Source: Amycolatopsis deserti (lineage in GTDB: Bacteria > Actinomycetota > Actinomycetes > Mycobacteriales > Pseudonocardiaceae). From it: a stretch of DNA of 64,000 bases. The notes below the pieces were generated by a model. It saw nothing but the letters and a program-made list of their open reading frames with translations. It was not told the origin of the DNA and did no database searches. This document shows positions 1 to 64,000 of the stretch, in pieces. The translations under genes and the position numbers were made by a program. The DNA is taken from positions 478,088 through 542,087 of the forward strand of contig NZ_BNAU01000005.1 of NCBI RefSeq assembly GCF_014653945.1. Reading direction: 5' to 3'. The first letter of the stretch is position 1. The number at the start of each line of letters is the position of its first letter.

Positions 1-270
1 CACCCCTCGCCGGCCGCGCCCCGCGCCCCACCATCCCTCGCCGGCCGCGCCTGCCATCCCTCGCCGGCCGCGCTCCACCACCCCACGCCAGCCGCACCCC
101 ACCAGCCCACGCCGGCCGCACCCCACCAGCCCACGCCGGCCGCGCTCCACCACCCCACGCCAGCCGCGCCCCGCCACCGCACGCCGGCGCGCCCTGCCAC
201 CCCGCGCCAGGCGCACGCCGCCACCCCACGCCGACCACACCCCACCACCCCGCACCGGCCGCACGTGAAC
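1..270. repeat. Degenerate 24-nt GC-rich minisatellite
   Basis: About eleven head-to-tail copies of a roughly 24-nt unit built around CCACGCCGGCCGC. Copies differ by point changes, and some are 23 nt or shorter, so no reading frame stays in register. This makes a coding repeat unlikely. The array starts at or before the left edge, so its full length is unknown. No gene lies in 1-326 apart from this array and the promoter of the next gene. Confidence 0.75.
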
Positions 271-326
271 GACAACCCGCTTCCGGCCCCATCCGCGACC
301 CGGCCGCCCGTGGCTAGCCTGGAGCC

Positions 327-731
327 ATGACGCCTGGCGAACTCAAACGACTGTGCCTGTCGCTGCCGGGTGCGCGCGAGGAGTTCCCGTTCGGCGAGGC
401 CAACAGCGTCTTCAAGGTCGCGGGCAAGATGTTCGCCCTCAGTCCGCTGGCGTCCAGGCCGCTGCGGGTCAGCCTGAAGTGCGATCCGGACCTCGCCGTG
501 CAGCTGCGCCGCGACCACCCCGCGATCACCGCCGGCTACCACCTCAACAAGCGGCACTGGAACACCGTCGTGCTGGACGGATCGGTCCCCGAGGACCTGG
601 TGCGCGAGATGGTCGAGGACTCCTACGACCTCGTCGTGGCCGGGCTGCCGCGCCGGGAGCAGGAGAAACTCCAGTGGGTCGCGCTCAGCCAGGAGGACGC
701 GCCCCGCGGACCCACTAACCTACGCCGGTGA
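327..731 (+). CDS. MmcQ/YjbR family DNA-binding-like protein
   Basis: A 134-residue protein of the MmcQ/YjbR fold (CyaY-like). The N-terminal pattern LCLSLPGAREEFPFGE, the central VSLKCDPDLAVQLR and the later YHLNKRHWNTVVLDG are characteristic of the family. Members are small proteins of unclear role, often annotated as DNA-binding. The ATG at 327 is 6 nt after a TAGCCT -10-like hexamer (315-320), with GGAG also present at 321-324. The stop overlaps the GTG of the next gene by 4 nt (GTGA at 728-731), so the two are probably cotranscribed and translationally coupled. Confidence 0.85.
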   Translation: MTPGELKRLCLSLPGAREEFPFGEANSVFKVAGKMFALSPLASRPLRVSLKCDPDLAVQLRRDHPAITAGYHLNKRHWNTVVLDGSVPEDLVREMVEDSYDLVVAGLPRREQEKLQWVALSQEDAPRGPTNLRR

Positions 732-3700
732 CCGTCGAGCTGAGCCTGCTGTCGCGCGTCGCCTGCCGCGGGCGGGAGATCACCGCGCCCCGGCTGCGGA
801 ACCTCCTCGCGCTGCTCGCCGCCGACCTGACCACCGGCTGCGGCACCGGCCGGCTCGTCGACGGGCTGTGGCCGGACGAGCAGCCCGACAACCCGGTGAA
901 GGCGCTGCAGATCCTCGTCTCGCGCGCCCGCTCCCAGCTCGGCCCGGACCTGATCGCCAGCACGCCGGCCGGCTACCGCCTCACGCTCGAACCCGCCCAG
1001 GTCGACGCCGCCGCGCTGCTCCAGCACGCCTCCGCCGCCCGCACCGACGATCCCGCGACCGCGCTCGCCGCGGCCGACGCCGGGCTCGCGCTCTGGGACG
1101 GCTCGGCCGACGACGGCCTGGACCCGCTGTCCGCCCTGCGCCGCGAGCGGCAGCCCGCCCACCGCTTCCTGGTCCGGGCCCGCGGGCTGGCGCTGTCCCG
1201 GCTGGGCCGCCACGCCGAGGCGCTCGAACCGCTCACCGCCGCCGCGGCGGACCGGCCGCGGGACGAGGAAGTCCTGCTGGAACTGCTGCGCTCGGAGTCC
1301 GCGACGGCGGGCCCGTCGGCGGCGCTGGCCCGGTTCGAGACCTACCGCCGCGCCCTGCGGGACGACCTCGGCACCGATCCGGGGCCGGATCTGCTGTCCT
1401 GGCAACGGGAAGCGCTCGCCGGCGAGCAGCCCGTGGTCCGGCACGGCATCCCGCACGACCCCAACCCGCTGCTCGGCCGCGCGGACGACATCGCGGCGAT
1501 CACGCAGCTGCTGCGCCGCTCGCGGGTCGCCTCGATCGTCGGCCCCGGCGGCCTGGGCAAGACCCGCCTCGCCCACTCCGTGGGCCGCGATGCCGAACAG
1601 CCGCTCGTCCACTTCGTCGCGCTGGCCGGCGTCCGCGCCGACGAGGACGTCGTGGGTCACGTCGCCACCGTGCTCGGCGTCGGCGAGGCGCGCCGCACGC
1701 CCGGCCTGCTCCCGCCGGACGACCTGACCGGCATCGCCGAGATCCTCGGCGCCGCACCGGCGCTGCTGATCCTGGACAACTGCGAGCAGGTCCTCGACGG
1801 CGTCGCCGACCTGGTCGGCGCACTGGTGTCGATGACCAGGGACCTGCGTGTGCTCACCACCAGCCGCGCGCCGCTGGGGCTGTCCTCGGCGTCGGTGTAC
1901 CCGCTGCCGGAGCTGGACCTGGACACCACGATCGAGCTGTTCACCGAGCGCGCGCGGGCCGCGCGGCCGGACGCGGAACTGCCCGCCGACGTCGTGACCG
2001 ACCTGTGCCGTCACCTCGACGGCCTGCCGCTGGCGGTGGAACTGGCCGCGGCCCGGGTGCGCGTGCTGTCCGTGCCCGAGATCGCCCGGCGCCTGTCCGA
2101 CCGGTTCGCACTGCTGCGCGGCGGCCCGCGCGACGCGCCCCACCGGCACCGCACGCTGCAGGCCGTCGTCGACTGGAGCTGGCACCTCCTCGACGAGCAC
2201 GCGCAGGCGGCGATGCGCACGCTGTCGGTGTTCCCGGGTGGGTTCACCGAGGACGCCGCCCGGCACCTGCTGGGCGATCGCGACACCCTCGACGTGCTCG
2301 AGGAGCTGTGCGGCCAGTCGCTGCTCAAGGTCGTCGACACCCCGGTCGGCGCCCGGTTCCGGATGCTGGAGACGGTGCGCGAGTTCAGCGCCGCCCGCCT
2401 CGACGAGGCCGGCGGGACCGCCCGCGTCGTCGAGGACTTCCTGGCCTGGGCCCGCGATTTCGGTCTGGCGCACCACGAATCGGTGTTCGGCGCCGACCCG
2501 TACACGGCGAGCGAACGGATCCGCACCGAGCAGGACAACCTCGTGAGGGCGATGCGGCTGGGCATCGAGCGCGGGGACGGCCCGACGGTCGCGGCCACGG
2601 CGGCGGCGCTGGGTGCACTGTGGACGGCCGACTCCAACTACTCCCGCCTGGCGGCGCTCACCACGGAAGTGCCCGCGGTGCTCGCGCACTTCCACCCGAA
2701 ACCGGAGTTCGTCGAGGTGACCCGCACCGCCGCGACCGTGTGCGTCACCGCGACCTTCATGCTCCAGGGTCCCCGTGCGGTGCGGTCGCTGCTGGTCCTG
2801 CGGCGGCTGCCCGAGGCGCCGCCGACCACGCTGATCCGGGCGCTGTCCGCGGTCCTGTGCCGGTTCCCCGAGGTCACGCGGTCCGATCGCCGCGTGCTGG
2901 ACGCCCTGTGCGCGAGCGACCAGCCGCTGCTCGCCTACGTCGCGCACGGCGTGGACAGCTACTGGTGGGAGACCGACGGCGACGCCGACCGCGCCCTCGC
3001 CTCGGCGCTGCGGATGCTGGACGTCGCCGGCGTCCCGGACGCGCCCTGGCTGCGGCTGATGGCGCGCGCCCGGCTCGGCGAGCTGCACCTGCAGCGGGGC
3101 GACGCCGGGGAGGCCACCCGGCACCTGGGCGCGGCGATGCGGCTGCTGCTGGATCTCGCGCCCTGGCCGGACACGATCGGCATCCGGTGGGGTCTCATGC
3201 TCGCCGCCCTCCAGGCCGGCGCGGTCGACGAGGCGGAGCGGTGGCTCACCCGGCCCAGCCCGGAGAGCGTCGACGACCGCTTCGACGTCATCACGTTCGA
3301 CCTCGGGGTGCGGGCGGAGATCGCGCCGGCCCGCAACGAGATCGATCACGGGCTGGCGCTGTGGCGGCAGGCGGTGACACGCCAGCGCAACAGCGGTGTG
3401 CTGCCGCTGCGCGAAGCGCCCGGCCTGGATTCGTGGACGCTGGAACTGATTTCGGTGACCGTGATCGCGCACGCGCAGCACGGCCGGCTCGAGCTGGTCC
3501 CCGACCTGGTCGCCGAACTGCCCGCGCTGGTGCCGCCGCTGTTCAGCGAGAGCGCGGCGAAGCTGCCCGCCTACCTGATCGGCATGGCGGTGCGCGGAAC
3601 GGTCCTGCTCGCGCTGGGCATGCTGGCGCTGGACCGCGGCGACACCGGCGGTGTGCGGATGGTGGCGCTGGCCGAGCGGCTGGGTTTCCTGCGCAACTTC

Positions 3701-3853
3701 CAGCCGACGATGTCGCCGGCCGGGTTCCGCGCCGCGGCCGAGAACGCCGACGGGCCGGCGTACGCCGACGCGGTGTCGGAGTACGCCGGCCTGGGCCCGG
3801 ACGAGCTGCGCGCGGCGGCGCTGGAGCTGGTCAGCGCGTTGGTTCGCGGTTGA
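728..3853 (+). CDS. AfsR/SARP-type transcriptional regulator with NB-ARC ATPase
   Basis: A 1041-residue multidomain regulator. Residues 1-90 form an OmpR-like winged helix and about 95-235 a bacterial transcriptional activator (BTAD) domain. An NB-ARC NTPase follows, with a P-loop GPGGLGKT at 272-279 and Walker B LLILD at 346-350. The remaining part is a helical TPR-like sensory region. The architecture matches AfsR-like large SARP regulators of actinomycetes, which activate specialised or stress genes when the NTPase switches state. It is coupled to the YjbR-like gene by a 4-nt overlap. Its last 23 nt overlap the 3' end of the convergent exporter permease gene. The exporter is a possible target, but that is inference. 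Confidence 0.9.
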   Translation: MTVELSLLSRVACRGREITAPRLRNLLALLAADLTTGCGTGRLVDGLWPDEQPDNPVKALQILVSRARSQLGPDLIASTPAGYRLTLEPAQVDAAALLQHASAARTDDPATALAAADAGLALWDGSADDGLDPLSALRRERQPAHRFLVRARGLALSRLGRHAEALEPLTAAAADRPRDEEVLLELLRSESATAGPSAALARFETYRRALRDDLGTDPGPDLLSWQREALAGEQPVVRHGIPHDPNPLLGRADDIAAITQLLRRSRVASIVGPGGLGKTRLAHSVGRDAEQPLVHFVALAGVRADEDVVGHVATVLGVGEARRTPGLLPPDDLTGIAEILGAAPALLILDNCEQVLDGVADLVGALVSMTRDLRVLTTSRAPLGLSSASVYPLPELDLDTTIELFTERARAARPDAELPADVVTDLCRHLDGLPLAVELAAARVRVLSVPEIARRLSDRFALLRGGPRDAPHRHRTLQAVVDWSWHLLDEHAQAAMRTLSVFPGGFTEDAARHLLGDRDTLDVLEELCGQSLLKVVDTPVGARFRMLETVREFSAARLDEAGGTARVVEDFLAWARDFGLAHHESVFGADPYTASERIRTEQDNLVRAMRLGIERGDGPTVAATAAALGALWTADSNYSRLAALTTEVPAVLAHFHPKPEFVEVTRTAATVCVTATFMLQGPRAVRSLLVLRRLPEAPPTTLIRALSAVLCRFPEVTRSDRRVLDALCASDQPLLAYVAHGVDSYWWETDGDADRALASALRMLDVAGVPDAPWLRLMARARLGELHLQRGDAGEATRHLGAAMRLLLDLAPWPDTIGIRWGLMLAALQAGAVDEAERWLTRPSPESVDDRFDVITFDLGVRAEIAPARNEIDHGLALWRQAVTRQRNSGVLPLREAPGLDSWTLELISVTVIAHAQHGRLELVPDLVAELPALVPPLFSESAAKLPAYLIGMAVRGTVLLALGMLALDRGDTGGVRMVALAERLGFLRNFQPTMSPAGFRAAAENADGPAYADAVSEYAGLGPDELRAAALELVSALVRG

Positions 3854-4610
3854 ACAGGGCTTTCGCCCACAGGTAGCCGAGCAGAGCGATGCCCACCCCC
3901 CAGCCGACCGCGGCCCAGCCGTACCAGCCGATCGGCGTGCCGGCGAGCAGCCCGCGCAGGGTCTCGATGACCGCGGTGAACGGCTGGTACTCGGCGAACC
4001 AGCGGATGCCGGCCGGCATCGACTCCAGCGGCACGAAAGCGCTGGACAGGAACGGCAGCAGCAACGTCATCGGCATCACGATGTTGCTCGCGCCCTCGGG
4101 CGTCTTGGAGATCTGGCCGAGCGCGGCGGAGAACCAGCTGAGCCCGAGCGTGAGCAGCAGCAGGACGGCGGCCACGAGCAACCAGTCCCCGACCCCGGCC
4201 GAGCTGCGGAAGCCCAGCAGCAGGGACACGCCGAGGACGATCACCAGGCTCGCCACGGCCTGGATCACGTTGCCCAGGACGTGTCCGGTGAGGACGGACG
4301 CGCGGGCGATCGCCATGGTGCGGAAGCGGGCGACGATGCCCTCGGTCAGGTCGGTGCAGATCGCCACGGCGACCGGCATCGTGGCCGATCCCACGGTCAG
4401 CAGCAGCATCCCGGGCACCAGGTAGGCGAGGTAGTCGCCGCCGGCGGGCCTGCCGGTGAGGCCGGCGCCGATCGCGCCGCCGAAGACGTAGTTGAACAGC
4501 AGGAGCATCAGGATCGGCATCGCGGCGACGCTCAGCGTCAGCGACGGGTAGCGCAGCGCGTGGCGGAGGTTGCGCCGCAGCATGGTGGCGGAGTCGGTGA
4601 GCGCAGGCAT
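3831..4610 (-). CDS. ABC-2 type drug exporter permease (DrrB-like)
   Basis: A 259-residue integral membrane protein with about six hydrophobic helices and the ABC-2 permease pattern. It begins MPALTDSATMLRRNLRHALR, followed by a long hydrophobic helix. It pairs with the ATPase encoded immediately upstream to form a daunorubicin/DrrAB-type exporter. The ATG at 4610 overlaps the ATPase stop by one base (TGATG), which supports this start and indicates translational coupling. The substrate cannot be told from sequence. The 3' end overlaps the convergent SARP gene by 23 nt. Confidence 0.9.
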   Translation of the reverse strand: MPALTDSATMLRRNLRHALRYPSLTLSVAAMPILMLLLFNYVFGGAIGAGLTGRPAGGDYLAYLVPGMLLLTVGSATMPVAVAICTDLTEGIVARFRTMAIARASVLTGHVLGNVIQAVASLVIVLGVSLLLGFRSSAGVGDWLLVAAVLLLLTLGLSWFSAALGQISKTPEGASNIVMPMTLLLPFLSSAFVPLESMPAGIRWFAEYQPFTAVIETLRGLLAGTPIGWYGWAAVGWGVGIALLGYLWAKALFNREPTR

Positions 4611-5566
4611 CAGCGGGAAACCTTCTCTTCCGTGGGGTGGCCGGTCAGGGCGAAGAAGACGTCGTCGAGGTCGGGCGTGTGCACCGCCAGGGCCTCCGGC
4701 TCGATGCCGGCGTGGTCCATGCGGTCGAGCAGGGCGCGCAGCGAGCGGACGCCGCCGTCGCCGGGGATCTGCAGGGTGAGGGCCTCGTCGTCGCGGGAGA
4801 CCTCGCCGAACGTGCGGGCGGCCAGGTCGAGGGTGCGGGCGTCGGCGAAGCGCAGTTCGACGTGCCCGCCGGGGATGCGGCGCTTGAGCTCGGCCGGGCT
4901 TCCCTCGGCGACGAGCACGCCGTGGTCGAGCACCGCGATGCGGTCGGCCAGCTCGTCGGCCTCCTCGAGGTACTGGGTGGTGAGGAAGACGGTGACGCCG
5001 CGGGCGACGAGGTCGCGGATGATGCCCCACATGGTGTGGCGGCTGCGCGGGTCGAGCCCGGTGGTCGGCTCGTCGAGGAAGATGATGCGCGGCTCGCCGA
5101 CCAGGCTCATCGCGAGGTCCAGCCGGCGGCGCATGCCGCCCGAGTAGACCGCGGCGAGTTTCTTGCCCGCCTCGACCAGGTCGAAGCGCTCGAGCAGGTC
5201 CGCGGCCCGGCGGCGGCCCTCGGCCTTGGGCAGGTGGTGCAGGTCGGCCATCAGCCACAGGTTCTCCTCGCCGGTGAGCTTGTTGTCGACGGCGGAGAAC
5301 TGGCCGGTGACACCGATGGCGGCGCGCACCTGATCGGCCTGCGTGGCGAGGTCGTGCCCGGCGATGCGGGCGCTGCCGGAGCCGGCCCGCAGGTAGGTCG
5401 ACAGGATCTGGACCATGGTCGTCTTGCCCGCGCCGTTGGGCCCGAGCAGGGCGAAGATCGAGCCGGCCGGGATGCGCAGATCGATCCCGTCGAGCACGAC
5501 CTTGTCCCCGAACGCCTTGCGCAACCCGGCGACCTCGATGGCCGGGATGGTCGTGGTGGTGGTCAA
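4610..5566 (-). CDS. ABC transporter ATP-binding protein (DrrA-like)
   Basis: A 318-residue ATPase with Walker A GPNGAGKT at 42-49, signature YSGGM at 141-145 and Walker B IIFLDEP at 161-167. A C-terminal extension of about 90 residues is typical of the DrrA group. It energises the ABC-2 permease encoded next to it. The Thr-rich N-terminus follows an AGGAGGGG-type ribosome site just upstream of 5566. The divergent upstream interval to 5665 is short and no partner regulator lies there. Drug or lipid export is the family role; the actual substrate is unknown. Confidence 0.92.
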   Translation of the reverse strand: MTTTTTIPAIEVAGLRKAFGDKVVLDGIDLRIPAGSIFALLGPNGAGKTTMVQILSTYLRAGSGSARIAGHDLATQADQVRAAIGVTGQFSAVDNKLTGEENLWLMADLHHLPKAEGRRRAADLLERFDLVEAGKKLAAVYSGGMRRRLDLAMSLVGEPRIIFLDEPTTGLDPRSRHTMWGIIRDLVARGVTVFLTTQYLEEADELADRIAVLDHGVLVAEGSPAELKRRIPGGHVELRFADARTLDLAARTFGEVSRDDEALTLQIPGDGGVRSLRALLDRMDHAGIEPEALAVHTPDLDDVFFALTGHPTEEKVSR

Positions 5567-5664
5567 AGCCCCCTCCTCGGTGTGAGTTCCGTTGCTGCGA
5601 GGAGCATCGGAGGAGGGAGCTTCAGGCGGGCTTCACCGCGGTTTCAGGGGTGCCGGGAACGGTT

Positions 5665-5904
5665 TCAGCGGGAGCGCCACCAGGCGACGAGCCGCTCGGC
5701 GAACGCGTCGACGTCGGGGGCCAGTCCGTAGTGATCGGCCATCTCGTGGCGGAGGAACTCACGGATGCCGCCCGCATCGGCCCCGCCGCGCAGCCGGGAG
5801 AGCAACGGCCAGATCAGGCAGTCGTACTCGTCGTCGACACAGTCCGCGACGCCGATGGGGTCCCACTCGTTGAGCAGGGCCCGGATCGGTTCGACGGGGA
5901 GCAC
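5665..5904 (-). CDS. Small acidic protein of unknown function
   Basis: A 79-residue protein, begun at a GTG (5904). It is acidic and rich in D/E, L and W, with the patterns NEWDPIGVADCVDDEYDCLIWPLL and a C-terminal DVDAFAERLVAWWRSR (reading continues without repeats). It resembles small DUF1871-like proteins that start with LLNEWDPIGV. There is no signal peptide or membrane segment. A CATACT hexamer 7 nt before the GTG suggests a leaderless transcript. No function is proposed. Confidence 0.65.
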   Translation of the reverse strand: MLPVEPIRALLNEWDPIGVADCVDDEYDCLIWPLLSRLRGGADAGGIREFLRHEMADHYGLAPDVDAFAERLVAWWRSR

Positions 5905-6006
5905 GCCGACCAGTATGGCCGCGCGGAGACGCGAGCGCCCCCGAGGACGGGCCGCCGCAATCCCGTCAGTCGCGTGTAGCGGTCTCGCGACGAAACCCGC
6001 AGGGTG

Positions 6007-6924
6007 TCAACGTCCAGACGGCGACGCGATCCCGCAGGGGTCTCCCGCGCGAGCCACCAGACCGGGTAGCTCGTGCCCGACCTGCTCGGCGAGCCACAGC
6101 GAGCACATCCGCAGCTGGTCGAGGTCGATCCCGGTGTCGTAGCCCATGCCTTCCAGGAGGTAGACCAGATCCTCGGTCGCGATGTTGCCTGTCGCTCCCG
6201 GCGCGAACGGGCAACCTCCCAACCCGCCCAACGACGCGTCCAACACTGTCGCGCCTGCCTCGACAGCAGCGAGCGCGTTGGCATAACCGGTGTTCCTGGT
6301 GTTGTGGAAATGACAGCCGATGACCCGACCGGGTGAAGCGAGAGCGCCGACCAGCCTGCGAACCTGCCGGGGTACTCCGGTCCCGATCGAATCGGCCAGA
6401 ACGAGTTCGTCCGGCCCGGCCGCCAGAACTTTCTCCGCGATGGCGAGGACGGACTCGGGCGGCACTCGCCCTTCGAACGGACAACCGAATGACACCGCCA
6501 AGCTGATCGTGCACCGAAGACCGTCCCGACGCGCGCTCTCCACCAGTCGGAGAGCGAGGTCCAGAGCCGCGGATACACACGTGCTTTGATTGCGCTCGGC
6601 GAACGCGTCGGTCACCGGCAACCCGTAGCGAATTTCGTCCACGCCGGCGTCAAGGGCGCGGCGGTAACCGCGTGCATTGAGCACCAACGCTGCCCATCGC
6701 ACATCGCTCGTGCGGTCGATCGATCGGAGCACCGCTTCGGCTCCGGCCATCGCCGGAACCCGGTCGTCGCGGACGAAGCTGACCGCTTCGACTCGCCGCA
6801 ATCCTGCCGCGGCCAGCCGGTCGCACAGCTCGGCACGCACTGACGGCTCCAGCACTCGACGCTCGTTCTGCAGTCCGTCCCGTGGACCGACGTCGCACAC
6901 CGACACCTTCCCGAGCACGTGCAC
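6007..6924 (-). CDS. Hydroxymethylglutaryl-CoA lyase
   Basis: A 305-residue DRE-TIM metallolyase. Residues 11-21 read DVGPRDGLQNE, the metal and substrate site of HMG-CoA lyases. FGCPFEG lies near 146-152, CHFHNTRNTG near 204-213 contains the metal-binding His residues, and GGLGGCPFAPGATGN carries the catalytic Cys238. These features fit cleavage of HMG-CoA to acetyl-CoA and acetoacetate (leucine catabolism) or a close 3-hydroxyacyl-CoA analogue. It is divergent from the CitE-like/acyltransferase pair and shares their lower-GC texture, which sets this stretch apart from the flanks. No isovaleryl-CoA or methylcrotonyl-CoA genes are nearby, so the substrate may differ. Confidence 0.88.
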   Translation of the reverse strand: MHVLGKVSVCDVGPRDGLQNERRVLEPSVRAELCDRLAAAGLRRVEAVSFVRDDRVPAMAGAEAVLRSIDRTSDVRWAALVLNARGYRRALDAGVDEIRYGLPVTDAFAERNQSTCVSAALDLALRLVESARRDGLRCTISLAVSFGCPFEGRVPPESVLAIAEKVLAAGPDELVLADSIGTGVPRQVRRLVGALASPGRVIGCHFHNTRNTGYANALAAVEAGATVLDASLGGLGGCPFAPGATGNIATEDLVYLLEGMGYDTGIDLDQLRMCSLWLAEQVGHELPGLVARAGDPCGIASPSGR

Positions 6925-6960
6925 TCCTCACCATCGCGATGCGCTAGATGAAACTAATGG

Positions 6961-6989
6961 TTCACTCTACGATACGTAGGCGGTATGCT
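6961..6989 (+). promoter_or_regulatory. Promoter with embedded palindromic operator, CitE/acyltransferase operon
   Basis: TTCACT (6961-6966) and TATGCT (6984-6989) are separated by 17 nt. The spacer contains the perfect palindrome CTACG-ATA-CGTAG (6967-6979). A repressor bound there would block RNA polymerase. No regulator gene is adjacent, so the binding protein is unknown. A start near 6996 would leave a leader of about 115 nt before the ATG at 7111. Confidence 0.5.
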
Positions 6990-7110
6990 CGGGTCAATGC
7001 CCCAACGGCTCGTGGCGGCGGAACTGGACCTCTGGATCGCAGCTCGGCACGTTGACATTGTCATGCCACGCCCAGTCAGACAGGACACGCCGACAACATC
7101 TGGAGTGTTG

Positions 7111-7956
7111 ATGTTCCGCAGCACAACCGGCGTCGCTCACGCCCGCAGTCTGCTGTTCGTCCCGGCGCATCGTCCCGAACTGTTCGAGAAGGCCTACCGC
7201 AGTGGAGCCGATGCGATCGTCATGGACTTGGAGGACGGGGTCGCCGAAAATTTGAAGGACAGCGCCCGAGAACATGTACGGGAGTGGATAGCCAACGACG
7301 AGACCGCCGTCGTCCGCATCAACGGTCCCGACACCAGATGGTTCGAGGAAGATCTCAGGATGGTACAGAAGCATCAGGCCGCCGTGATGATCCCGAAACC
7401 ACAAAGCGCTTCGGAAGTTCTCGCGATATCGAAAGAACTTCCCGACGGCTCGTGCATCATCCCGCTACTGGAGACAGCGGCTGGAATCCTGGCGGCCGCG
7501 GAAATCTGCCGGGTGCAAGGGGTCGCACGAGCGGCCTTCGGGAACGGGGACATGGCATTGGACCTCGGCGCGGACGGAACCTCATGGCCGGCACTGCTGC
7601 ACGCGAGATCGACCATTGTCACGGCGTCGGCGGCAGCTGGAATAGCCGGTCCGTTGGACGGAGCGACGACATCTCTGACAGACCAGGAAATTCTCCGCGA
7701 GGACTCGGTCCACGCTCGAGCGCTCGGCTTCACCGGCCGCATCTGTGTACATCCGAGTCAAGTTCGCCTGGTCAACGATGCGTTCACCCCGACCGATGCC
7801 GAAGCAGCTCACGCTCGCGCCATTCTGGACAAGGCAGACGGCGGATCTGTCACGGCACTGGATGGCAAACTGATCGGCAAACCGATGGTGGAACGCGCTC
7901 GACAAACGTTGCGGAACTGGGAACGCCACCGGTCGAAGCAGACACAGGACACATGA
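7111..7956 (+). CDS. CitE-like acyl-CoA lyase (HpcH/HpaI family)
   Basis: A 281-residue TIM-barrel protein of the citrate lyase beta / malyl-CoA lyase family. It shows RSLLFVPAHRPELFEKA, the metal-site pattern ADAIVMDLEDGV, VRINGPDTRW, and a C-terminal CVHPSQVRLVNDAF typical of CitE-like enzymes. The family cleaves or forms (3S)-malyl-CoA, citramalyl-CoA or citryl-thioester bonds. The start is set at ATG 7111, where GGAG lies 5 nt upstream and the protein begins just before the conserved strand. An in-frame ATG at 6985 would add 42 unconserved residues. Its stop overlaps the acyltransferase ATG by 4 nt, so the two products are made together. Codon use is less GC-biased than in the flanking genes. 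Confidence 0.85.
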   Translation: MFRSTTGVAHARSLLFVPAHRPELFEKAYRSGADAIVMDLEDGVAENLKDSAREHVREWIANDETAVVRINGPDTRWFEEDLRMVQKHQAAVMIPKPQSASEVLAISKELPDGSCIIPLLETAAGILAAAEICRVQGVARAAFGNGDMALDLGADGTSWPALLHARSTIVTASAAAGIAGPLDGATTSLTDQEILREDSVHARALGFTGRICVHPSQVRLVNDAFTPTDAEAAHARAILDKADGGSVTALDGKLIGKPMVERARQTLRNWERHRSKQTQDT

Positions 7957-9233
7957 CCGCCCCAACGCACTCCTGGAACAAAACGGACTACCAGCAGCCT
8001 TGGAGACCACGGAACATGCAGCGCGAGTTGGACGACATCGAGATCGGCAAACTGGCGTACACTCCCGCGTACGCTGTGGATTACACGGGACGCGTGGACC
8101 ACTCGGCCCTGAAGCAGGCCTTCGAAGTGCTGTGCAACCGTCACCCGGTGTTGCGAGCGCGCACGATCTTCGAACACGGCCGCTGGTTCCTCCGTGCCAC
8201 CCCCGACTTTCGCCCCTCGATGACGGTACTCGCAGGCGACGATGAGACTCTGCGCCGGGCAGTCGGCGAACCTTGCGACGCTCGGGAAGAAATGGCGCAG
8301 CTCCTCTTGATCGAGGACGGCGAACGAGGCGGCGCGGTCGCTCTTCGCGCGAATCACGCGACTCTCGACGGCCGACATCTGACGACGGTGTTCACCGAGC
8401 TTTGGCAGATTTACACACAGCTGGTCGAGGGAGCTCCTGTCGCCGCGGAACCCGGACGACTTCCGGATTCCAACCACGCAGTGATGCGCGACCGGTTCCG
8501 AGAAATGGTGGACATACCACCTGCGAAGCCCGACAGCCTCGGCGAACGGCCTGGATACTCGATATTCCAGCACGTCATCGAGCTCGACGAGCGACAGAGC
8601 TCCGACATCCTCCGAGCCGCCCGCGTCAGAGGACTGACAGTTCACGCGATGCTGTGCGGCATCATCATCGAGACACAGCTGTCGACGCTGGTCGACGTCT
8701 CGGAGCCGGTGGCGTTCACCTGCTGGTCGCCCGTCGACCTCCGCAACCGGGTGACCCCACCGGTCGGGGTGACGGACACCACCAACTTCCTCGCGATGCA
8801 TCGAGCCGACATCGCCTACAGCCGTTCAACATCATGGCACGAGATCGGACAAAGGCTGCAGAAGGATCTCAAGGCGGCGTTGATCGAAAAACGACTTCGA
8901 CTTTCAGATGGAGCGCTCACGCTCGGCTCCGCCCTGGAATCGAGGCCGGCGGAGGGCGAACGCCTGGATCCGCACATCGGCAGTGCCAGCGTCAGCAACT
9001 ACGGCGTCCTGCCGGCTCTTCCGACGCCAGACGACATGCGAATCACCAAGTTCCATTCGATAGCGGATCGGCTCGGAACTCCTTATCCGAACTTTTCGGC
9101 GTTCACGATCGACAACTCCTTGAGCGTTATCAACCGCTATCGATCGGACTACTTCACCGAGGACGAGGTGAGACTTCTGGTCGAGAACACCACGGCCCGA
9201 TTGCAGGACGGTTCGCGACTGCTTGCGTCGTGA
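7953..9233 (+). CDS. Stand-alone condensation/PapA5-type acyltransferase
   Basis: A 426-residue protein of the chloramphenicol-acetyltransferase-like condensation superfamily. Residues 135-140 read HATLDG, the HxxxDG catalytic motif; RHPVLRAR lies near 63-70, and SNYGVLPAL late in the chain corresponds to the structural DFGWG/NFG region. Length and layout match PapA5-like acyltransferases (about 420 residues), which move an acyl chain from CoA or a carrier to a hydroxyl or amine. No adenylation, ketosynthase or carrier domain is nearby, so it is not part of an NRPS line here. ATGA overlap with the CitE-like gene implies that the lyase and acyltransferase act in one pathway. Confidence 0.8.
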   Translation: MTAPTHSWNKTDYQQPWRPRNMQRELDDIEIGKLAYTPAYAVDYTGRVDHSALKQAFEVLCNRHPVLRARTIFEHGRWFLRATPDFRPSMTVLAGDDETLRRAVGEPCDAREEMAQLLLIEDGERGGAVALRANHATLDGRHLTTVFTELWQIYTQLVEGAPVAAEPGRLPDSNHAVMRDRFREMVDIPPAKPDSLGERPGYSIFQHVIELDERQSSDILRAARVRGLTVHAMLCGIIIETQLSTLVDVSEPVAFTCWSPVDLRNRVTPPVGVTDTTNFLAMHRADIAYSRSTSWHEIGQRLQKDLKAALIEKRLRLSDGALTLGSALESRPAEGERLDPHIGSASVSNYGVLPALPTPDDMRITKFHSIADRLGTPYPNFSAFTIDNSLSVINRYRSDYFTEDEVRLLVENTTARLQDGSRLLAS

Positions 9234-9267
9234 CCGCGTGCCGTCGCCCCGTAAACCACTCGCACGA

Positions 9268-9301
9268 GCGGGGGCCCGTCCCCCCGAGGACGGGCCCCCG
9301 C
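9268..9301. terminator. Bidirectional terminator
   Basis: A perfect 14-bp GC-rich stem (GCGGGGGCCCGTCC and its complement) with a 6-nt loop, lying between the convergent acyltransferase (stop 9233) and MFS (stop 9318) genes. There is no U-tract, as is common in actinomycetes. Confidence 0.85.
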
Positions 9302-9317
9302 GATCCCCCGTGGAACG

Positions 9318-10742
9318 TCAGACTCGGGCCAGTTCCGGCTCCGGCGCGCGGCGCAGCCGCACCACGCCGGACACCGCGATCAGCAGACCCAGCGCCGCGA
9401 TCCCGGTGATCACCGTCAGCGCCGGGGTCAGGCCGGTCAGCAGGGAGCCCCCGCCGCTGCCCGTCAGCACCGCCGTCACGATCGCCAGCCCGATCGCGCC
9501 GCCGACCTGCAGCGACGTGTTCAGCAGGCCACCGGCCAGACCCTGCTCGTTGTCGCTGATACCGGTCGTCGCCTGGATGTTCAGCGACGAGAACGCCAGC
9601 GTGAAGCCGATGCCGAGCAGGATCATGCTCGGCAGCACCGAACCGGCGTACCCGGAGTGCTCGTCGACGCGCAGGAACAGCACGTACGCGATCACGTGCG
9701 CCAGCACGCCACCCAGGATGGTGCGCGACGTGCCGACCCGGTCGATCAGCGGCTCGATCCGCGGCGAGGCGAACGCCACGATCAGCGCGGCGGGCAGGAA
9801 CCCGAGCGCGGTCTCCAGCGCCGACCAGCCCAGCACGTCCTGCAGGTACAGCATCACCACGAACTGGAAGCCGATGTAGGCCCCGAAGAACAGCGCCGCC
9901 CCCAGGTTGGCCCGCGCCAGCGGCCCGGACCGCAGGATGCCCAGCCGCAGCAACGGGTGGCTGCTGCGCTTTTCGATCACCACGAACGCGGTCAGCAGCG
10001 CCACCGCGACGGCGAACGTGATCAGCGTGCGCGGCGCGGCCCAGCCGACCTCCGGCGCCTCGACGACACCGAACACCAGCAGCAGCGAACCGGCCGCACC
10101 GGTGATCGCGCCGGGCAGGTCGTAGCCACCCGCGGAGTGGTCCCGCTCGTAGGACGGGACGACCTTGATCGCCGACACCAGCGCGATCAATGCGATCGGC
10201 ACCGGCAGCAGGAACGTCCACCGCCAGCCGACCTCGGTCAGCAGCCCGGAGAACACCAGGCCGGCGGAGTACCCGCTGGCGCCGAACACCGCGAAGATGC
10301 TGATCGCGCGGTTGCGGGCGGGGCCCTCCTGGAACGTGGTGGTGATGATCGACAACGCGGCCGGCGCGGTGAACGCCGCCGCCAGGCCCTTGATGAACCG
10401 GCTCACGATCAGCAGCGCGCCGTTGTCGACGAGACCGCCGAGCAGCGAGGCGACCGCGAACACGGCCACCGCGACGAGGAACACCCGCCGCCGCCCGAGC
10501 AGGTCCGCCGTGCGACCGCCGAGCAGGAGCAGCCCGCCGTAGCCGAGCACGTACCCGCTCACGACCCACTGCAACGCGCTGGTGGACAGGCCGAGCTCGG
10601 CCTGGATGGACGGCAGCGCGACGCCGACCATCGAAACGTCGAGGGCGTCCAGTCCCACGACGGTGGACACGGTCAGCAGCACGGCCCACAGCCGCGCGTC
10701 CCACCGTGTCGAGGTGGTGGACAGGTGCGCAGGAGAAGTCAT
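9318..10742 (-). CDS. MFS drug exporter, DHA2-like
   Basis: A 474-residue transporter with about 14 predicted membrane helices. It has the DHA2 features LDVSMVGVALPSIQ in helix 1, SALQWVVSGYVLGYGGLLLL in helix 2, and motif A GRTADLLGRRR in the first cytoplasmic loop. Proteins of this group export drugs or dyes by proton antiport. The gene is transcribed away from a MarR-family gene, and the intervening region has two operator-like elements. This arrangement suggests MarR-controlled efflux. It ends at the strong hairpin shared with the acyltransferase gene. Confidence 0.92.
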   Translation of the reverse strand: MTSPAHLSTTSTRWDARLWAVLLTVSTVVGLDALDVSMVGVALPSIQAELGLSTSALQWVVSGYVLGYGGLLLLGGRTADLLGRRRVFLVAVAVFAVASLLGGLVDNGALLIVSRFIKGLAAAFTAPAALSIITTTFQEGPARNRAISIFAVFGASGYSAGLVFSGLLTEVGWRWTFLLPVPIALIALVSAIKVVPSYERDHSAGGYDLPGAITGAAGSLLLVFGVVEAPEVGWAAPRTLITFAVAVALLTAFVVIEKRSSHPLLRLGILRSGPLARANLGAALFFGAYIGFQFVVMLYLQDVLGWSALETALGFLPAALIVAFASPRIEPLIDRVGTSRTILGGVLAHVIAYVLFLRVDEHSGYAGSVLPSMILLGIGFTLAFSSLNIQATTGISDNEQGLAGGLLNTSLQVGGAIGLAIVTAVLTGSGGGSLLTGLTPALTVITGIAALGLLIAVSGVVRLRRAPEPELARV

Positions 10743-10757
10743 GGCAGACAGATTACA

Positions 10758-10821
10758 TGCATGCGCATTTAATGCAAGAGGGTTTAATGCGTTTGCATCA
10801 GATTCCGGCGCATGCTAAGGT
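10758..10821. promoter_or_regulatory. MarR operators and divergent promoters
   Basis: The intergenic region is AT-rich for this genome. It holds the direct repeat TTTAATGC (10768-10775 and 10783-10790). It also holds the inverted elements GCAT-TTA-ATGC (10765-10775) and ATGC-GTTT-GCAT (10787-10798). A likely promoter for the MarR gene is TTGCAT (10793-10798), 17 nt, TAAGGT (10816-10821). Its -35 lies inside the second palindrome, consistent with autorepression. The first site sits just upstream of the exporter start. Confidence 0.6.
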
Positions 10822-10827
10822 GCGGCC

Positions 10828-11226
10828 ATGGGTGACGTCGCCGAAGGACGGCTCGTGCAGCAGTGGCACGAGCTGATGGCCTTGTACGCGACCGTCTTCG
10901 GCGAGCTGGAATGCCGCCTGCAGGACCGGCACGGCATCGGGGTGAGCGAGTTCGAGGCCCTCGAGCGGCTCGCGACCTGCGACACCAAGTGCCGCTCCGC
11001 CGACCTCCTCGACGCCGTGCACCTCAGCCAGAGCGCCACCTCGCGCCTGGTCGCCCGCCTGGAGAAGGAGGGCCTGGTCGAGCGCGCGATGTGCGAGCAG
11101 GACCGGCGTGGCGTCTTCGTCTCGCTCACCGAGGCCGGCCGGCGCCGCTACGAGGAGGCGAAGCCGACCCACCGCGAGGTGCTGCGCGACACACTCGGTC
11201 AGGCCCGTATCCCGAAGGCCGGTTGA
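10828..11226 (+). CDS. MarR family transcriptional regulator
   Basis: A 132-residue winged-helix protein. Residues about 30-100 contain LSQSATSRLVARLEKEGLVERA (recognition region) and the wing CEQDRRGVFVSLTEAGRRR. It is expected to repress the divergent MFS exporter and itself, releasing DNA on ligand binding. The ATG at 10828 is 6 nt after the TAAGGT -10 hexamer and has no Shine-Dalgarno, so the mRNA is probably leaderless. CDTKC at about 51-55 places two Cys close together; a redox role is possible but unproven. Confidence 0.92.
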   Translation: MGDVAEGRLVQQWHELMALYATVFGELECRLQDRHGIGVSEFEALERLATCDTKCRSADLLDAVHLSQSATSRLVARLEKEGLVERAMCEQDRRGVFVSLTEAGRRRYEEAKPTHREVLRDTLGQARIPKAG

Positions 11227-11285
11227 CCCGCCGCTCCAGGGGGTAGCTCACCGCCACGCGCAGACGCCGGGGTGGGAGTGCAACC

Positions 11286-12275
11286 GTGAGCGAGCACAAC
11301 AGGGAAAGCCTTGCCGGCCGGGCGAAAGCCGGCCTCGACCGCGTGGACGCGGTGCAGCAGGAGCACAAGTCGCTGTCCGTGCCGGTCGCGGTGGTCAAGA
11401 AGTTCCTCGAGGACCAGTCCACGAACCTGGCGAGCATGATCGCCTTCTGGGCGTTCTTCTCGATCTTCCCGCTGTTCCTCGTCCTGATCACGCTGCTCGG
11501 GTTCTTCGTGCCGGACAACCTGAAGACCGACGTGCTCGGGCACGTGAGCCAGATGTTGCCGCTGCTGGACCCGTCCACGATGCAGGGCTTCGGCGGTTCG
11601 GTGTGGGCGCTGGTCCTCGGGCTGGTCACCGCGCTGTGGAGCGGGATCGCGGTGGTGCGGGCGACCCAGACCGCGTTCAACTCGGTGTGGGAACTGCCCT
11701 TCCACGCGCGGCCGAGCCTGCCCGAGCAGATCGGCCGCAGCCTGCTCGTGCTGGTGACGATCGGGCTCGGGCTCGTCGTCAGCACGCTGATCAGCGGGTT
11801 CGTCTCCAGCGGCACGGACCTGCTGAACCTGGGGTGGCTCGGCCGGATCCTCGGCTACGCCGTCGCGATCGTCCTGGACATCGGGTTGTTCGTGGCCGCG
11901 TTCCGGATCCTCACCGACCGCGACATCTCGACGCGCGACGTGCTGCCCGGCGCGGTGCTGTCCGGCGTGCTGTTCTGGGTCCTGCAAACGCTTTCGTCGC
12001 TGATCATCAGCCGCTACCTGCAGAACGCGCAGAACACCTACGGCACGTTCGCCACCGTCATCACGCTGCTGTGGTGGTTCTACCTGCAGAGCATCATCAC
12101 GCTGCTCGGGGCGCAGCTCAACGTCGTCCTCAAGGACCGGCTGCACCCGCGCGCGCTGGTCGGCGCCCCGGAAACGGACGCCGACCACCGCGCCTACGAG
12201 TCCTACGCGGAAGAACGCGCGTACCACGAGCAGGAGCGCGTGGACACCGAGTTCCCGCCGGAGCAGCGCCGCTGA
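11286..12275 (+). CDS. YihY/BrkB family inner membrane protein
   Basis: A 329-residue protein with about six hydrophobic helices. It has the family pattern SMIAFWAFFSIFPLFLVLIT near 55-75, TYGTFATVITLLWWFYLQS near 250 and LGAQLNVVLKDR towards the C-terminus. YihY/BrkB proteins are conserved membrane proteins once called RNase BN; their transport role is unsettled. The GTG at 11286 follows GGGTGGGAG. The C-terminal tail is charged and cytoplasmic. Its stop codon abuts, with no gap, the stop codon of the convergent MHS transporter gene. Confidence 0.92.
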   Translation: MSEHNRESLAGRAKAGLDRVDAVQQEHKSLSVPVAVVKKFLEDQSTNLASMIAFWAFFSIFPLFLVLITLLGFFVPDNLKTDVLGHVSQMLPLLDPSTMQGFGGSVWALVLGLVTALWSGIAVVRATQTAFNSVWELPFHARPSLPEQIGRSLLVLVTIGLGLVVSTLISGFVSSGTDLLNLGWLGRILGYAVAIVLDIGLFVAAFRILTDRDISTRDVLPGAVLSGVLFWVLQTLSSLIISRYLQNAQNTYGTFATVITLLWWFYLQSIITLLGAQLNVVLKDRLHPRALVGAPETDADHRAYESYAEERAYHEQERVDTEFPPEQRR

Positions 12276-13610
12276 CTACTCGGCGCCGGTGACGAACGCC
12301 TCCCGCTCGGCGGCCGGCCGCTCGCGCAGGGCGAGGACCGCGGCCAGTGTCACCAGGCAGGCCAGCAACATGTAGCCGGACACCGCGAGCGAGGTGCCGG
12401 TCTCCCCGACCAGCCAGGTCGACACCAGCGGTGCGAACCCGCCGCCGAGGATCGCGCCGAAGGCGTAGGCGAAGGACACGCCGCTGTAGCGGATGCCGGC
12501 CGGGAACAGCTCGCTGTAGGCCGCCGCCTGCGGGCCGTAGGTCAGGCCGAGCCCGAAGCCCAGCACGATCACCGCGGCCAGCATGAGCGGCACCGAACGC
12601 GTGTCGAACAGCAGGAAGAACGGGAACGTCCAGGCGCCCATCGCCAGCGTGCCGACGAGGTAGGTGCGGCGACGGCCCCAGCGGTCCGACCAGTGCCCGG
12701 CCAGCATCGTGAACACGCCCCACGCCACGGCGCCGACCATGCCGATGGACAGCATCGTGGTGCTGGACAGCTTCAGCGTGCGGGTGCCGTAGGAGTTGAT
12801 GAACGCGATCAGGATGTAGCCGACCATGTTGTTGGCGATGAACAACCCGATCGCGATGAGCAGCTCGCGGCGGTTGGTGCGCAGCAGCTCGGCCAGCGGC
12901 GCGGAGCGGCGGGCGCGGCGGGCGCGCAGCTCGCTGAACACCGGGCTCTCGGACACGCGGGCCCGCACGAAGAAGCCGACCGCGATGAGCACGACGCTGA
13001 GCAGGAACGGGATGCGCCAGCCCCAGCGGGCGAACTGGTCGGCGGTGGTCGCCGCGGAGACGCTGAAGAACACCAGGTTCGCCAGCAGCAGCCCGATCGG
13101 CACGCCGATCTGCGGGAACGAGCCGAAGTAGCCGCGGCGGCCGGGCGGGGCGTGCTCTACCGACATCAGCGCCGCGCCGCCCCACTCGCCGCCGGCGGAC
13201 AGGCCCTGCAGCAGCCGCAACACCACGAGCAGGATCGGCGCGGCGACGCCGATCGAGTCGTAGGCGGGCAGCAGGCCGACACCGATCGTGGAAATCCCCA
13301 TCAGCAGCAGGGTCGCGACGAGAACCGCCTTGCGGCCCACGCGGTCACCGAGGTGCCCGGCGACGATCCCGCCGATCGGCCGCGCCACGAAGCTCACGCC
13401 GAGCGTCGCGAACGAGGCCAGCAGCGCCGCGGTGCCGTCCAGCGAGGGGAAGAACTGCTTGCCGAACACCAGACTCGCGGCCGAGGCGTAGATGAAGAAG
13501 TCGTACCACTCGATCGTCGTGCCGACGAGGCTCGCGCCGACGACGCGGCGAAGCTGCCTGCCGTCGTGCGACCGGCTCGTCCGGGCCGAAGCCTCGGGCG
13601 TGTGCGTCAT
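12276..13610 (-). CDS. MFS transporter of the metabolite:H+ symporter (MHS) family
   Basis: A 444-residue transporter with 12 predicted helices. The N-terminal helix 1 pattern GTTIEWYDFFIYASAASLVF and the loop GHLGDRVGRKAVL are hallmarks of MHS carriers for shikimate, proline/betaine, citrate or dicarboxylates. The start is placed at ATG 13610, preceded by a GGGAAGGGA ribosome site; an upstream in-frame ATG would add 24 residues of non-conserved sequence. The promoter region contains a palindromic operator 31 nt upstream of the start. Substrate not predictable. Confidence 0.9.
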   Translation of the reverse strand: MTHTPEASARTSRSHDGRQLRRVVGASLVGTTIEWYDFFIYASAASLVFGKQFFPSLDGTAALLASFATLGVSFVARPIGGIVAGHLGDRVGRKAVLVATLLLMGISTIGVGLLPAYDSIGVAAPILLVVLRLLQGLSAGGEWGGAALMSVEHAPPGRRGYFGSFPQIGVPIGLLLANLVFFSVSAATTADQFARWGWRIPFLLSVVLIAVGFFVRARVSESPVFSELRARRARRSAPLAELLRTNRRELLIAIGLFIANNMVGYILIAFINSYGTRTLKLSSTTMLSIGMVGAVAWGVFTMLAGHWSDRWGRRRTYLVGTLAMGAWTFPFFLLFDTRSVPLMLAAVIVLGFGLGLTYGPQAAAYSELFPAGIRYSGVSFAYAFGAILGGGFAPLVSTWLVGETGTSLAVSGYMLLACLVTLAAVLALRERPAAEREAFVTGAE

Positions 13611-13640
13611 GGGCCATCCCTTCCCGCCATTGGAAAGAAG

Positions 13641-13654
13641 ATCAAAGGTTTGAT
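13641..13654. promoter_or_regulatory. Palindromic operator upstream of MHS transporter
   Basis: A perfect palindrome ATCAAA-GG-TTTGAT, 31 to 44 nt upstream of the transporter ATG, in a locally AT-rich patch. Its position overlaps the expected core promoter. The cognate regulator is not encoded next to it. Confidence 0.5.
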
Positions 13655-13682
13655 TAGTTCCCTGGCAACGTAGATGCCACAC

Positions 13683-13933
13683 TGCCGGAAGACCAGGGGC
13701 GGGTGCAGACCTTTACCGTCCTGAGACCTTCCGTGGCGGGTGAGCGGGACGGCGGCCCGGGGACGACCCAGCTCGACGCGGGTCGGCTGGGTCGGCTGGG
13801 CAACCGCGGCGGGCGAGCCGCTGCCGGCAGGCGCGGCGCGGGCTGCCGGACTCGGCCCCCGTCGCGGGCCCACCGTCCCGGCACGGCTCGGTGGAGGCCT
13901 CAGCCCGGCGCGGTCAGGCGGTAGGCCCTCGGT
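13683..13933. other. Intergenic region without recognisable gene
   Basis: Between the MHS transporter promoter and the hydrolase terminator lie about 250 nt of GC-rich sequence. Open frames here lack ribosome sites and family resemblance. I see no RNA gene, repeat or mobile element. Confidence 0.5.
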
Positions 13934-13963
13934 GGCGGGTGGGCGCGCGCGAGCCCACCCGCC
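13934..13963 (-). terminator. Terminator after alpha/beta hydrolase gene
   Basis: An 11-bp perfect stem (GGCGGGTGGGC with complement) and an 8-nt GC loop, starting 6 nt beyond the stop of the hydrolase gene. Confidence 0.7.
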
Positions 13964-13969
13964 GCCACA

Positions 13970-14761
13970 TCAGAGGAAGTCCCGCAGGCGCGTGGCGAAG
14001 GCGGCCGGGTCGGCGGCGAAGCCGGTGTGGTCGCCGGGGAACCGCGCGGGCTCCACACCCAGCTCCTTCGCCAGCGCCTCCGACGTGCGTTCGCACAGCT
14101 GACCGGCCGATTCCTCGCCGATGCCGATCACCACCGGGCGGGTGCGCAGGACCTCGAAGTCCGGGATCCAGCGGGTGGTCGGGCGGTACATGTGCGCGTA
14201 CTGGAAGTTCGCGTCGGCGAGGTCCCGCGGGCTCGGCTCCTGGGCGAAGAACTGCTGGAACACCGGCTCCGGGAGGTGGATGTCCGCCATGACCAGGAAC
14301 TTCCGCATGGCGCCCACCGGGTCACCGGCGAAGTGCGTCGCGATGACCTCCTCCCCCTGCGCGCGGATCCGGTCCCGGTCCGGCAGCAGCTCGTTCAGCG
14401 GCGGCTCGTGCGCGATCACGGTCGTGACCAGGTCCGGGCGTGCCTGGGCGAGCGCGAGGGCGCTGACCGCACCGCCGCTGGAGCCGAGCACGACCGCGGG
14501 GCCGGCGTCGGCGTGCTCGATGAGCCGGGCCAGGTCCTCGGCGCGGATCTCCGGCGTGGAGTCCTGCTCCGGGTCGTCCACCGGGCTGCGGTTGATGCCG
14601 CGTGGATCGGTGGTGAGCACGGTGTGGTCGACGGCGAGCAGGTCGGCCAGCGGGGCGAACGGGCGCGCGTCCATCGGGGCGCCGACGAGCACGACCAGCG
14701 GGCCCCGCCCGCGGATCTCGTGGTAGAGCCGCGCGCCGGGGACGGGCAGTGTCTGGGACAT
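13970..14761 (-). CDS. Alpha/beta hydrolase
   Basis: A 263-residue cytosolic alpha/beta hydrolase. Strand LVVLVGAP at 22-29 supplies the oxyanion region, nucleophile Ser95 lies in GSSGG (93-97), and the catalytic His lies in GDHTGF near 245. DPRGINRSP is the usual post-beta4 loop. A close functional guess is not possible; haloperoxidase/esterase-like members have this length. It is divergent from an ECF sigma factor gene with only 66 nt between them, so the two may share control. Confidence 0.88.
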   Translation of the reverse strand: MSQTLPVPGARLYHEIRGRGPLVVLVGAPMDARPFAPLADLLAVDHTVLTTDPRGINRSPVDDPEQDSTPEIRAEDLARLIEHADAGPAVVLGSSGGAVSALALAQARPDLVTTVIAHEPPLNELLPDRDRIRAQGEEVIATHFAGDPVGAMRKFLVMADIHLPEPVFQQFFAQEPSPRDLADANFQYAHMYRPTTRWIPDFEVLRTRPVVIGIGEESAGQLCERTSEALAKELGVEPARFPGDHTGFAADPAAFATRLRDFL

Positions 14762-14827
14762 CGAAATCCTCCTGGGGAAAGTGGTTTCGAAGGTGGTGAC
14801 CGGCGGCGTGGGGCAGAATCATCGCTC

Positions 14828-15790
14828 GTGACGGAACTGGCCGTGGACCTGGAGCGGGCGCGCACCGGGGACGACGCGGCGTTCACCCGGCTGGTCGAGC
14901 CGCTGCGGCGGGAGCTGCACGCGCACTGCTACCGGATGCTGGGTTCGGTGCACGACGCCGACGACGCGTTGCAGGAGGCGCTGCTGCGGGCGTGGCGGGG
15001 GCTGCCGGGCTTCGAGGGGCGCGCTTCGTTGCGGTCCTGGCTCTACACCGTGACCACCCGGACCTGCCTGGACGCGGTGGAGCGGCGGGGCAGGCGCGCG
15101 CTGCCGATGGATCTCGGGCCGTCCAGCGATCACGTGGTCACCGAGGACGCGCCGCGCACGGACGTCGCGTGGCTCGGCCCGTACCCGACCGGCCCGGACG
15201 CGCGGGCCGAACAGCGGGAGGCGGTCGAGCTGGCGTTCGTGGCCGCGCTGCAGCACCTGCCCGGGAACCAGCGGGCGGCGCTGGTGTTGTTCGAGGTCCT
15301 GGGGTTCTCGGCGGCCGAGATCGCGTCGATGATGAACACCTCGGCCGCGTCGGTGAACTCGGCGCTGCAACGGGCGCGGCGGGTCATGCCGACGCGCGAA
15401 CCGGTACCGGACGACGCGCGGGTGCGGATGCTGGCGTCGGACTACGCCGGCGCGCTGGAGCGGGGCGACGCGGACGCGCTGGTGGCGCTGCTGACCGAGG
15501 ACGTGACGTGGTCGATGCCGCCGATGCCGCACTGGTACCACGGGATCGACGCGGTGATGTCCTTCGCGCGGCAGTACCCCCTCGCGTCCTGCGGCTCCTG
15601 GCGGCACCGGATCGTCGCCGCGAACGGGCTGCCCGCGGTGGCCTCGTACCTGCGCACGGAGCCGGACGGGACGTTCGGCAGCTGGTCGATCAACGTGCTG
15701 ACGCCGCGGGACGGCCGGATCGCGGCGGTCACCTCGTTCGTCGGACGCGAGCACTTCGCGGCGTTCGGCCTGCCGGACGAACTGGGCTGA
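14828..15790 (+). CDS. ECF sigma factor, SigG/TIGR02960-like, with SnoaL-type C-terminus
   Basis: A 320-residue sigma factor. The sigma-2 region (about 14-80) has HCYRMLGSVHDADDALQEAL and RASLRSWLYTVTTRTCLDAV. The sigma-4 region (about 140-185) has LQHLPGNQRAALVLFEVLGF and a helix-turn-helix before NSALQRARR. Residues about 200-320 form a SnoaL/NTF2-like domain, the built-in regulatory tail of SigG/SigJ-type ECFs that need no classical anti-sigma. The GTG at 14828 follows a CAGAAT hexamer, possibly a leaderless start. It may control itself and the divergent hydrolase. Confidence 0.9.
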   Translation: MTELAVDLERARTGDDAAFTRLVEPLRRELHAHCYRMLGSVHDADDALQEALLRAWRGLPGFEGRASLRSWLYTVTTRTCLDAVERRGRRALPMDLGPSSDHVVTEDAPRTDVAWLGPYPTGPDARAEQREAVELAFVAALQHLPGNQRAALVLFEVLGFSAAEIASMMNTSAASVNSALQRARRVMPTREPVPDDARVRMLASDYAGALERGDADALVALLTEDVTWSMPPMPHWYHGIDAVMSFARQYPLASCGSWRHRIVAANGLPAVASYLRTEPDGTFGSWSINVLTPRDGRIAAVTSFVGREHFAAFGLPDELG

Positions 15791-15886
15791 CGGCGCACGG
15801 TCCTCAGTGGACCGGTTTACCGGAGGTCACGCCGGGGTAAACCGAAGATCCTCCGGTTGACGAGTCAGCGGAGGAGGTGATGCATC

Positions 15887-16312
15887 GTGCACGACATGGT
15901 GCATCGGCCGGATCGGTTCACCAGCGTCGTGGACGGGCCGTCGGAACTGGCGGCTCTGCGGCGGCGGGTGCGGTTCATGCTCGCGGGCGTCGCCGAACAC
16001 CACGTCGTCGACGCGTTGCTGGTGAGCGACGAGATCGCCGGCATCGCCTGGCTGTCCACGCGCCAGCCGTTCACGCTGCGGCTGGGCTGGGCGGGCGCGG
16101 ACACCATCCGCGTCGACGTGACGATCGCCGCCGAGCCGCCCGCTCGCGGTGACCTGGGCACGTCGGCGGACGTCCTGGACGGGATCGCCGCCCGGTGGGG
16201 CGTGACGCCACGCCGCGGCGGCACGGTGCTGTGGGCGGACGTCCCGGTCACGGCACCGGTCGCGCCGGACGGACCGGCGCTGGACGCGGTGCACGTGACG
16301 GAACCGGCCTGA
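15887..16312 (+). CDS. Degenerate RsbW-like (HATPase_c_2) protein
   Basis: A 141-residue protein aligning by eye with anti-sigma/serine kinases of the RsbW type. LLVSDEIAGIAWLS stands where the N-box LLVSELVTNAV.. belongs, IRVDVTIAAEPP follows, and WGVTPRRGGTVLWADVP matches the last strand WGVEPT..GKTVWAEL. The N-box Asn and the G1 DxGxG motif are both missing, so ATP binding and kinase activity are doubtful. GTG at 15887 has GAGGAGG (15871-15877) 9 nt upstream. A STAS-domain gene lies just downstream, and the pair looks like a partner-switching remnant or a binding-only variant. Confidence 0.65.
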   Translation: MHDMVHRPDRFTSVVDGPSELAALRRRVRFMLAGVAEHHVVDALLVSDEIAGIAWLSTRQPFTLRLGWAGADTIRVDVTIAAEPPARGDLGTSADVLDGIAARWGVTPRRGGTVLWADVPVTAPVAPDGPALDAVHVTEPA

Positions 16313-16318
16313 GTGGTC

Positions 16319-16347
16319 GCCGGTGGTCCGGGCTCCGGGCCACCGGC
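16319..16347 (+). terminator. Probable terminator between RsbW-like and STAS genes
   Basis: GCCGGTGG (16319-16326) pairs with CCACCGGC (16340-16347), and an inner CCGG/CCGG pair extends the stem. It starts 7 nt after the stop. A TAGAGT hexamer at 16357-16362 could start a separate STAS transcript. Confidence 0.5.
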
Positions 16348-16395
16348 GGCAGCCGATAGAGTGTACGGGCTGAACAGACCGACGATGGAGGATCC

Positions 16396-16770
16396 GTGCC
16401 GCAGCCCTTCGCCACCCGCTGGACGCGCGAAGGGAGCGAAGTGATCGTCACCATCGCCGGCGAGGTCGACCTCTCCACCGCGCCCCGCGTCCGCGAAGCC
16501 GTGAAGGACGCCCGCGACAGCGTCGCCCCGGTGCCGCTCACCACCGTCATCCTCGACCTGTCCGAGGTCGAGCACCTGGACTCCCTGGGCCTGGCGGTCC
16601 TGGTCGAGACGGCCGCCGAATGCCACTCCGCCGAGCAGGCACTGGCGCTGGTCTGCCCGACGCCGGTCGTCACGCGGCCGCTGGAGATGACCGGCCTGGA
16701 CGGAATCCTGACGATCACCGCCTCGCTCGACGAGGCTCGCGAAGCGGCCCGGCGGTATCTCGAGGACTAG
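16396..16770 (+). CDS. STAS-domain anti-sigma factor antagonist
   Basis: A 124-residue STAS protein: VIVTIAGEVDLSTAPRVREAV at about 16-36, then TTVILDLSEVEHLDSLGLAVLVE, in which the Ser of DSLGL is the usual phosphorylation site of SpoIIAA/RsbV proteins. Such proteins bind and sequester RsbW-type kinases to free a sigma factor. GTG start has GGAGGATCC upstream. The neighbouring RsbW-like protein lacks kinase motifs, so the partner kinase may be elsewhere. The last four bases overlap the stop of the convergent membrane gene. Confidence 0.88.
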   Translation: MPQPFATRWTREGSEVIVTIAGEVDLSTAPRVREAVKDARDSVAPVPLTTVILDLSEVEHLDSLGLAVLVETAAECHSAEQALALVCPTPVVTRPLEMTGLDGILTITASLDEAREAARRYLED

Positions 16771-17225
16771 GCGCTAGTGGTGGACCCGGGCCGCACGATC
16801 ATCAGAACCGTGACCACGGCCCACAGGATGTTGAAGATCCCGGTGTACATCGCCAGCCGTGCCGGGGCGCGCGGTTGTGGTTCCGCCTGCTCGGCGATGC
16901 CGTCGAGGATGCCCTGCTGACGTGGCAGCACCACCAGCACGAGCACGCCCGCCGCGATCGCGGTGAGCACAATGGACACGACCACCCAGGCGTCGCCCGT
17001 CACGCCCAGGCTGCCGGCGGTCGCGAAGCCGAAGACCGGGATCGCGATGCCGACGGCGGCGTAGACCCGGCAGATGCGGTGCAGGGTGCGCAGAACTGCG
17101 AGGTCGTGGTCGGTGCCGGCGATCGCGCGGCGGGTCGCGGCGGGGAACATGCTGGCCGCGACCGTGACCGGGCCGATCGCGACGAGCGCCGCGAGCACGT
17201 GGAGGGAGAGCAGAACCTTCGTCAC
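16767..17225 (-). CDS. Four-helix membrane protein (DUF2269-like)
   Basis: A 152-residue protein with four hydrophobic helices: KVLLSLHVLAALVAIGPVTVA at the N-terminus, a second at about 55-75, VVVSIVLTAIAAGVLVLVVL, and MYTGIFNILWAVVTVLMIV at the C-terminus. The pattern LHxxxxxxxxGPxxxA resembles DUF2269 integral membrane proteins of unknown role. GTG 17225 is chosen because the membrane domain starts immediately after it. A 20-residue longer form from ATG 17285 has no better ribosome site. The 3' end overlaps the STAS gene by 4 nt. Confidence 0.7.
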   Translation of the reverse strand: MTKVLLSLHVLAALVAIGPVTVAASMFPAATRRAIAGTDHDLAVLRTLHRICRVYAAVGIAIPVFGFATAGSLGVTGDAWVVVSIVLTAIAAGVLVLVVLPRQQGILDGIAEQAEPQPRAPARLAMYTGIFNILWAVVTVLMIVRPGSTTSA

Positions 17226-17355
17226 GGGCAGGGACGGTAACGGCCGCCGGTGATCTCGGGAACTGGCTCGATGGCCAACTTCCACCGGATTCTCGCCAAC
17301 CGGCTGACCAGGGCGGTCCTGGCGGAGCCGGGCGGCGAGGGCCTACGGTGTCGCC

Positions 17356-18306
17356 ATGCACACCGTCGCCGTGCTGGCGCTGGACGGCGTGGTCCCGTTC
17401 GACCTGGCCACCCCGATCGAGGCCTTCACCCGCACCCGGCTGCCGGACGGCCGCCCGGCCTACTGGGTGCGGGTTTGCGCCCCGAGCCCGACCGTCGACG
17501 CGGGCACGTTCACGCTGCAGGCCGAGTGGGGCCTCGAGGCGCTCGCCGACGCCGACACGATCATCCTGCCCGGCTGCGTGGACCCGGCGGTGCCGGTGCC
17601 GGAGGACGTGCTGGACGCGCTGCGCAAGGCGGCCGCCGACGGCACGCGCATCGCCTCGATCTGCGCCGGCGCGTTCGTCCTGGCCGCGACCGGGCTGCTC
17701 GACGGGCTTCGCGCGACCACGCACTGGGTCGCCGCGGACCAGCTCGCGCGGCGGCACCCGGAGGTCGAGGTGGACCCGGACGTGCTGTACGTGGACAACG
17801 GCCAGTTCCTCACCTCGGCGGGCGCGGCGGCCGGGCTGGACCTGTGCCTGCACCTCATCCGGCGCGACCACGGCTCCGCGGTGGCCGCCGACGCCGCGCG
17901 GCTGTCGGTGATGCCGCTGGAACGGGAGGGCGGCCAGGCGCAGTTCATCGTGCACGACCAGCCGCCGGCGCCGCGGGGTTCGCTGCTGGAGCCGGTGCTG
18001 CGGTGGATGACCGACCACCTGGACCGGGACCTGACGCTGGCGGACGTGGCGGCGCGCGCGGGAATGAGCACCCGGTCGCTGAACCGCCACTTCCGCGAGC
18101 AGACCGGGACGACGCCGCTGCAGTGGCTGCACCGCGAACGGATCCGGCAGGCGCAGTACCTGCTGGAGACGACGCGGCACCCGGTGGACCGCATCGCGGG
18201 CCAGGTGGGGTTCGGCTCCCCGACCGCGTTCCGGGATCGCTTCCGGCGGGTGGTCGGCACGAGCCCGAACGCCTACCGGGCGGCGTTCCAGAAGCGGGAC
18301 TCCTGA
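17356..18306 (+). CDS. GlxA-type AraC family regulator with DJ-1/PfpI domain
   Basis: A 316-residue regulator. Residues 1-190 form a DJ-1/PfpI-like sensor with Cys103 in the elbow ICAGAF. Residues about 215-310 carry two AraC helix-turn-helices, with VAARAGMSTRSLNRHFREQT and RIAGQVGFGSPTAFRDRFRR. GlxA-like proteins respond to small metabolites and are usually single activators or repressors. A TACGGT hexamer (17343-17348) is 7 nt before the ATG and there is no ribosome site, suggesting a leaderless mRNA. No obvious target gene is adjacent. Confidence 0.92.
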   Translation: MHTVAVLALDGVVPFDLATPIEAFTRTRLPDGRPAYWVRVCAPSPTVDAGTFTLQAEWGLEALADADTIILPGCVDPAVPVPEDVLDALRKAAADGTRIASICAGAFVLAATGLLDGLRATTHWVAADQLARRHPEVEVDPDVLYVDNGQFLTSAGAAAGLDLCLHLIRRDHGSAVAADAARLSVMPLEREGGQAQFIVHDQPPAPRGSLLEPVLRWMTDHLDRDLTLADVAARAGMSTRSLNRHFREQTGTTPLQWLHRERIRQAQYLLETTRHPVDRIAGQVGFGSPTAFRDRFRRVVGTSPNAYRAAFQKRDS

Positions 18307-18310
18307 CGAT

Positions 18311-18328
18311 CGAGACGGACCCGTCCCG
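18311..18328. promoter_or_regulatory. TetR operator, site 1 (autoregulation)
   Basis: CGAGACGGACCCGTCCCG, arms CGAGACG/CGTCCCG around a 4-nt centre. It matches the operator at 21635-21652 at 14 of 18 positions. It lies 25-42 nt upstream of the TetR ATG and just before the TACTGT -10 hexamer at 18340-18345. Confidence 0.6.
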
Positions 18329-18352
18329 TCCATTCCTGGTACTGTCCCGGAC

Positions 18353-18961
18353 ATGACCCGGACCCGTCGCGCGCCGAGTGGTGCCGCCGTGCTGCGTGTC
18401 GAACTCACCGACGCCATCGTCGAGGTCGTGATCGACGAGCTGGCCGAGAAGGGCTACGCCCGCACCTCCATGGACGGCGTCGCCAAGCGGGCGGAGGTCG
18501 GGAAGAGCTCGCTGTACCGCCGGTGGTCCTCGAAGCAGGACATGGTGGTCGACGCGGTGTCCCAGCTCAGCGTCCCGCTGGTCGACATCCCGGACAGCGG
18601 CTCCCTGCGCGGTGACGTCGAGCGCGCGTTCGAGGTGGTCGCCGAGTGGCTCAGCGACGAGCGCCTGGGCCGGATCCTGCCCGACCTCACCGCCGAGGCC
18701 AAGCGCAACCCGGCCCTGGCCAAGGCGCTGTCCGAGCACCTGGAGAACCCCCGCCGCGCCAAGGCGGAACCGGTGCTCGACCGCGCGATCGCCCGGGGCG
18801 AGCTGCCGCGAGACGTCGACCGCGAGCTCGCGCTCGACATGTTCGCCGCCCCGATCTACTGGCGCCACACCGTCCGCCGCAGCGAGATCACGCCCGAGTT
18901 CCTGGCGCAGCTCGTCGACTCGACGCTGGCGTTCCTCGGCGCCCGGCCGCCGAAGGAGTAG
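18353..18961 (+). CDS. TetR family transcriptional regulator
   Basis: A 202-residue regulator. The N-terminal helix-turn-helix is YARTSMDGVAKRAEV..SSLYRRWSSKQDMV at about 37-68, and the C-terminal part is the TetR_C-like ligand domain with an RRAKAEPVLDRAIARGELP segment. TACTGT (18340-18345) is 7 nt before the ATG without a ribosome site, so translation is likely leaderless. An operator-like palindrome precedes the gene, and two related copies lie between the monooxygenase and permease operons. I infer that it represses all three. Its stop codon abuts the convergent flavin reductase stop. Confidence 0.92.
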   Translation: MTRTRRAPSGAAVLRVELTDAIVEVVIDELAEKGYARTSMDGVAKRAEVGKSSLYRRWSSKQDMVVDAVSQLSVPLVDIPDSGSLRGDVERAFEVVAEWLSDERLGRILPDLTAEAKRNPALAKALSEHLENPRRAKAEPVLDRAIARGELPRDVDRELALDMFAAPIYWRHTVRRSEITPEFLAQLVDSTLAFLGARPPKE

Positions 18962-19429
18962 TCACCGCAGCACCCGGAACGTGCTGCGGTGGAACACCAC
19001 CGGTTCCGCACCGGGGAAATCCGTCAGCGCCGTGATGCCGAGCAGCGCGATGACGTGGTCGCCGGCGTCGATCTCGCCGGTCAGGCGGCATTCCATCTGC
19101 AGCGCGCTGTCCTCGACCAGCACCGCACTCCCGCGCGCCACCCACGGCACCCCGGCGAACCGGTCGCCCTCCGGCATCGCCAGGCTGCGGCAGATCCCGC
19201 CCTGCCCGGCCGACAACACGCTGACCCCCAGCGAGGGCGCCTCCCGCAGCCGCCGCCAGGTCCGCGACTCCTTCCGCACGCACACCGACACCAGCGGCGG
19301 GTCCAGGGACACGGCCGTGAACGTGCTCACCGCCATGCCCACCGGTTCGCCGCCGACCAGCGCGCACACCGCCGCCACACCGCTCGGGAACTGGCCGAAC
19401 GCCGCCCGCAACGTGGTCCCGTCGATCAT
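18962..19429 (-). CDS. Flavin reductase (HsaB/HpaC-like)
   Basis: A 155-residue flavin reductase-like domain: FGQFPSGVAAVCAL at 10-23, the FMN-binding pattern GMAVSTFTAVSLDPPLVSVCV, and a final GDHVIALLGI followed by PVVFHRSTFRVL. It supplies reduced flavin to a separate oxygenase. The oxygenase partner is the acyl-CoA-dehydrogenase-like gene at the head of the same operon. ATG 19429 overlaps the hydrolase stop by 4 nt. Confidence 0.88.
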   Translation of the reverse strand: MIDGTTLRAAFGQFPSGVAAVCALVGGEPVGMAVSTFTAVSLDPPLVSVCVRKESRTWRRLREAPSLGVSVLSAGQGGICRSLAMPEGDRFAGVPWVARGSAVLVEDSALQMECRLTGEIDAGDHVIALLGITALTDFPGAEPVVFHRSTFRVLR

Positions 19430-20364
19430 CTCGCCACTCCTTCCCGCTCGGACGACCAGGTGTCGCGGAGGAACTCCACCGCCGGGTGGACCACCTCCGG
19501 GCTGCTGAACACCGCGGTCGCGTGGTCGGCACCGGGAATGACCTCCAAAGTGGACTCTCCGCCCGCGGAGAGCACCGCCTCGTGCAGCCGCCGGCTCTGC
19601 CCCAGCCCGCACCGGCGGTCGGCGTCGCCGTGGCTGATGCGGAACGGTGGCACCCGCGACGCCGCCGCCACCGCGCGCGACACCGCCGCCCCGGCCACCA
19701 CGTCTCGCCGCGACGCCAGCGGGAACCCGAAGAACTGCGACCCGACGTCCACCATGTTCCGCAGACCTTCGCGCGTGGGCTCGAACGCGTCGTCGACGAT
19801 CCGCGAGAAATCCGTGACCGGGTAGTGCAGCACCACCGCGGACAGCCGCGCGGACACCGCGGGGTGGTCGCCGACCGGTCGTCCGATCCGGTGGGTGAGC
19901 GCGGCCAGCGCCATCAGGTACCCACCCGCGGAGCTGCCCCATCCGGCGATCCGCGTGGCGTCCAGCCCGTACCGGTGCGCGTGCACGCGAACCCACCGGA
20001 TCGCGGCGAGCACGTCCTCCACCGGTTCCGGGTAGCGCGCCTCGCCGGCGAGCCGGTAGTCCAGCGACGCCACCGCGATCGCGTGCCGCGGCAGCGCCGC
20101 CCACGGGCCCATTTCCTTGACGCCGCCGAGGAAACTGCCGCCGTGCGCGTAGACCACGACCGGCACCGGACCGGTCGCGTCGAGCGGGACGTGCAGGTCC
20201 AGCGTCAGCGGGCGCCAGCCGACCGGGGTCGCATACTTGACGTTGAGGTACGACTCGGCCCCGTCGAGCACGCGCACCGGCCGGACCGTCCACAAGCGAG
20301 GTTCGGCCATGTGGTGCGAAGCCGGTCGTGTGAACGGGACTTCGGAAGGATGTGGGAGCGTCAT
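19426..20364 (-). CDS. Alpha/beta hydrolase, BD-FAE/HSL-like esterase
   Basis: A 312-residue hydrolase. VVYAHGGSFLGG near 70-81 is the HGG oxyanion loop, WGSSAGGYLMALA contains the nucleophile GxSxG, and SHGDADRRC and PGADHATAV supply the acid and His. The group cleaves carboxyl esters, lactones or kynurenine formamide. It sits between a flavin monooxygenase and its reductase with 4-nt overlaps on both sides (ATGA at each junction). This suggests that it opens an ester or lactone made by the oxygenase, an inference from context. Confidence 0.85.
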   Translation of the reverse strand: MTLPHPSEVPFTRPASHHMAEPRLWTVRPVRVLDGAESYLNVKYATPVGWRPLTLDLHVPLDATGPVPVVVYAHGGSFLGGVKEMGPWAALPRHAIAVASLDYRLAGEARYPEPVEDVLAAIRWVRVHAHRYGLDATRIAGWGSSAGGYLMALAALTHRIGRPVGDHPAVSARLSAVVLHYPVTDFSRIVDDAFEPTREGLRNMVDVGSQFFGFPLASRRDVVAGAAVSRAVAAASRVPPFRISHGDADRRCGLGQSRRLHEAVLSAGGESTLEVIPGADHATAVFSSPEVVHPAVEFLRDTWSSEREGVAR

Positions 20365-21599
20365 GCCTTGCGCACCCCCGGCAGGTAGTCGCCGGCGTCG
20401 GGGATCTGGCCGGTCAGCTCGGCGGCGCCGACGAACGCGTTCTTGGCGTCGATGCTGTCGTGGCTGGCGAACGTGCGCGCGTTGCGCCAGAACCGGTCCA
20501 GACGGTACTTGTTGGCGGTGCTGCGGGCGCCGGTGAGGTCGTGCACGCGGGCGGTCACGTCCAGCGCCGCCCTGGTGCAGGCGACCTTGACCTTGAAGAA
20601 CTCGGTCATCAGCGCACGCAGGTCGGTGGTCGCGTCGGAGTTCGCCAGCTTCCGGCAGGTGTCCAGCAGGTAGGCGCGGCTCGCGGCGAGGGCGGCGGCC
20701 ATCTCACCGATCTGGCGGTGCATCAGCGGATCCTCCATCGCCGAGCCGAACATCGGCATGCTCGGCCGGTTCAGCCCGCGCAGGTACTCCAGCATCGCCG
20801 CGTACGCGCCCTCCCCGATTCCCTGCAGCAGCAAGGCGTGCCCGGGCAGGACGAGGTCGACGAACACGACCTCCGACTCGGGCGCCGCGTAGTGCCAGCC
20901 GTCGGGCACGAACACCTCGGCGTAGGTGATGGTCTGGCTGATCGTGCCGCGCTGGCCCATGTTGTCCCAGTCTCCGTGCGCCTCCACACCCGGCGCGTCC
21001 AGGCGGATCAGCGCGTGGTGCCGGGAGGTGGCGCCGTCCGGCTCGGTGATGCGGAAGCTGACGTTGGCCAGGTCGCGACCCCCGCCGCCGCTGTTGGTGT
21101 TGAACGTCTTCACGCCGTTGACGACCACGCCGCCGTCGACCCGGCGCCCGGTGACCGGTCCGGTGCCGCCGGTTTCCGCGTTGGAGGCGACGATGCGCCG
21201 CCCCTGGAAGATCAGCTCGTCGGCGAGCGCCTGTTTGGTGGACGCGGGCAGCGGCGCGGACATCACCTCGCGGGCCTGCAGGGCGGTGGTGGCCCAGCAC
21301 TGGCCGGTCGAACCGTCGCCCGCGGTCACCTCCAGCGCCGCCTCGATCACCCGGTCCCAGCCGGCGAAGGTGCCGCCGGTCCAGAGGCCGCCGAACTCGA
21401 CGGGGACGTTCGCGCGCTGCAGGCCGGCCTCGCCGAGCAGGCGCATCGCCTCGGTGGGATCGACGCCGAGCGCGTCCACCTCCACGCCCAGCTCGGCGAT
21501 GCGCGGTCGCAGCGCCTTGGCGCGGGCGACGATTTCGTCGTAACTCGCCGGCGCCGACGGCCAGGCGGGGATTTCGCGGTTTTGCGTGGTCACGGACAT
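20361..21599 (-). CDS. Acyl-CoA dehydrogenase-like flavin-dependent monooxygenase (HsaA/DszC group)
   Basis: A 412-residue protein with the acyl-CoA dehydrogenase fold: AEVGVEVDALG-type N-terminal helices, GLWTGGTFAGWDRVIEAALE, GDGSTGQCW, a mid-domain NGVKTFNTNSGGG and C-terminal YRLDRFWRNARTFASHD. The last motif is typical of group D flavin monooxygenases such as HsaA or DszC, not of true dehydrogenases. Reduced flavin would come from the reductase two genes on. ATG 21599 has GGAAGGA upstream; a longer frame to 21749 would add 50 residues across the operator and is rejected. Confidence 0.85.
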   Translation of the reverse strand: MSVTTQNREIPAWPSAPASYDEIVARAKALRPRIAELGVEVDALGVDPTEAMRLLGEAGLQRANVPVEFGGLWTGGTFAGWDRVIEAALEVTAGDGSTGQCWATTALQAREVMSAPLPASTKQALADELIFQGRRIVASNAETGGTGPVTGRRVDGGVVVNGVKTFNTNSGGGGRDLANVSFRITEPDGATSRHHALIRLDAPGVEAHGDWDNMGQRGTISQTITYAEVFVPDGWHYAAPESEVVFVDLVLPGHALLLQGIGEGAYAAMLEYLRGLNRPSMPMFGSAMEDPLMHRQIGEMAAALAASRAYLLDTCRKLANSDATTDLRALMTEFFKVKVACTRAALDVTARVHDLTGARSTANKYRLDRFWRNARTFASHDSIDAKNAFVGAAELTGQIPDAGDYLPGVRKA

Positions 21600-21634
21600 G
21601 AACGTCGTCCTTCCGGGAGATTTCGATGAATGGA

Positions 21635-21652
21635 CGAGACGGTATCGTCTCG
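21635..21652. promoter_or_regulatory. TetR operator, site 2
   Basis: CGAGACGGTATCGTCTCG: 7-bp perfect arms around GTAT, 36-53 nt upstream of the monooxygenase start and inside the divergent intergenic region. Same consensus as the sites at 18311 and 21727. Confidence 0.65.
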
Positions 21653-21726
21653 ACCACGGTAACTCGTCCGGAGCGGACCAACAAGAGTCTGGACAGGCCG
21701 GGAACGCCCGGCGTACGCTGCTCGGA

Positions 21727-21744
21727 CGCGACGATACCGTATCG
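21727..21744. promoter_or_regulatory. TetR operator, site 3
   Basis: CGCGACGATACCGTATCG, with the core palindrome CGATAC-C-GTATCG. Read on the opposite strand, site 2 matches it at 16 of 18 positions. It is placed 70-90 nt upstream of the permease gene, so the divergent promoters would both be covered. Confidence 0.6.
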
Positions 21745-21814
21745 ACCATTCGCGAGCGCTGTTCCGTGGCGTGGTGGGGGGACCGCCATTCACCCCGGAT
21801 GTCCAGGAGTGCTC

Positions 21815-23215
21815 ATGAACCCAGACGGAAACCACCACCGGTTGCGCGCCAACGCGGTGGGCATCTTCGACATGATCCTCATGGTGATCGCGGTGACCGC
21901 ACCGCTGACCGCGGTCGCCTCGAACCTCTCGCTGAGCCTCGCGTTCGGCACCGGCACCGGCACGGTCGGCGTGCTCGTCCTGGTGCTGGTGATCCTGCTG
22001 GTGTTCTCCGCCGGCTACGTGGCCCTGAGCCGCCAGGTGGTCAACGCGGGCGCCTACTTCGCCTACATCGGCTTCGGCCTCGGGCGGCGGATGGGCGGGG
22101 CGTCGGCGCTCGTGGCGACGCTGGCCTACAACCTCGCGGCGGCCGGGATGTCCGTGGCCGTCGGGTACTTCGGGCACCTCGGGCTGTCGGCCTACCTCGG
22201 GGTGGACGTGCCGTGGTGGGTGATCGCGCTGGTGGCGGTCGGGGCCACCTGGGTGGTCGGCTACTTCGGCGTGACGATCGCGGGGAAGGTCAACGTCTTC
22301 GTCGCGGTCACCGAGTTCGCGATGCTGCTGGCGTTCGCGATCGCCGTGCTGGTGCGGCGGCCCGGCGGGTTCTCGGTCGAGGTGTTCGCGCCGGGCACCG
22401 TGCTCGGCGGCAACTTCGGCCTCGCCGTGGTGTTCTGCATCCTGTCCTTCGCCGGGTACGAGGCGGCCGCGATCTACGGCGAAGAGGCGCGGTCGGCGCG
22501 GCGGAACGTCGGCCGGGCAACGTATTCGGCGTTGATCGTGCTGGCGGTGACGTTCGTGTTCGTCATGTGGGCGATCGTGGCGGCGTTCCCGGACGCGGTC
22601 GCGGTGGCGCAGGCCGATCCCGGCGCGCTGCTGGTCGCGGCGATCACCGCGCACCTCGGCGGGTGGGCCGGGCCGGTGCTGAGCCTGATGATCACGTTCA
22701 GCTTCTTCGCGGCGGCGCTGTCCTTCCACGCGATCGCGTCGCGGTACATGTTCTCCCTGGCGCGCGACGGTTTCCTGCCGCGACGGCTGAGCCTGGTGCA
22801 CCCCCGGCGGCAGACGCCGGTATCGGCGGGGACCGTGCAGCTGGTGGTGTGCGTGCTGGTGGTCGTGCCGTTCGCGGTGGCGGGCGCCGATCCGATCGTG
22901 ACCTTCTTCCCCGCGGTCTCCGGGATCACCGCACTGGCGATCATCTACCTGATGGCCGCCTGTTCGGCGAGCATCGTCACCGCCGCCGTGCGCGGGCGGA
23001 TCACCGGTTCGGTGTGGACGGTGCGCGTGGCGCCGTCGATCGCGGGCGTGGCGCTGGTGAGCTGCGGGGTGGTCATCGTCGCGCATTACACGGAGATCAC
23101 CGGCAGCGATTCGCCCGTCATCAGCGCACTGCCGCTGTCCCTCGTCGTCGCCGCGGTCTACGGCTGGATCGCGGCGCGAACCCGGACCGTGACCGAGCAA
23201 CCGGCCCTGGCCTGA
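21815..23215 (+). CDS. APC-superfamily amino acid/polyamine permease
   Basis: A 466-residue transporter with 12 predicted helices. LRANAVGIFDMILMVIAVTA at the N-terminus and the later ISFAGYEAAAIYGEEARSARRN-type segment (written with small differences here) are typical of APC family amino acid carriers. ATG 21815 has AGGAG at 21805-21809. It heads an operon with a cupin and a GNAT gene (gaps of 11 and 9 nt). It likely imports the substrate of the divergent monooxygenase operon, since both are framed by the same TetR-like operators. Substrate unknown. Confidence 0.88.
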   Translation: MNPDGNHHRLRANAVGIFDMILMVIAVTAPLTAVASNLSLSLAFGTGTGTVGVLVLVLVILLVFSAGYVALSRQVVNAGAYFAYIGFGLGRRMGGASALVATLAYNLAAAGMSVAVGYFGHLGLSAYLGVDVPWWVIALVAVGATWVVGYFGVTIAGKVNVFVAVTEFAMLLAFAIAVLVRRPGGFSVEVFAPGTVLGGNFGLAVVFCILSFAGYEAAAIYGEEARSARRNVGRATYSALIVLAVTFVFVMWAIVAAFPDAVAVAQADPGALLVAAITAHLGGWAGPVLSLMITFSFFAAALSFHAIASRYMFSLARDGFLPRRLSLVHPRRQTPVSAGTVQLVVCVLVVVPFAVAGADPIVTFFPAVSGITALAIIYLMAACSASIVTAAVRGRITGSVWTVRVAPSIAGVALVSCGVVIVAHYTEITGSDSPVISALPLSLVVAAVYGWIAARTRTVTEQPALA

Positions 23216-23226
23216 AAGGAAGTTCG

Positions 23227-23625
23227 ATGAGCTACACGCCCAATCCCGGTGACACGCTGGTGTTCGAGAACGACCGCGTGCGGGTGTGGTCGATAACCCT
23301 GCCGCCGCGTGGGATGTACGACTGGCACCAGCACCACCACGACCACCTGATCATCTGGCCGGACCCGGGCCGCGCGGAGGCGCAACGCCTCGGCGACGAG
23401 GACTGGTCGCTGCGGCAGACGGCGGAGGCCGGGTACGTGGCGTTCAAGACCGTCGGCAGCGGTGGGCCCCTGACGCCGCACCGGATCCGGAACCTGGAGG
23501 ACCACGCCGTGACGCACTACATCGTGGAGCTGATCAGCGAACCGTCGCCCAGCCCGGTGGAGCTGCCGTCGGAGACGAACGACCGCGGCTCGGCGGTGGA
23601 CGTCCGGACGGGCGAGCCGTTCTAG
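23227..23625 (+). CDS. Small cupin-domain protein
   Basis: A 132-residue single-domain protein with a cupin-like core: VFENDRVRVWSITLPPRGMYDWHQHHHDH at about 12-40, where a cluster of His residues could bind a metal, then a strand ending in THYIVELIS. Cupins of this size act as dioxygenases, isomerases or binding proteins. The operon context (permease upstream, acetyltransferase downstream) suggests a role in metabolism of the imported compound. Start ATG 23227 lies 11 nt after the permease stop, with GAAAGGAAG upstream. Confidence 0.8.
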   Translation: MSYTPNPGDTLVFENDRVRVWSITLPPRGMYDWHQHHHDHLIIWPDPGRAEAQRLGDEDWSLRQTAEAGYVAFKTVGSGGPLTPHRIRNLEDHAVTHYIVELISEPSPSPVELPSETNDRGSAVDVRTGEPF

Positions 23626-23634
23626 GGAGGTCAC

Positions 23635-24078
23635 GTGCGAGTCGCCCTGCGCCCCGCGACGGAGGGCGACCGCGAGTTCTGCTTCCGGCTGCACGAAGCC
23701 GCGATGGGCGCCTACGTCGCGGCCGTGTGGGGCTGGGACGAGCGGGAGCAGCGCGCCTACCACGACCGCGGTTTCGCGCCCGGCCGCTGGCAGGTCGTGA
23801 CGGTCGACGGGACCGACGCGGGCATGCTCAGCGTCGAGCAGCGCGACGGCTCGCTCTACCTGGGACGGATCGAACTGCTGCCCGAGTTCCAGGGGCGCGG
23901 CGTCGGGAGCGGGCTGATCACGGACCTGATCGCCGACGCGGACCGGCGCGGGTTCGCGCTGGAACTGGACGTGCTGGCGGTCAACACGCGGGCGTACAAG
24001 CTGTACCGGCGGCTGGGTTTCCGCGAGGTGCGCCGCCGTGATCGCAAGATCGCGATGAGGTACCGCGGAACGCCTTGA
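23635..24078 (+). CDS. GNAT family N-acetyltransferase
   Basis: A 147-residue GNAT protein. The acetyl-CoA loop ELLPEFQGRGVGSGLI at about 79-94 (Q/RxxGxG/A) and the C-terminal LAVNTRAYKLYRRLGFREV are canonical. It starts at GTG 23635, 9 nt after the cupin stop, with GGGAGG upstream. It probably acetylates an amine or a product of the same pathway; no substrate can be named. Confidence 0.88.
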   Translation: MRVALRPATEGDREFCFRLHEAAMGAYVAAVWGWDEREQRAYHDRGFAPGRWQVVTVDGTDAGMLSVEQRDGSLYLGRIELLPEFQGRGVGSGLITDLIADADRRGFALELDVLAVNTRAYKLYRRLGFREVRRRDRKIAMRYRGTP

Positions 24079-24092
24079 TCGGCTACGGCATC

Positions 24093-24689
24093 ATGACCGG
24101 CGTGAAGCGTGGATCTTTCTTCCGGACAGCAGCGGTGGTGGTGGCGGCGCTGACCGCCTCGGCGTGCGGATCGTCCTCTTCGGACGCTCCGGCCCCGCCG
24201 GCGACGAGCAGCAGCACCCCGCCGCCCATCGTGGAACCCACTACGCCGCCGGGCACTTCGCTGACCGTCGGGCAGCGCGCGGTGGTCAGCTACTCCGACG
24301 GGATCGACGAGGGTCTGCTGGCGATCACGGTGACCGCGATCGAGCAGGCGGACCAGAACGAGTTCCGGACCACGTTCGGGGACAGGGCGCAGGGGCTGAC
24401 GCCGTACTGCATCCGCTACACCGTGGAGAACCTGACCGGGATCGACTTCGGCACCAAGGTCGGCCCGAAGCTGGAGGCCCTGGTCGGCGACGGGGAGACC
24501 ACGGGAACGTTCATCACGGGCGACATCCCGAGCTGCGCCCCACGCCTCTCCCCCGGCGACTTCGACCACCCCGGCGCGCGGTACGAAAACGCAGACCTCG
24601 ACGCGACCTCCCCGGACGCCCCGGTGGTGGCGGCCCGCTACGACGGCAACGACTACGACGGCAGTCCGCTGGTGTGGCGAATGCCCTGA
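24093..24689 (+). CDS. Putative lipoprotein
   Basis: A 198-residue protein with a signal peptide (KRGSFFRTAAVVVAALTASA) and lipobox Cys25 followed by a Ser/Pro/Thr-rich linker. The mature part has an Ig-like/DUF4352-like pattern: GTSLTVGQRAVVSYSDG, ITVTAIEQADQNEF and RYTVENLTGIDFGT. DUF4352-type lipoproteins are exported and membrane anchored with unknown function. Starts at 24075 and 24102 are in frame; ATG 24093 gives the normal signal length. It follows the GNAT gene closely but may be an independent unit. It ends at a strong hairpin. Confidence 0.8.
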   Translation: MTGVKRGSFFRTAAVVVAALTASACGSSSSDAPAPPATSSSTPPPIVEPTTPPGTSLTVGQRAVVSYSDGIDEGLLAITVTAIEQADQNEFRTTFGDRAQGLTPYCIRYTVENLTGIDFGTKVGPKLEALVGDGETTGTFITGDIPSCAPRLSPGDFDHPGARYENADLDATSPDAPVVAARYDGNDYDGSPLVWRMP

Positions 24690-24736
24690 CCCCGCGTGCG
24701 GTGCCGGCGGGGTGGTGCACGGTGGCCGCCGGGTAC

Positions 24737-24781
24737 CACTTCCGCCTCCGGCGCCGGGTCACGGCGCCGGAGGCGGAAGTG
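24737..24781. terminator. Strong bidirectional terminator with 20-bp stem
   Basis: CACTTCCGCCTCCGGCGCCG (24737-24756) and its exact complement (24762-24781) flank a 5-nt loop GGTCA. It lies between the convergent lipoprotein and CoA-transferase genes. Confidence 0.85.
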
Positions 24782-24905
24782 CCACTCGGACTGTGAAGGT
24801 GGCGCAGGCGAGGCCGCTGCGGGTAGGCGGCGTCGGAGGGCCGGGCGAGCTGTCGATCAGTTGTCCCCCGGTCCGGTCCTACCCGGCCGGACCCCGTGCG
24901 GAGCC

Positions 24906-25547
24906 CTAGCCGGCGACCGGCTCCAGCACCTTCGCGCCCGTCTTCTCCCGTAGCTCCTCCTCCGACACGTCCGGCGCGAGCCGCACCAGGCGGAGGCCCT
25001 CGGGGGTCACGTCCAGCACCGCCAGGTCCGTGATGATCCGGTCCACCACGCCCGCGCCGGTCAGCGGCAGCGTGCACGTCTCGACGATCTTGGGGCTGCC
25101 GTCCTTCGCCACGTGGTCGGTGATCACGATGATCCGCTTGGTGCCCGCGACCAGGTCCATCGCACCGCCCATGCCCTTCACCAGCGCGCCGGGCACGGTC
25201 CAGTTCGCCAGGTCACCGTTGGCCGCCACCTGCAGGGCACCGAGGATCGCCAGGTCGATGTGCCCGCCGCGGATCATGGCGAACGACGTCGCCGAGTCGA
25301 AGAAGCTCGCGCCGGGCTGGACGGTCACCGTCTGCTTGCCGGCGTTGATCAGGTCGGCGTCCTCCTCGCCCTCGAACGGGAACGGGCCCAGACCGAGGAT
25401 CCCGTTCTCGCTCTGCAGGGTCACCCGCACGCCGTCCGGGATGTGGTTGGCCACCAGCGTGGGGATCCCGATGCCGAGGTTGACGTAGTCCCCGTCACGC
25501 AGTTCCGCCGCCGCCAGCGCGGCCATCTCGTCGCGGCTCCAGCCCAT
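24906..25547 (-). CDS. 3-oxoacid CoA-transferase subunit B
   Basis: A 213-residue CoA-transferase beta subunit: [19 protein letters not shown] at 16-34, catalytic Glu47 within LQSENGILG, and GGAMDLVAG. It joins the alpha subunit to move CoA from succinyl-CoA to a 3-oxo acid (PcaJ/ScoB type), as in beta-ketoadipate or acetoacetate use. ATG 25547 follows GGAGG at about 7 nt; the GTG at 25553 would place GGAGG one base away. The alpha stop overlaps this region, so the genes are coupled. Confidence 0.92.
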
Positions 25548-25549
25548 GG

Positions 25550-26266
25550 TCACGCCTCCGTTCCGGCGAGCGCCCGCGGGCGCACCGTGCGCTTCTCGAT
25601 CTCCTTCTCCCGCGGCGTGGCGACCACCAGGCGGTCGACGAACACGCCGGGGGTGGTCACCAGGTCCGGGTCGACGTAGCCGTCGAGCAGGACCTCGGTC
25701 TCCGCCACCGTCACCCGGCCGCACGTGGCGACCACCGGGTTGAAGTTGCGGGCCGCCATCCGGTACACGAGGTTGCCCTCGCGGTCGGCGGTGTGCGCGT
25801 GCACCAGCGCCAGGTCGGCGACGATGCCGCGCTCCTGCACGTAGGTCTCGCCGTCGAACTCGGCGTGCGGCTTGCCCTCGGCGACGGGCGTGCCGACCCC
25901 GGTCTTGGTGTAGAACGCCGGAATCCCGGCGCCACCGGCGCGCATCCGCTCGGCCAGCGTGCCCTGCGGCGCGAACTCGACCTCGACCGAGCCGTCCAGG
26001 TACTGCTGCGCGAACAGCTTGTTCTCCCCGACGTAGGACGCGATCACCTTGCGGACCTGCTTGTTCTCCAGCAGCAGCCCGAGCCCCTTGCCGTCCACGC
26101 CCATGTTGTTCGACACGATCGTCAGGTCGCGGACCCCGGAGTCGCGGACGACCTCGATCAGGTCGTAGGGGATTCCGGACAGGCCGAACCCGCCGACCGC
26201 GATCGTCATGCCGTCCCGCAGCGCGCCGGCCATCGCGTCGGCGGCCGCGCCGAACACCTTGGACAC
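25550..26266 (-). CDS. 3-oxoacid CoA-transferase subunit A
   Basis: A 238-residue CoA-transferase alpha subunit: [20 protein letters not shown] near 19-38, [15 protein letters not shown] and [15 protein letters not shown] near 110-126. It is the PcaI/ScoA type partner of the beta subunit. GTG 26266 follows AAGGAGA. The divergent IclR gene and its palindrome suggest substrate-dependent control, as in PcaR-like systems. Whether the substrate is 3-oxoadipate or acetoacetate is not clear, since no other pca or ketogenesis gene is in view. Confidence 0.92.
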
Positions 26267-26385
26267 GTGAACTCTCCTTCGAGCGTCCGTGGAATGAGCA
26301 CCTGTCCGCAGTCAAGACGACCTGGGGAAACCCGGTCAAGCGAGCACTCTGGATCTCTCGGCAGATGAACATCCCGGGTGCGGGC

Positions 26386-26400
26386 GTCCACTGAGTGGAC
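26386..26400. promoter_or_regulatory. Palindromic operator at IclR gene
   Basis: GTCCAC-TGA-GTGGAC, perfect 6-bp arms. It is directly followed by TACCAT (26402-26407) and the IclR ATG at 26414, so it overlaps the promoter and is well placed for autorepression and for control of the divergent CoA-transferase genes. Confidence 0.6.
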
Positions 26401-26413
26401 ATACCATGGGGGC

Positions 26414-27190
26414 ATGCCGCCTGCCCATGTGATCGGCCGGGCCGCGATCGTGCTGCGCGCGCTGTCCGCGGCGGGCGAGCCCGGCGCGTCGACGTCGGAC
26501 GTGGCGCGCCTGACCGGGCTGGCGCGCCCGACGGTCCACCGGCTGCTCGCCGCGCTGGCCGACGAGGGGTTCGTCGACCGCGACCAGCGCAGCGGCCAGT
26601 GGTACCTCGGTCCGGAGTTGTACCTGCTGGGCGAGTCGGCGGCCGCGCGCTACGACGTGACGCAACACGCGCGGGCGAGCGTGCACCGGCTCGCGGCGGC
26701 GACCGGGGAGAGCGCGTTCTTCTCCGCCCGCCGCGGTGACGAGACGGTGTGCCTGCTGCGCGAGGACGGCGACTTCCCGATCCGGTCGTTCGTGCTGTAC
26801 GAGGGCGCTCGGTTCCCGCTGGGGGTGGTGTCGGCCGGGCTGGTCGTGCTGTCGCTGCTGTCCGACCGGGAGATCGACGAGTACCTTGCGCGGGTGGACC
26901 TCACGCAGCGGTGGGGCGAGGCGCACGCGCCGGGGCCGTTGCGCGAGCGGATCGCCGAGACGCGGGAGCGCGGGTACGCCGTCAACCCGGGGCTGGTGGT
27001 CGAGGGCAGCTGGGGCATGGCGGCGGCGGTGTTCGGCTCGTCCGGCGAGCCGGCGTGGGCGCTGACGCTGACCGGGGTGGAGTCCCGCTTCCGCGAGCCG
27101 CGGCGGACGCAGATGGGCGCGCTGCTGCTCAAGGAGGCCCACGCACTGACGACCACACTGCGCGCGGACCGGCGCTGGGCGGCTCAGTAG
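26414..27190 (+). CDS. IclR family transcriptional regulator
   Basis: A 258-residue regulator: winged helix at about 1-65 ([23 protein letters not shown], then [13 protein letters not shown]) and an IclR effector domain including [23 protein letters not shown] and [21 protein letters not shown]. It likely controls the divergent CoA-transferase pair. ATG 26414 lies 6 nt after TACCAT with no ribosome site (leaderless type). The last 7 codons and stop are part of a terminator hairpin, so its own 3' end supplies half of the stem. Confidence 0.92.
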
Positions 27191-27208
27191 GCCGCCCAGC
27201 GCCGGTCC
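27166..27208. terminator. Terminator formed partly by IclR coding sequence
   Basis: GGACCGGCGCTGGGCGGC (27166-27183, IclR codons) pairs exactly with 27191-27208 downstream, giving an 18-bp stem. The loop TCAGTAG holds the IclR stop codon (27188-27190). It also serves the convergent oxidoreductase gene that ends at 27217. Confidence 0.8.
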
Positions 27209-27216
27209 GTTCGTCG

Positions 27217-28386
27217 TCAGCGGTCCAGCGTCCGCAGCGCCCGCTGGTACAGGCGCCGCGCCTCGGTCAGGTCGCCGTGCGCCTGCCGGTCCATCCCCAG
27301 CGCGGTCAGCCCGGCGGCCGACACCTCGGGGGTGCGCCGGGTCAGGTGCCGCACCACGTACTCGGCGTCGCGGCCCGCTCCGCCGACCAGCATCGAGCTG
27401 AACGAGTGCAGGAACGGCAGCCCGACGAAGTACAGCCCGGGCACCGAGGTCACGCCGCGCTCCTGCTCGGGGTAGCCGTCCGGACCGGTCACGGGCAGGT
27501 CGATCCAGCCGTAGTCGGGACGGAAACCGGTGCACCACACGACGTTCGCCACGTCCAGCACCCGCCCGCCGGCCAGCACCGGCATGCCGTCGCGCACCCC
27601 GGTGGTCTTGTCGACGACCCGCTCGACGCCGGCCTCGCGCAGGTCCTCCTTCTTGACCCGGATCAGCGGCCCGCCGTGCCCGCGCACCTCTTCCCGCAGC
27701 TTGCGGCCCACCGGCCGGTCGACCGTCAGGATCCGCGTCGCGGCGAACCACAGCACCCGCAGGGCCACCGACGCGACCCGGCTTTCGAAGTGGAACGGGA
27801 TTTCGCCGGTGTCCGTGCCGGACAGGATCGTCGGGTGCTCGCGGGCCACCTCGTAGGCGATGTCCGCGCCGGAGTGGCTCGCCCCCACGACCAGCACCGG
27901 CCCCGGCCGCAATTGCGCGGGGTTGCGGTACTCGCTCGAGTGCATCTGGCGGATCCGCGGGCTGAGCTCGCCGGCGAAGGCCGGGATGGACGGCGCGCCC
28001 CACACGCCGGAGGCGACCACCACGTTCGCCGCCTCGAACCGCTGGTCCCCCGCGGCGACCACGAACCGTCCGTCCTCCTGCGACAGCCGGTCGACCCGGG
28101 TGCCGCAGCGCACCGGCAGTTCGAACCGCCGCGCGTAGGCCTCCAGGTAGTCGGCCATCTCGTCGCGGGTGGGGAAACTGCCCGGCGGCGCGGGGAACCG
28201 CATCCCCGGCAGGCCGTCGTAGCGCGCCGGGCTGAACAGCCGCAGCGAGTCCCAGTGCCGGCGCCACGAGTCGCCGATCCGCTCGTGCGCGTCGAGGATC
28301 ACGAACCGCCTGCCGTCGCGGGCCAGGTGGTACCCGGCCGAAAGCCCGGCCTGCCCGCCGCCGATGACCACCGTGTCGAACCTCAT
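27217..28386 (-). CDS. FAD/NAD(P)-dependent oxidoreductase, CzcO/flavin monooxygenase-like
   Basis: A 389-residue protein with two Rossmann motifs: VVIGGGQAGLSAGYHLAR at 6-23 (FAD) and VLVVGASHSGADIAYEV near 165-181 (NADPH). ERIGDSWRRHWDSLRLFSP and RQMHSSEYRNP, and a late VVWCTGFRPDYGWIDLPV, fit CzcO/FMO-like monooxygenases. These oxidise heteroatoms or ketones. It is shorter than classical Baeyer-Villiger enzymes. No partner gene is adjacent. It is convergent with IclR through a shared terminator, and the promoter lies in 28387-28510. Confidence 0.88.
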   Translation of the reverse strand: MRFDTVVIGGGQAGLSAGYHLARDGRRFVILDAHERIGDSWRRHWDSLRLFSPARYDGLPGMRFPAPPGSFPTRDEMADYLEAYARRFELPVRCGTRVDRLSQEDGRFVVAAGDQRFEAANVVVASGVWGAPSIPAFAGELSPRIRQMHSSEYRNPAQLRPGPVLVVGASHSGADIAYEVAREHPTILSGTDTGEIPFHFESRVASVALRVLWFAATRILTVDRPVGRKLREEVRGHGGPLIRVKKEDLREAGVERVVDKTTGVRDGMPVLAGGRVLDVANVVWCTGFRPDYGWIDLPVTGPDGYPEQERGVTSVPGLYFVGLPFLHSFSSMLVGGAGRDAEYVVRHLTRRTPEVSAAGLTALGMDRQAHGDLTEARRLYQRALRTLDR

Positions 28387-28510
28387 CGTCCACCTCCTGT
28401 TTCGAGGAGACCGACGCTAGGCCGGGCCCGGCCGCGGTCACTTCGGGCGAACGACCCAAACCCCGCCGCGCGGCATGGGTAGTTCTGCCCAGGCGGTGTC
28501 CGGTGACCGG

Positions 28511-30121
28511 TCAGCCGATCCGGTGCTGGAACGCGTACGCCGCCGCCGCGGTGCGCGAGCCCACCCCGAGCTTGGTGAAGATGTTGCTGACGTGCCGCGC
28601 CACGGTCTTTTCGCTCAGCACCAGCTCCCGGGCGATGCCGCGGTTCGTGGCGCCGGCGGCCAGCAGCCGCAGCACCTCGGTCTCGCGCGGGCTGAGCGGC
28701 GACGCGCCGCGCCGGGAGTCACGCAGGCGCGCCAGGTCCGGTTCGGCGCCGAGCCGCGCGAACACCTCCGCCGCGGCGTCCAGTTCCACCTCCGCGGCGT
28801 CCTCGTCGCCGAGCGCCCGGCAGGCCAGCCCGACGAGGACCCGGGTCCGGGCGGCCTCGTAGGGCGCGTCCAGCTCGCACCACAACCGCAGCGCGGTCCG
28901 CAACGCCGGCAGCGCTGCCGGCTCCTCGCCCGCGGCGAGGCACACCGAACCGGTCGCGAAGGAGGCCAGTGCCCGCAGCGCCGCCGTGCGGAACCGGCCG
29001 GCGATCGCGGTCAGCTCGGCGGCCGCCGCCCGGGCGTGCCCGGGGTCGCCGTTCCCGATCGCGGCGTCGACCTGCGCGGGCAGCAGGCGGGAGCGGCTGA
29101 TGTCGTCCTCGGCCTCGCCCAGCGCGCGGCGCAGGGACGCGTCCGCCGCGTCGGCGCGGCCCTGGGCGAGGCGCAGCAGCGCGAGGCCGGGCTGGATGTC
29201 CCAGCCGCTCTCGCCGGCGCGGCGGTAAGAGCGTTCCGCGTCGGTGAACTCGCCGCGCAGCCGGTGGATCTCGGCGAGCTGGTAGTAGGCCATGCCGGCC
29301 ACCACCTGCCCGAACCGCTGGTCCAGCCGCGCGCACGCGGTCCGCGCCTCCCGGATCGCGTCCGGCCAGTCGCCGACGAGCTGCAGCAGTTCGGACCGGT
29401 GCACGCGGCAGATGCCGGAGTAGGCGCCGGTGAACTGGGGCGTCGCGTCGCACCAGGCGTTCACCGCGGCCGTCCACTCACGGGCGCGGCCCAGCTCGTG
29501 GACGTCCCGGCAGGCGGCGATCATGCTGCAGTACATCCAGCCGGTCACCTGCGAGGAGCACGCGCCGGCGGTGATGTCGAGCATCGCCTCGTCGAACAAC
29601 GCGAGCCCCTCATCGACGCGGCCCTGCGCGAGCCGGGCCCGTCCCTGGGCCTGGAGGCCGATGGCCACCAGATCGCGGTCGCCGCACCGGTTGCCCAGCT
29701 CGACGGCCTCCGCGGCGGTGGCGTAGGCGGCGTCCCCGGTCTGCCGCTCGGCCTCGCTGATCAGCAGGTATCCGCGCTGCGCGCAGTCCGGGTCGGTCGC
29801 CAGCAGCCGCGCCGCGCGGGCGATCCAGCCCTGGGCGCGGGAGAACTCGCCCTGGAACGCGCACACCTCGCGCAGCCAGAAGGCGCACCGCACGGCCCGT
29901 CCGACGGCGCCGGCCCGCGCGTGCTGCTCGTAGCAGCGGCGGAACGCGTCGGCGGCCTCGTCCGGGCGGCCCAGGAACAGGGCCAGCTCGCCGAGGCGCT
30001 CCAGATCCGGCAGCCCGAGCGGGGTGTCCCGGTCGACGGCGGCCAGGGTGTCACAGGCGTCGGCCCAGGCCCGCCGGTCGTAAGCCGCGCCGGCCCGCTC
30101 GAGCAGGACGCGCGTGTCCAT
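28511..30121 (-). CDS. LuxR-type regulator with TPR-like sensor region
   Basis: A 536-residue protein. Residues about 1-465 are a repeating helical TPR-like solenoid rich in Ala/Leu/Arg, with no P-loop. Residues 470-536 hold a GerE/LuxR helix-turn-helix: [20 protein letters not shown], then [16 protein letters not shown]. It resembles MalT/LAL-like regulators lacking the ATPase. TTTAAT lies 6 nt upstream of the ATG at 30121, consistent with a leaderless mRNA. Targets are not evident from the neighbours. Confidence 0.88.
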
Positions 30122-30169
30122 CGGGTCATTAAACGCCCGCGGTGCGGCCGTGACCAGGGCCGTTCGCGG

Positions 30170-31621
30170 TCAGGGTGCGCGCGGCAGGTCCCGCCGTTCG
30201 AAGTCCGTGCGCAGGGCGGCGCACCGGGCGCGGCCCCGCTCGTAGAGGCGGCCGAACACGAACGCGTCGGTCACCGAGTCACCCATCCGTTGCCGCAGGA
30301 ACTGGCCCGCGCTCACCAGGTCGTGGTAGTCGCCCAGTTCGCGCTGCACCGACTTCACCGCCCGCCGCCACGAGCGGACCCGCTTGCCCAGCACCGGTCG
30401 CGCGACGTCCGCCACGTACCGCGCCGCCTTCGCCTTCTTGCGCACCTCGTGCAGGGCGGCGTCCGGGTCACGCGCGTCGCGCACGGCCGCCACCGCCGCC
30501 GTCAGCCGCCGGTCCGCGCGGCGCAGGGCCTTCCGCAGCTCGCGGCGCCCGGATTCCGCGGAGGTGGTCAGCGGCGGGTCGGCCACCCACTCGTCGAGCG
30601 CGCCCAGCAGCCGCGCGTACCGCTCGCCGGTCAGCTCTGCCAGCAGCACCCGCCGGTCCCGCTCGGCGGCTTCGTCCAAACGCGACTCGAGGGTGCGGCG
30701 GGCGTGCTCGGTTTCCGGCTCGCGCGGGAACTTCGCCAGCTCACCCAGCAGGGTCTCGCGCCGGACCTCGCCGTCCCGCGCCGGGGACAGCACGCGCCCC
30801 GCCCACTTCAGCTCGTCGGCCAGCGCCTTCGCCCGCTCGCGCACGAAGAGCCGCCGGTAGCCGCGCAACGCGCTGCGCGCCCGCCGCATCGCGACCCGCA
30901 GCTGGTGCACCGCGTCGTCGTCCCCGCGCCGGACGCCTTCGTCGTGCCGCCGGATCGCCTCGACCTGCGCGCGCAGGTAGGCCATCACGGTCTCCCCGGC
31001 GTTGCCCGGCTCGCCGGGCGCGGCGAGGTCGGCGGCGAGCAGGCGCCGCAGCTTCGACGGCCAGTGCGCCGGGCGCACCCCGCCCGCGACGAGCGCCCGC
31101 GTGAGCGTGTCGAGCAGCTCGGGGTCGCCGGTGTCGAGTTCGACCTCGAGTTCACGCCAGCGGTCCAGGTGCGCGTGCTCGCCGGCCCGCTCGCCGTGGA
31201 CGTGGTCGTCGGTCAGCACGGCCAGCCGCCGCCCGTCGGCGGCGGTCAGGTCGTGGGTGAACCGGTCGACGCGCAGGTGGGCGATCTCGACGAGGTCCGC
31301 ACCACCGGTCCACTCGCGCGCGGCTTCGGCGAGTTCCCCGGGGAGCTGGTCGGCGGGCGGGAACTGGGTCTCTTCGCGGGCGCCGTCGGCGGCGGGACGC
31401 TTGAGGTGCCAGCCCGCGTCCTCCCCGCCGGTGCGCCTGCGCAGGGTCACGCCCGCGCGCGCCAGGCGGAGGTCGCGGGTGTCGTAGTAGGTGTTGTCCA
31501 GCCGGGACTCCCGCGGCGGGGCCTGATCGGCCACCGGTCCCACGCCCGCCAGCCGGGGCACCGGCCGTCCGTCGTCGAAGTCGAACTTCCGCTCCCGCTC
31601 GGTGACCGTTTTCGCGCCCAT
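30170..31621 (-). CDS. CYTH and CHAD domain protein
   Basis: A 483-residue protein. The N-terminal CYTH domain (about 1-200) has the ExExK motif at E8, E10 and K12, then TYYDTRDLRLARAGVTLRRR. The C-terminal CHAD domain (about 210-483) is a His-rich helical bundle with VHQLRVAMRRARSALR and HEVRKKAKAARYV. CYTH hydrolyses or binds triphosphates; CHAD binds polyphosphate. This combined form is common in actinomycetes, and a role at polyphosphate granules is the best guess. It is downstream of a short unknown gene on the same strand. Confidence 0.9.
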   Translation of the reverse strand: MGAKTVTERERKFDFDDGRPVPRLAGVGPVADQAPPRESRLDNTYYDTRDLRLARAGVTLRRRTGGEDAGWHLKRPAADGAREETQFPPADQLPGELAEAAREWTGGADLVEIAHLRVDRFTHDLTAADGRRLAVLTDDHVHGERAGEHAHLDRWRELEVELDTGDPELLDTLTRALVAGGVRPAHWPSKLRRLLAADLAAPGEPGNAGETVMAYLRAQVEAIRRHDEGVRRGDDDAVHQLRVAMRRARSALRGYRRLFVRERAKALADELKWAGRVLSPARDGEVRRETLLGELAKFPREPETEHARRTLESRLDEAAERDRRVLLAELTGERYARLLGALDEWVADPPLTTSAESGRRELRKALRRADRRLTAAVAAVRDARDPDAALHEVRKKAKAARYVADVARPVLGKRVRSWRRAVKSVQRELGDYHDLVSAGQFLRQRMGDSVTDAFVFGRLYERGRARCAALRTDFERRDLPRAP

Positions 31622-31655
31622 GTCGGGGAATTCCCCGGCTGTCCCCGGGGGAAAC

Positions 31656-32021
31656 TCAGCGCTGCCGCTGGCGAACGCCGGTGCAGGCGATCAGCTCCGC
31701 GCAGCCGGGACGCAGAAACACGATGTAGGCCCACGCGCCGTCGGCGGCTTCGACATACCCGCCCACCACCGGCTCATCACCCAGCTGTTCGAGGGCCTCG
31801 ACCGTGGCCCGCAGATCCAGGGTTGCGACACCGCGCCGCTCGGTGCTGCGAAGCCGTCGCCGGTAGGTGCTCACCAGATGATGAGCGGGCACTCGACTGT
31901 CGATCCAGACCTGGTAGTCCCCACCCTGCCGCAGCGCGAGCCGGGCGGCGCGGCACGCCCCGGTCGGCTGGTCCAGCAAGTCCGCCAGCGCTTCCCGGTC
32001 CACCCGACCCCCCTCAGCCAC
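31656..32021 (-). CDS. Conserved-looking protein of unknown function
   Basis: A 121-residue protein with mixed alpha/beta character, no membrane segment and no recognised motif. It contains YQVWIDSRVPAHHLVSTYRRRL and ATVEALEQLGDEPVVGGYVE. GTG 32021 gives the full length. A later GTG at 32003, which has GAGGGGGG upstream, would give 115 residues and may be the true start. Codon use matches the flanks. It lies in the same orientation between the CYTH-CHAD gene and the sugar operon, with no sign of coupling. Confidence 0.6.
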   Translation of the reverse strand: MAEGGRVDREALADLLDQPTGACRAARLALRQGGDYQVWIDSRVPAHHLVSTYRRRLRSTERRGVATLDLRATVEALEQLGDEPVVGGYVEAADGAWAYIVFLRPGCAELIACTGVRQRQR

Positions 32022-32040
32022 CGCGCTGCACGCTACCCGC

Positions 32041-33321
32041 CTACCGCACGCCGCGGATGGGCAGGATCAGCATCGCGCCCACCGCGGCCGCCGCCGCGCC
32101 GAGCAGGAACAGCGCCGGGAAGTTCTGCGGCATCGCCGCGGTGGCGCCGATCGACAACACCGCCGGGGCCACCGCCGGCACCACCGAGCCGGGCAGGTTG
32201 TTCGCGATGTTCATCAGCCCGAGGTCCTTCGCCGGGTTCGCCGGGTCCGGCAGCACCTCCGTCACCAGCGCGATGTCGACCGCGAAGTACACGCCCTGCC
32301 CCAGCCCGACGACCGCGATCGCGGCGAGGAAGAACGGGAACGAGTCCGCGACGGCCGCCAGCACGAGCCCGGCCGCGAAGATCGCCGCGGACGCGATCAC
32401 GAACGGCTTGCGCCGGCCGAGCCGGTCGGACGCCTTCGCCGCCACCGGGGCGAAGATCAGCGCCGCCGCGGTCAGCACCAGCGTCGACAGGAACACCGCG
32501 CCCGCCACCTCGGCCGGCGGGAAGCGCAGCACGATCATCAGGTAGAACGCCTGGTACGCCTGCACCGCCGCGACACCGAGGAACAGCAGGAACCGGCTCA
32601 GCCACGCCCAGGAGAAGTTCGCGTGCCGCACCGGATCGAGCCAGAACGTGCCGAGCAGCTCGCGCCGCCCGAACGCCGGGCGGTCCGCCTTGTGCAGCCG
32701 CGGATCCTTCAGCACCACCGCGAACAGCACACATCCGACGACCGCGATGGCCGCGGGCAGCAGGATCATCGCCGGCAGGTTCGGCGACACCAGCTGCGCC
32801 ACGAACAACCCGATCACCACACCGACCGGCAGGCTCAGCCCGACCACGGCCGACGCCGGTCCTCGTCGGTCCGGCGCGAACTGGTCCGGGATCACCGCGG
32901 TGATCGCCACCGTCGCCGAGGTCAGCCCGATCGCGGTGACGACCCCGGCGAGGGTCAGCGTCAGCGTGTTCGTGCCGGCGAGCATGCCGAGCGCGCCGAG
33001 CGCGAACAGCGCCGCGGCCAGCAGCAGGTAGGGCCGCCGCCGCCCGAGCCGTCCGGTCGTGCGGTCGGACAGCCGCCCGAACGCCGGGAACGCCACGAGC
33101 GCGCACAGGGCGCTGACCCCGGTGACGATCGAGACGATGGTCGTCGCGCCGACCGGGTCGATCAGCGTCGCCTTGAGCGACAGCGTCAGGACCGCGGGCA
33201 CCAGCTGGGCCATCGCCGCGCCGATCCCCGCGAAGCCGAGGAAGAACAGGAAGCTGCGGCCCGGGTTGGTCCAGGTGCGCGGCGTCGTCGTGGTGGTTCC
33301 GGGCAGGGAGGACGTACTCAT
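32041..33321 (-). CDS. MFS transporter, probable sugar carrier
   Basis: A 426-residue transporter with 12 predicted helices. It shows FPAFGRLSDRTTGRLGRRRPYLL near 80-102, a sugar-carrier (SLC45/GPH-like) motif, and a second RLGRRKPFV loop. The start ATG 33321 overlaps the GH3 stop by 4 nt, so the two products are made together. It may bring in a disaccharide or glycoside hydrolysed by that enzyme, or its aglycone-linked sugar. Confidence 0.82.
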   Translation of the reverse strand: MSTSSLPGTTTTTPRTWTNPGRSFLFFLGFAGIGAAMAQLVPAVLTLSLKATLIDPVGATTIVSIVTGVSALCALVAFPAFGRLSDRTTGRLGRRRPYLLLAAALFALGALGMLAGTNTLTLTLAGVVTAIGLTSATVAITAVIPDQFAPDRRGPASAVVGLSLPVGVVIGLFVAQLVSPNLPAMILLPAAIAVVGCVLFAVVLKDPRLHKADRPAFGRRELLGTFWLDPVRHANFSWAWLSRFLLFLGVAAVQAYQAFYLMIVLRFPPAEVAGAVFLSTLVLTAAALIFAPVAAKASDRLGRRKPFVIASAAIFAAGLVLAAVADSFPFFLAAIAVVGLGQGVYFAVDIALVTEVLPDPANPAKDLGLMNIANNLPGSVVPAVAPAVLSIGATAAMPQNFPALFLLGAAAAAVGAMLILPIRGVR

Positions 33322-35159
33322 CGTCGGGCACCTTTCGCCTCGTTGCGAACCGCGGGCGTCCCGTCCACGGCCGGCACCGTCCTGGGCCGCCAGTTCGTGG
33401 CCTCGAGCCCGTGGCCGAGCGGGAACACCGGGTCCGCGCTGCCGCCCGGCAGGTCCTCGGGGTGCGCCTCGACCGCGGCCATCGACCGGGGCAGCTCGAA
33501 CGGCAGCCGGCCCTCGGGGCGGGCGTGGCCGAACACGACGTCGAGCACGGCGTCGTCGGTGGCGCCGAAGTCGGCCACCAGCGCGGCGGCGTGCTCGGCG
33601 AGTTCGGGGATCACGGCCGGCCGGTCCAGGAAGACGTCGACCACCGTCGGGACCGTGGCGGCCAGCTCCAGCAGGTGCGCGCGCTCGTCCTCGGGCAGGT
33701 CCAGCCGCCCCTGGTGGAAGAACGCCTCGGGCAACGTCCGGCGCGGCGCGTACGGGGCGGCGATGCGGACCAGGGCGTAGTCGGCGTCCGCCGGACTGTC
33801 CACAATGGTCGCGTACGCGGCTGCGGTCCCGGCGTCGACGCCTTCGACGTAGAGCCGGCACCCGGAGGGCAGCGGCAGCACGGAGTCGGTCAGCAGGGTC
33901 ATCGCCCGCCGCTGCGCCGCCGCACCGGCCGCGGCGAAGTCCTCCCGCCCGACCGTCGTCACCGCGATTTCCTCGTCCACGTATGGGTTTTCGAACAGCC
34001 CCAGCCGGAACAGGACGGTCAGCACGCGGCGCGCGGACTCGTCGATCCGGGTCTCGCTCACGCGGCCGCCGGTCACCAGGTCCGTGATCACCTCGGGGCA
34101 CCACTCGCCGCCGAACTGGTCGACGCCCGCGTCGAGCAGCATCAGGGCGCGCTCGGCGCGGTCCAGGTGCTCCACGCCCCACGCCCGCGCGGGCCACACC
34201 GTCCCGCCGGGCAGCACCGAGTCGGTGAGCAGGCCGAAGTCGGTGCAGACGACGCCGTCGTAGCCCTCGTCGCGGCGCAGCCGCCCGGCCACCACCTCGC
34301 GGTCGAAGGCGAAGCCGACCTCGGCGAGACCGGGCACCCCGACCGGGCGCCCGTAGTACGGCATGACGGCGGCCGCCCCGGCGCGCAGGGACGGGCGGAA
34401 CTGGTCGAGGTGCTGCTCGAACCGCCCGGCCGGGTAGACCTGGTCCGTGCCGTTCGCGAAGTGCGCGTCCTCGCCGCCCGCCTGCGGGCCCGCGCCCGGC
34501 CAGTGCTTGACCATGCTCGCCACGGATCCGGGGCCGAGCCGCGGGCCCTGCAGCTCCTCGACGTAGGCCCCGGCGAGGCGGCCGACCAGGTCTGGATCGG
34601 CGCCGAACGTGCCGACGGTGCGTGCCCAGCGGGGTTCGGTGGCGAGGTCGGCCATCGGGTGGGTGGCCATGCGGATGCCGACCGCGGTGTACTCGGCGCG
34701 GATGACGCGGGCGAACTCGCGCACCAGCTGTTCGTCGCCGATCGCGCCGAACCCGAGCGGCTCCGGCCAGCGCGAGCAGCCGCCGTCGGCGACCGAAGTG
34801 AGCGGGTTGTCGTTGGCCGAGTGGCGCGGATCGGACGAGACGAGTACGGGGATGCCGAGACGGCTGCGGGCGGCGAGGTCCTGCAGGCGGTTGTGCCAGC
34901 GGGCCAGCGGCCCGGCGGCGACCGGCGCCATCAGGGTGAGGCAGCGCAGGTGCTTGTCCCGCACGGATTCCGTGGTCGGGGCGGTGGGCATGATGCCGAC
35001 CGACTCCTCGACGAACCCGCCGTCCGGCGTCACGGCGACCGGCGCGTGGCACAGCAACCCGGCCTTCTCGGCGAGGGTCATCCGGCCGAGGAGGTCTGCG
35101 ACGCGCTCCTCGATCGGGCGGTCCGGATCCTTGTAGGGCACCAGCATGGGAGCGAGCAT
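33318..35159 (-). CDS. Glycoside hydrolase family 3 protein
   Basis: A 613-residue GH3 enzyme lacking a signal peptide, so probably cytosolic. The N-terminal barrel has the Lys-His pair KHWPGAG at 218-224 and the nucleophile-like Asp307 in VVCTDFG; the C-terminal alpha/beta sandwich (about 430-570) carries the second domain. GH3 members are beta-glucosidases, N-acetylglucosaminidases or xylosidases. TDFG here replaces the common SDW motif. ATG 35159 is favoured; ATG 35147 and an upstream frame to 35294 are possible. It is followed by a coupled sugar MFS gene, so import and hydrolysis of a glycoside is likely. Confidence 0.85.
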   Translation of the reverse strand: MLAPMLVPYKDPDRPIEERVADLLGRMTLAEKAGLLCHAPVAVTPDGGFVEESVGIMPTAPTTESVRDKHLRCLTLMAPVAAGPLARWHNRLQDLAARSRLGIPVLVSSDPRHSANDNPLTSVADGGCSRWPEPLGFGAIGDEQLVREFARVIRAEYTAVGIRMATHPMADLATEPRWARTVGTFGADPDLVGRLAGAYVEELQGPRLGPGSVASMVKHWPGAGPQAGGEDAHFANGTDQVYPAGRFEQHLDQFRPSLRAGAAAVMPYYGRPVGVPGLAEVGFAFDREVVAGRLRRDEGYDGVVCTDFGLLTDSVLPGGTVWPARAWGVEHLDRAERALMLLDAGVDQFGGEWCPEVITDLVTGGRVSETRIDESARRVLTVLFRLGLFENPYVDEEIAVTTVGREDFAAAGAAAQRRAMTLLTDSVLPLPSGCRLYVEGVDAGTAAAYATIVDSPADADYALVRIAAPYAPRRTLPEAFFHQGRLDLPEDERAHLLELAATVPTVVDVFLDRPAVIPELAEHAAALVADFGATDDAVLDVVFGHARPEGRLPFELPRSMAAVEAHPEDLPGGSADPVFPLGHGLEATNWRPRTVPAVDGTPAVRNEAKGARR

Positions 35160-35189
35160 GACGCCCGTGACCAGCGGCGTTCCACGACT

Positions 35190-35206
35190 GTGCCATTGGT
35201 TGGCAC
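35190..35206. promoter_or_regulatory. Palindromic operator upstream of GH3-MFS operon
   Basis: GTGCCA-TTGGT-TGGCAC, perfect 6-bp arms and a 5-nt centre, 31-47 nt upstream of the GH3 start in a 53-nt intergenic space. Location and symmetry suggest a repressor site; no LacI or ROK gene is adjacent. Confidence 0.5.
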
Positions 35207-35212
35207 GCCCGT

Positions 35213-35695
35213 TCAGCGCACGGCGTAGACGTCCAGCACCACCGCGTCCCGGCGGCGCAGTGCCGAGCTCACCGCGACCACGTGGTTCAGCCACGCGTAG
35301 TCCGGCGAGTCCTCGGCCGTTTCGAAGTTGATCGCGGTGCGGAAGCGGTACGTGGACGGCTCCGGGGACTGCCCGGCGAGCAACGCGGCCATCACCTCCG
35401 GCGGTCCGTGCCGCACCCCCCGGCTGGTGATCGACACCAGCGATCCGTCATCGGCCCGCGCGGTGTAGCGCGCCTCGACGCGGACCCAGCCGCCGGTGTG
35501 CACGATCTGCCAGTCCGCGCCGCCGGGCAGGATGTCCGCGGTCAGCCGCGGGCCCTCGACGCGCCCGCCGGTGATCGGCACGATCCGGCGGCGGCCGTGG
35601 GGCGTGCCGCCGAGGTCGAGCACCTCGTCCAGCGTCACCTCCGCCCTGGCGAGGAACTCCAGCTCCGGCCGTGGTGGCTGCTGCGGGGTCACCAT
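35213..35695 (-). CDS. DUF3237-family protein
   Basis: A 160-residue beta-rich protein. LEFLARAEVTLDEVLDLGGTPHGRRRIVPITGG and GADWQIVHTGGWVRVEARYTA are typical of DUF3237, often with YTARADDGSLVSITSRGVRHG. The fold is a beta barrel of unknown role, found near aromatic catabolic genes. ATG 35695 lies 14 nt after the LysR stop, so the two are likely cotranscribed and face the aromatic operon at 36736. Function unknown. Confidence 0.82.
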   Translation of the reverse strand: MVTPQQPPRPELEFLARAEVTLDEVLDLGGTPHGRRRIVPITGGRVEGPRLTADILPGGADWQIVHTGGWVRVEARYTARADDGSLVSITSRGVRHGPPEVMAALLAGQSPEPSTYRFRTAINFETAEDSPDYAWLNHVVAVSSALRRRDAVVLDVYAVR

Positions 35696-35709
35696 GGCCC
35701 GGCAAACTA

Positions 35710-36630
35710 TCAGGAATCCTGACTCAGGACAGCCGTCGCGCGGAGGACCACGTCCCGCAGGTAGCGGTGCTCGGGATCGTCGTCGTACATCGGGTGCCAC
35801 CACATCGCCTCGCGCAGCGGGCCGACCTCGAACGGGCACGGCAGGGCCCGCACACCCAGCTCGGCCGGCACCGACGCGGCCAGCCGCCGCTGCAGCAACG
35901 CGACCCGGCCGGTGCCGCGGACCAGGCCCGGCACGGTCAGGAACGTCTCGGTCACCACCTGGACGTGCGGCTCGATGCCGAGCATCCGCATCTGCCGCGC
36001 GGCGGGCGTGGACGCGGTCGGGCCGTGGTAGGTGACCACCCACGGCATCGCCTTGAGCTGCTCCACGGTCAGCTCCTCGCCGACCTCGGCGTTGTCGCTG
36101 GAGACCAGGCAGACCCAGTCGTCCAGGTACAGCTCGCGGTAGGGCAGGTCGGTGATGAACCCGTGCGGCATCAGCAGCAGGTCGTGGTTGACCAGCGCCT
36201 GGGCCGCCTGCTCGACCAGCGACGGCGTGTTGGCGGTCAGCCGCAGCCGCGTCCCGGGCGCCTCCGCGGCGAGCAGCGCGGCGATCTCCGAGCCCAGCAC
36301 CGCGACGCCGTAGTCGCTGATCAGCAGCGAGAACTCGCGGGTCGAGGACGCCGGGTCGAAGTCCGGCTCGGCGGCGAAAACCCGTTCCACACCGGTGATC
36401 GCGACCCGCACGCGTTCGGTGAGCTGCACGGCCAGCGGCGTCAGCCGGTAGGAGTTGCCGACCCGGATCAGCAGGTCGTCGCCGAAGTGGCGGCGCAGCT
36501 TGCCCAGGTGCGCGGACACCGCGGGCTGGCTCAGGCCCATCCGCTCGGCCGCCCGCGTCACGCTGCGTTCCTGCAGCAGCGCGTGCAGCGCGACCAGCAG
36601 GTTCAGGTCCAGGCTCGCGAGGTTCACCAC
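35710..36630 (-). CDS. LysR family regulator
   Basis: A 306-residue LysR protein of the NodD-like group. Residues 1-60 hold the winged helix (LNLLVALHALLQERSVTRAAERMGLSQPAVSAHLGKLRRHF in part), with a co-inducer domain from about 90. It is divergent from the cyclase/hydroxylase operon and is its likely activator. An inverted repeat ATCAG-N5-CTGAT (36641-36655) lies just upstream of its own start. The DUF3237 gene is transcribed with it. Confidence 0.92.
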   Translation of the reverse strand: MVNLASLDLNLLVALHALLQERSVTRAAERMGLSQPAVSAHLGKLRRHFGDDLLIRVGNSYRLTPLAVQLTERVRVAITGVERVFAAEPDFDPASSTREFSLLISDYGVAVLGSEIAALLAAEAPGTRLRLTANTPSLVEQAAQALVNHDLLLMPHGFITDLPYRELYLDDWVCLVSSDNAEVGEELTVEQLKAMPWVVTYHGPTASTPAARQMRMLGIEPHVQVVTETFLTVPGLVRGTGRVALLQRRLAASVPAELGVRALPCPFEVGPLREAMWWHPMYDDDPEHRYLRDVVLRATAVLSQDS

Positions 36631-36640
36631 CGCACGCTAC

Positions 36641-36655
36641 ATCAGCGACACTGAT
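36641..36655. promoter_or_regulatory. LysR-type operator in divergent region
   Basis: ATCAG-CGACA-CTGAT, a T-N11-A type dyad in the intergenic region between LysR (start 36630) and the cyclase (start 36736). A CTGATA copy at 36684 may be a second half-site. Confidence 0.5.
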
Positions 36656-36735
36656 AACGCGCATAACCGATTTCGTCTTCCCTGATACCGCCGCGGTGCC
36701 CGACAGTGGACTTCGTCGCTCGAGGAGGAACCGAC

Positions 36736-37701
36736 GTGATCCACGACCGCACCGATCCCGAAGGCGCGATCGCCGCCGCGGCCAAGCGCTGCTCCAACTG
36801 GGGCCGCTGGGGAGCCGACGACGTGCTCGGCACGCTGAACTTCCTGGACGAGGCCAAACGCCGCGAAGGCGCCGCGCTCGTCCGGCAGGGCAAGAGCTTC
36901 TCGCTGGCGCAGCGGTTCGAAGCCGGCGGCCCGCAGAAGGGCTGGCGCCGCCGCACCAACCCGGTGCACACGATGCTCGACACCGGACTGGACGCCGAAC
37001 GCGGCCAGGGCTTCCCGCACGGCCTCGGTGGCGCGGACGACGTCGTGTTCATGCCGCTGCAGGCTTCGACGCAGTGGGACGGGCTCGGCCACATCTTCGA
37101 CCACGGCACCGCCTACAACGGCCGCCGCGCGGGTGACGTCGTGACCAGCGAGGGCGACCAGGTCACCGGCATCGAGACCACCGCGGGCCGGATCGCCGGC
37201 CGCGGCGTGCTGCTCGACGTCGGGCGCGCGATCGGCACGGACGGCGAACTGCCGGACGGGTTCGCGATCACCGTCGAGCACCTGGAGGCCACGATCGCCG
37301 CGCAGGGCGAGACCGCCCGCGTCGGCCGCGGCGACCTGCTGCTGGTGCGCACCGGCCGGCTCACCCGCGCCCGCCGCGAGGGCTGGGGCGACTACGCCGG
37401 CGGCGACGCGCCCGGCCTGTCGTTCACCACCGCGGACTGGCTGCACGGCACCGAGATCGCCGGGATCGCCACCGACACCTGGGGCTTCGAGGTGCGGCCC
37501 AACGAGTTCGACGTCGCGTTCCAGCCGCTGCACCAGGTCTGCATCCCGCACATCGGCCTGTTCCTCGGCGAGATGTGGGACCTCGACGCGCTGGCCACCG
37601 ACTGCGCCGCCGACGGGGTGTACGAGTTCTTCCTCGCCGCCGACCCGATCCCGGTGACCGGCGCGGTCGGCGCCCCGGTCGCCCCTGTCGCCGTCAAGTA
37701 G
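36736..37701 (+). CDS. Cyclase family protein (metal-dependent hydrolase)
   Basis: A 321-residue protein of the cyclase/kynurenine-formamidase-like family. The metal-binding pattern QASTQWDGLGHIFDHG at about 115-130 and later GFEVRPNEFD and HQVCIPHIGLFLGE are typical; the His/Asp residues bind Zn or Mn. These enzymes hydrolyse cyclic amides, formamides or lactones. GTG 36736 has GAGGAGGA at 36722-36729. An upstream in-frame start at 36706 adds 10 residues and is less likely. It heads an operon with oxygenases, so it may open or prepare a cyclic substrate. Confidence 0.85.
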   Translation: MIHDRTDPEGAIAAAAKRCSNWGRWGADDVLGTLNFLDEAKRREGAALVRQGKSFSLAQRFEAGGPQKGWRRRTNPVHTMLDTGLDAERGQGFPHGLGGADDVVFMPLQASTQWDGLGHIFDHGTAYNGRRAGDVVTSEGDQVTGIETTAGRIAGRGVLLDVGRAIGTDGELPDGFAITVEHLEATIAAQGETARVGRGDLLLVRTGRLTRARREGWGDYAGGDAPGLSFTTADWLHGTEIAGIATDTWGFEVRPNEFDVAFQPLHQVCIPHIGLFLGEMWDLDALATDCAADGVYEFFLAADPIPVTGAVGAPVAPVAVK

Positions 37702-37709
37702 GAGTTCCC

Positions 37710-38831
37710 ATGCCAGCCGTGAACAACGTCCTGGTGGTCGGCAGCGGCCTCGCCGGGACGGCCACCGCGATCGGGCTCGCCGCGCACGGCGTCGCCGTCG
37801 ACCTGGTCGAGATCAAACCCGACGTCGCCGCCATCGGCTCCGGGATCACCTTGCAGGGCAACGCCTTGCGCGAGCTGCGCGACCTGGGCGTGTGGGAGCG
37901 GGTGCGCGCGGAAGGGTTCGGGTTCGACAGCCTCGGCCTGCGCGCGCCCGACCCCGCGGGCACCCTGCTGGTGGAGATCCCGGACGCCCGCACCGGCGGC
38001 CCCGACCTGCCCGCCACGATGGGCATGCCGCGCCCGGCGCTGGCGCGGATCCTGCTGGACCGCGCCGCCGAAACCGGGGTGAAGACCCGCTTCGGCGTCA
38101 CCGTCACCGAGCTGGAACCGGACGGCAGCGTGGTGCTCTCCGACGGCTCTTCCGGACGCTACGACCTGGTCGTCGGTGCCGACGGCATCCGGTCGTCGGT
38201 GCGCCGGATGCTCGGCATCGAGCTGGAGACCCGCGCCACCGGCATGGGTATCTGGCGCGCGTTCGGCCCGCGCCCGGCGTCGGTCACGCGCACCGACTTG
38301 TTCTACGGCGGCCCGTGCTACATCGCCGGGTACTGCCCGACCGGCGAGAACTCGCTGTACGCCTACGTCGTCGAGGACGCCCAGGACCGCTCCGCGCTGA
38401 CGCCGGACGAGCGGCTCGCCACGATGCGCGAGCTGGCCGCGGCCTACCACGGCCCGTGGGACGAGATCCGGGAGACGCTCACCGACCCGTCCCGCGTCAA
38501 CTACACCTGGTTCGAAACCCACGTGCTGCCGCCGCCGTGGAACCGCGGCCGCGTGGTGCTCATCGGCGACGCCGCGCACTCCTGCCCGCCCACCCTCGCG
38601 CAGGGCGGCGCGCAGGCCCTCGAGGACGCCGCGGTCCTCACCGAACTGCTGCTCGCCGCGGACAAGCTCGACGACGACCTGTGGCGGGCCTTCACCGACC
38701 GCCGCTACGAGCGGGCCAAGGCCGTCGTGGACGCGTCCAACCAGCTCGGCCGGTGGCTCCTCGACCACGAACAGGGCGACGTGCCGGGCCTGATGGGCCG
38801 CGTCGCCGCACTCGTCACCCAGCCCGCCTGA
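37710..38831 (+). CDS. FAD-dependent aromatic hydroxylase
   Basis: A 373-residue class A flavin monooxygenase. VVGSGLAGTATAIGLAAHG at 8-26 (GxGxxG), DLVVGADGIRSSVRRM near 150-165 and VLIGDAAHSCPPTLAQGGAQ near 278-297 (GD motif) are the three FAD motifs. It uses NAD(P)H and oxygen to hydroxylate an aromatic ring. ATG 37710 has GGAG at 37701-37704, 8 nt after the cyclase stop. It precedes an extradiol dioxygenase and likely prepares the catechol-type substrate. Confidence 0.88.
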   Translation: MPAVNNVLVVGSGLAGTATAIGLAAHGVAVDLVEIKPDVAAIGSGITLQGNALRELRDLGVWERVRAEGFGFDSLGLRAPDPAGTLLVEIPDARTGGPDLPATMGMPRPALARILLDRAAETGVKTRFGVTVTELEPDGSVVLSDGSSGRYDLVVGADGIRSSVRRMLGIELETRATGMGIWRAFGPRPASVTRTDLFYGGPCYIAGYCPTGENSLYAYVVEDAQDRSALTPDERLATMRELAAAYHGPWDEIRETLTDPSRVNYTWFETHVLPPPWNRGRVVLIGDAAHSCPPTLAQGGAQALEDAAVLTELLLAADKLDDDLWRAFTDRRYERAKAVVDASNQLGRWLLDHEQGDVPGLMGRVAALVTQPA

Positions 38832-38845
38832 TCCAGGAGGACCTC

Positions 38846-39784
38846 ATGACCGACCGACTCATCACCCACCTGCGCCACGTCGACCTCGCCGTGCCGGACC
38901 TGGCCCGGCAGCAGGACTTCTTCACCGGCGCGTGGGGCCTGACCACCGAGCACACCGACTCCGGCATCGCGTTCCTGGCCGCCGAGGGATCACCCGAACA
39001 GTACGTGATCCGGCTGCGCCAGGCCGCCGACAAGCGCATCGACCTGATCTCGTTCGGCGCCGCCACACCATCCGATGTGGACACGCTGGCCGTCCGGCTG
39101 GCGTCGTCGGGCGTGAAGCTGGTGAGCGAACCCGGCGTCATCGACACCCCCGGTGGCGGTTACGGGTTCCGGTTCTTCGACAACGAGGGCCGCACCATCG
39201 AGATCAGCGCCGACGTCGCCGTGCGCGCGCACCGCAAGATCGAGGAGGGCGAGTCGGTCCCGGTGCGGCTCTCGCACGTGGTGATCAACTCGGCCGCCCC
39301 GGAGGGCACCCGCGCGTTCTACGAGAAGCACCTCGGGTTCCGGCTCTCGGACATCCTGATGCACCCCCGGATGGGCGAGATGATGTGGTTCATGCGGGTG
39401 AACTCGTGGCACCACAGCATGGCGATCGCCCGCTGCCCGCACCCGTCGCTGCACCACGTGTCGTTCGAGATGCGCGGGCTGGACGAGTACATGCGCGGCA
39501 CCGGGCGGCTGCTGCGCGCCGGCGTGGAGAAGATCTGGGGCCCGGGCCGCCACCTGGCCGGCAACAACACGTTCAGCTACTTCCTCGACCCGCACGGCAA
39601 CACGATGGAGTACACCACCGAGCTGGAGCTGATCGACGAGGACACCTGGCACCCGCACCTCTACGACTTCAGCGACCCCGAGGTGTCCGACCAGTGGGGC
39701 ACGGCGAACGCGATGAACGAGTTCGTCGCCCAGAAGTCCTTCAACGACCCGGACAAGGGTCTGTTCGTCGCCCCGCCGGTGTGA
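38846..39784 (+). CDS. Extradiol ring-cleavage dioxygenase (VOC, two-domain type I)
   Basis: A 312-residue protein with two vicinal-oxygen-chelate modules. The catalytic C-terminal module supplies the likely Fe(II) ligands: His144 (RLSHVVINS), His203 or His204 (SLHHVSFEM) and Glu255 (GNTMEYTTE). This fits BphC/HpcD-like enzymes that cleave catechols next to the hydroxyls. ATG 38846 has AGGAGG upstream, 14 nt after the hydroxylase stop. Ring cleavage would feed the FAH-type and alpha/beta hydrolases further on. Confidence 0.88.
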   Translation: MTDRLITHLRHVDLAVPDLARQQDFFTGAWGLTTEHTDSGIAFLAAEGSPEQYVIRLRQAADKRIDLISFGAATPSDVDTLAVRLASSGVKLVSEPGVIDTPGGGYGFRFFDNEGRTIEISADVAVRAHRKIEEGESVPVRLSHVVINSAAPEGTRAFYEKHLGFRLSDILMHPRMGEMMWFMRVNSWHHSMAIARCPHPSLHHVSFEMRGLDEYMRGTGRLLRAGVEKIWGPGRHLAGNNTFSYFLDPHGNTMEYTTELELIDEDTWHPHLYDFSDPEVSDQWGTANAMNEFVAQKSFNDPDKGLFVAPPV

Positions 39785-39794
39785 GGAGTTCCTG

Positions 39795-40745
39795 ATGCGT
39801 TTCGCGACCTGTTCGCTGGACGGCGTGGTCCGGGCCGGAGTCGTGGCCGGCGACGGCATCCACCCGCTACCGCCCGGAGTGACGGTGCTCGACCTGGTGC
39901 GATCGGGTCTTCCGGCCGCGCTGGAGGCGGGTTCGGCCGTCCTGGGCGAACCGCCGGTGCCGCTGGACCGCGTGCGGTTGCTGCCGCCGCTGGAGCCGCC
40001 GACCGTGCGGGACTTCGTCGCGTTCGAAGAGCACGTGGAGGGCGTGGTCGCCAGCGTCTCCGGCGGGTCCGGGGTCGTGCCGCAGTGGTACGAGGCGCCC
40101 ACGTTCTACTTCACCAACCCGTACGCGCTGCTCGGCGCGTTCGACGACGTGCCGGTGCCGCCGGGGTCGTCGTTGTTCGACTTCGAGCTGGAGGTCGCGG
40201 CGGTGGTCGGCCGGGACGGGTCGTCGCTGACGCCGGAGCAGGTGGAGATCTTCGGCTACACGGTGTTGAACGACTGGTCGGCGCGCGATCTGCAGCGGCG
40301 CGAGATGAAGGTGCAGCTCGGGCCGGCGAAGGGCAAGGACTCCGCGACGACGCTCGGGCCGTGGCTGGTGACCGCCGACGAGCTGGAGTCCTATCGCGAC
40401 GGTGACGGGTTCCTGGAGCTGGACCTGCGGGTGTCGGTGAACGGCACCGAGATCGGGCAGGACCTGTTGTCCAACATGAGCTGGCCGTTCGAGGAGCTGG
40501 TCGCCTACGCCTCGCGTGGCACGTGGGTGCGGGCCGGGGACGTGCTGGGCTCCGGGACCTGCGGCAACGGCGGGTGCCTCGCCGAGCTGTGGGGCCGGGG
40601 GCGGGATGTGCCGCCGTTGGCGCCGGGTGACGTCGTGGAGATGACCGTCGAGGGCATCGGCACGATCCGGAACACCGTGGTGGCCGGTGTGGAACTGCCT
40701 CCGGTGCGGCCGGCGCGGGCCCGGCCGCGGAAGCGCGAGCGATGA
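39795..40745 (+). CDS. Fumarylacetoacetate hydrolase family protein
   Basis: A 316-residue protein with the FAH fold: FYFTNPYALLGAFDDVPVPP at about 104-123, the metal ExE in FDFELEVAAVVG and GYTVLNDWSARDLQRREM. Family members hydrate, decarboxylate or hydrolyse ring-cleavage products such as 2-hydroxy-dienoates or acylpyruvates. ATG 39795 has GAGGAG upstream. It overlaps the SDR remnant by 4 nt (ATGA), so the SDR was part of this operon before it broke. Confidence 0.9.
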   Translation: MRFATCSLDGVVRAGVVAGDGIHPLPPGVTVLDLVRSGLPAALEAGSAVLGEPPVPLDRVRLLPPLEPPTVRDFVAFEEHVEGVVASVSGGSGVVPQWYEAPTFYFTNPYALLGAFDDVPVPPGSSLFDFELEVAAVVGRDGSSLTPEQVEIFGYTVLNDWSARDLQRREMKVQLGPAKGKDSATTLGPWLVTADELESYRDGDGFLELDLRVSVNGTEIGQDLLSNMSWPFEELVAYASRGTWVRAGDVLGSGTCGNGGCLAELWGRGRDVPPLAPGDVVEMTVEGIGTIRNTVVAGVELPPVRPARARPRKRER

Positions 40746-41342
40746 AGGTCGCGGGCAAAGTCGTCATCGTGACCGGCGCCGGTCGGGGGCAGGGCGCGGT
40801 GGAGGCTCGGCTGCTGGCCGAGGAGGGCGCGCGGGTGATCGGCGTGGACCTCGGCCCGGCGCCGGCGGAACCGTTGCCCGGAGTCGAATACGCGCGGCTC
40901 GACGTCACCGACGCGGCGGGCTGGTCCGCGCTGGTGTCCCGGCTGGACCGGGTGGACGGGCTGGTCGCCAACGCCGGGATCACCTGGCGGGCGCGGCTGG
41001 ACGAGGTCGATCCGGGCGACCTGGCGCGGGTGCACGACGTGAACGTCGGTGGCGTGGTCCGGGCGATCCAGGCGGTGCTGTCGGTGATGCCGGCGGGGCG
41101 GGTCGATCGTGACGGTGGGCTCGGTCGCGGCGCTGACCGGGCACTACCCGCTCGCGTACACGGTGAGCAAGTGGTCGCTGCGCGGGCTGACCCGGGCGGC
41201 GTGCCTGGAGCTGGGCGCTCGCGGGATCCGGGTCAACGCCGTGCACCCGGGTTACATCGAGACGCCGATGACCGCGTCGGCCCCGGCGGCGTTCCGGGAG
41301 GCGAACATCGCCGAAACACCGTTGGGCCGCACGGTGGCATGA
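40742..41342 (+). pseudogene. Short-chain dehydrogenase/reductase with frameshift and lost C-terminus
   Basis: The first part encodes an SDR: VVIVTGAGRGQGAVEARLL (TGxxxGxG) and GLVANAGITWR. Near 41095-41098 the run GGGG is one G longer than needed. Frame 1 then leaves the family, while the next frame (from 41109) continues TVGSVAALTGHYPLAYTVSK with the catalytic YxxxK, then IRVNAVHPGYIETPM. Removing one G restores a continuous SDR. The restored product would end at the TGA at 41340, about 200 residues, some 45-50 short of a usual SDR, without the C-terminal oligomerisation segment. Two independent lesions suggest a real pseudogene; a sequencing error could explain only the first. Confidence 0.8.
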
Positions 41343-41428
41343 AATCGATCAGTGACTCTCTTGTGAAAGGCCCGCCCGCCGGCCCACCACCCTCAACGGA
41401 CACGCTCCGCGTGGCTGAAAGGAATTCA

Positions 41429-42568
41429 ATGTTCGAGTACTTCCCGGGCAACTACGTCTGGAACCTGGGCGTCGTCGCGACGCTCAACAGCGGCGGGCTC
41501 ATCGACGAGGTCGATCGCGCCTGCCGTCCGATCAAGGAGGCCGCGCAGCGCGGTGAGGACGCCGGGACCGCCGACTTCCTGACGGCGTGGACCGCGTTGA
41601 CCGACCAGCTCGTCGGGCAGGCCGAGGCGGCCGAGGCGGCCGGGCACACCCGCACCGCGCGGCAGTTGTACGCGCGGGCCACGAACTACCTGTGCCAGGC
41701 CGAGCGGATGCAGAGCGCGTCGGCGCCCGGGCGGCTGGACACCTACCGGCGGGTGCTCGCGTTGCAGGAGAAAGCGTTTGCGCCGGGTGTGTCGCGGGTG
41801 GAAATCCCGTACGAGGGCACGACGCTGCCCGCGTACTTCAGCGCGGCGCCGGTGGAGGGTCCGGCGCCGGTGATGATCATGTGGAACGGACTGGACTCGA
41901 CCAAGGAGCACATGTACTCCTCCGGGCACTGGGAGGAGCTGGCGGCCCGCGGGATCTCGTGCCTGATGGTGGACTGCCCCGGGTCGGGGGAGGCGTTGCG
42001 GCTGCAGGGCCTGACGGCGCGGGTGGACACCGAGGCGTGGGCGGCGGCGTGTGTGGACTACCTGGTCGGGCGGTCCGATGTGGACTCGTCGCGGATCGGC
42101 CTGGTCGGCTGGTCGCTGGGCGGCTACTACGCGCCGCGCGCCGCGGCGTTCGAGAAGCGGCTCGCGCTGGTGGTGGCGTGGGGCGCGAACCACGACTGGG
42201 GGGCCGTGCAGCGGCGCCGCCTGGAGCGCGAGGGCGAGCGGCCGGTGCCGCACTACTGGGAGCACGTGCTGTGGGTGTGGGGGCACTCCGACCTGGCGGA
42301 GTTCATCGACTTCGCGGACGCGGTCAACCTGGACGGCGTGGCGGAGAAGATCGACGTCCCGTTCCTCATCTGCCACGGCGAGAACGACCGGCAGATCCCG
42401 CTGGCGTACGCCCACCGCTCCTACGAGCAGGCGACCGCCAGCCCGCGGCGCGACCTGCGGATCTTCACACCCGCCGAGGGCGCGACGGAGCACATCGGGC
42501 TGGACCACCTGCCCCACGTGAGCAGCTACATAGCCGACTGGGTGGCCGACGTGTTCGAAGGTCGCTGA
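41429..42568 (+). CDS. Alpha/beta hydrolase, C-C hydrolase-like (DHPON hydrolase/FrsA group)
   Basis: A 379-residue hydrolase with an N-terminal helical domain (about 1-115) and a core carrying the nucleophile Ser229 in GWSLGG, an acid Asp320 in HGENDRQIP and His355 near GATEHIGL. Size and layout resemble 2,6-dihydroxypseudooxynicotine hydrolase and FrsA-like esterases, which cleave C-C bonds or esters. ATG 41429 is preceded by AAAGGA. It is the last gene of the aromatic operon, separated from the SDR remnant by an 86-nt stretch of different texture. It could cleave the ring-opened product. Confidence 0.85.
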   Translation: MFEYFPGNYVWNLGVVATLNSGGLIDEVDRACRPIKEAAQRGEDAGTADFLTAWTALTDQLVGQAEAAEAAGHTRTARQLYARATNYLCQAERMQSASAPGRLDTYRRVLALQEKAFAPGVSRVEIPYEGTTLPAYFSAAPVEGPAPVMIMWNGLDSTKEHMYSSGHWEELAARGISCLMVDCPGSGEALRLQGLTARVDTEAWAAACVDYLVGRSDVDSSRIGLVGWSLGGYYAPRAAAFEKRLALVVAWGANHDWGAVQRRRLEREGERPVPHYWEHVLWVWGHSDLAEFIDFADAVNLDGVAEKIDVPFLICHGENDRQIPLAYAHRSYEQATASPRRDLRIFTPAEGATEHIGLDHLPHVSSYIADWVADVFEGR

Positions 42569-42572
42569 CCGG

Positions 42573-42619
42573 CGAGTGGGTCGTGTTGGGGCAGCTACCG
42601 CCCCAACACGACCCACTCG
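42573..42619. terminator. 20-bp terminator sharing coding sequence of the zinc-ribbon gene
   Basis: Bases 42573-42592 are the exact complement of 42600-42619, with loop AGCTACC. The right arm is the last codons of the minus-strand gene (residues DEWVVLG); the left arm is non-coding sequence after the hydrolase stop. Confidence 0.8.
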
Positions 42620-42933
42620 TCGTCCTGCTTGGAGTAGTCGATCTTTCCCGTCTCCGGCAGGACCGCGGTCACGATGTCGTGCTCGATGATGACGTCGAAC
42701 ATCAGCTCATCGTTGTAGCCGCAATGAGGGCACCGCGAGCCGTAGCCCCGTGCCGCCACGAGTGGACGGCCCGGCACGCCCGCGTCCCGTTCTCCCCAAT
42801 GCAGTAAGTCGCCGATCCGGTACCGGCTGAGGTCGCACGCGCCGAACCTGAACTGCGCGTCGCGCCGGCTTGGCCGCCCACAGTCGCGGCAGATCTGCTC
42901 GCCGGGTACCTCCACCACGTTGAAGACGCCCAT
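42595..42933 (-). CDS. Zinc-ribbon protein of unknown function
   Basis: A 112-residue protein with paired Cys knuckles: CRDC near residues 15-18 and CPHC near 68-71, suggesting one Zn site. Between them lie RFGACDLSRYRIGDLLHWGE and after them IIEHDIVTAVLPETGKIDY. No nucleic-acid or enzyme domain is recognised. It starts 3 nt after the NADAR stop, so the two form an operon. Its final codons form one arm of a 20-bp terminator hairpin. Confidence 0.78.
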   Translation of the reverse strand: MGVFNVVEVPGEQICRDCGRPSRRDAQFRFGACDLSRYRIGDLLHWGERDAGVPGRPLVAARGYGSRCPHCGYNDELMFDVIIEHDIVTAVLPETGKIDYSKQDDEWVVLGR

Positions 42934-42936
42934 CGC

Positions 42937-43476
42937 TCAACCCCGTAGCTCGGACCGCGCGTCCATCAACGCGAAGCCCAGCAGGTTCAGCCCGGGCCAC
43001 TGCTCCGGCTCCCGGGCGCGCGGGTCGTCCGCCGGGAGGCCGATTCCCCAGGTCGCGTCGACCGGGCTCGCCTCCACCAGCACCCGCTCGCCGGTGCCCA
43101 GCAGGAACCGGCGCAGCTCCGGGTGCTGCCCGAACTTCGCGACCGACCCCGCGACCACGATGTCGTACCGGGACGCCACCCAGCGCTCCTCGTCGAAGCC
43201 CGCCACCCGGTGGCCCAGCTCCTTGGCCCGTCGGGGGTGCGGCGCGCGCAGCACCTGCTCGGCCGTCGCCGTGTCGCCGAACAGCATCGCCTTGCGCCAC
43301 ATCATGTAGTGCTCCGCGGTGGCGAATTCGCGGCCGTCCACCGCGAACCGCGCCGGCCACCATTGGCTCAGGCACCCGCGCCCGGCACTGCCGTCCCGCT
43401 CCGGCCGGTGGCCCCAGAAGAACAGGTACTTCACGCGCTCGCCCCGGCGCGTGCGTTCGATCAGCTCCGCCCGCAT
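42937..43476 (-). CDS. NADAR family protein (YbiA-like)
   Basis: A 179-residue NADAR-domain protein. YLFFWGHRPERDGSAGRGCLSQWW near 17-40, FATAEHYMMWRKAMLFGD near 50-67 and WGIGLPADDPRA near 145-156 are the family blocks. YbiA removes N-glycosidic bonds in riboflavin intermediates. Other NADAR proteins release ADP-ribose from modified targets and can be antitoxins or defence proteins. ATG 43476 is chosen because the conserved part begins soon after. The zinc-ribbon partner is an unusual pairing. Confidence 0.88.
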   Translation of the reverse strand: MRAELIERTRRGERVKYLFFWGHRPERDGSAGRGCLSQWWPARFAVDGREFATAEHYMMWRKAMLFGDTATAEQVLRAPHPRRAKELGHRVAGFDEERWVASRYDIVVAGSVAKFGQHPELRRFLLGTGERVLVEASPVDATWGIGLPADDPRAREPEQWPGLNLLGFALMDARSELRG

Positions 43477-43586
43477 GTCCGGCAGTATCGCCGATCGGAG
43501 TCCCGGAATCACCGTCTTTTCCCGCGCTGCGGCCGCTCTTGAGCAGCTCGCGGCCGCTCGACGCGGCACCGCCTGATCATCCGCGC

Positions 43587-43617
43587 TTGACCTCGAGTTA
43601 GCTGGAGCTCTTAGCGT
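43587..43617 (+). promoter_or_regulatory. Probable leaderless promoter of MFS gene
   Basis: TTGACC (43587-43592) and TAGCGT (43612-43617) with a 19-nt spacer. The ATG at 43625 is 7 nt past the -10 with no ribosome site, as expected for a leaderless mRNA. Confidence 0.45.
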
Positions 43618-43624
43618 TGTTCCC

Positions 43625-44809
43625 ATGACGAACGCGACGGCGTCCGCGGTGCGGCTGCCACCCCGGACACTTCTGCTCACGCTGCTCGGCGTCAGCACGA
43701 TGACCATCATGGCCAGCGCAACCATCACGCCGGCCCTGCCGGGCATGGAACACCACTTCGCGGCCACCCTGAACGCCGCGCTGCTGGTCCGCCTCGTGCT
43801 GACCCTGCCCGGCCTCGCGATCATGCTCGCCGCGCCGGTGCTCGCCCGGCTGAGCGGCCGCGCCGGGCGGGTCCGGGTGCTCGCGGCGGGCCTCACCCTC
43901 TACGTCGTCGGCGGCGGGTCGGGCCTGGTGCTCGACTGGCTGCCCGGGCTGCTGGCCGGCCGCGCGGTGCTGGGCGTGGGCATCGCGGCGATCATGGTCA
44001 CCTCGACCGCCCTGCTCGCCGACCACTACCCGGCCACCGACCACGGCCGGGTGCTGGGCCTGCAGGGCGCCGCGATGGGGTTCGGCGGTGTCGTCGCCCT
44101 CCTGCTCGGCGGGGTGCTGGCCGACCTCAGCTGGCGTGGGCCGTTCGCGATCTACCTGCTCGCCCTGCCGATGCTCGCACTCGTCCTCCGGTTCGTGCCC
44201 GAGGCGCCGAAGGCCCCGGCGTCGCCGGACGGTCCACAAGGGACAACGCGGCTGTTCGGCCTGTACGCGCTGATGTTCCTCGGCGTGATCGTCTTCTACA
44301 CCGTCCCCACGCAGGCGCCGTTCTGGCTGGGCGAGGTCACCGGCGCCGGCCCGGTCGTCGTGGGCGTGCTGATGGCCGCGCTGAACCTGGTCATGACGCT
44401 GGTCGGCCTGAACTTCCGGCGGCTGCGCGCCCGCTGGGACTTCCGGGTCCTCGCCGCGGCGGTCTTCGCCGCCTACGCGGCCGGCCTGGTCGTCCTCGGC
44501 CTCGCCGGCGGGATCTGGATGGCAGCGCTCGGCATGCTGATCACCGGCCTCGGCATCGGGCTGCAGAACCCGGTGTTCAACGGCTGGGTGGTGGCCTCGG
44601 TCGATCCCGCGGCACGCACCCGCGCGCTCGGGATGCTGACGTCGGCGTTGTTCCTCGGCCAGTTCGCCTCTCCGCTGATCGCGCAACCGGTGGTCGCCGG
44701 CGTCGGGCTCGGGACCACGTTCGTGCTCGCCGGCGCGCTCGGCCTGGTGATCTCCGTGGTGCTGGTTTTCCTGCGCGGCAGGGCAACCGCGGATTCGCCG
44801 GCGGCGTAG
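43625..44809 (+). CDS. MFS transporter (CynX/exporter-like)
   Basis: A 394-residue transporter with 12 predicted helices. Segments such as LRLVLTLPGLAIMLAAPVLA-type helix 2 and GRVLGLQGAAMGFGGVVALLLGGVLADLSWRGPF are typical of small MFS carriers of the CynX or Bmr types. The N-terminus begins close to the -10 box. No partner regulator lies next to it. It is divergent from the NADAR operon; any link is unproven. Confidence 0.82.
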   Translation: MTNATASAVRLPPRTLLLTLLGVSTMTIMASATITPALPGMEHHFAATLNAALLVRLVLTLPGLAIMLAAPVLARLSGRAGRVRVLAAGLTLYVVGGGSGLVLDWLPGLLAGRAVLGVGIAAIMVTSTALLADHYPATDHGRVLGLQGAAMGFGGVVALLLGGVLADLSWRGPFAIYLLALPMLALVLRFVPEAPKAPASPDGPQGTTRLFGLYALMFLGVIVFYTVPTQAPFWLGEVTGAGPVVVGVLMAALNLVMTLVGLNFRRLRARWDFRVLAAAVFAAYAAGLVVLGLAGGIWMAALGMLITGLGIGLQNPVFNGWVVASVDPAARTRALGMLTSALFLGQFASPLIAQPVVAGVGLGTTFVLAGALGLVISVVLVFLRGRATADSPAA

Positions 44810-44845
44810 GGAGGTGCGTAAGCCCACCGACAGGGAGGAACGGGC

Positions 44846-45211
44846 ATGCGCATCAAGGGAATCATCATGGGGGCGGCGACCGGGGCGATCGGGCTGGCGA
44901 TGTTCGCCGCACCCGCCGCGAACGCGTCCGAGGGGTCGGACTGCGACCCGAACCCGGGATCGACCGGGTCGTGCGGGTGGATCAACGTCGAGCCGGACGT
45001 GGTCCACCGCGGCGACGTGGTGGACGTGGAAGCCAACTGCCGCAACGCGGTGGCGTCCCCGGTGTCGGACGTGCTGCTGAACTTCACCCCGACCGCCGAG
45101 CCCACCCACTGGTCGGCGACGGTCTCCCGCAAGGCCAAGCCGGGCGAACACACCGCCACGATCACCTGCCCGGAAAACACCTACACGACGACGTTCCTGG
45201 TGGTCCGTTAA
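44846..45211 (+). CDS. Small secreted beta-rich protein
   Basis: A 121-residue protein with a clear signal peptide (cleavage after Ala27, ANA-S). The mature 94 residues include Cys33, Cys43, Cys65 and Cys108, which could form two disulfides, and an Ig-like pattern INVEPDVVHRGDVVDVEANC, FTPTAEPTHWSATVSRKAKPGE and TATITCPENTYTTTFLVV. It resembles small secreted actinobacterial proteins of unknown function. It lies 36 nt after the MFS gene with a GGGAGG-type site near 44833. Confidence 0.78.
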   Translation: MRIKGIIMGAATGAIGLAMFAAPAANASEGSDCDPNPGSTGSCGWINVEPDVVHRGDVVDVEANCRNAVASPVSDVLLNFTPTAEPTHWSATVSRKAKPGEHTATITCPENTYTTTFLVVR

Positions 45212-45222
45212 CAGAAGTGACG

Positions 45223-45256
45223 CCGCCGAGCGGTCCAAAGGGTGACCGCCCGGCGG
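45223..45256 (+). terminator. Probable terminator after secreted protein gene
   Basis: CCGCCGAGCGGTC (45223-45235) pairs with GACCGCCCGGCGG (45244-45256) with one mismatch and an 8-nt loop. It ends just short of the stop of the convergent methyltransferase gene. Confidence 0.6.
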
Positions 45257-45257
45257 T

Positions 45258-46034
45258 TCACCGAAGCGGCTTGCAGCCGACTCCGGCCAGGCTGCCTCGA
45301 CGGGCACGCTGGTCGTGAAGTGCTCGCGGGATACCCGACCGCCAATCCGCCGCCGGAACCAAGCCCGGTGGGACCATCTCGAGCCCCCGGAAGAACTCCG
45401 ATATCTCCTCAGCCGTCCGCGGGATCACCGTCGCCGAATTGCGGGTGTAACGCCGGACCAGCTCGGCGCGCGCATCGGGACTCGCCGACGCGTCGTCGAC
45501 CGCTCCGTGCGAAATGACGAGATAGCTGCCCGGCGCGAAAGCCCCACCCCACTCGTGGACCAGTGGAGCGGGCTGGTCGACGAAATGCAGTACGGCATTC
45601 ATGAGCAAAGCAGTGGGGTCCGAAAGGTTCAACACGCCGTCCAACTGCCGCAACGCGTCGGCCGGACGACGAAGATCACCGGAAATAACCTGAACGCGGG
45701 AATCATCACGGGTGAGGTCGGACAGCGCGGTGACAACATCCGGGTCGTTGTCGACATAGACGACGCGTGCGTCGTAGGCGAGTTCGTGGACGTTGCCCCC
45801 GGGAGTCGGATAGCCGGCTCCGATGTCGACGAACTGGCGTATCCCCTGATCGTGGCAGAAGGTGACCGCGCGCTTGAGAAACTCCCTGCTCAGCTGGGCC
45901 CACTCCACTATGAAAGGGATCAACGGGTAGACCGTCTCCTCGGCAAAGGTCCGTTCGAGGGCGCTGTGGTGCTCACCGCCGAGGTAGAGGTTGTACAGCC
46001 GGGACGCACTTGGGCGTTCGTCGTCAGTGGTCAA
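45258..46034 (-). CDS. SAM-dependent methyltransferase, DUF574 family
   Basis: A 258-residue protein of the actinobacterial DUF574 methyltransferase family: SASRLYNLYLGGEHHSALER near 9-28, FVDIGAGYPTPGGNVHELA near 77-95 (motif I), VVYVDNDPDVVTAL (motif II) and VISGDLRRPADAL. Substrate unknown. The start is TTG 46034 with AAGGAGAAG upstream; it overlaps the phosphatase stop by 4 nt, so the two are coupled. A second DUF574 gene lies 2 kb downstream. Confidence 0.85.
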   Translation of the reverse strand: MTTDDERPSASRLYNLYLGGEHHSALERTFAEETVYPLIPFIVEWAQLSREFLKRAVTFCHDQGIRQFVDIGAGYPTPGGNVHELAYDARVVYVDNDPDVVTALSDLTRDDSRVQVISGDLRRPADALRQLDGVLNLSDPTALLMNAVLHFVDQPAPLVHEWGGAFAPGSYLVISHGAVDDASASPDARAELVRRYTRNSATVIPRTAEEISEFFRGLEMVPPGLVPAADWRSGIPRALHDQRARRGSLAGVGCKPLR

Positions 46035-46717
46035 GGTCGGGCTTCTCCTTCGCTTGCCATACCGGCGCCGCCCAAGTGGGCGGTGTCGTTGTGGGTGACT
46101 TGCACCCAGCGATGGTGTCGCTCCCGAATTCCGGGTACGAGGGCCTGCCGCTCCCAGCGGGTGATGCCCGTCGGGGTCACCTCGAACCCGGCGTGCACCC
46201 GGACGTCCGGCGGCAACCGAAGGAACAGGTGAGCGGCTGCGGTGACGGTTTCCCCATGTCCGATGACGAGGATCCGCTCTCCATGATGCCGATCGAGCAG
46301 CCGGGTGAGCCCCGCGGTGACGCGGACGAAGTAGTCCTTCCAGGTCTCCGCTCCCGGCGCGATGGCGATCTCCAGCCCGTCCTCGGGCCCCGCGCGGACC
46401 TCGGAGAGCACTTCTCGCCAGGGACGGCCGTCGGCCTCGCCGTAGTCGGGATCGCGCAAGTCGTCGGCGACGGTGAGCGGAAGATCGAGCCGTGCTGCGA
46501 CGATCTCGGCCGTTTCCGCAACACGCCGCACCGAAGTGGCGTACAGCGCGGCGAACCGCTTGGCGTCGTGCTCCTTCGCGAGGACGGCAGCCAGCCGGGC
46601 GGCTTGCCACCGCCCCAACTCGGTCAGTCCGGTACATCCGCGAGGGCCTCCCACAACCCCTTCTCGGCCGCACCGAGACTCCCCGTGGCGCGCGATAACC
46701 AAACCAGTGTTCTCCAT
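46031..46717 (-). CDS. Histidine phosphatase family protein
   Basis: A 228-residue phosphoglycerate-mutase-like phosphatase. The RHG motif is IARHGESRCG at about 8-17, with catalytic His and Arg; the acid-base Glu lies in PDYGEADGRPW-type segment near 100; the second His is in LVIGHGETVT near 163-172. Members act on small phosphates or proteins. ATG 46717 has GGGAGGG upstream. It is coupled to the DUF574 methyltransferase and divergent from the PAS-like gene. Confidence 0.88.
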   Translation of the reverse strand: MENTGLVIARHGESRCGREGVVGGPRGCTGLTELGRWQAARLAAVLAKEHDAKRFAALYATSVRRVAETAEIVAARLDLPLTVADDLRDPDYGEADGRPWREVLSEVRAGPEDGLEIAIAPGAETWKDYFVRVTAGLTRLLDRHHGERILVIGHGETVTAAAHLFLRLPPDVRVHAGFEVTPTGITRWERQALVPGIRERHHRWVQVTHNDTAHLGGAGMASEGEARP

Positions 46718-46830
46718 CCTGGCCCTCCCGCCGGATTCCGCAGCCTTGACGAATCGCCCCGCACGGCGTACGCGCAGGGCAATACCGCTTCGGCCACGCC
46801 CGGAATGGCAACGGGACGGGCACAATGTGT

Positions 46831-46859
46831 CGGCAGCACCGCGTCCTACGGTGCTGCCG
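46831..46859. repeat. Hairpin in divergent intergenic region
   Basis: CGGCAGCACCG and its complement CGGTGCTGCCG with loop CGTCCTA (11-bp stem) between the phosphatase and PAS-like genes. It is followed by the palindrome ACGGTA-AA-TACCGT (46866-46879). Confidence 0.6.
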
Positions 46860-46865
46860 CGTAAA

Positions 46866-46879
46866 ACGGTAAATACCGT
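46866..46879. promoter_or_regulatory. Palindrome, candidate operator
   Basis: ACGGTA-AA-TACCGT, 6-bp perfect arms, in an AT-richer patch 113 nt upstream of the PAS-like gene. No adjacent regulator gene. Confidence 0.4.
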
Positions 46880-46939
46880 CCCACCACCCCGTCTAGGCCT
46901 GGTCGGGTGGATCAGTTTCACCTGGCCTCACATTTGGTT

Positions 46940-46957
46940 AACCTCTGAACCGAGGTT
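46940..46957. promoter_or_regulatory. Inverted repeat upstream of PAS-like gene
   Basis: AACCTC-TGAACC-GAGGTT, 6-bp arms with a 6-nt centre, 35 nt before the GTG at 46992. Together with the two elements above it fills the 274-nt intergenic region (46718-46991), which has no coding frame I trust. Confidence 0.4.
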
Positions 46958-46991
46958 CCGAATCGATCGGTACCTGACCGGACGAAGGTCG

Positions 46992-48155
46992 GTGAAGAAC
47001 GTGAACGCCGCTCGGCGACAGCCGGGGACCGCGGAAGGAAACTGGGTACTGGTCGACACCCGGCCCGACGATCCTCGGCGCGACAGGCACCGCGGGCGCA
47101 AGGTGGGACTCCTCCTGGCGGTGGGCCAGGCGAGCTACCACGGAGTCGCGCCGCGGAACGCGCTCGACCATCGCCTGGCCCAGCACCTGCTCAGGTACCG
47201 GCTGGAGCAGGCCGTGCGCGAGGGGAACCGGGTCGAAGCGGACCGGGTGACCTACGCGGGCCGCGAGTGGAAAGTCCGCGTCCTGCCGATCACCTCCCCC
47301 GTCACTGGAACGGTGGTCGCGGCGATGGGGTGCTACCTCGACGCCGCCACGGACTGGGCAACGGTGCCGCCCCCGCTCGTGGGCAGTTGGGAGTGGCGGA
47401 TCACCGAAGCGGGAGCCGATCACCAGAACACGATCGCCTGGACCGACGAACTGTTCGAGCTGTACGGCTTGGCCCCACCGGACGAGGAACGCCAGCCGGG
47501 CGCGCCGGAGGAGCCCGCGGTTCGCCGGCGATTTCCGCACGGCCGCTGGTGGGACGGCACCTACTTCCTGCACAACCTGGTGATGGACTCGTGGCGGCCC
47601 GCCGTTCAGGAGTTCCGGGACCGGCTCCTCCACGACAACAGTGGCGGCCTGCACCTCTGCAGCTTCAAGACCCAGCACCGGGTGACCGGCCAACCGGTCG
47701 CACTTCGCCTCGCCGGACGGGCCGCCGCCGGCATGCCGGGGTGGTTCCACGGCATCGCCACCATCGACGTCGGGGCGCGGGAGAACGCGACTTCTCCGAC
47801 GCCTCGCCCACTGGCCCAGGCCTTTCTCGAAGCGTCCCGGGACCCGCTGATCGTCGTCGACCGGATGCTGGAAGAGCTGGACACCGCGAACTCGCTCTTC
47901 GACGGGTTGAACCTCGCGGTGCCGACCGACCACCACGTGCGCAAACTGGTGCACCCGTTCGACGTGCCCGCCCTGACCAAACTCTTGGGGGAAGCCGGAG
48001 CAGCACCGGAACACCCGGTGGGTCCGCAACGGCTGCGCCTCGCCACGTTGTCCGCGGAGGTGTGGCGCGAATTCGAGTTCCTGGCCGTCGGCGACGCGCC
48101 CACGCGGGGCGACGAGGTTCGTTACGTCGTGTGCCGGATCACCGAACCGGCGTGA
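46992..48155 (+). CDS. Putative PAS-like sensory protein (DUF5593-like)
   Basis: A 387-residue cytosolic protein. Residues about 20-115 look like a DUF5593/GAF-type module (KVGLLLAVGQASYHGVAPRN and REWKVRVLPITSPVTGTVVAAM), and about 125-250 resembles a PAS module with VGSWEWRI and TDELFELYGLAPPDE. A third part to 387 has no known motif. There is no kinase, HTH or catalytic domain. It may bind a ligand and act on partners. GTG 46992 has GAAGG upstream; GTG 47001 is an alternative. It lies between two DUF574 methyltransferase genes. Confidence 0.6.
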   Translation: MKNVNAARRQPGTAEGNWVLVDTRPDDPRRDRHRGRKVGLLLAVGQASYHGVAPRNALDHRLAQHLLRYRLEQAVREGNRVEADRVTYAGREWKVRVLPITSPVTGTVVAAMGCYLDAATDWATVPPPLVGSWEWRITEAGADHQNTIAWTDELFELYGLAPPDEERQPGAPEEPAVRRRFPHGRWWDGTYFLHNLVMDSWRPAVQEFRDRLLHDNSGGLHLCSFKTQHRVTGQPVALRLAGRAAAGMPGWFHGIATIDVGARENATSPTPRPLAQAFLEASRDPLIVVDRMLEELDTANSLFDGLNLAVPTDHHVRKLVHPFDVPALTKLLGEAGAAPEHPVGPQRLRLATLSAEVWREFEFLAVGDAPTRGDEVRYVVCRITEPA

Positions 48156-48159
48156 TGGC

Positions 48160-49026
48160 CTAGTTGTCCACTATGGCCACCGCACCGCGCATCGTGCGCT
48201 TGGCCCAGTCGGCGTGACTGACGTGGCTTCCCGGCTCGGGCAGGCAGTCCGGGAGGTACGTGATTGGGGTGACCAGCGTCATCCCGTCGAAGAACCGCTC
48301 GACCTGCGACACGTTGCGCAACACGAACGGGGTGCCGAGATCCTGTTCGTACACCTGCGAAAGCGCGATGAACGGTGCGAGAGCTTCCGCGGGAAGATCT
48401 TCACCGCAGCCAAGGGACAGCGCGAAACAGCTCCCGGGCGCCAACCGGTCGGTGTACTGCCCCACCACGTCGTAAAGGTCCTCACCGTCGCGGAGTTGCG
48501 CGAACGACAGGACGCAGAGCATGCCCAGCCAAACCGGCTCGCTGAAATCCAACTGGGCGCGCACCGCGCTGTCGTCGAAGATCATCTCGGGTTCCCGGAG
48601 GTCGGCGTGCACCACCGCGGTCTTCGCGTTCCCCGCCAGCAACCGCCGGTATTCCTGCACCGGCGCGTGCTCGTAGTCGACGTAGACGACCCGGGCGTCG
48701 GGCTGGCCGGGCTGCGCGACCTCGTGCACGTTGCCCCACCGGGGGAATCCGCAGCCCAGCTCGAGGAACTGGCGGACACCCGCGTTCAGCGCGTACCGCA
48801 CGGACCGGACGAGGAACTGACGGTTGAACCGGGCCACGTTCTCCGGCACGTCGCGATGCTCCGGCGGAAATTCCGCGAGCATGCGGCGAGCCGCTTCCCG
48901 GTCGTGCTCGGTGACGCCGCTACCGCCCAACTGGACGTCGTAGACACCACCGCAGGTGGCGCGGTCCGTGGTGTGGCGAGGACCGTAGACGATCCCGGTC
49001 GACCCGCCGCCCGAATCACTCGCCAT
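48160..49026 (-). CDS. SAM-dependent methyltransferase, DUF574 family (second copy)
   Basis: A 288-residue DUF574 methyltransferase: GGVYDVQLGGSGVTEHDREAAR near 26-47, FLELGCGFPRWGNVHEVA near 86-103 (motif I), VVYVDYEHAPVQEYRR and HADLREPEMIF, then SLGCGEDLPAE. Substrate unknown. Family-wide sequence features match the gene at 45258, but the two proteins differ widely. It starts at ATG 49026, and its stop lies 4 nt from the stop of the convergent PAS-like gene. Confidence 0.85.
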   Translation of the reverse strand: MASDSGGGSTGIVYGPRHTTDRATCGGVYDVQLGGSGVTEHDREAARRMLAEFPPEHRDVPENVARFNRQFLVRSVRYALNAGVRQFLELGCGFPRWGNVHEVAQPGQPDARVVYVDYEHAPVQEYRRLLAGNAKTAVVHADLREPEMIFDDSAVRAQLDFSEPVWLGMLCVLSFAQLRDGEDLYDVVGQYTDRLAPGSCFALSLGCGEDLPAEALAPFIALSQVYEQDLGTPFVLRNVSQVERFFDGMTLVTPITYLPDCLPEPGSHVSHADWAKRTMRGAVAIVDN

Positions 49027-49092
49027 GGCTCCCCCGATTCCGCCATTCGTGGTGGAACATCAACATCTCCCGCTCAAAGTACGTCCTGCCGC

Positions 49093-49239
49093 TCATCCGG
49101 GCGGAGTGAACCGCACCGGGACCGGCTGACGCCCGAACAGACGGGACAGGATCAGCTTCCCCCGCCACCTCCACGCGGGACCGCTTCTGGTGACCGGTCC
49201 GGTGCCGCGGGCCGGAACCTCGGTGATTCGCGCGGTCAC
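49093..49239 (-). CDS. Small basic protein (48 aa)
   Basis: A 48-residue ORF starting at GTG 49239 with GGAGG at 49249-49253, 9 nt upstream, right after the TetR stop. The product ends WRWRGKLILSRLFGRQPVPV then RFTPPG; it is strongly basic and Trp-rich. No motif is recognised. It lies in the same direction as TetR with the coupling geometry of an operon. An internal ATGA at its stop (49093-49096) opens a further 26-codon frame that ends just inside the methyltransferase start. Confidence 0.5.
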   Translation of the reverse strand: MTARITEVPARGTGPVTRSGPAWRWRGKLILSRLFGRQPVPVRFTPPG

Positions 49240-49245
49240 CGGCGC

Positions 49246-49746
49246 TCACCTCCGTCGCAGTTCGGTCAGCCGTGCTGTCAGCCCGGTGATCAGGAGCTCC
49301 AGCCCGGGCCCGCGGGACAGGCAGATCTCCACCATTACCGCAAGCGCGGCCAGCTCGCTCTCCGCGCCGAAGCCGGCCCGTTCCAGCTCCGCCACCACAG
49401 CCTCCAGCAGCGGGGCGGCGGGACCGGTTCCGGCGGCCACCGCCCGTCCGGCACCCGGATACCGGTCGAACACCTCGCGCATCCGGGCGGCAAGCACACG
49501 GATCCAGTCCGTCCACGAGCCGCGCTCGGGCAGTCGGATGGCGGCGCACACCTCCGCCACGACGGCCGCCTCCACGTCCGCCCGGTTGCCGACGTGGTAG
49601 CGGATCACGTTGGTGCGCGCGCCGACCGCGGTGGCCAAATCGCGCAGTGTCCAACCGGACAGGCCCCGCCGCCGAGTCAGGTCCAGTGCGGCCGTGACGA
49701 CCACGGCAGGCGTGATCGGCGCGCGCTCACGGATGGGCGTCGACAT
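49246..49746 (-). CDS. TetR family transcriptional regulator
   Basis: A 166-residue short TetR-like protein. Residues 15-55 hold a helix-turn-helix VTAALDLTRRRGLSGWTLRD followed by VGARTNVIRYHV, where the usual YYHF is HV-type. The C-terminal half is a brief ligand domain. ATG 49746 follows GAGGTCCGGG and lies inside the last codons of the upstream gene (20-nt overlap), so the two are cotranscribed. Its target is not evident; the unknown gene upstream and the methyltransferase downstream are candidates. Confidence 0.82.
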   Translation of the reverse strand: MSTPIRERAPITPAVVVTAALDLTRRRGLSGWTLRDLATAVGARTNVIRYHVGNRADVEAAVVAEVCAAIRLPERGSWTDWIRVLAARMREVFDRYPGAGRAVAAGTGPAAPLLEAVVAELERAGFGAESELAALAVMVEICLSRGPGLELLITGLTARLTELRRR

Positions 49747-50779
49747 CCCGGACCTCGATGCCGCTCTCGCTGTACCGGACCTCGATCTCCGCGCCCCCGC
49801 GGGTGTGGAAGTCGATGCGCGGGCGGGGCCGGCCCTGGCCGAACTCGAACTGGTGCCGCCCACTGTGCCCGGCGGGGAACGCGCAGAGCGGCGGATGCTC
49901 GGCGTCCGGGTCGAGAACCGCCCGCAGCAACGCGGGCCCGCCCCGCCGCGGCGGCGGGATCAGGCACTGCGGCCGGACCACCAGGTCCCGGCCGCACTCG
50001 TCCCACAGCACCCAGTGGTGCTCGTCGCCGGCGATCTGCACGCGTGCGCAGTGCCGCGGGTCGGCGCCGCCGTGACCGGGTTCGAGGACGCACTCGGCGT
50101 CCAGCCTCGGCACGAGCCGCCCGCCGGGCACCGCGGCCAGCTCGCGCAACGCCTCCTCCGGCAGGGTCGTGACGGCGCCGCAGACCCCGGCCCCCTCGTA
50201 ATGGCGCAGCACCTCCCGCGTCGGCCGGAGCAGCCGCTGGTCCTGCAGGTCGGCCACGTGCAGACCGGCCCACGACCGCAGACCGGCGTGCTCCCGCTGC
50301 CCGGGCCACCAACGCACGCGCCCCAGCTGCTCCGGGCCGACGAGCGCGAACCGGGCGACCCGGCGCAGGTCCCACAGCACGCTCGTGAGGACAGCGGGCC
50401 CGAGCTCCCCCCAGTCGCGCTCCACCCACACGTCCCGCACCACCACCGCGCGCGCCGGACCCGCGGTGACCAGTGCGTCCATGGCAGCGGTCAACCTGCC
50501 TGTCGCGAGGTCCACGTGCTCGGCGAGGAACCCGCGCACGCCGTCGGCGAGCCCGTCGAACAACGCGAGGTCGATCTGCTCGAGCGTGCGCTCCGCCAGA
50601 TCCACCACGGCCAGCTCCACGTGGCCCACCTCGTCCCCGAACGCCAGGGCCGCGGAGGAGGTCCACAGCTCGACGCGGTCGTCCAGCAGGGACGGCGTCG
50701 TCCACCAGGAGTAGCGGCGGACGTGGCTGATCTCGAGCGCGGCGAGGTCGCGCAGGGAGTGGACGAAGCCCGATGTCAC
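49727..50779 (-). CDS. Large protein of unknown function
   Basis: A 350-residue soluble protein with no recognised domain. It shows FVHSLRDLAALEISHVRRYSWW, alternating beta-rich and charged segments, and a C-terminal part with CAFPAGHSGRHQFEF and PRIDFHTRGGAEIEVRYSE. Codon use fits neighbours. No signal peptide or membrane helix. It overlaps TetR by 20 nt, which suggests common control. GTG 50779 is the first good start. I do not recognise a family. Confidence 0.6.
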   Translation of the reverse strand: MTSGFVHSLRDLAALEISHVRRYSWWTTPSLLDDRVELWTSSAALAFGDEVGHVELAVVDLAERTLEQIDLALFDGLADGVRGFLAEHVDLATGRLTAAMDALVTAGPARAVVVRDVWVERDWGELGPAVLTSVLWDLRRVARFALVGPEQLGRVRWWPGQREHAGLRSWAGLHVADLQDQRLLRPTREVLRHYEGAGVCGAVTTLPEEALRELAAVPGGRLVPRLDAECVLEPGHGGADPRHCARVQIAGDEHHWVLWDECGRDLVVRPQCLIPPPRRGGPALLRAVLDPDAEHPPLCAFPAGHSGRHQFEFGQGRPRPRIDFHTRGGAEIEVRYSESGIEVRDVDAHP

Positions 50780-50941
50780 AGCAGGATCCCGTTCGGCGAG
50801 GGTTCACGGCTGCCACACCCCATGATCGCGGGGACGGGCTCACCTCTTTGTATACCAGGACCGCCGCCCCCGCCAACCCCCGCGCGGGGCACGTTCGACC
50901 CGTAGGATCGACCGGCACTCATCTGGTCGATGGGAGGACTG

Positions 50942-52009
50942 GTGGTCGCCGAGGAGGAGACGGCGGGTGTGCGTGCGCTGTGGCATGCCCGGCGTGTTCC
51001 GGACGCCGCCGACGTGCTCGCCGCCGCTCGGCGGATCGGCGGGCACCTCGCCGACGGGCTGACCGCGCCGGGCACCCGGGCGGCGGCCAAGGGCGTCCGC
51101 TCCCTGCTCGGCGTGCCCGCGGCCGGCCTGGCCGACCTCTCCGGCGCCATCACCTGGGCCGGCCACCCGGCCGACGAGGACGCCGCCCGCGAACTCGTCT
51201 CCGCCGTCCTGCACAGTGAGACCCCCGGCGGGAAGGCGCCGCTGCGGGCGGTGCCCCTCGACGTCGACGACGAGCTCGCCGGCGTGCTCGTCGTCGAAGG
51301 CGACGCCCCGCGCAGAGCCGTGCAGGAGGTCGCGAAACTCGTGTCCGCCGCGCTCGAACGGGGCAGGCTGGAGGCCTCCGCCGAGCGGGCCGCCCAATCG
51401 GAGCTGCGGGCCCTGCGCGCGGAGATCTCCCCGCACTTCGTCTACAACGCGCTCACCGTCATCGCATCCCTGGTGCGCTCCGACCCGGACCGCTCCCGCG
51501 AGCTGATGCTCGACTTCGCCGACTACATCCGGCACAGTCTCGCCAAGCACGGCGAGTACACCGCGCTCGCGGACGAGTTCCACGCCATCGAGACCTACCT
51601 CGCCCTGCAGCGCGCCGTCCTCGGCGACCGGTTGCGCGTGCAGATCCGCGTTGCGCCGGACGTGCTCGCTGTGCCGGTGCCCTACCTGGTGCTGCAGCCG
51701 CTGGTCGAGAATGCGATCCGGCACGGGATCGAGCCGCTCGGCAAGCCCGGCACGGTCTCGGTGCGCGGCGAGGCGGAAGGGAACGACTGCGTGATCAGCG
51801 TGGAGGACGACGGCGTCGGCATGCCGCCCGCGGACGCCGAAGCGGTGCTCTCCGGCGACGGCGAGCGCGTCGGGCTGGCCAACGTCGACCGGCGCCTGCG
51901 CAGCGTGTACGGCCCGTGGTACGGCCTGGTGGTGGAGACCGCGCCGGGCGCGGGCACCCGGGTCGTGGTGCGGGTGCCGATGTTCCAGCCCGGGGTGATC
52001 CTGCCGTGA
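50942..52009 (+). CDS. LytS-type sensor histidine kinase without membrane domain
   Basis: A 355-residue kinase. Residues 1-140 are a GAF-like sensory region with no transmembrane helix. HisKA_LytS follows with the phosphoacceptor His165 in ISPHFVYNAL. The ATPase part has the N-box VENAIRH (Asn257) and DDGVGM at 289-294. It phosphorylates the LytTR regulator encoded next to it (GTGA overlap at 52006). GTG 50942 has GGGAGG just upstream; ATG 50930 is an alternative. Being soluble, it must sense an intracellular signal, in contrast to membrane LytS/BtsS kinases. Confidence 0.88.
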   Translation: MVAEEETAGVRALWHARRVPDAADVLAAARRIGGHLADGLTAPGTRAAAKGVRSLLGVPAAGLADLSGAITWAGHPADEDAARELVSAVLHSETPGGKAPLRAVPLDVDDELAGVLVVEGDAPRRAVQEVAKLVSAALERGRLEASAERAAQSELRALRAEISPHFVYNALTVIASLVRSDPDRSRELMLDFADYIRHSLAKHGEYTALADEFHAIETYLALQRAVLGDRLRVQIRVAPDVLAVPVPYLVLQPLVENAIRHGIEPLGKPGTVSVRGEAEGNDCVISVEDDGVGMPPADAEAVLSGDGERVGLANVDRRLRSVYGPWYGLVVETAPGAGTRVVVRVPMFQPGVILP

Positions 52010-52770
52010 GCGGGCTGCGCGTGCTCGCGGTGGACGACGTGCCGCCCGCGCTCGAGGACATCTGCCAGCTGCTGCGGGAAGCCCCCGAGGTGGCGGAGGT
52101 GACCGGCGCCGGTGACGCGCTGACCGCGCTGCGGATGATCCAGAGCGAGCGGTTCGACGCGGTGTTCCTGGACATCTCGATGCCCGGCCTGGACGGTCTC
52201 GAACTGGCCGGGCTGCTGGCGAAGCTGAGCGAACCGCCGGTGATCGTGTTCGTCACCGCGCACGACGGGCACGCGGTGACCGCCTACGGCATCGGCGCGG
52301 TGGACTACCTGCTGAAACCCGTGCGCGCGGAACGGTTGTCGGCCGCGCTGGGCAAGGTGCTGCGGATGCTGCCCGCGGGCGCGCCGCGGTCCCCCGAGCT
52401 GGCCGACGCGCTCGCCGCGCTGCCGGTGGAGTCTCGCGGGCGGACGCGGTACGTGCGGCGCAGCGAGGTGCTGTTCGTCGAGGCGCACGGCGACTACGTC
52501 AAGCTGCACACGCGCGGTGGGGTGCACGAGGTGCGGATGCCGATCTCGCGGCTCGCCGAGTACTGGGAGGGCAGCGGGTTCGTGCGGGTGCACCGCGGGT
52601 TCCTGGTCGCGCTGGACGCGGTGCGCGAGCTGCGCAGCGATTCGGTGGGCGGCCTGCTGGCGCACACCGCGGCCGGGGACGTCCCGGTGAGCCGCCGGCA
52701 TGCCCGTGAGCTGCGGGAACGCCTGTTGCGCGCGGCCCAGCGCAGCGAGCTGAACCAGCGGGGGCGTTGA
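52006..52770 (+). CDS. LytTR family response regulator
   Basis: A 254-residue response regulator. Receiver domain 1-120 with phospho-acceptor Asp56 in FLDISMPGLDG and the later Lys in YLLKPV; LytTR DNA-binding domain about 145-250 (VLFVEAHGDYVKLHTR, FVRVHRGFLVALDAV). GTG 52006 overlaps the kinase stop. LytTR proteins bind direct repeats, and candidate sites lie at 54822-54863 before the acetate-permease operon. The symporters downstream are its expected targets, by analogy with BtsSR/BtsT. Confidence 0.92.
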   Translation: MSGLRVLAVDDVPPALEDICQLLREAPEVAEVTGAGDALTALRMIQSERFDAVFLDISMPGLDGLELAGLLAKLSEPPVIVFVTAHDGHAVTAYGIGAVDYLLKPVRAERLSAALGKVLRMLPAGAPRSPELADALAALPVESRGRTRYVRRSEVLFVEAHGDYVKLHTRGGVHEVRMPISRLAEYWEGSGFVRVHRGFLVALDAVRELRSDSVGGLLAHTAAGDVPVSRRHARELRERLLRAAQRSELNQRGR

Positions 52771-53114
52771 TGCCCAACCGTCGCGTCGCCGTGATGAGTC
52801 CGCAGACCCGGCTCGCCCATGCGCGCCGCCGGCAGCGGGGGCGCTGGCGGCTGCCGCGCCTGGAAGCCGCCGACGCCGAGCGCGCCCTGCGGAACTACCG
52901 CCTGCAACGCCGCCGCGCCGTGGCCGCCCTCCTGCTGCTCTTCGCGATCCTCGCCGGGCTGCCCGTTCTGTTCGCCCTCTGGCCCGCGCTCGACCGGACC
53001 CGCCTGGCCGGGGTGCCGGTCTCCTGGCTGGTCCTGGCGGTCGGGCCGTACCCGCTGCTCATCGCGCTCGGGCACTGGCACCTGCGCCGCGCGGAACGGG
53101 CCGAGCGGCGCTGA
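52770..53114 (+). CDS. Small membrane protein of symporter operon
   Basis: A 114-residue protein with a basic N-terminus (residues 1-45, many Arg) and two hydrophobic helices (about 52-70 and 85-103). It is the small membrane subunit that often precedes sodium/solute symporters, similar in position to DUF485 proteins but not in sequence. It overlaps the regulator stop and the symporter start by one base each, so it is translated as part of the chain. An in-frame ATG at 52794 is a possible alternative start. Confidence 0.72.
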   Translation: MPNRRVAVMSPQTRLAHARRRQRGRWRLPRLEAADAERALRNYRLQRRRAVAALLLLFAILAGLPVLFALWPALDRTRLAGVPVSWLVLAVGPYPLLIALGHWHLRRAERAERR

Positions 53115-54853
53115 TGACCGGTCTGTTCGCGGTCGCCCCGGTCGTCCTCGTCACGCTGCTCATCGGGCTGCGCGGGGTCGCCGCGATGCGCACCACGTCG
53201 GACTTCCTCGTCGCCTCCCGGCGGGTCACCCCGCTGCTCAACTCGGCCGCCGTATCGGGCGAGTACCTGTCCGCGGCCTCATTCCTCGGCGTCGCCGGGC
53301 TCGTCGTCAAGGACGGCGTCGGCGCGCTCTGGTACCCGGTCGGCTTCACCGCCGGGTACATCGCCATGCTCGTCCTCGTCGCCGCGCCCATGCGCCGCTC
53401 CGGCGCGCTCACCGTGCCCGACTTCGCCGAGGCCCGCCTCGCCTCACCCGCGCTGCGCCGGCTCGCCGCCGTCGTCGTGCTCGTCATCGGCGCGCTCTAC
53501 CTCGTCCCCCAGTTCCGCACCTCCGGCCTGGTGCTGAGCGTGGTCAGCGGCACGCCCTACTGGGTCGGCGTCGTCCTCGCCGGAGCCGCGGTCGCCACCA
53601 CGCTCGCGCTCGGCGGGATGCGCGCCGCGACCTACGTGCAGGCCTTCCAGTTCGTGCTGAAGGTCGTGCTGTTCGCCGTCCCCGCGCTGTGGCTGGCGAT
53701 CACCGCCGGCGCCGCCGTCCGCGACGAGGCCCTGCACCCCGCCGAGTTCACCCAGCTGCGCCAGGACACCCGCGTGGTCTTCCGCGTCGACGTCACCCTG
53801 GAGGCCGCCCAGCCCATCCAGGCCAGGCAACCCGACGGCACCCCGGTCACGCTCGCCCCGGGCCCGCACACCTTCGCCGCCGGGGAGGAACTCGTCTTCC
53901 GCGCCGGGCAACCGGTCCCCCAGGTCCAGGGCGTCGCCGCGCCCGGCGCGCCGGGCTGGGAACGGCCACTGCTGAACCTGAACAACGAAGGCCACCCGCT
54001 GCTCGGCACGCTCGCCGTGCTGGTCGCGATCGTGCTGGGCACCATGGGCCTGCCGCACGTGATCATGCGCTTCCACACCAGCCCGGACGGCCGCGCCGCC
54101 CGCCGCACCGCCGCCCTGACCGTGGCGCTGCTGTCCGCCTTCTACGTCTTCCCCGGCGTCTACGGCGTGCTCGGCCGGGTCCTGGTGCCGCACCTGTACC
54201 TGTCCGGCGCCACCGACACCGCGGTCGTCGCGCTGCCACTGCAGGTGGACACCGGCTGGGCGGGCACGCTGTTCACCGGGCTGCTCACCGCGGGCGCGTT
54301 CGCCGCGTTCCTCGCCACCTCGCTCGGCCTGCTGATCGCGGTGTCCGGCGCGATCGCGCACGACCTCGCGCCGGGCGGACTGGCCCGTCTGCGCGGCACC
54401 GTGGTCGCCGCCGCGGCCGCGGTGGTGCTGCTCGCCCTGTTCGCGGTGCACCTGGACGCGGGGGTGCTCGTCACGTGGGGGTTCACCGTCGCCGCGTCGA
54501 CGTTCTGCCCGCTGCTCGTCCTCGGGATCTGGTGGTCGCGGCTGACCGCGCGCGGCGCGATCGCCGGGGTGCTCACCGGGTTGCTCGCCTCCTCCGGCGC
54601 GATCCTCGCGACCATGGCCGGGGCCGAGGTGCACGGCGTGCTCGCCATCCTGCTCGCCCAGCCCGCGCCCTGGTCGGTTCCGCTGGCTTTCGGCACCATG
54701 GTGGTGGTGTCCCTGCGCGGACGGCCGCCGGCCTGGGCGATCACCGCCATGTTGCGGCTGCACCTGGACGAGAACCCGCCGCACCAGGCCGGGCCGCGCC
54801 GCCGTTCGACCGGTTTCCGCTACCGCTTGTCGACCGTTCGTCGCGCCCGCTGA
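53114..54853 (+). CDS. Sodium:solute symporter (SSS family, carboxylate type)
   Basis: A 579-residue transporter with about 13 hydrophobic helices. SGEYLSAASFLGVAGLVV near 45-63 and GTMGLPHVIMRFHTSP near 305-320 are SSS/ActP-type motifs. An unusual hydrophilic loop of about 90 residues (roughly 205-295) lies between helices; it has an acidic and Pro-rich composition. The C-terminus is basic. It follows the LytTR regulator and small membrane gene. It likely imports a monocarboxylate such as acetate, pyruvate or propionate. Confidence 0.88.
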   Translation: MTGLFAVAPVVLVTLLIGLRGVAAMRTTSDFLVASRRVTPLLNSAAVSGEYLSAASFLGVAGLVVKDGVGALWYPVGFTAGYIAMLVLVAAPMRRSGALTVPDFAEARLASPALRRLAAVVVLVIGALYLVPQFRTSGLVLSVVSGTPYWVGVVLAGAAVATTLALGGMRAATYVQAFQFVLKVVLFAVPALWLAITAGAAVRDEALHPAEFTQLRQDTRVVFRVDVTLEAAQPIQARQPDGTPVTLAPGPHTFAAGEELVFRAGQPVPQVQGVAAPGAPGWERPLLNLNNEGHPLLGTLAVLVAIVLGTMGLPHVIMRFHTSPDGRAARRTAALTVALLSAFYVFPGVYGVLGRVLVPHLYLSGATDTAVVALPLQVDTGWAGTLFTGLLTAGAFAAFLATSLGLLIAVSGAIAHDLAPGGLARLRGTVVAAAAAVVLLALFAVHLDAGVLVTWGFTVAASTFCPLLVLGIWWSRLTARGAIAGVLTGLLASSGAILATMAGAEVHGVLAILLAQPAPWSVPLAFGTMVVVSLRGRPPAWAITAMLRLHLDENPPHQAGPRRRSTGFRYRLSTVRRAR

Positions 54854-54863
54854 CGGTTGGTCG
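54822..54863 (+). promoter_or_regulatory. Direct repeats, candidate LytTR binding sites
   Basis: ACCGCTTGTCG (54822-54832), ACCGTTCGTCG (54833-54843) and ACGGTTGGTCG (54853-54863). The last two are 20 nt apart, near the spacing LytTR dimers prefer. They straddle the 3' end of the symporter gene and lie 68 nt upstream of the next gene. Confidence 0.45.
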
Positions 54864-54930
54864 TCACGGCGCGGCACCGCACGTCGTGACCTCCTAACGT
54901 GTCCGCCACCACACGACAAGGAGGTCTCCA

Positions 54931-55266
54931 GTGGCGGCCACCGAGCACGATCTCGGCCACGAGGAGTGGACGCGCGTCCACTCCAGCCCCGAATTCGCGC
55001 AGTTGCGCCGAAGGCTGCGGGGCTTCGTCTTCCCGATGACCGCGTTGTTCCTGGGCTGGTACCTGCTCTACGTCCTGCTCGCCGACTACGCGCACGGGTT
55101 CATGTCGATCAAGCTGGTCGGCAACTTCAACGTCGGGCTGCTGCTGGGACTGCTGCAGTTCGTGTCCACGTTCCTGATCACCGGTCTCTACGTCCGCTTC
55201 GCCAACCGGAAGCTGGACCCAATCGCCGACCGCATCCGTGACGAAGTCGAGGGAGGCGCGCGATGA
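54931..55266 (+). CDS. DUF485 membrane protein
   Basis: A 111-residue protein with two membrane helices (about 36-56 and 70-92). LRRRLRGFVFPMTALFLGWYLLYVLLADYA is characteristic of DUF485, the small partner encoded with ActP/MctC-type symporters. GTG 54931 has AAGGAGG upstream. It overlaps the symporter start by 4 nt, and the two proteins probably form a complex in the membrane. Confidence 0.9.
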   Translation: MAATEHDLGHEEWTRVHSSPEFAQLRRRLRGFVFPMTALFLGWYLLYVLLADYAHGFMSIKLVGNFNVGLLLGLLQFVSTFLITGLYVRFANRKLDPIADRIRDEVEGGAR

Positions 55267-56861
55267 CCCTCGCCGCGGGAGTCGCGGGCAGCAGCCCCGC
55301 GCTCAACATCAGCATCTTCGCCCTGTTCGTGGTCATCACCCTGGTGATCGTGCTGCGCGCGAGCCGGAACACCAAGACCGCGTCGGACTACTACGCGGCC
55401 GGTCGCGCGTTCACCGGTCCGCAGAACGGCATCGCGATCGCCGGTGACTACCTGTCGGCCGCGTCGTTCCTCGGCATCGCCGGCGCCATCGCCGTCTACG
55501 GCTACGACGGGTTCCTGTACTCGATCGGGTTCCTGGTGGCGTGGCTGGTCGCGCTGCTGCTGGTCGCCGAGCTGCTGCGCAACACCGGCAAGTTCACCAT
55601 GGGCGACGTGCTGGCGTTCCGGATGCGGCAGCGGCCGGTGCGCGCGGCGGCGGCGACGTCCACGCTCGCGGTGAGCTTCTTCTACCTGCTGGCGCAGATG
55701 GCCGGCGCCGGGATCCTCGTTTCGCTGCTGCTCGGCGTGTCCAGTGGGCTCGGCCAGTCGGTGGTCATCGCCGTCGTCGGCGTCGTGATGATCATCTACG
55801 TGCTCGTCGGTGGCATGAAGGGCACCACCTGGGTGCAGATCATCAAGGCGGTCCTGCTGATCGCGGGCGCCGCGCTGATGACCGTGTGGGTGCTGGGCAA
55901 GCACGGCTTCGACCTGTCCGCGCTGCTGCAGGGCGCGGTGGACCGGTCCGGGGAGAAGATCCTCGACCCGGGTGCGCGATACGGCGCCACCGGAACGTCC
56001 AAAATAGACTTCCTGTCGCTGGGCCTGGCGCTGGTGCTGGGTACCGCCGGGCTGCCGCACGTCCTGATGCGGTTCTACACCGTGCCCACCGCGAAGGAAG
56101 CCCGCCGCTCGGTGGTGTGGGCGATCGCGTTGATCGGCCTGTTCTACCTGTTCACACTGGTGCTGGGCTACGGCGCGAACGCACTGGTCGGCGCGGACGC
56201 GATCAAGAAGGCGCCGGGGTCGGAGAACGCGGCGGCCCCGCTGCTGGCGCTGGAGCTGGGCGGCCCGGTGCTGCTCGGGTTCATCGCCGCGGTCGCGTTC
56301 GCGACGATCCTCGCCGTGGTGGCCGGCCTGACGATCACCGCGTCGGCGTCGTTCGCGCACGACATCTACGCCAACGTGATCAAGAAGGGCAAGGTGGACA
56401 CCCGCAACGGTGAGGTGCGGGTCGCCCGGATCACCGCGGTGGTGATCGGCGCGGTCGCGATCGTCGGCGGCATCCTGGCGAAGAACCAGAACGTCGCGTT
56501 CCTGGTCGCGCTGGCGTTCGCGGTGGCGGCGTCGGCGAACCTGCCGACGATCCTGTACTCGCTGTTCTGGAAGCGGTTCAACACCTCGGGCGCCCTGTGG
56601 AGCATCTACGGCGGCCTGGCGATCACGATCACGCTGATCGTGTTCTCGCCGGCCGTGTCCGGGACGCCGAAGTCGATGCTGCCGCACGCGGACTTCGACT
56701 GGTTCCCGCTGCAGAACCCGGGCCTGGTGTCGATCCCGGCGTCGTTCCTGCTCGGCATCGTCGGCACGCTGCTGTCGAAGGAGCACGACGAGCGCAAGCA
56801 CGCGGAGATGGAGGTCCGCTCGCTGACCGGCGCCGGTGCCGAGAAGGCGACGGCGCACTAG
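55263..56861 (+). CDS. Cation/acetate symporter (ActP/MctC-like)
   Basis: A 532-residue transporter with 13 predicted helices, close to ActP length. It shows IAGDYLSAASFLGIAGAIAV near 60-79, GTAGLPHVLMRFYTVPTAKEAR near 260-281, and TASASFAHDIYANVIKKG near 360-377. It imports acetate or other short monocarboxylates with a cation. The ATG at 55263 overlaps DUF485 by 4 nt. LytTR control is inferred from the repeats upstream. Confidence 0.92.
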   Translation: MTLAAGVAGSSPALNISIFALFVVITLVIVLRASRNTKTASDYYAAGRAFTGPQNGIAIAGDYLSAASFLGIAGAIAVYGYDGFLYSIGFLVAWLVALLLVAELLRNTGKFTMGDVLAFRMRQRPVRAAAATSTLAVSFFYLLAQMAGAGILVSLLLGVSSGLGQSVVIAVVGVVMIIYVLVGGMKGTTWVQIIKAVLLIAGAALMTVWVLGKHGFDLSALLQGAVDRSGEKILDPGARYGATGTSKIDFLSLGLALVLGTAGLPHVLMRFYTVPTAKEARRSVVWAIALIGLFYLFTLVLGYGANALVGADAIKKAPGSENAAAPLLALELGGPVLLGFIAAVAFATILAVVAGLTITASASFAHDIYANVIKKGKVDTRNGEVRVARITAVVIGAVAIVGGILAKNQNVAFLVALAFAVAASANLPTILYSLFWKRFNTSGALWSIYGGLAITITLIVFSPAVSGTPKSMLPHADFDWFPLQNPGLVSIPASFLLGIVGTLLSKEHDERKHAEMEVRSLTGAGAEKATAH

Positions 56862-56877
56862 CGACCGGCGCCTCGCC

Positions 56878-56915
56878 CGAGCCCCCGGCACCCCTGCCCT
56901 GGTGCCGGGGGCTCG
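56878..56915. terminator. Bidirectional terminator
   Basis: A 15-bp perfect stem (CGAGCCCCCGGCACC and complement) with an 8-nt loop between the acetate symporter stop and the convergent ArsR-like stop (56917). Confidence 0.85.
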
Positions 56916-56916
56916 T

Positions 56917-57864
56917 TCACGCCGAGGCGCCGTCCACCAGCGCGATGCCCAGCGGGGTCAGCGAGTGCCGCACCGTGTTGCGGTTGCGGTGACTGGCGAT
57001 CAGGCCCGCCGCGCGCAGCACCGACATGTGCTTGCTCGCCGCGGACGGGGTGACTCCCAGCCGTGCCGCCAGGTCCGAGGTGCTGCACCCCGCGGCCGCC
57101 AGGGTCATCGCCGCCGCGCGGGTGGGGCCCAGCAGCGCGGCGAGGGCGCGCGGGGTGGCGTGCGGGGCGCGGCGGATGCGCGGGTCCTCCGCCAAGGCGG
57201 GGTATCCCAGGCGCACCGGGCCGGCCGAGCCGGGGACGATCCACGGCTGCGCCGTGAAGTAGGTGGGCACAAGCAGCACCCCGGCGCTCCGGCGTGGCGT
57301 GCCCGGGCCCGCCACGCCGGTCACCAAGTACGGCGGCTCCCAGCGCAGCATCGGGCGCAGCGTGGCCAGCAGGCCGTCCACCCCGCCGGTGGCCAGCGCC
57401 TGGATCCGCGCCTGCCGGTCCACCTCGACGCGGGCGCGCACGCTGTCCCAGTGCGGCGCCAGCGCGATCATGAAGTACTCCCGCAGCGCCTGCACCAGCC
57501 GCGACAGGGCGGCGTCCTCGCCTTGCCGCAGCGCCGCGGCCCACGGCGGCAGATCACGCGGCTCCGGCAACCCGGCCAGCGCGGTCCGCACCCGGTCCGG
57601 CGGCGTCTCCAGCACCGCGGCGAGCCCGGACGCCAGGTCACCGCCCGCGGGCAGCAGGAACTCCGGCACCTCCCCCGAGCCGTAGAGCCACCGCAGCACC
57701 GGGAACGACTCCGGCAGCCGGCCGCGGACGCGCCGCCGCCACCAGCCGAACGCCACCTCGTCGTCCCGCAGCAGCCGCACGCTGCTCGCCAGCTCCCAGC
57801 ACGGATCGGCCACGTCGCATAGCCCCACGCGGGTCAGATCGCGCGACTTCAGCTCCAGGCGCAC
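56917..57864 (-). CDS. ArsR-like transcriptional regulator with large N-terminal region
   Basis: A 315-residue protein. The C-terminal winged helix (about 250-315) reads CSTSDLAARLGVTPSAASKHM followed by LRAAGLIASHRNRNTVRH, an ArsR type. Residues 1-250 are a DUF5937-like helical region seen in longer actinobacterial ArsR regulators. GTG 57864 has AAAGGA upstream; a longer frame is not supported. It faces the ricin-lectin gene across 187 nt and may control it. Confidence 0.8.
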   Translation of the reverse strand: MRLELKSRDLTRVGLCDVADPCWELASSVRLLRDDEVAFGWWRRRVRGRLPESFPVLRWLYGSGEVPEFLLPAGGDLASGLAAVLETPPDRVRTALAGLPEPRDLPPWAAALRQGEDAALSRLVQALREYFMIALAPHWDSVRARVEVDRQARIQALATGGVDGLLATLRPMLRWEPPYLVTGVAGPGTPRRSAGVLLVPTYFTAQPWIVPGSAGPVRLGYPALAEDPRIRRAPHATPRALAALLGPTRAAAMTLAAAGCSTSDLAARLGVTPSAASKHMSVLRAAGLIASHRNRNTVRHSLTPLGIALVDGASA

Positions 57865-58051
57865 CGGCGATCCTTTCCGCGTCGAGGGGCAGCACTGGGG
57901 AGATCGTTCGCGATGCCGGACCGTTACACCGTTGAACAGCGTTGTTGAGCGGCCAGGAAATGTTGTCGACGCCGGAGCGCCCCCGTGGGGAAGATCCAGT
58001 CCCGGGGTGCGGCCGGAGGATTCCCGCGCCCCGTCACGGAATGGGGAATTC

Positions 58052-58666
58052 ATGAAAAGACTCAAGCGGCCGTTCGCGGCCGCGGCGCTGCTGGCCGGCC
58101 TGCTCTCGCTGTTCGTCGCGCCCAGCGCCGGTGCCGCCCAGCAGAACGGCGAGCCGGTCACGTCCCTGGACGGGCTGGTGCTGCGCCCGGCGCACCCGAA
58201 CCAGGTCAAGGGCGGCATCACCACGATGGCCGACGAGCAGGCCTACCTGCTCGGGCCCGCCTCGGACCCGACGCGCTGCCTCGACGCCGACCTCAACACC
58301 ATCAACCGCAACGGCACCAAGGTGCAGCTGTGGGCCTGCGACGAGTACGCGGCCCAGCAGGGCTGGTACATCCGGCAGATCCCCGAGGGCTACTACCGGC
58401 TGCAGAACGCCTACAGCGGCCGGTACCTGGACGCCGACCTGAACACGATCAACCGCAACGGCACGGTCGTGCAGCTGTGGGACTACGTGGCGGGCGCGAA
58501 GAACCAGTGGTTCGCGGTGAGCAAGATCCCCGAGGGCTACCTGCGGTTGCAGAACGTGCACAGCGGCCGGTACCTGGACGCGGACCTGAACACCAGCGGC
58601 CGCAACGGCACCGTCGTGCAGCTGTGGCAGTACGTGGCGGGCGCGAAGAACCAGTGGTGGTTCTGA
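58052..58666 (+). CDS. Secreted ricin-type beta-trefoil lectin
   Basis: A 204-residue secreted protein: signal peptide cleaved near Ala28, a short linker, then three repeats of 49 residues starting at Arg75, 124 and 173, each with a VQLW (QxW) motif and DADLNT. This forms a RICIN carbohydrate-binding beta-trefoil with no catalytic domain. Secreted lectins of this kind bind sugars on surfaces or are adaptors. ATG 58052 has GGGGAA upstream. The repeats are highly similar at DNA level. Confidence 0.85.
   Translation: MKRLKRPFAAAALLAGLLSLFVAPSAGAAQQNGEPVTSLDGLVLRPAHPNQVKGGITTMADEQAYLLGPASDPTRCLDADLNTINRNGTKVQLWACDEYAAQQGWYIRQIPEGYYRLQNAYSGRYLDADLNTINRNGTVVQLWDYVAGAKNQWFAVSKIPEGYLRLQNVHSGRYLDADLNTSGRNGTVVQLWQYVAGAKNQWWF
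58274..58663 (+). repeat. 147-nt tandem repeats within lectin gene
   Basis: Units start at 58274, 58421 and 58568, exactly 147 nt apart. The second and third share a nearly identical block from CGGTACCTGGACGC onward, including GTACGTGGCGGGCGCGAAGA-type sequence. Recent duplication or gene conversion is likely. Confidence 0.8.
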
Positions 58667-58680
58667 CCCGGTGACACCCG

Positions 58681-59352
58681 CTAGTCGCGGTGCTCGCGCA
58701 GGAACGTGAGCACCGCGGCGACGCGGCGGTGCACCGGCTCCTCGGCGAGCCCGAGCTTGCCGAAGATCGAGTTCACGTGCTTTTCCAGGGTGGACGCCGA
58801 CAGGTGGAGGCTGGCCTCGATACCGGCGTTCGTCTTGCCCTGCGCCATCTCCCGCAGCACGTCGAGCTCACGCGGCGTGAGCGCGGTCAGCGGTGAGGTG
58901 ACCGTGCGCGTCCGCCGGGCGACCAGCGCGTCGACCACCTGCGGATCGATGACCGACCCGCCGCGGGCCACCGCCCGCAGCGCCCGGATCAGGTCCTCCA
59001 GATCGCCGAGCCGGTCCTTCAGCAGGTAGGCCAGTCCCGCGGTCCCGTCGCGCAGCAGGGCGAACGCGTAGCTCTCATCGGTGTGCTGGGACAGCACCGC
59101 CACCCCGGTCCCGGGGTGCTCGGCCTGGATGGCGTGCGCCGCCTCGATCCCCTCCATGTGGTGCCCGGGCGGCATCCGGATGTCGGTGAGCACCGCGTCC
59201 GGCCGCAGCCGCCGCACCGCGTCCCGCAGCTCGTCGGCGTTGCCGACCGCGGCCAGGACCTCGACCTCCCCGGAATCCTCCAGCAGGCGCCGGGTGCCCT
59301 CGCGGACGAGGTAGTTGTCCTCCGCGAGCACGATCCGCAGCCGCTCAGCCAT
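58681..59352 (-). CDS. NarL/FixJ-type response regulator
   Basis: A 223-residue LuxR-family response regulator. Receiver domain with phospho-acceptor Asp57 in AVLTDIRMPPG, LSQHTDESYAFALLRDGTAGLAYLLKDRL-type output surface, and a C-terminal helix-turn-helix: LTPRELDVLREMAQGKTNAG, then STLEKHVNSIFGKLGL. It is activated by the kinase encoded just upstream (8-nt overlap). Targets unknown; the downstream lectin gene and the MCO operon are nearby candidates. Confidence 0.92.
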   Translation of the reverse strand: MAERLRIVLAEDNYLVREGTRRLLEDSGEVEVLAAVGNADELRDAVRRLRPDAVLTDIRMPPGHHMEGIEAAHAIQAEHPGTGVAVLSQHTDESYAFALLRDGTAGLAYLLKDRLGDLEDLIRALRAVARGGSVIDPQVVDALVARRTRTVTSPLTALTPRELDVLREMAQGKTNAGIEASLHLSASTLEKHVNSIFGKLGLAEEPVHRRVAAVLTFLREHRD

Positions 59353-61387
59353 GACCGGCACCCACCGGCAGCTCCGCGCACACCGTGGTGCCCGCACCGG
59401 TCGCGCTGTCCACCCGCAGCCGGCCGCCGATCGCCTCGACCCGGTCGCGCAGGTTCGTCAGCCCGTGGCCGCTCTCCCCCGCCACCAGCCCGACCCCGTC
59501 GTCGTGCACCCGCACGACCAGCGTGCCGTCGTGCCGCGCCAGGTCGATGTCCGCGCTCCGCGCCGCGGCGTGCTTGACCACGTTCGTCAGCGCCTCGCAG
59601 ATCACGAAGTACGCCGCGCCCTCGACCTCCGGCCCCAGCCGCTGCCCGCGCAGCGCGTCACCGGCCCGCACGACCACCTCCAGTGGCAGCCGGTCCGCCC
59701 GCGCCTCGACCGCCGCGACCAGCCCCTGGTCGCTCAGCACCGGCGGGTGGATGCCGTGCGCCAGCTCCCGCAGGTCGGTGAGCAGGTCCCGCGCGTCGCG
59801 CTGCAGCTCGTCCAGTACGTCGGCGGGCTCGCGCTCGCCCCGGCCGACCTGGTTGCGCGCCAGCCGCAGCTTCATGATCAACGCGACCACCTGCTGCTGC
59901 GCGCCGTCGTGGATGTCGCGCTCGATCCGGCGCCGCTCGCCGTCCTCCGCGGCGACCAGGCGCGCCCGTGACCGGCCCAGCTCGGCGACCTGCTCGGCCA
60001 GGCGCGCGGTGAGCCCGACGTTGGCGATCGCCGGTGCGGCCTGCCGGGCCAGCGTGGCGAGCAGGTCCCGGTCCGCCTCGTCGTAGCCGCCCTCGCGCGG
60101 CCCGCACTCGATGTGCCCGATCACCTCGCCGCCGCGCTCCAGCGGCACCCGCAGCGCGGGTGGCCCGTGCGGCTCGCCGGCGGTGGCTGCCGATCCGGGC
60201 ACCGACACCCGCACCCAGGGCGCGGACAGGCCGCGGCACACCGTCCCGGCCAGCCGCGGCAGCAACTCGCCGAGGTCGAGCGTGTTCTCCAGCGCGACCC
60301 CGAAGTCGGTCACCAGCTGGTAGCGGTTGACGCGTTCGCCGAACACCAGGCGGCCGGCCAGCGCCTCGAGACGGCGGCGCACCGGCTGGATCGCGGCGGC
60401 CACGGCGATCGTCAGCACGACCGCCAGGTCCACCGGCAGCCGGTCGCCGAGCGCGAGCCCGGGGGCCGCGGCCAGTCCGAAGTAGACGGCGGCGATCCCC
60501 GCCGACAGCACGGCGAACACCATCGAGCGGTGCAGCGCCACCTCGATGTCGAACAGCCGGTGCCGCACCACGCCGATGACGATGGCCACCGGGAGCATCG
60601 CGAGCAGGACCACCCCGGCCGCCTCGATCAGCCGCACCCACCACGGTTCCGGATCGCCGTACCGGCCGGCGAGAGCCAGCTGCGCGGGGTAGACCACCAC
60701 CAGCAGCGCGGACACGACGACGAGCAGCCGCATACGTGCCCGCTGCGCGCGTCCGGCCCGCGCGAACCGGACGAACAGCAGGCACACCGCGACGAAACCG
60801 TAGTAGCCCAGCATGACGGCGGTGAGCGGGCCGGCCAGCCAGGACAGCCACGGCACGGCGAACGGGCTCGGGATCACCGGGGCGTTGTCGAGCAGGTAGC
60901 CGTCCACGACGAGGGTCGGCCGGGCCAGCAACAGCAACGGAGGCAACAGCAGGTGCGCCCACAGCACCCGCAGCACGACCCGCTGCCAGCGGTGCTCGAC
61001 CACACCGTCCGGAAAGGACGCCATCAGCAGGGCCGCGCCGATCATCGCGAGCAGGCCGGTGTACTGCCAGACCACGTTGGCGAGCCAGAACCAGTCGCCC
61101 GCCCCGCCGCGGTAGTAGGCGGAGCGGATCGGCCCCTCGATGCCGACGTTGACCGCCAATGCGCTGCCCACCAGGAGCAGCCGCCGGGCCTGCGGGTGAT
61201 CGGGTCTGCGGCGCACCAGCCACACCGCGACCACGAACAGCGGCGCGACGCCGAACGCGGGCCAGCCCAGCGCGCCGAGCTTCCCGCCGGATTCCGCGGC
61301 GATCAGCGCCCGCCCGATGGCCGCGGCCAGCCCGGCGGCGCCGAGCACGATGCCCGTCCACCTCAGGGCCGCGGACCCCTGGACCAT
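59345..61387 (-). CDS. Membrane histidine kinase with GAF domain
   Basis: A 680-residue kinase. The N-terminal third has about 8-10 hydrophobic helices, followed by a GAF-like region (about 390-440) and a HisKA_3 segment with the phosphoacceptor His in RRRIERDIHDGAQQQ. The ATPase part has an N-box ALTNVVKHA and a DDGVGL G-box. GACAAT is 6 nt before ATG 61387, suggesting a leaderless mRNA. The multi-helix sensor could detect membrane or redox signals. It is divergent from the MCO operon with 135 nt between. Confidence 0.9.
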   Translation of the reverse strand: MVQGSAALRWTGIVLGAAGLAAAIGRALIAAESGGKLGALGWPAFGVAPLFVVAVWLVRRRPDHPQARRLLLVGSALAVNVGIEGPIRSAYYRGGAGDWFWLANVVWQYTGLLAMIGAALLMASFPDGVVEHRWQRVVLRVLWAHLLLPPLLLLARPTLVVDGYLLDNAPVIPSPFAVPWLSWLAGPLTAVMLGYYGFVAVCLLFVRFARAGRAQRARMRLLVVVSALLVVVYPAQLALAGRYGDPEPWWVRLIEAAGVVLLAMLPVAIVIGVVRHRLFDIEVALHRSMVFAVLSAGIAAVYFGLAAAPGLALGDRLPVDLAVVLTIAVAAAIQPVRRRLEALAGRLVFGERVNRYQLVTDFGVALENTLDLGELLPRLAGTVCRGLSAPWVRVSVPGSAATAGEPHGPPALRVPLERGGEVIGHIECGPREGGYDEADRDLLATLARQAAPAIANVGLTARLAEQVAELGRSRARLVAAEDGERRRIERDIHDGAQQQVVALIMKLRLARNQVGRGEREPADVLDELQRDARDLLTDLRELAHGIHPPVLSDQGLVAAVEARADRLPLEVVVRAGDALRGQRLGPEVEGAAYFVICEALTNVVKHAAARSADIDLARHDGTLVVRVHDDGVGLVAGESGHGLTNLRDRVEAIGGRLRVDSATGAGTTVCAELPVGAGHG

Positions 61388-61522
61388 CCCAGCATTGTCG
61401 GCCGCCGGGCACCGGGAGTCCATGGTGGAAGACCGCGCCCCACCCCCGCGGTCCGCCCCGTTCCGGCGCGTCCCGCGCGCTCCTACGGTCCGGGGACCTG
61501 CACGAGGAGCGAGGTGACCGAG

Positions 61523-62101
61523 ATGACCGGGACCATGACCAGGACACGACGGGACGCGAGCGGGTTCGCCCTGACCGCCGGGGTGGTGGGGGCCGCCGCC
61601 AACGTGTTGCTGATCCTGTTCTTCGCCTCCGGGGAGGCGTGGCGGGACGTGCCGGGGCCGCTGGCCTGGACGGGGCCGGTGAACGACGTGCTCGTGGCGC
61701 TCCAGTTCGCGGCGCTGGTGCCGGTCGCGATCGCCCTGGGCACCCGGGCGGCCGTCGTCGGCCTGACCGCGATGACCGGTGTCGTCGTGCTGCAGTCGCT
61801 GCTGCTGGCGGAGGTGCTGGAGTTCGAGACGCAGGTGTGGTGGGTGAGCGGCTGCTTCGGGTTCGTGTTCGCCTGGGTGCTGCTGGTCAGCCGCCGGCTG
61901 CCGCGGACGGTGCGGCGCTGCGGCACGGTGGTCGGCGCAGGGTACGTCGCCGGGGCGCTGCTGGTGTGGGGCGCGCTCGGGCTGCCGTCCGAGTCGCCCG
62001 CGCAGTACGCCGTCGGCGGTCTCGGGCTGGTCCTCGGCGCGATCGGCTGGCTCGGCCTGCCGGTCTGGTCGCTGCTGCTGGCGCGCGGGAGCCGGCGATG
62101 A
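61523..62101 (+). CDS. Multi-pass membrane protein of unknown function
   Basis: A 192-residue protein with six hydrophobic segments. It contains LTAGVVGAAANVLLILFFAS near 17-36, ALQFAALVPVAIALGT and a final GLVLGAIGWLGLPVWSLLLA. No conserved motif. It is the first gene of an operon with another membrane protein and a multicopper oxidase (4-nt overlaps). It may anchor or assist the oxidase, but this is inference. ATG 61523 is used; GTG 61514 is possible. Confidence 0.75.
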   Translation: MTGTMTRTRRDASGFALTAGVVGAAANVLLILFFASGEAWRDVPGPLAWTGPVNDVLVALQFAALVPVAIALGTRAAVVGLTAMTGVVVLQSLLLAEVLEFETQVWWVSGCFGFVFAWVLLVSRRLPRTVRRCGTVVGAGYVAGALLVWGALGLPSESPAQYAVGGLGLVLGAIGWLGLPVWSLLLARGSRR

Positions 62102-62511
62102 CCGCGACGGCGCAGGCGCGGGTCGCCGGACCGCGCCGGACGCTCGCGGCGCTGCGGGTGGTCACCGCGCTGCACGCGGTGGCCGTGCTGGCGCAGCCCG
62201 TGCTCGCCGGCGAGTTCCTGGCCGGGGAGATCGACGCGCTCGACCTGCACGAGCTGAACTCGATGGTCGTCAGCGGGTTCGGCGTGATCCAGGTGGTCGT
62301 CGCGGTGGTGTACGTCTGGGCCGGGCACGGCCGGTTCTGGCCGCTGGCCGCGTCGGCCGGGATCGCGCTCGTCGAGCAGGTCCAGAGCGGGTTCGGGTAT
62401 GCGGGCGACGTGGCGGTCCACATCCCGCTCGGGGTGTCCGTGGTGGCCGTGCAGATCCTGCTCACCGTGTGGCTGTTCCGGGACGCCGCGGCGCGGAGGC
62501 GGTCGCGATGA
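62098..62511 (+). CDS. Small membrane protein of unknown function
   Basis: A 137-residue protein with four hydrophobic helices (about 17-37, 55-75, 83-95 and 105-127). An acidic stretch EIDALDLHELNSMVVSG links helices 1 and 2, and a lone His lies near a glycine-rich loop. It overlaps both neighbours by 4 nt (ATGA), so all three are translated together. A DoxX-like or heme/copper-handling role is possible but not shown. Confidence 0.75.
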   Translation: MTATAQARVAGPRRTLAALRVVTALHAVAVLAQPVLAGEFLAGEIDALDLHELNSMVVSGFGVIQVVVAVVYVWAGHGRFWPLAASAGIALVEQVQSGFGYAGDVAVHIPLGVSVVAVQILLTVWLFRDAAARRRSR

Positions 62512-63956
62512 GGGTGACCCGGCGCGGTTTCCTCGGCGCGGCCGGACTGGCCGGGCTCGCCGCGGCCGGGTTCGGGCCGCTGCTCGCCACACCGAACCAG
62601 ACCGCGGAGCTCCTGCGCAGCACCGCGCGGCTGCCCGAGCCGTTCACGGTGCCCCTGCCGGTCCCGCCGGAGGTGACCGGCGACCACGTCCGGATCACCC
62701 AGCGGTTGACCGGCATCGAGATCCTGCCCGGCCTGCGCACCCCGGTGTTCGCCTACGACGGGCGGTTCCCCGGGCCGACGGTGGTCAGCCGCAGCGGCCG
62801 GCCGCAGGTCGTCACGCACGACAACCAGTTGCCGGTGCCCACCGTGGTGCACCTGCACGGCGGCCACACCCCGCCCGAGCACGACGGCTTCCCCACCGAG
62901 GCGGCCCACGGCGCCCGCGACCACGTCTACCCGGGCACCCAGCGGGCGGCCACGCTCTGGTACCACGACCACCGCATGGACTTCACCGGCCCGCAGGTCT
63001 ACCGCGGCCTGCTCGGGCTGCACCTGGTCCGCGACGACGAGGAGGACGCGCTCCCGCTCCCGCGTGGCGACCGCGAGATCCCGCTGGTGATCACCGACCG
63101 CGCGTTCGCCGAGGACGGCTCCTTCGCCTACCCGTCGCTGGATCCGGCCCTGCGCGTGCCGGGCGTGGCGGAGGACTTCATGGAGGGCGTGCTCGGGGAC
63201 GTCGTCCTCGTCAACGGCGCGCCGTGGCCGGTGCTGGAGGTCGCCGCGGTGCGGTACCGGTTCCGGATCCTCAACGCCTCCAACGCCCGCCGCTACCTGC
63301 TCGCCCTGCGGCCGGGCGCACCCCTGGTGCAGATCGGGTCCGACGGCGGCCTGCTGGAAACCCCGGTCACGCACGCCGAACTGCCCGTGGCGCCCGGCGA
63401 GCGGTTCGACGTCGTGGCCGACTTCAGCGCCTTCGCCCCGGGCACCGAGGTGACGTTGCGGAACCTCATCGGCGACCGCACGACCTCCGACGTGATGCGG
63501 TTCCGGGTGACCCGGCGGGCCGCCGAGGACAGCGCGGTGCCGCCGGTGCTGAGCCGGATCGAGCGCCTCGACCCCGCCCGGGCGGCGCGGACGCGCGAGT
63601 GGCGGTTCGCGCTGGAGCACCACGGCGACCACCGCATGTGGATGGTCAACGGCGACCGGTTCGACCCGGACGGCTCCGACGCCGATCCGGTCCTCGGCCG
63701 GACCGAGGTGTGGCGGCTGGTCAGCGACGCCCACCACCCGGTCCACGTCCACCTGAGCCCGTTCCAGGTGCTCGCCCGCCGTGGTGGCCCGCCGTCACCC
63801 GCGGACGCCGGGTGGAAGGACACGGTGGACCTGCGGCCCCACGAGTACCTCGACCTGGCCGTCCGCTTCACCGGCTACGCGGGCCGGTACGTGCTGCACT
63901 GCCACAACCTGGAGCACGAGGACATGGCGATGATGGCCACCTTCACGACCCGATGA
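62508..63956 (+). CDS. Multicopper oxidase, TAT-exported
   Basis: A 482-residue three-domain multicopper oxidase. The N-terminus has a twin-arginine signal (RRGFLG at 5-10 and a hydrophobic stretch), so it is exported folded. Copper ligands are HLHGGH at 115-120, WYHDH at 151-155, HPVHVH near 417-422 and HCHNLEHEDMAMM at 464-476, with Cys465, His470 and axial Met475 as the T1 site, as in CotA. It oxidises phenols, bilirubin or metal ions. Exported and coupled with two membrane proteins, it may act at the cell surface. Confidence 0.92.
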   Translation: MRVTRRGFLGAAGLAGLAAAGFGPLLATPNQTAELLRSTARLPEPFTVPLPVPPEVTGDHVRITQRLTGIEILPGLRTPVFAYDGRFPGPTVVSRSGRPQVVTHDNQLPVPTVVHLHGGHTPPEHDGFPTEAAHGARDHVYPGTQRAATLWYHDHRMDFTGPQVYRGLLGLHLVRDDEEDALPLPRGDREIPLVITDRAFAEDGSFAYPSLDPALRVPGVAEDFMEGVLGDVVLVNGAPWPVLEVAAVRYRFRILNASNARRYLLALRPGAPLVQIGSDGGLLETPVTHAELPVAPGERFDVVADFSAFAPGTEVTLRNLIGDRTTSDVMRFRVTRRAAEDSAVPPVLSRIERLDPARAARTREWRFALEHHGDHRMWMVNGDRFDPDGSDADPVLGRTEVWRLVSDAHHPVHVHLSPFQVLARRGGPPSPADAGWKDTVDLRPHEYLDLAVRFTGYAGRYVLHCHNLEHEDMAMMATFTTR

Positions 63957-63972
63957 CCGGGACTGACCGGTT

Positions 63973-64000
63973 TCAGCGCGGGATCCACAGGAACCACGGC
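63973..64000 (-). CDS. C-terminal fragment of a gene running off the window
   Basis: The minus strand reads PWFLWIPR then TGA at 63975-63973, in frame to the edge. With only eight residues no function can be given, but the convergent position beyond the oxidase stop and the lack of any other feature make a gene tail likely. Confidence 0.3.

Follow-up and report, generated by a model that had tools for sequence, protein, structure and literature searches.

A candidate TetR operator shared by the promoters of a regulator gene, a flavin monooxygenase operon and a permease operon in Amycolatopsis deserti

Gene Organization of the Locus

The window, the whole stretch of 64,000 nucleotides of Amycolatopsis deserti DNA that was analysed, contains a tetR gene, a catabolic operon and a divergent permease operon, each preceded by a similar 18-bp site. 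The features are as follows.

18311..18328, plus strand: candidate operator O1 (tetR), CGAGACGGACCCGTCCCG, 24 bp 5' of the tetR start codon
18353..18961, plus strand: TetR-family repressor (tetR), 202 aa, Pfam TetR_N and TetR_C_11
18962..19429, minus strand: flavin reductase, likely monooxygenase partner, Pfam Flavin_Reduct (113.8 bits)
19426..20364, minus strand: alpha/beta hydrolase, esterase/amidase-like, Pfam BD-FAE (119.7 bits) and Abhydrolase_3 (84.8 bits)
20361..21599, minus strand: flavin-dependent monooxygenase of group D, acyl-CoA-dehydrogenase type; the catabolic operon starts with this gene
21635..21652, minus strand: candidate operator O2 (monooxygenase operon), CGAGACGATACCGTCTCG on the minus strand, 35 bp 5' of the start codon
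21727..21744, plus strand: candidate operator O3 (permease operon), CGCGACGATACCGTATCG, 70 bp 5' of the start codon
21815..23215, plus strand: APC-family amino-acid/amine permease, Pfam AA_permease_2 (90.2 bits)
23227..23625, plus strand: small protein with an HQHHHDH stretch, a cupin according to the sequence-only reading, aligned in seven loci of four genera
23635..24078, plus strand: GNAT acetyltransferase, accessory gene, Pfam Acetyltransf_1 (51.6 bits)

The TetR_N helix-turn-helix of the regulator scored 46.9 bits (cut-off 24) and its C-terminal ligand/dimer domain, TetR_C_11, 112.8 bits (cut-off 32). At E 1e-40, the regulator was the only member of its TetR subgroup in the genome, and the subgroup was matched in 136 of the 390 genomes of the family. 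Immediately 5' of tetR is an araC/FtrA-like gene, which keeps this place in four close relatives and could also take part.

The enzymes of the catabolic operon are a two-component group D flavin monooxygenase module. Among PDB sequences, the monooxygenase hit DszC structures (E 6e-30 to 9e-30), and it matched Acyl-CoA_dh_2 with 63.8 bits. The separate flavin reductase typical of group D is encoded in the same operon, and its gene position points to it as the likely partner of the monooxygenase. The scores against the NCBIfam equivalogs were far under the cut-offs for DszC (118.2 against 850 bits), SfnB (138.3 against 430.9), HsaA (48.9 against 450) and HsaB (113.4 against 230); therefore, the proteins are none of these enzymes, and a substrate assignment through identity with DszC, SfnB or HsaA was rejected. 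The hydrolase gene overlaps each of its two neighbours by 4 bases, and its PDB relatives were mostly esterases and lipases among the best 60 of 143. Homologues of the permease, 48–49% identical, lie close to the monooxygenase gene in Nonomuraea, Streptomyces iranensis and Thermocatellispora. The small HQHHHDH protein had no match in Pfam or NCBIfam, and its structural model was of low confidence (mean pLDDT 62), so that its cupin fold is only putative. Judged by family membership, the genes may encode a route in which an amino-acid-like or amine-like compound is imported, oxygenated by the two-component group D enzyme and hydrolysed.

Sequence and Occurrence of the Operator Sites

The sequence-only reading had placed 18-mers at 18311, 21635 and 21727 and had given them a shared consensus, CGNGACGNNNNCGTNTCG. 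All three were present at these coordinates, and the consensus held, with four exact matches at three places in the window compared with 0.19 expected (mean of 100 dinucleotide shuffles of the window; largest value, 2). The match was on the minus strand only at 18311, on both strands at 21635 and on the plus strand at 21727; the plus-strand right arm of O1 is CGTCCCG, and O1 fits the consensus on the minus strand only. In the whole genome of 7.74 Mb, CGNGACGNNNNCGTNTCG had 12 matches at 10 places, three of which were O1, O2 and O3, and the same pattern read backward had two matches. A second pattern, CGNGACGNNNCCGTHYCG, was drawn up after the fact, on the basis of O1, O2 and O3 together with operators of related TetRs. 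It had eight matches at seven places genome-wide compared with three for its backward control, and the three places outside the regulon were within ORFs predicted by a crude gene finder. The genome-wide search had been set beforehand as a refuting test of the proposed regulon, and for the exact forms it did not find many unrelated copies.

The sites could also be palindromes of chance or structural (terminator-like) origin, with no regulator behind them. Palindromes of such length are common in the G+C-rich DNA here, and the motif was not enriched in the window at two mismatches (28 matches against 48 expected). Genome-wide, the O2/O3 form at two mismatches had 57 matches compared with 32 for the backward control. 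The arm symmetries of O1, O2 and O3 were 7/9, 8/9 and 6/9, and 36 of the 63,983 18-mers of the window reached 8/9 or better; thus, palindromicity alone is unremarkable, and it is the common sequence of the sites that is remarkable. The exact forms are far above chance, by the window shuffles as well as the genome backward control, and a chance origin was rejected for them. A terminator scan flagged 21565–21577 only and none of the three sites. With the conservation between genera and the tie to TetR described below, this origin is highly improbable. Exact-string and term searches of the PMC literature did not find the operator reported, though letters printed with breaks would escape such searches.

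Conservation in Related Loci

The own locus was aligned with those of four close Amycolatopsis relatives. O1 was kept about 24 bp 5' of tetR in all five loci, the own one included, and 12 of its 18 positions were invariant (hand count). The gap between O1 and the araC-like gene ranged from a few bp to nearly 700 bp. Because its distance is tied to tetR and not to the araC-like gene, O1 belongs to tetR, and its reading as a terminator or an araC element was rejected. O2 was kept in four of the five loci, with three base changes in G005 and a deletion in G013; O3 was identical in four, with its left end altered in G013, and the O2–O3 spacing of 92 bp was likewise kept in four. These five loci share a recent history, so their agreement weighs little outside the turned-over regions.

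A larger set of TetR loci was examined for the palindrome, with up to 3 mismatches allowed, in the 250 bp 5' of tetR. Of the 68 loci placed, 61 had it (56 of 63 when the own locus and its four closest relatives are set aside), so that, judged from sequence, a palindromic operator like O1 stands at the promoter of the regulator's own gene. It was missing at seven loci, clearly at one of them. A set of 300 permuted palindromes, cleared of any that agreed with the motif at five or more of the 9 half-site positions, averaged 0.70 of the 68 loci (largest, 21), and the coding control gave 0 of 68.

The palindromes also followed reshuffled clusters. In A. sacchari, whose TetR is 58% identical to that of the window, they were at the promoter shared by tetR and an MFS-cupin-monooxygenase-hydrolase-reductase operon, and at a SnoaL-NmrA promoter. 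In Nonomuraea lactucae (Nonomuraea TetR, 51% identical), they were at a cupin-permease promoter and a tetR/monooxygenase promoter, and in A. saalfeldensis at a tetR/monooxygenase promoter. Among named monooxygenase loci, the motif was beside tetR or the operon in 5/5 with a close TetR and absent beside the operon in 15/15 for which no close TetR was seen in the DNA examined; some of the loci compared are close relatives of one another, and the flanks were short for some of the 15. The clusters of Streptomyces iranensis and Thermocatellispora, scanned near the module, had no palindrome of this class, in keeping with the lack of a close TetR at these clusters.

An alternative is that this TetR binds only O1, with O2 and O3 serving a different regulator, for example a second TetR or the araC-like protein. 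The core of O1 is unlike that of O2 and O3: O1 matched the O2/O3 form less well, deviating at two to three positions in all five close loci, and O1 of G017 did not fit CGNGACGNNNCCGTHYCG at all. The constant place of the araC/FtrA-like gene beside tetR would suit this alternative as well. However, operators of the exact O2/O3 pattern precede related tetR genes in 11 of the 68 loci, and the next best TetR paralogue in the genome was only 32% identical. Moreover, tblastn did not find the araC homologue in the Nonomuraea and A. sacchari locus DNA examined, where the motif is present. We regard a second regulator as unlikely, and binding of all three sites by the one TetR is the reading followed here.

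The predicted regulon is wider than three sites and takes in a SnoaL-NmrA operon. This operon carries the operator in four relatives (G005, G017, G013 and, with one mismatch, G002), where it lies either megabases away from tetR or on a separate contig; it is damaged in one of them. In the genome of the window, the SnoaL-NmrA operator (the C2 site) remains before a fragment of the NmrA gene. A glutamine-synthetase-like gene beside C2 was considered as a target and set aside, as C2 belongs to the lost SnoaL-NmrA operon; among five stretches searched around the site (that of G002 only 3.4 kb long), this gene adjoined a C2-type site only in the own genome and G005.

Putative Promoters and Proposed Regulation

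The following promoter elements were judged by eye.

18340..18345, plus strand: possible -10 element of tetR, TACTGT, shared by the five aligned loci
21656..21684, minus strand: possible monooxygenase promoter, weak (TTGTTG, 17 bp, TACCGT)
21690..21719, plus strand: possible permease promoter (TGGACA, 18 bp, TACGCT)

Strict consensus scans found nothing at any of the three promoters, and 0.0 hits were expected as well. Given the possible TACTGT element, O1 would cover the -35 region of tetR. O2 starts 3 bases past the possible monooxygenase promoter, and O3 starts 7 bases past the possible permease promoter, where transcription should begin. The sites might be true operators of a TetR that activates, or that represses only one of the divergent operons. 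Some TetR proteins are described as activators in PMC3511530, and promoter positions assigned by eye leave room for such a role. Nevertheless, operators over or past a possible promoter suit repression better, and each divergent promoter has a site of its own at conserved spacing, which makes either of these arrangements very unlikely.

From the sites, their conservation and placement, the gene families and the reshuffling in relatives, all readable in the DNA, we infer binding by TetR, repression, an inducer and the promoter positions. We consider it highly probable that one TetR of the TetR_C_11 type represses the three promoters through a shared operator and is released by an inducer. A TetR dimer would bind the 18-bp operator CGnGACGrTAyCGTnTCG at O1, O2 and O3, and would block transcription from the tetR, monooxygenase-hydrolase-flavin reductase and permease-cupin(-GNAT) promoters, with the operator lying on or just past each promoter. 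TetR would be released by a small molecule that is probably the substrate of the pathway or a compound formed from it, so that uptake and breakdown would be induced together and the repressor would refill itself. The sequence-only reading had likewise proposed that one TetR controls its own gene, an oxygenase-hydrolase-reductase operon and a permease-cupin-GNAT operon. The footprinting, the 61/68 count, the reshuffled clusters and the 0/15 result favour this proposal, except that GNAT is only an accessory member: its gene had no match in A. tucumanensis and a partial match in G013.

Comparison with Known Systems

According to PMC8700777, EdcR of Caenibius tardaugens is a TetR_C_11 regulator of an estradiol degradation cluster. 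Its palindrome, TnnCnnTACnAnTnGTAnnGnnA, covers the -10 box in the promoters of two operons; at the edcR and edcT promoters it is less conserved. The palindrome is a prediction there too, but the study did construct a deletion mutant and a reporter system. In comparison with the window, both systems place a TetR_C_11 regulator within a degradation cluster and have a palindrome, predicted in each case, at several promoters; they differ in the operator (TnnCnnTACnAnTnGTAnnGnnA in EdcR), the estradiol pathway and the organism.

Streptomyces TetRs have been surveyed by Ahn et al. (2012). Their article (PMC3511530) describes regulators of metabolic enzymes whose operators are short palindromes, a regulator often having two or more, and SCO7222 recognises TGGAACGnCGTTCCA, which has GGAACG in common with some distant members of the present set. 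By the rule given there, the targets of a TetR are divergent neighbours within 200 bp. The tetR of the window has a different layout: it converges with its nearest target operon, its stop codon abutting that of the flavin reductase gene, and the target promoters are more than 2.6 kb from the tetR stop codon, beyond the 200-bp rule.

The DszC, SfnB, XiaF and HsaA/HsaB systems resemble the window in having an oxygenase of the acyl-CoA-dehydrogenase type and a flavin reductase gene in the operon. These systems are not known to include a hydrolase, a cupin-like protein or an amino-acid permease as partners. PMC5481743 states that the XiaF homologues identified in that study act in xenobiotic catabolism, bar a few secondary-metabolite oxygenases.

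Across the relatives, the target genes vary: an APC permease or an MFS transporter, SnoaL-NmrA beside tetR or far from it, and a monooxygenase module present or absent. There is about an even chance that this TetR subgroup of the actinobacterial family, with at least one Nonomuraea member, keeps its 18-bp operator nearly unchanged while its target genes are swapped, that distant members decay together on loss of the pathway (G013), and that it governs a pathway, as yet undescribed, in which an amino-acid-like or amine-like compound is taken up, oxygenated and hydrolysed. The operator left before the lost SnoaL-NmrA operon is a trace of regulon decay. The predicted operator would apply to a TetR subgroup matched in 136/390 family genomes and is testable on synthetic DNA, and it may assign to regulators targets that the neighbour rule would overlook. 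The host is a soil actinobacterium, and the operator pattern recurs in its relatives. The monooxygenase module, the transporter and the SnoaL-NmrA pair would form one likely functional unit, which would narrow the search for the substrate.

Gene Layout and Predicted Operators

The genes and predicted operators of the module were located in the window as follows.

18311-18328, plus: O1, predicted tetR operator
18353-18961, plus: tetR
18962-19429, minus: flavin reductase
19426-20364, minus: alpha/beta hydrolase
20361-21599, minus: monooxygenase
21635-21652, minus: O2, predicted operator of the monooxygenase operon
21727-21744, plus: O3, predicted operator of the permease operon
21815-23215, plus: permease, opposite in direction to the monooxygenase operon
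23227-23625, plus: cupin-like gene
23635-24078, plus: GNAT

The tetR gene and the monooxygenase-hydrolase-reductase operon converged stop-to-stop, with four-base overlaps between the minus-strand genes. The monooxygenase was of the group D type, judging from its DszC-like relatives, and scored under the cut-offs for DszC, SfnB and HsaA. Neither Pfam nor NCBIfam gave a match to the cupin-like protein (23227-23625) at E 0.001; this protein was conserved across seven loci, its HHHDH stretch included, and possibly represents an undescribed family. In addition, the gene directly upstream of tetR (17356-18306) was araC/FtrA-like, carried a DJ-1/PfpI domain, and was under the FtrA cut-off (337.5 vs. 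425 bits).

The sequence-only reading had proposed that one TetR controls three sites sharing the consensus CGNGACG/CGTNTCG, and the three 18-mers were present where it had placed them. Within the window, this consensus was matched exactly four times, at three places, compared with 0.19 expected from 100 shuffles; the whole genome had 12 matches at 10 places, compared with 2 for the backward control. A second pattern, drawn up only after related operators had been seen, occurred at seven places in 7.74 Mb: the three window sites, one on another contig (C2), and three in ORFs predicted with a crude finder. O1 was one of 57 genome-wide matches at two mismatches to the form built from O2 and O3 (backward control 32, strands counted apart). 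Taken alone, O1 is ordinary at looser settings, and its support therefore comes from comparison. No published report of this operator was found in literature searches.

Conservation in Close Relatives

Counting the own genome, 61 genomes were covered by the search with the monooxygenase, and four others had the same cluster at 94-97% identity: G005, G002 (A. tucumanensis), G013, and G017. O1 stood about 24 bp ahead of tetR in all five loci, with 12 of its 18 positions constant (hand count), and the stretch between araC and O1 was as short as a few bases and as long as nearly 700. The O2-O3 spacing was 92 bp in four of the five, and O2 of G005 had three base changes. A deletion in G013 took away O2 together with the beginning of the monooxygenase gene. 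The G013 permease, cupin, and GNAT genes matched in part only; tetR and O1 were still present.

The predicted C2 operator, CGAGACGGCATCGTCTCG (G000:C2:681345-681362; L002:1501-1518), stood before an NmrA-like fragment (L204:9846-9988) that matched the NmrA end (residues 210-254, 62%). SnoaL had no match in the own genome at E 1e-5. The C2 operator appears to have once served a SnoaL-NmrA operon, a likely further target of TetR that is still present in close relatives. The palindrome lay ahead of SnoaL-NmrA in G005, G017, and G002 (one mismatch in the last). It was also present in G013, where the SnoaL gene matched in two frames and the NmrA gene in two pieces, and the whole G013 regulon looks damaged, the affected members lying at two distant places. 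In G017 and G013 the operon shared the tetR contig but stood megabases away, and in G005, G002, and the own genome the operon or its remnant was on a different contig; therefore, the predicted network does not depend on present linkage. Further, a glutamine-synthetase-like gene (L204:8420-9733) diverged from the C2 operator, as in G005; the stretches searched around the SnoaL operon in G017, G013, and G002 (only 3.4 kb in the last) showed no such neighbor.

Predicted Operators across the TetR Subgroup

The TetR alignment was matched at E 1e-40 or better in 136 of the 390 genomes of the family. Seventy listed matches were taken, namely the top 30, the own one among them, and 40 chosen down the list; the helix pattern failed to place two of these, leaving 68. 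With a palindrome made from O2 and O3 only, sites were found at up to three mismatches in 61/68 loci and at up to two in 51/68; the former figure became 56/63 once the own locus and the four most closely related ones were excluded. By comparison, 300 permuted palindromes gave means of 0.70 and 0.09 loci (largest 21 and 11), and coding windows gave 0/68 at up to three mismatches. Six of the seven missed loci had four-mismatch sites and one had none. When a stricter helix pattern had been used previously, 48 loci could be placed, 43 of them with the palindrome. Moreover, a SnoaL- or NmrA-like gene adjoined tetR in 9 of 14 loci viewed (by eye, first residues).

The palindrome recurred at rearranged clusters in distant relatives. 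In A. sacchari (TetR 58% identical), one palindrome lay between tetR and an MFS transporter-cupin-monooxygenase-hydrolase-reductase operon and a second ahead of SnoaL-NmrA. Nonomuraea lactucae (51%) had one ahead of cupin-permease and another separating tetR from the monooxygenase operon, and in A. saalfeldensis the palindrome lay between tetR and the monooxygenase. Among the 20 best named monooxygenase loci, of 80 listed, five had a close TetR by tblastn at E 1e-8; in all five, the motif adjoined tetR or the operon. It stood beside the monooxygenase operon in none of the other 15, two of which had a two-mismatch match elsewhere in the locus. This contrast is weaker than the figures look, because the set includes several close relatives and some loci with little flanking sequence.

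Proposed Mechanism and Substrate

The most likely mechanism is classical, ligand-released repression, in which TetR would occupy the predicted operators and a ligand would release it. Possible promoters, judged by eye, would place O2 and O3 where transcription begins and have O1 cover the -35 region. Strict promoter scans found none, and this placement is therefore inferred.

The Nonomuraea, S. iranensis, and Thermocatellispora clusters all included a GntR regulator, recognized by Pfam in S. iranensis and by eye in the others, and a gamma-glutamyltranspeptidase-like gene (by eye in Nonomuraea, Pfam in the others). A class IV aminotransferase was near the S. iranensis cluster, and a Glu/Leu/Phe/Val dehydrogenase was in that of Thermocatellispora. 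These neighbors, together with the amino-acid permease, hint that the substrate is amino-acid- or amine-like. Nonomuraea also had a Rid-family gene (Pfam) and a second cupin-like gene (by eye). The S. iranensis module lacked the palindrome and had a different TetR_N protein (L073:10196-10885) between its hydrolase and reductase genes; regulator replacement is possible there.

Overall, the TetR regulon is a well-supported prediction and would be a case of an already known kind, from which a useful subgroup-wide operator prediction results.
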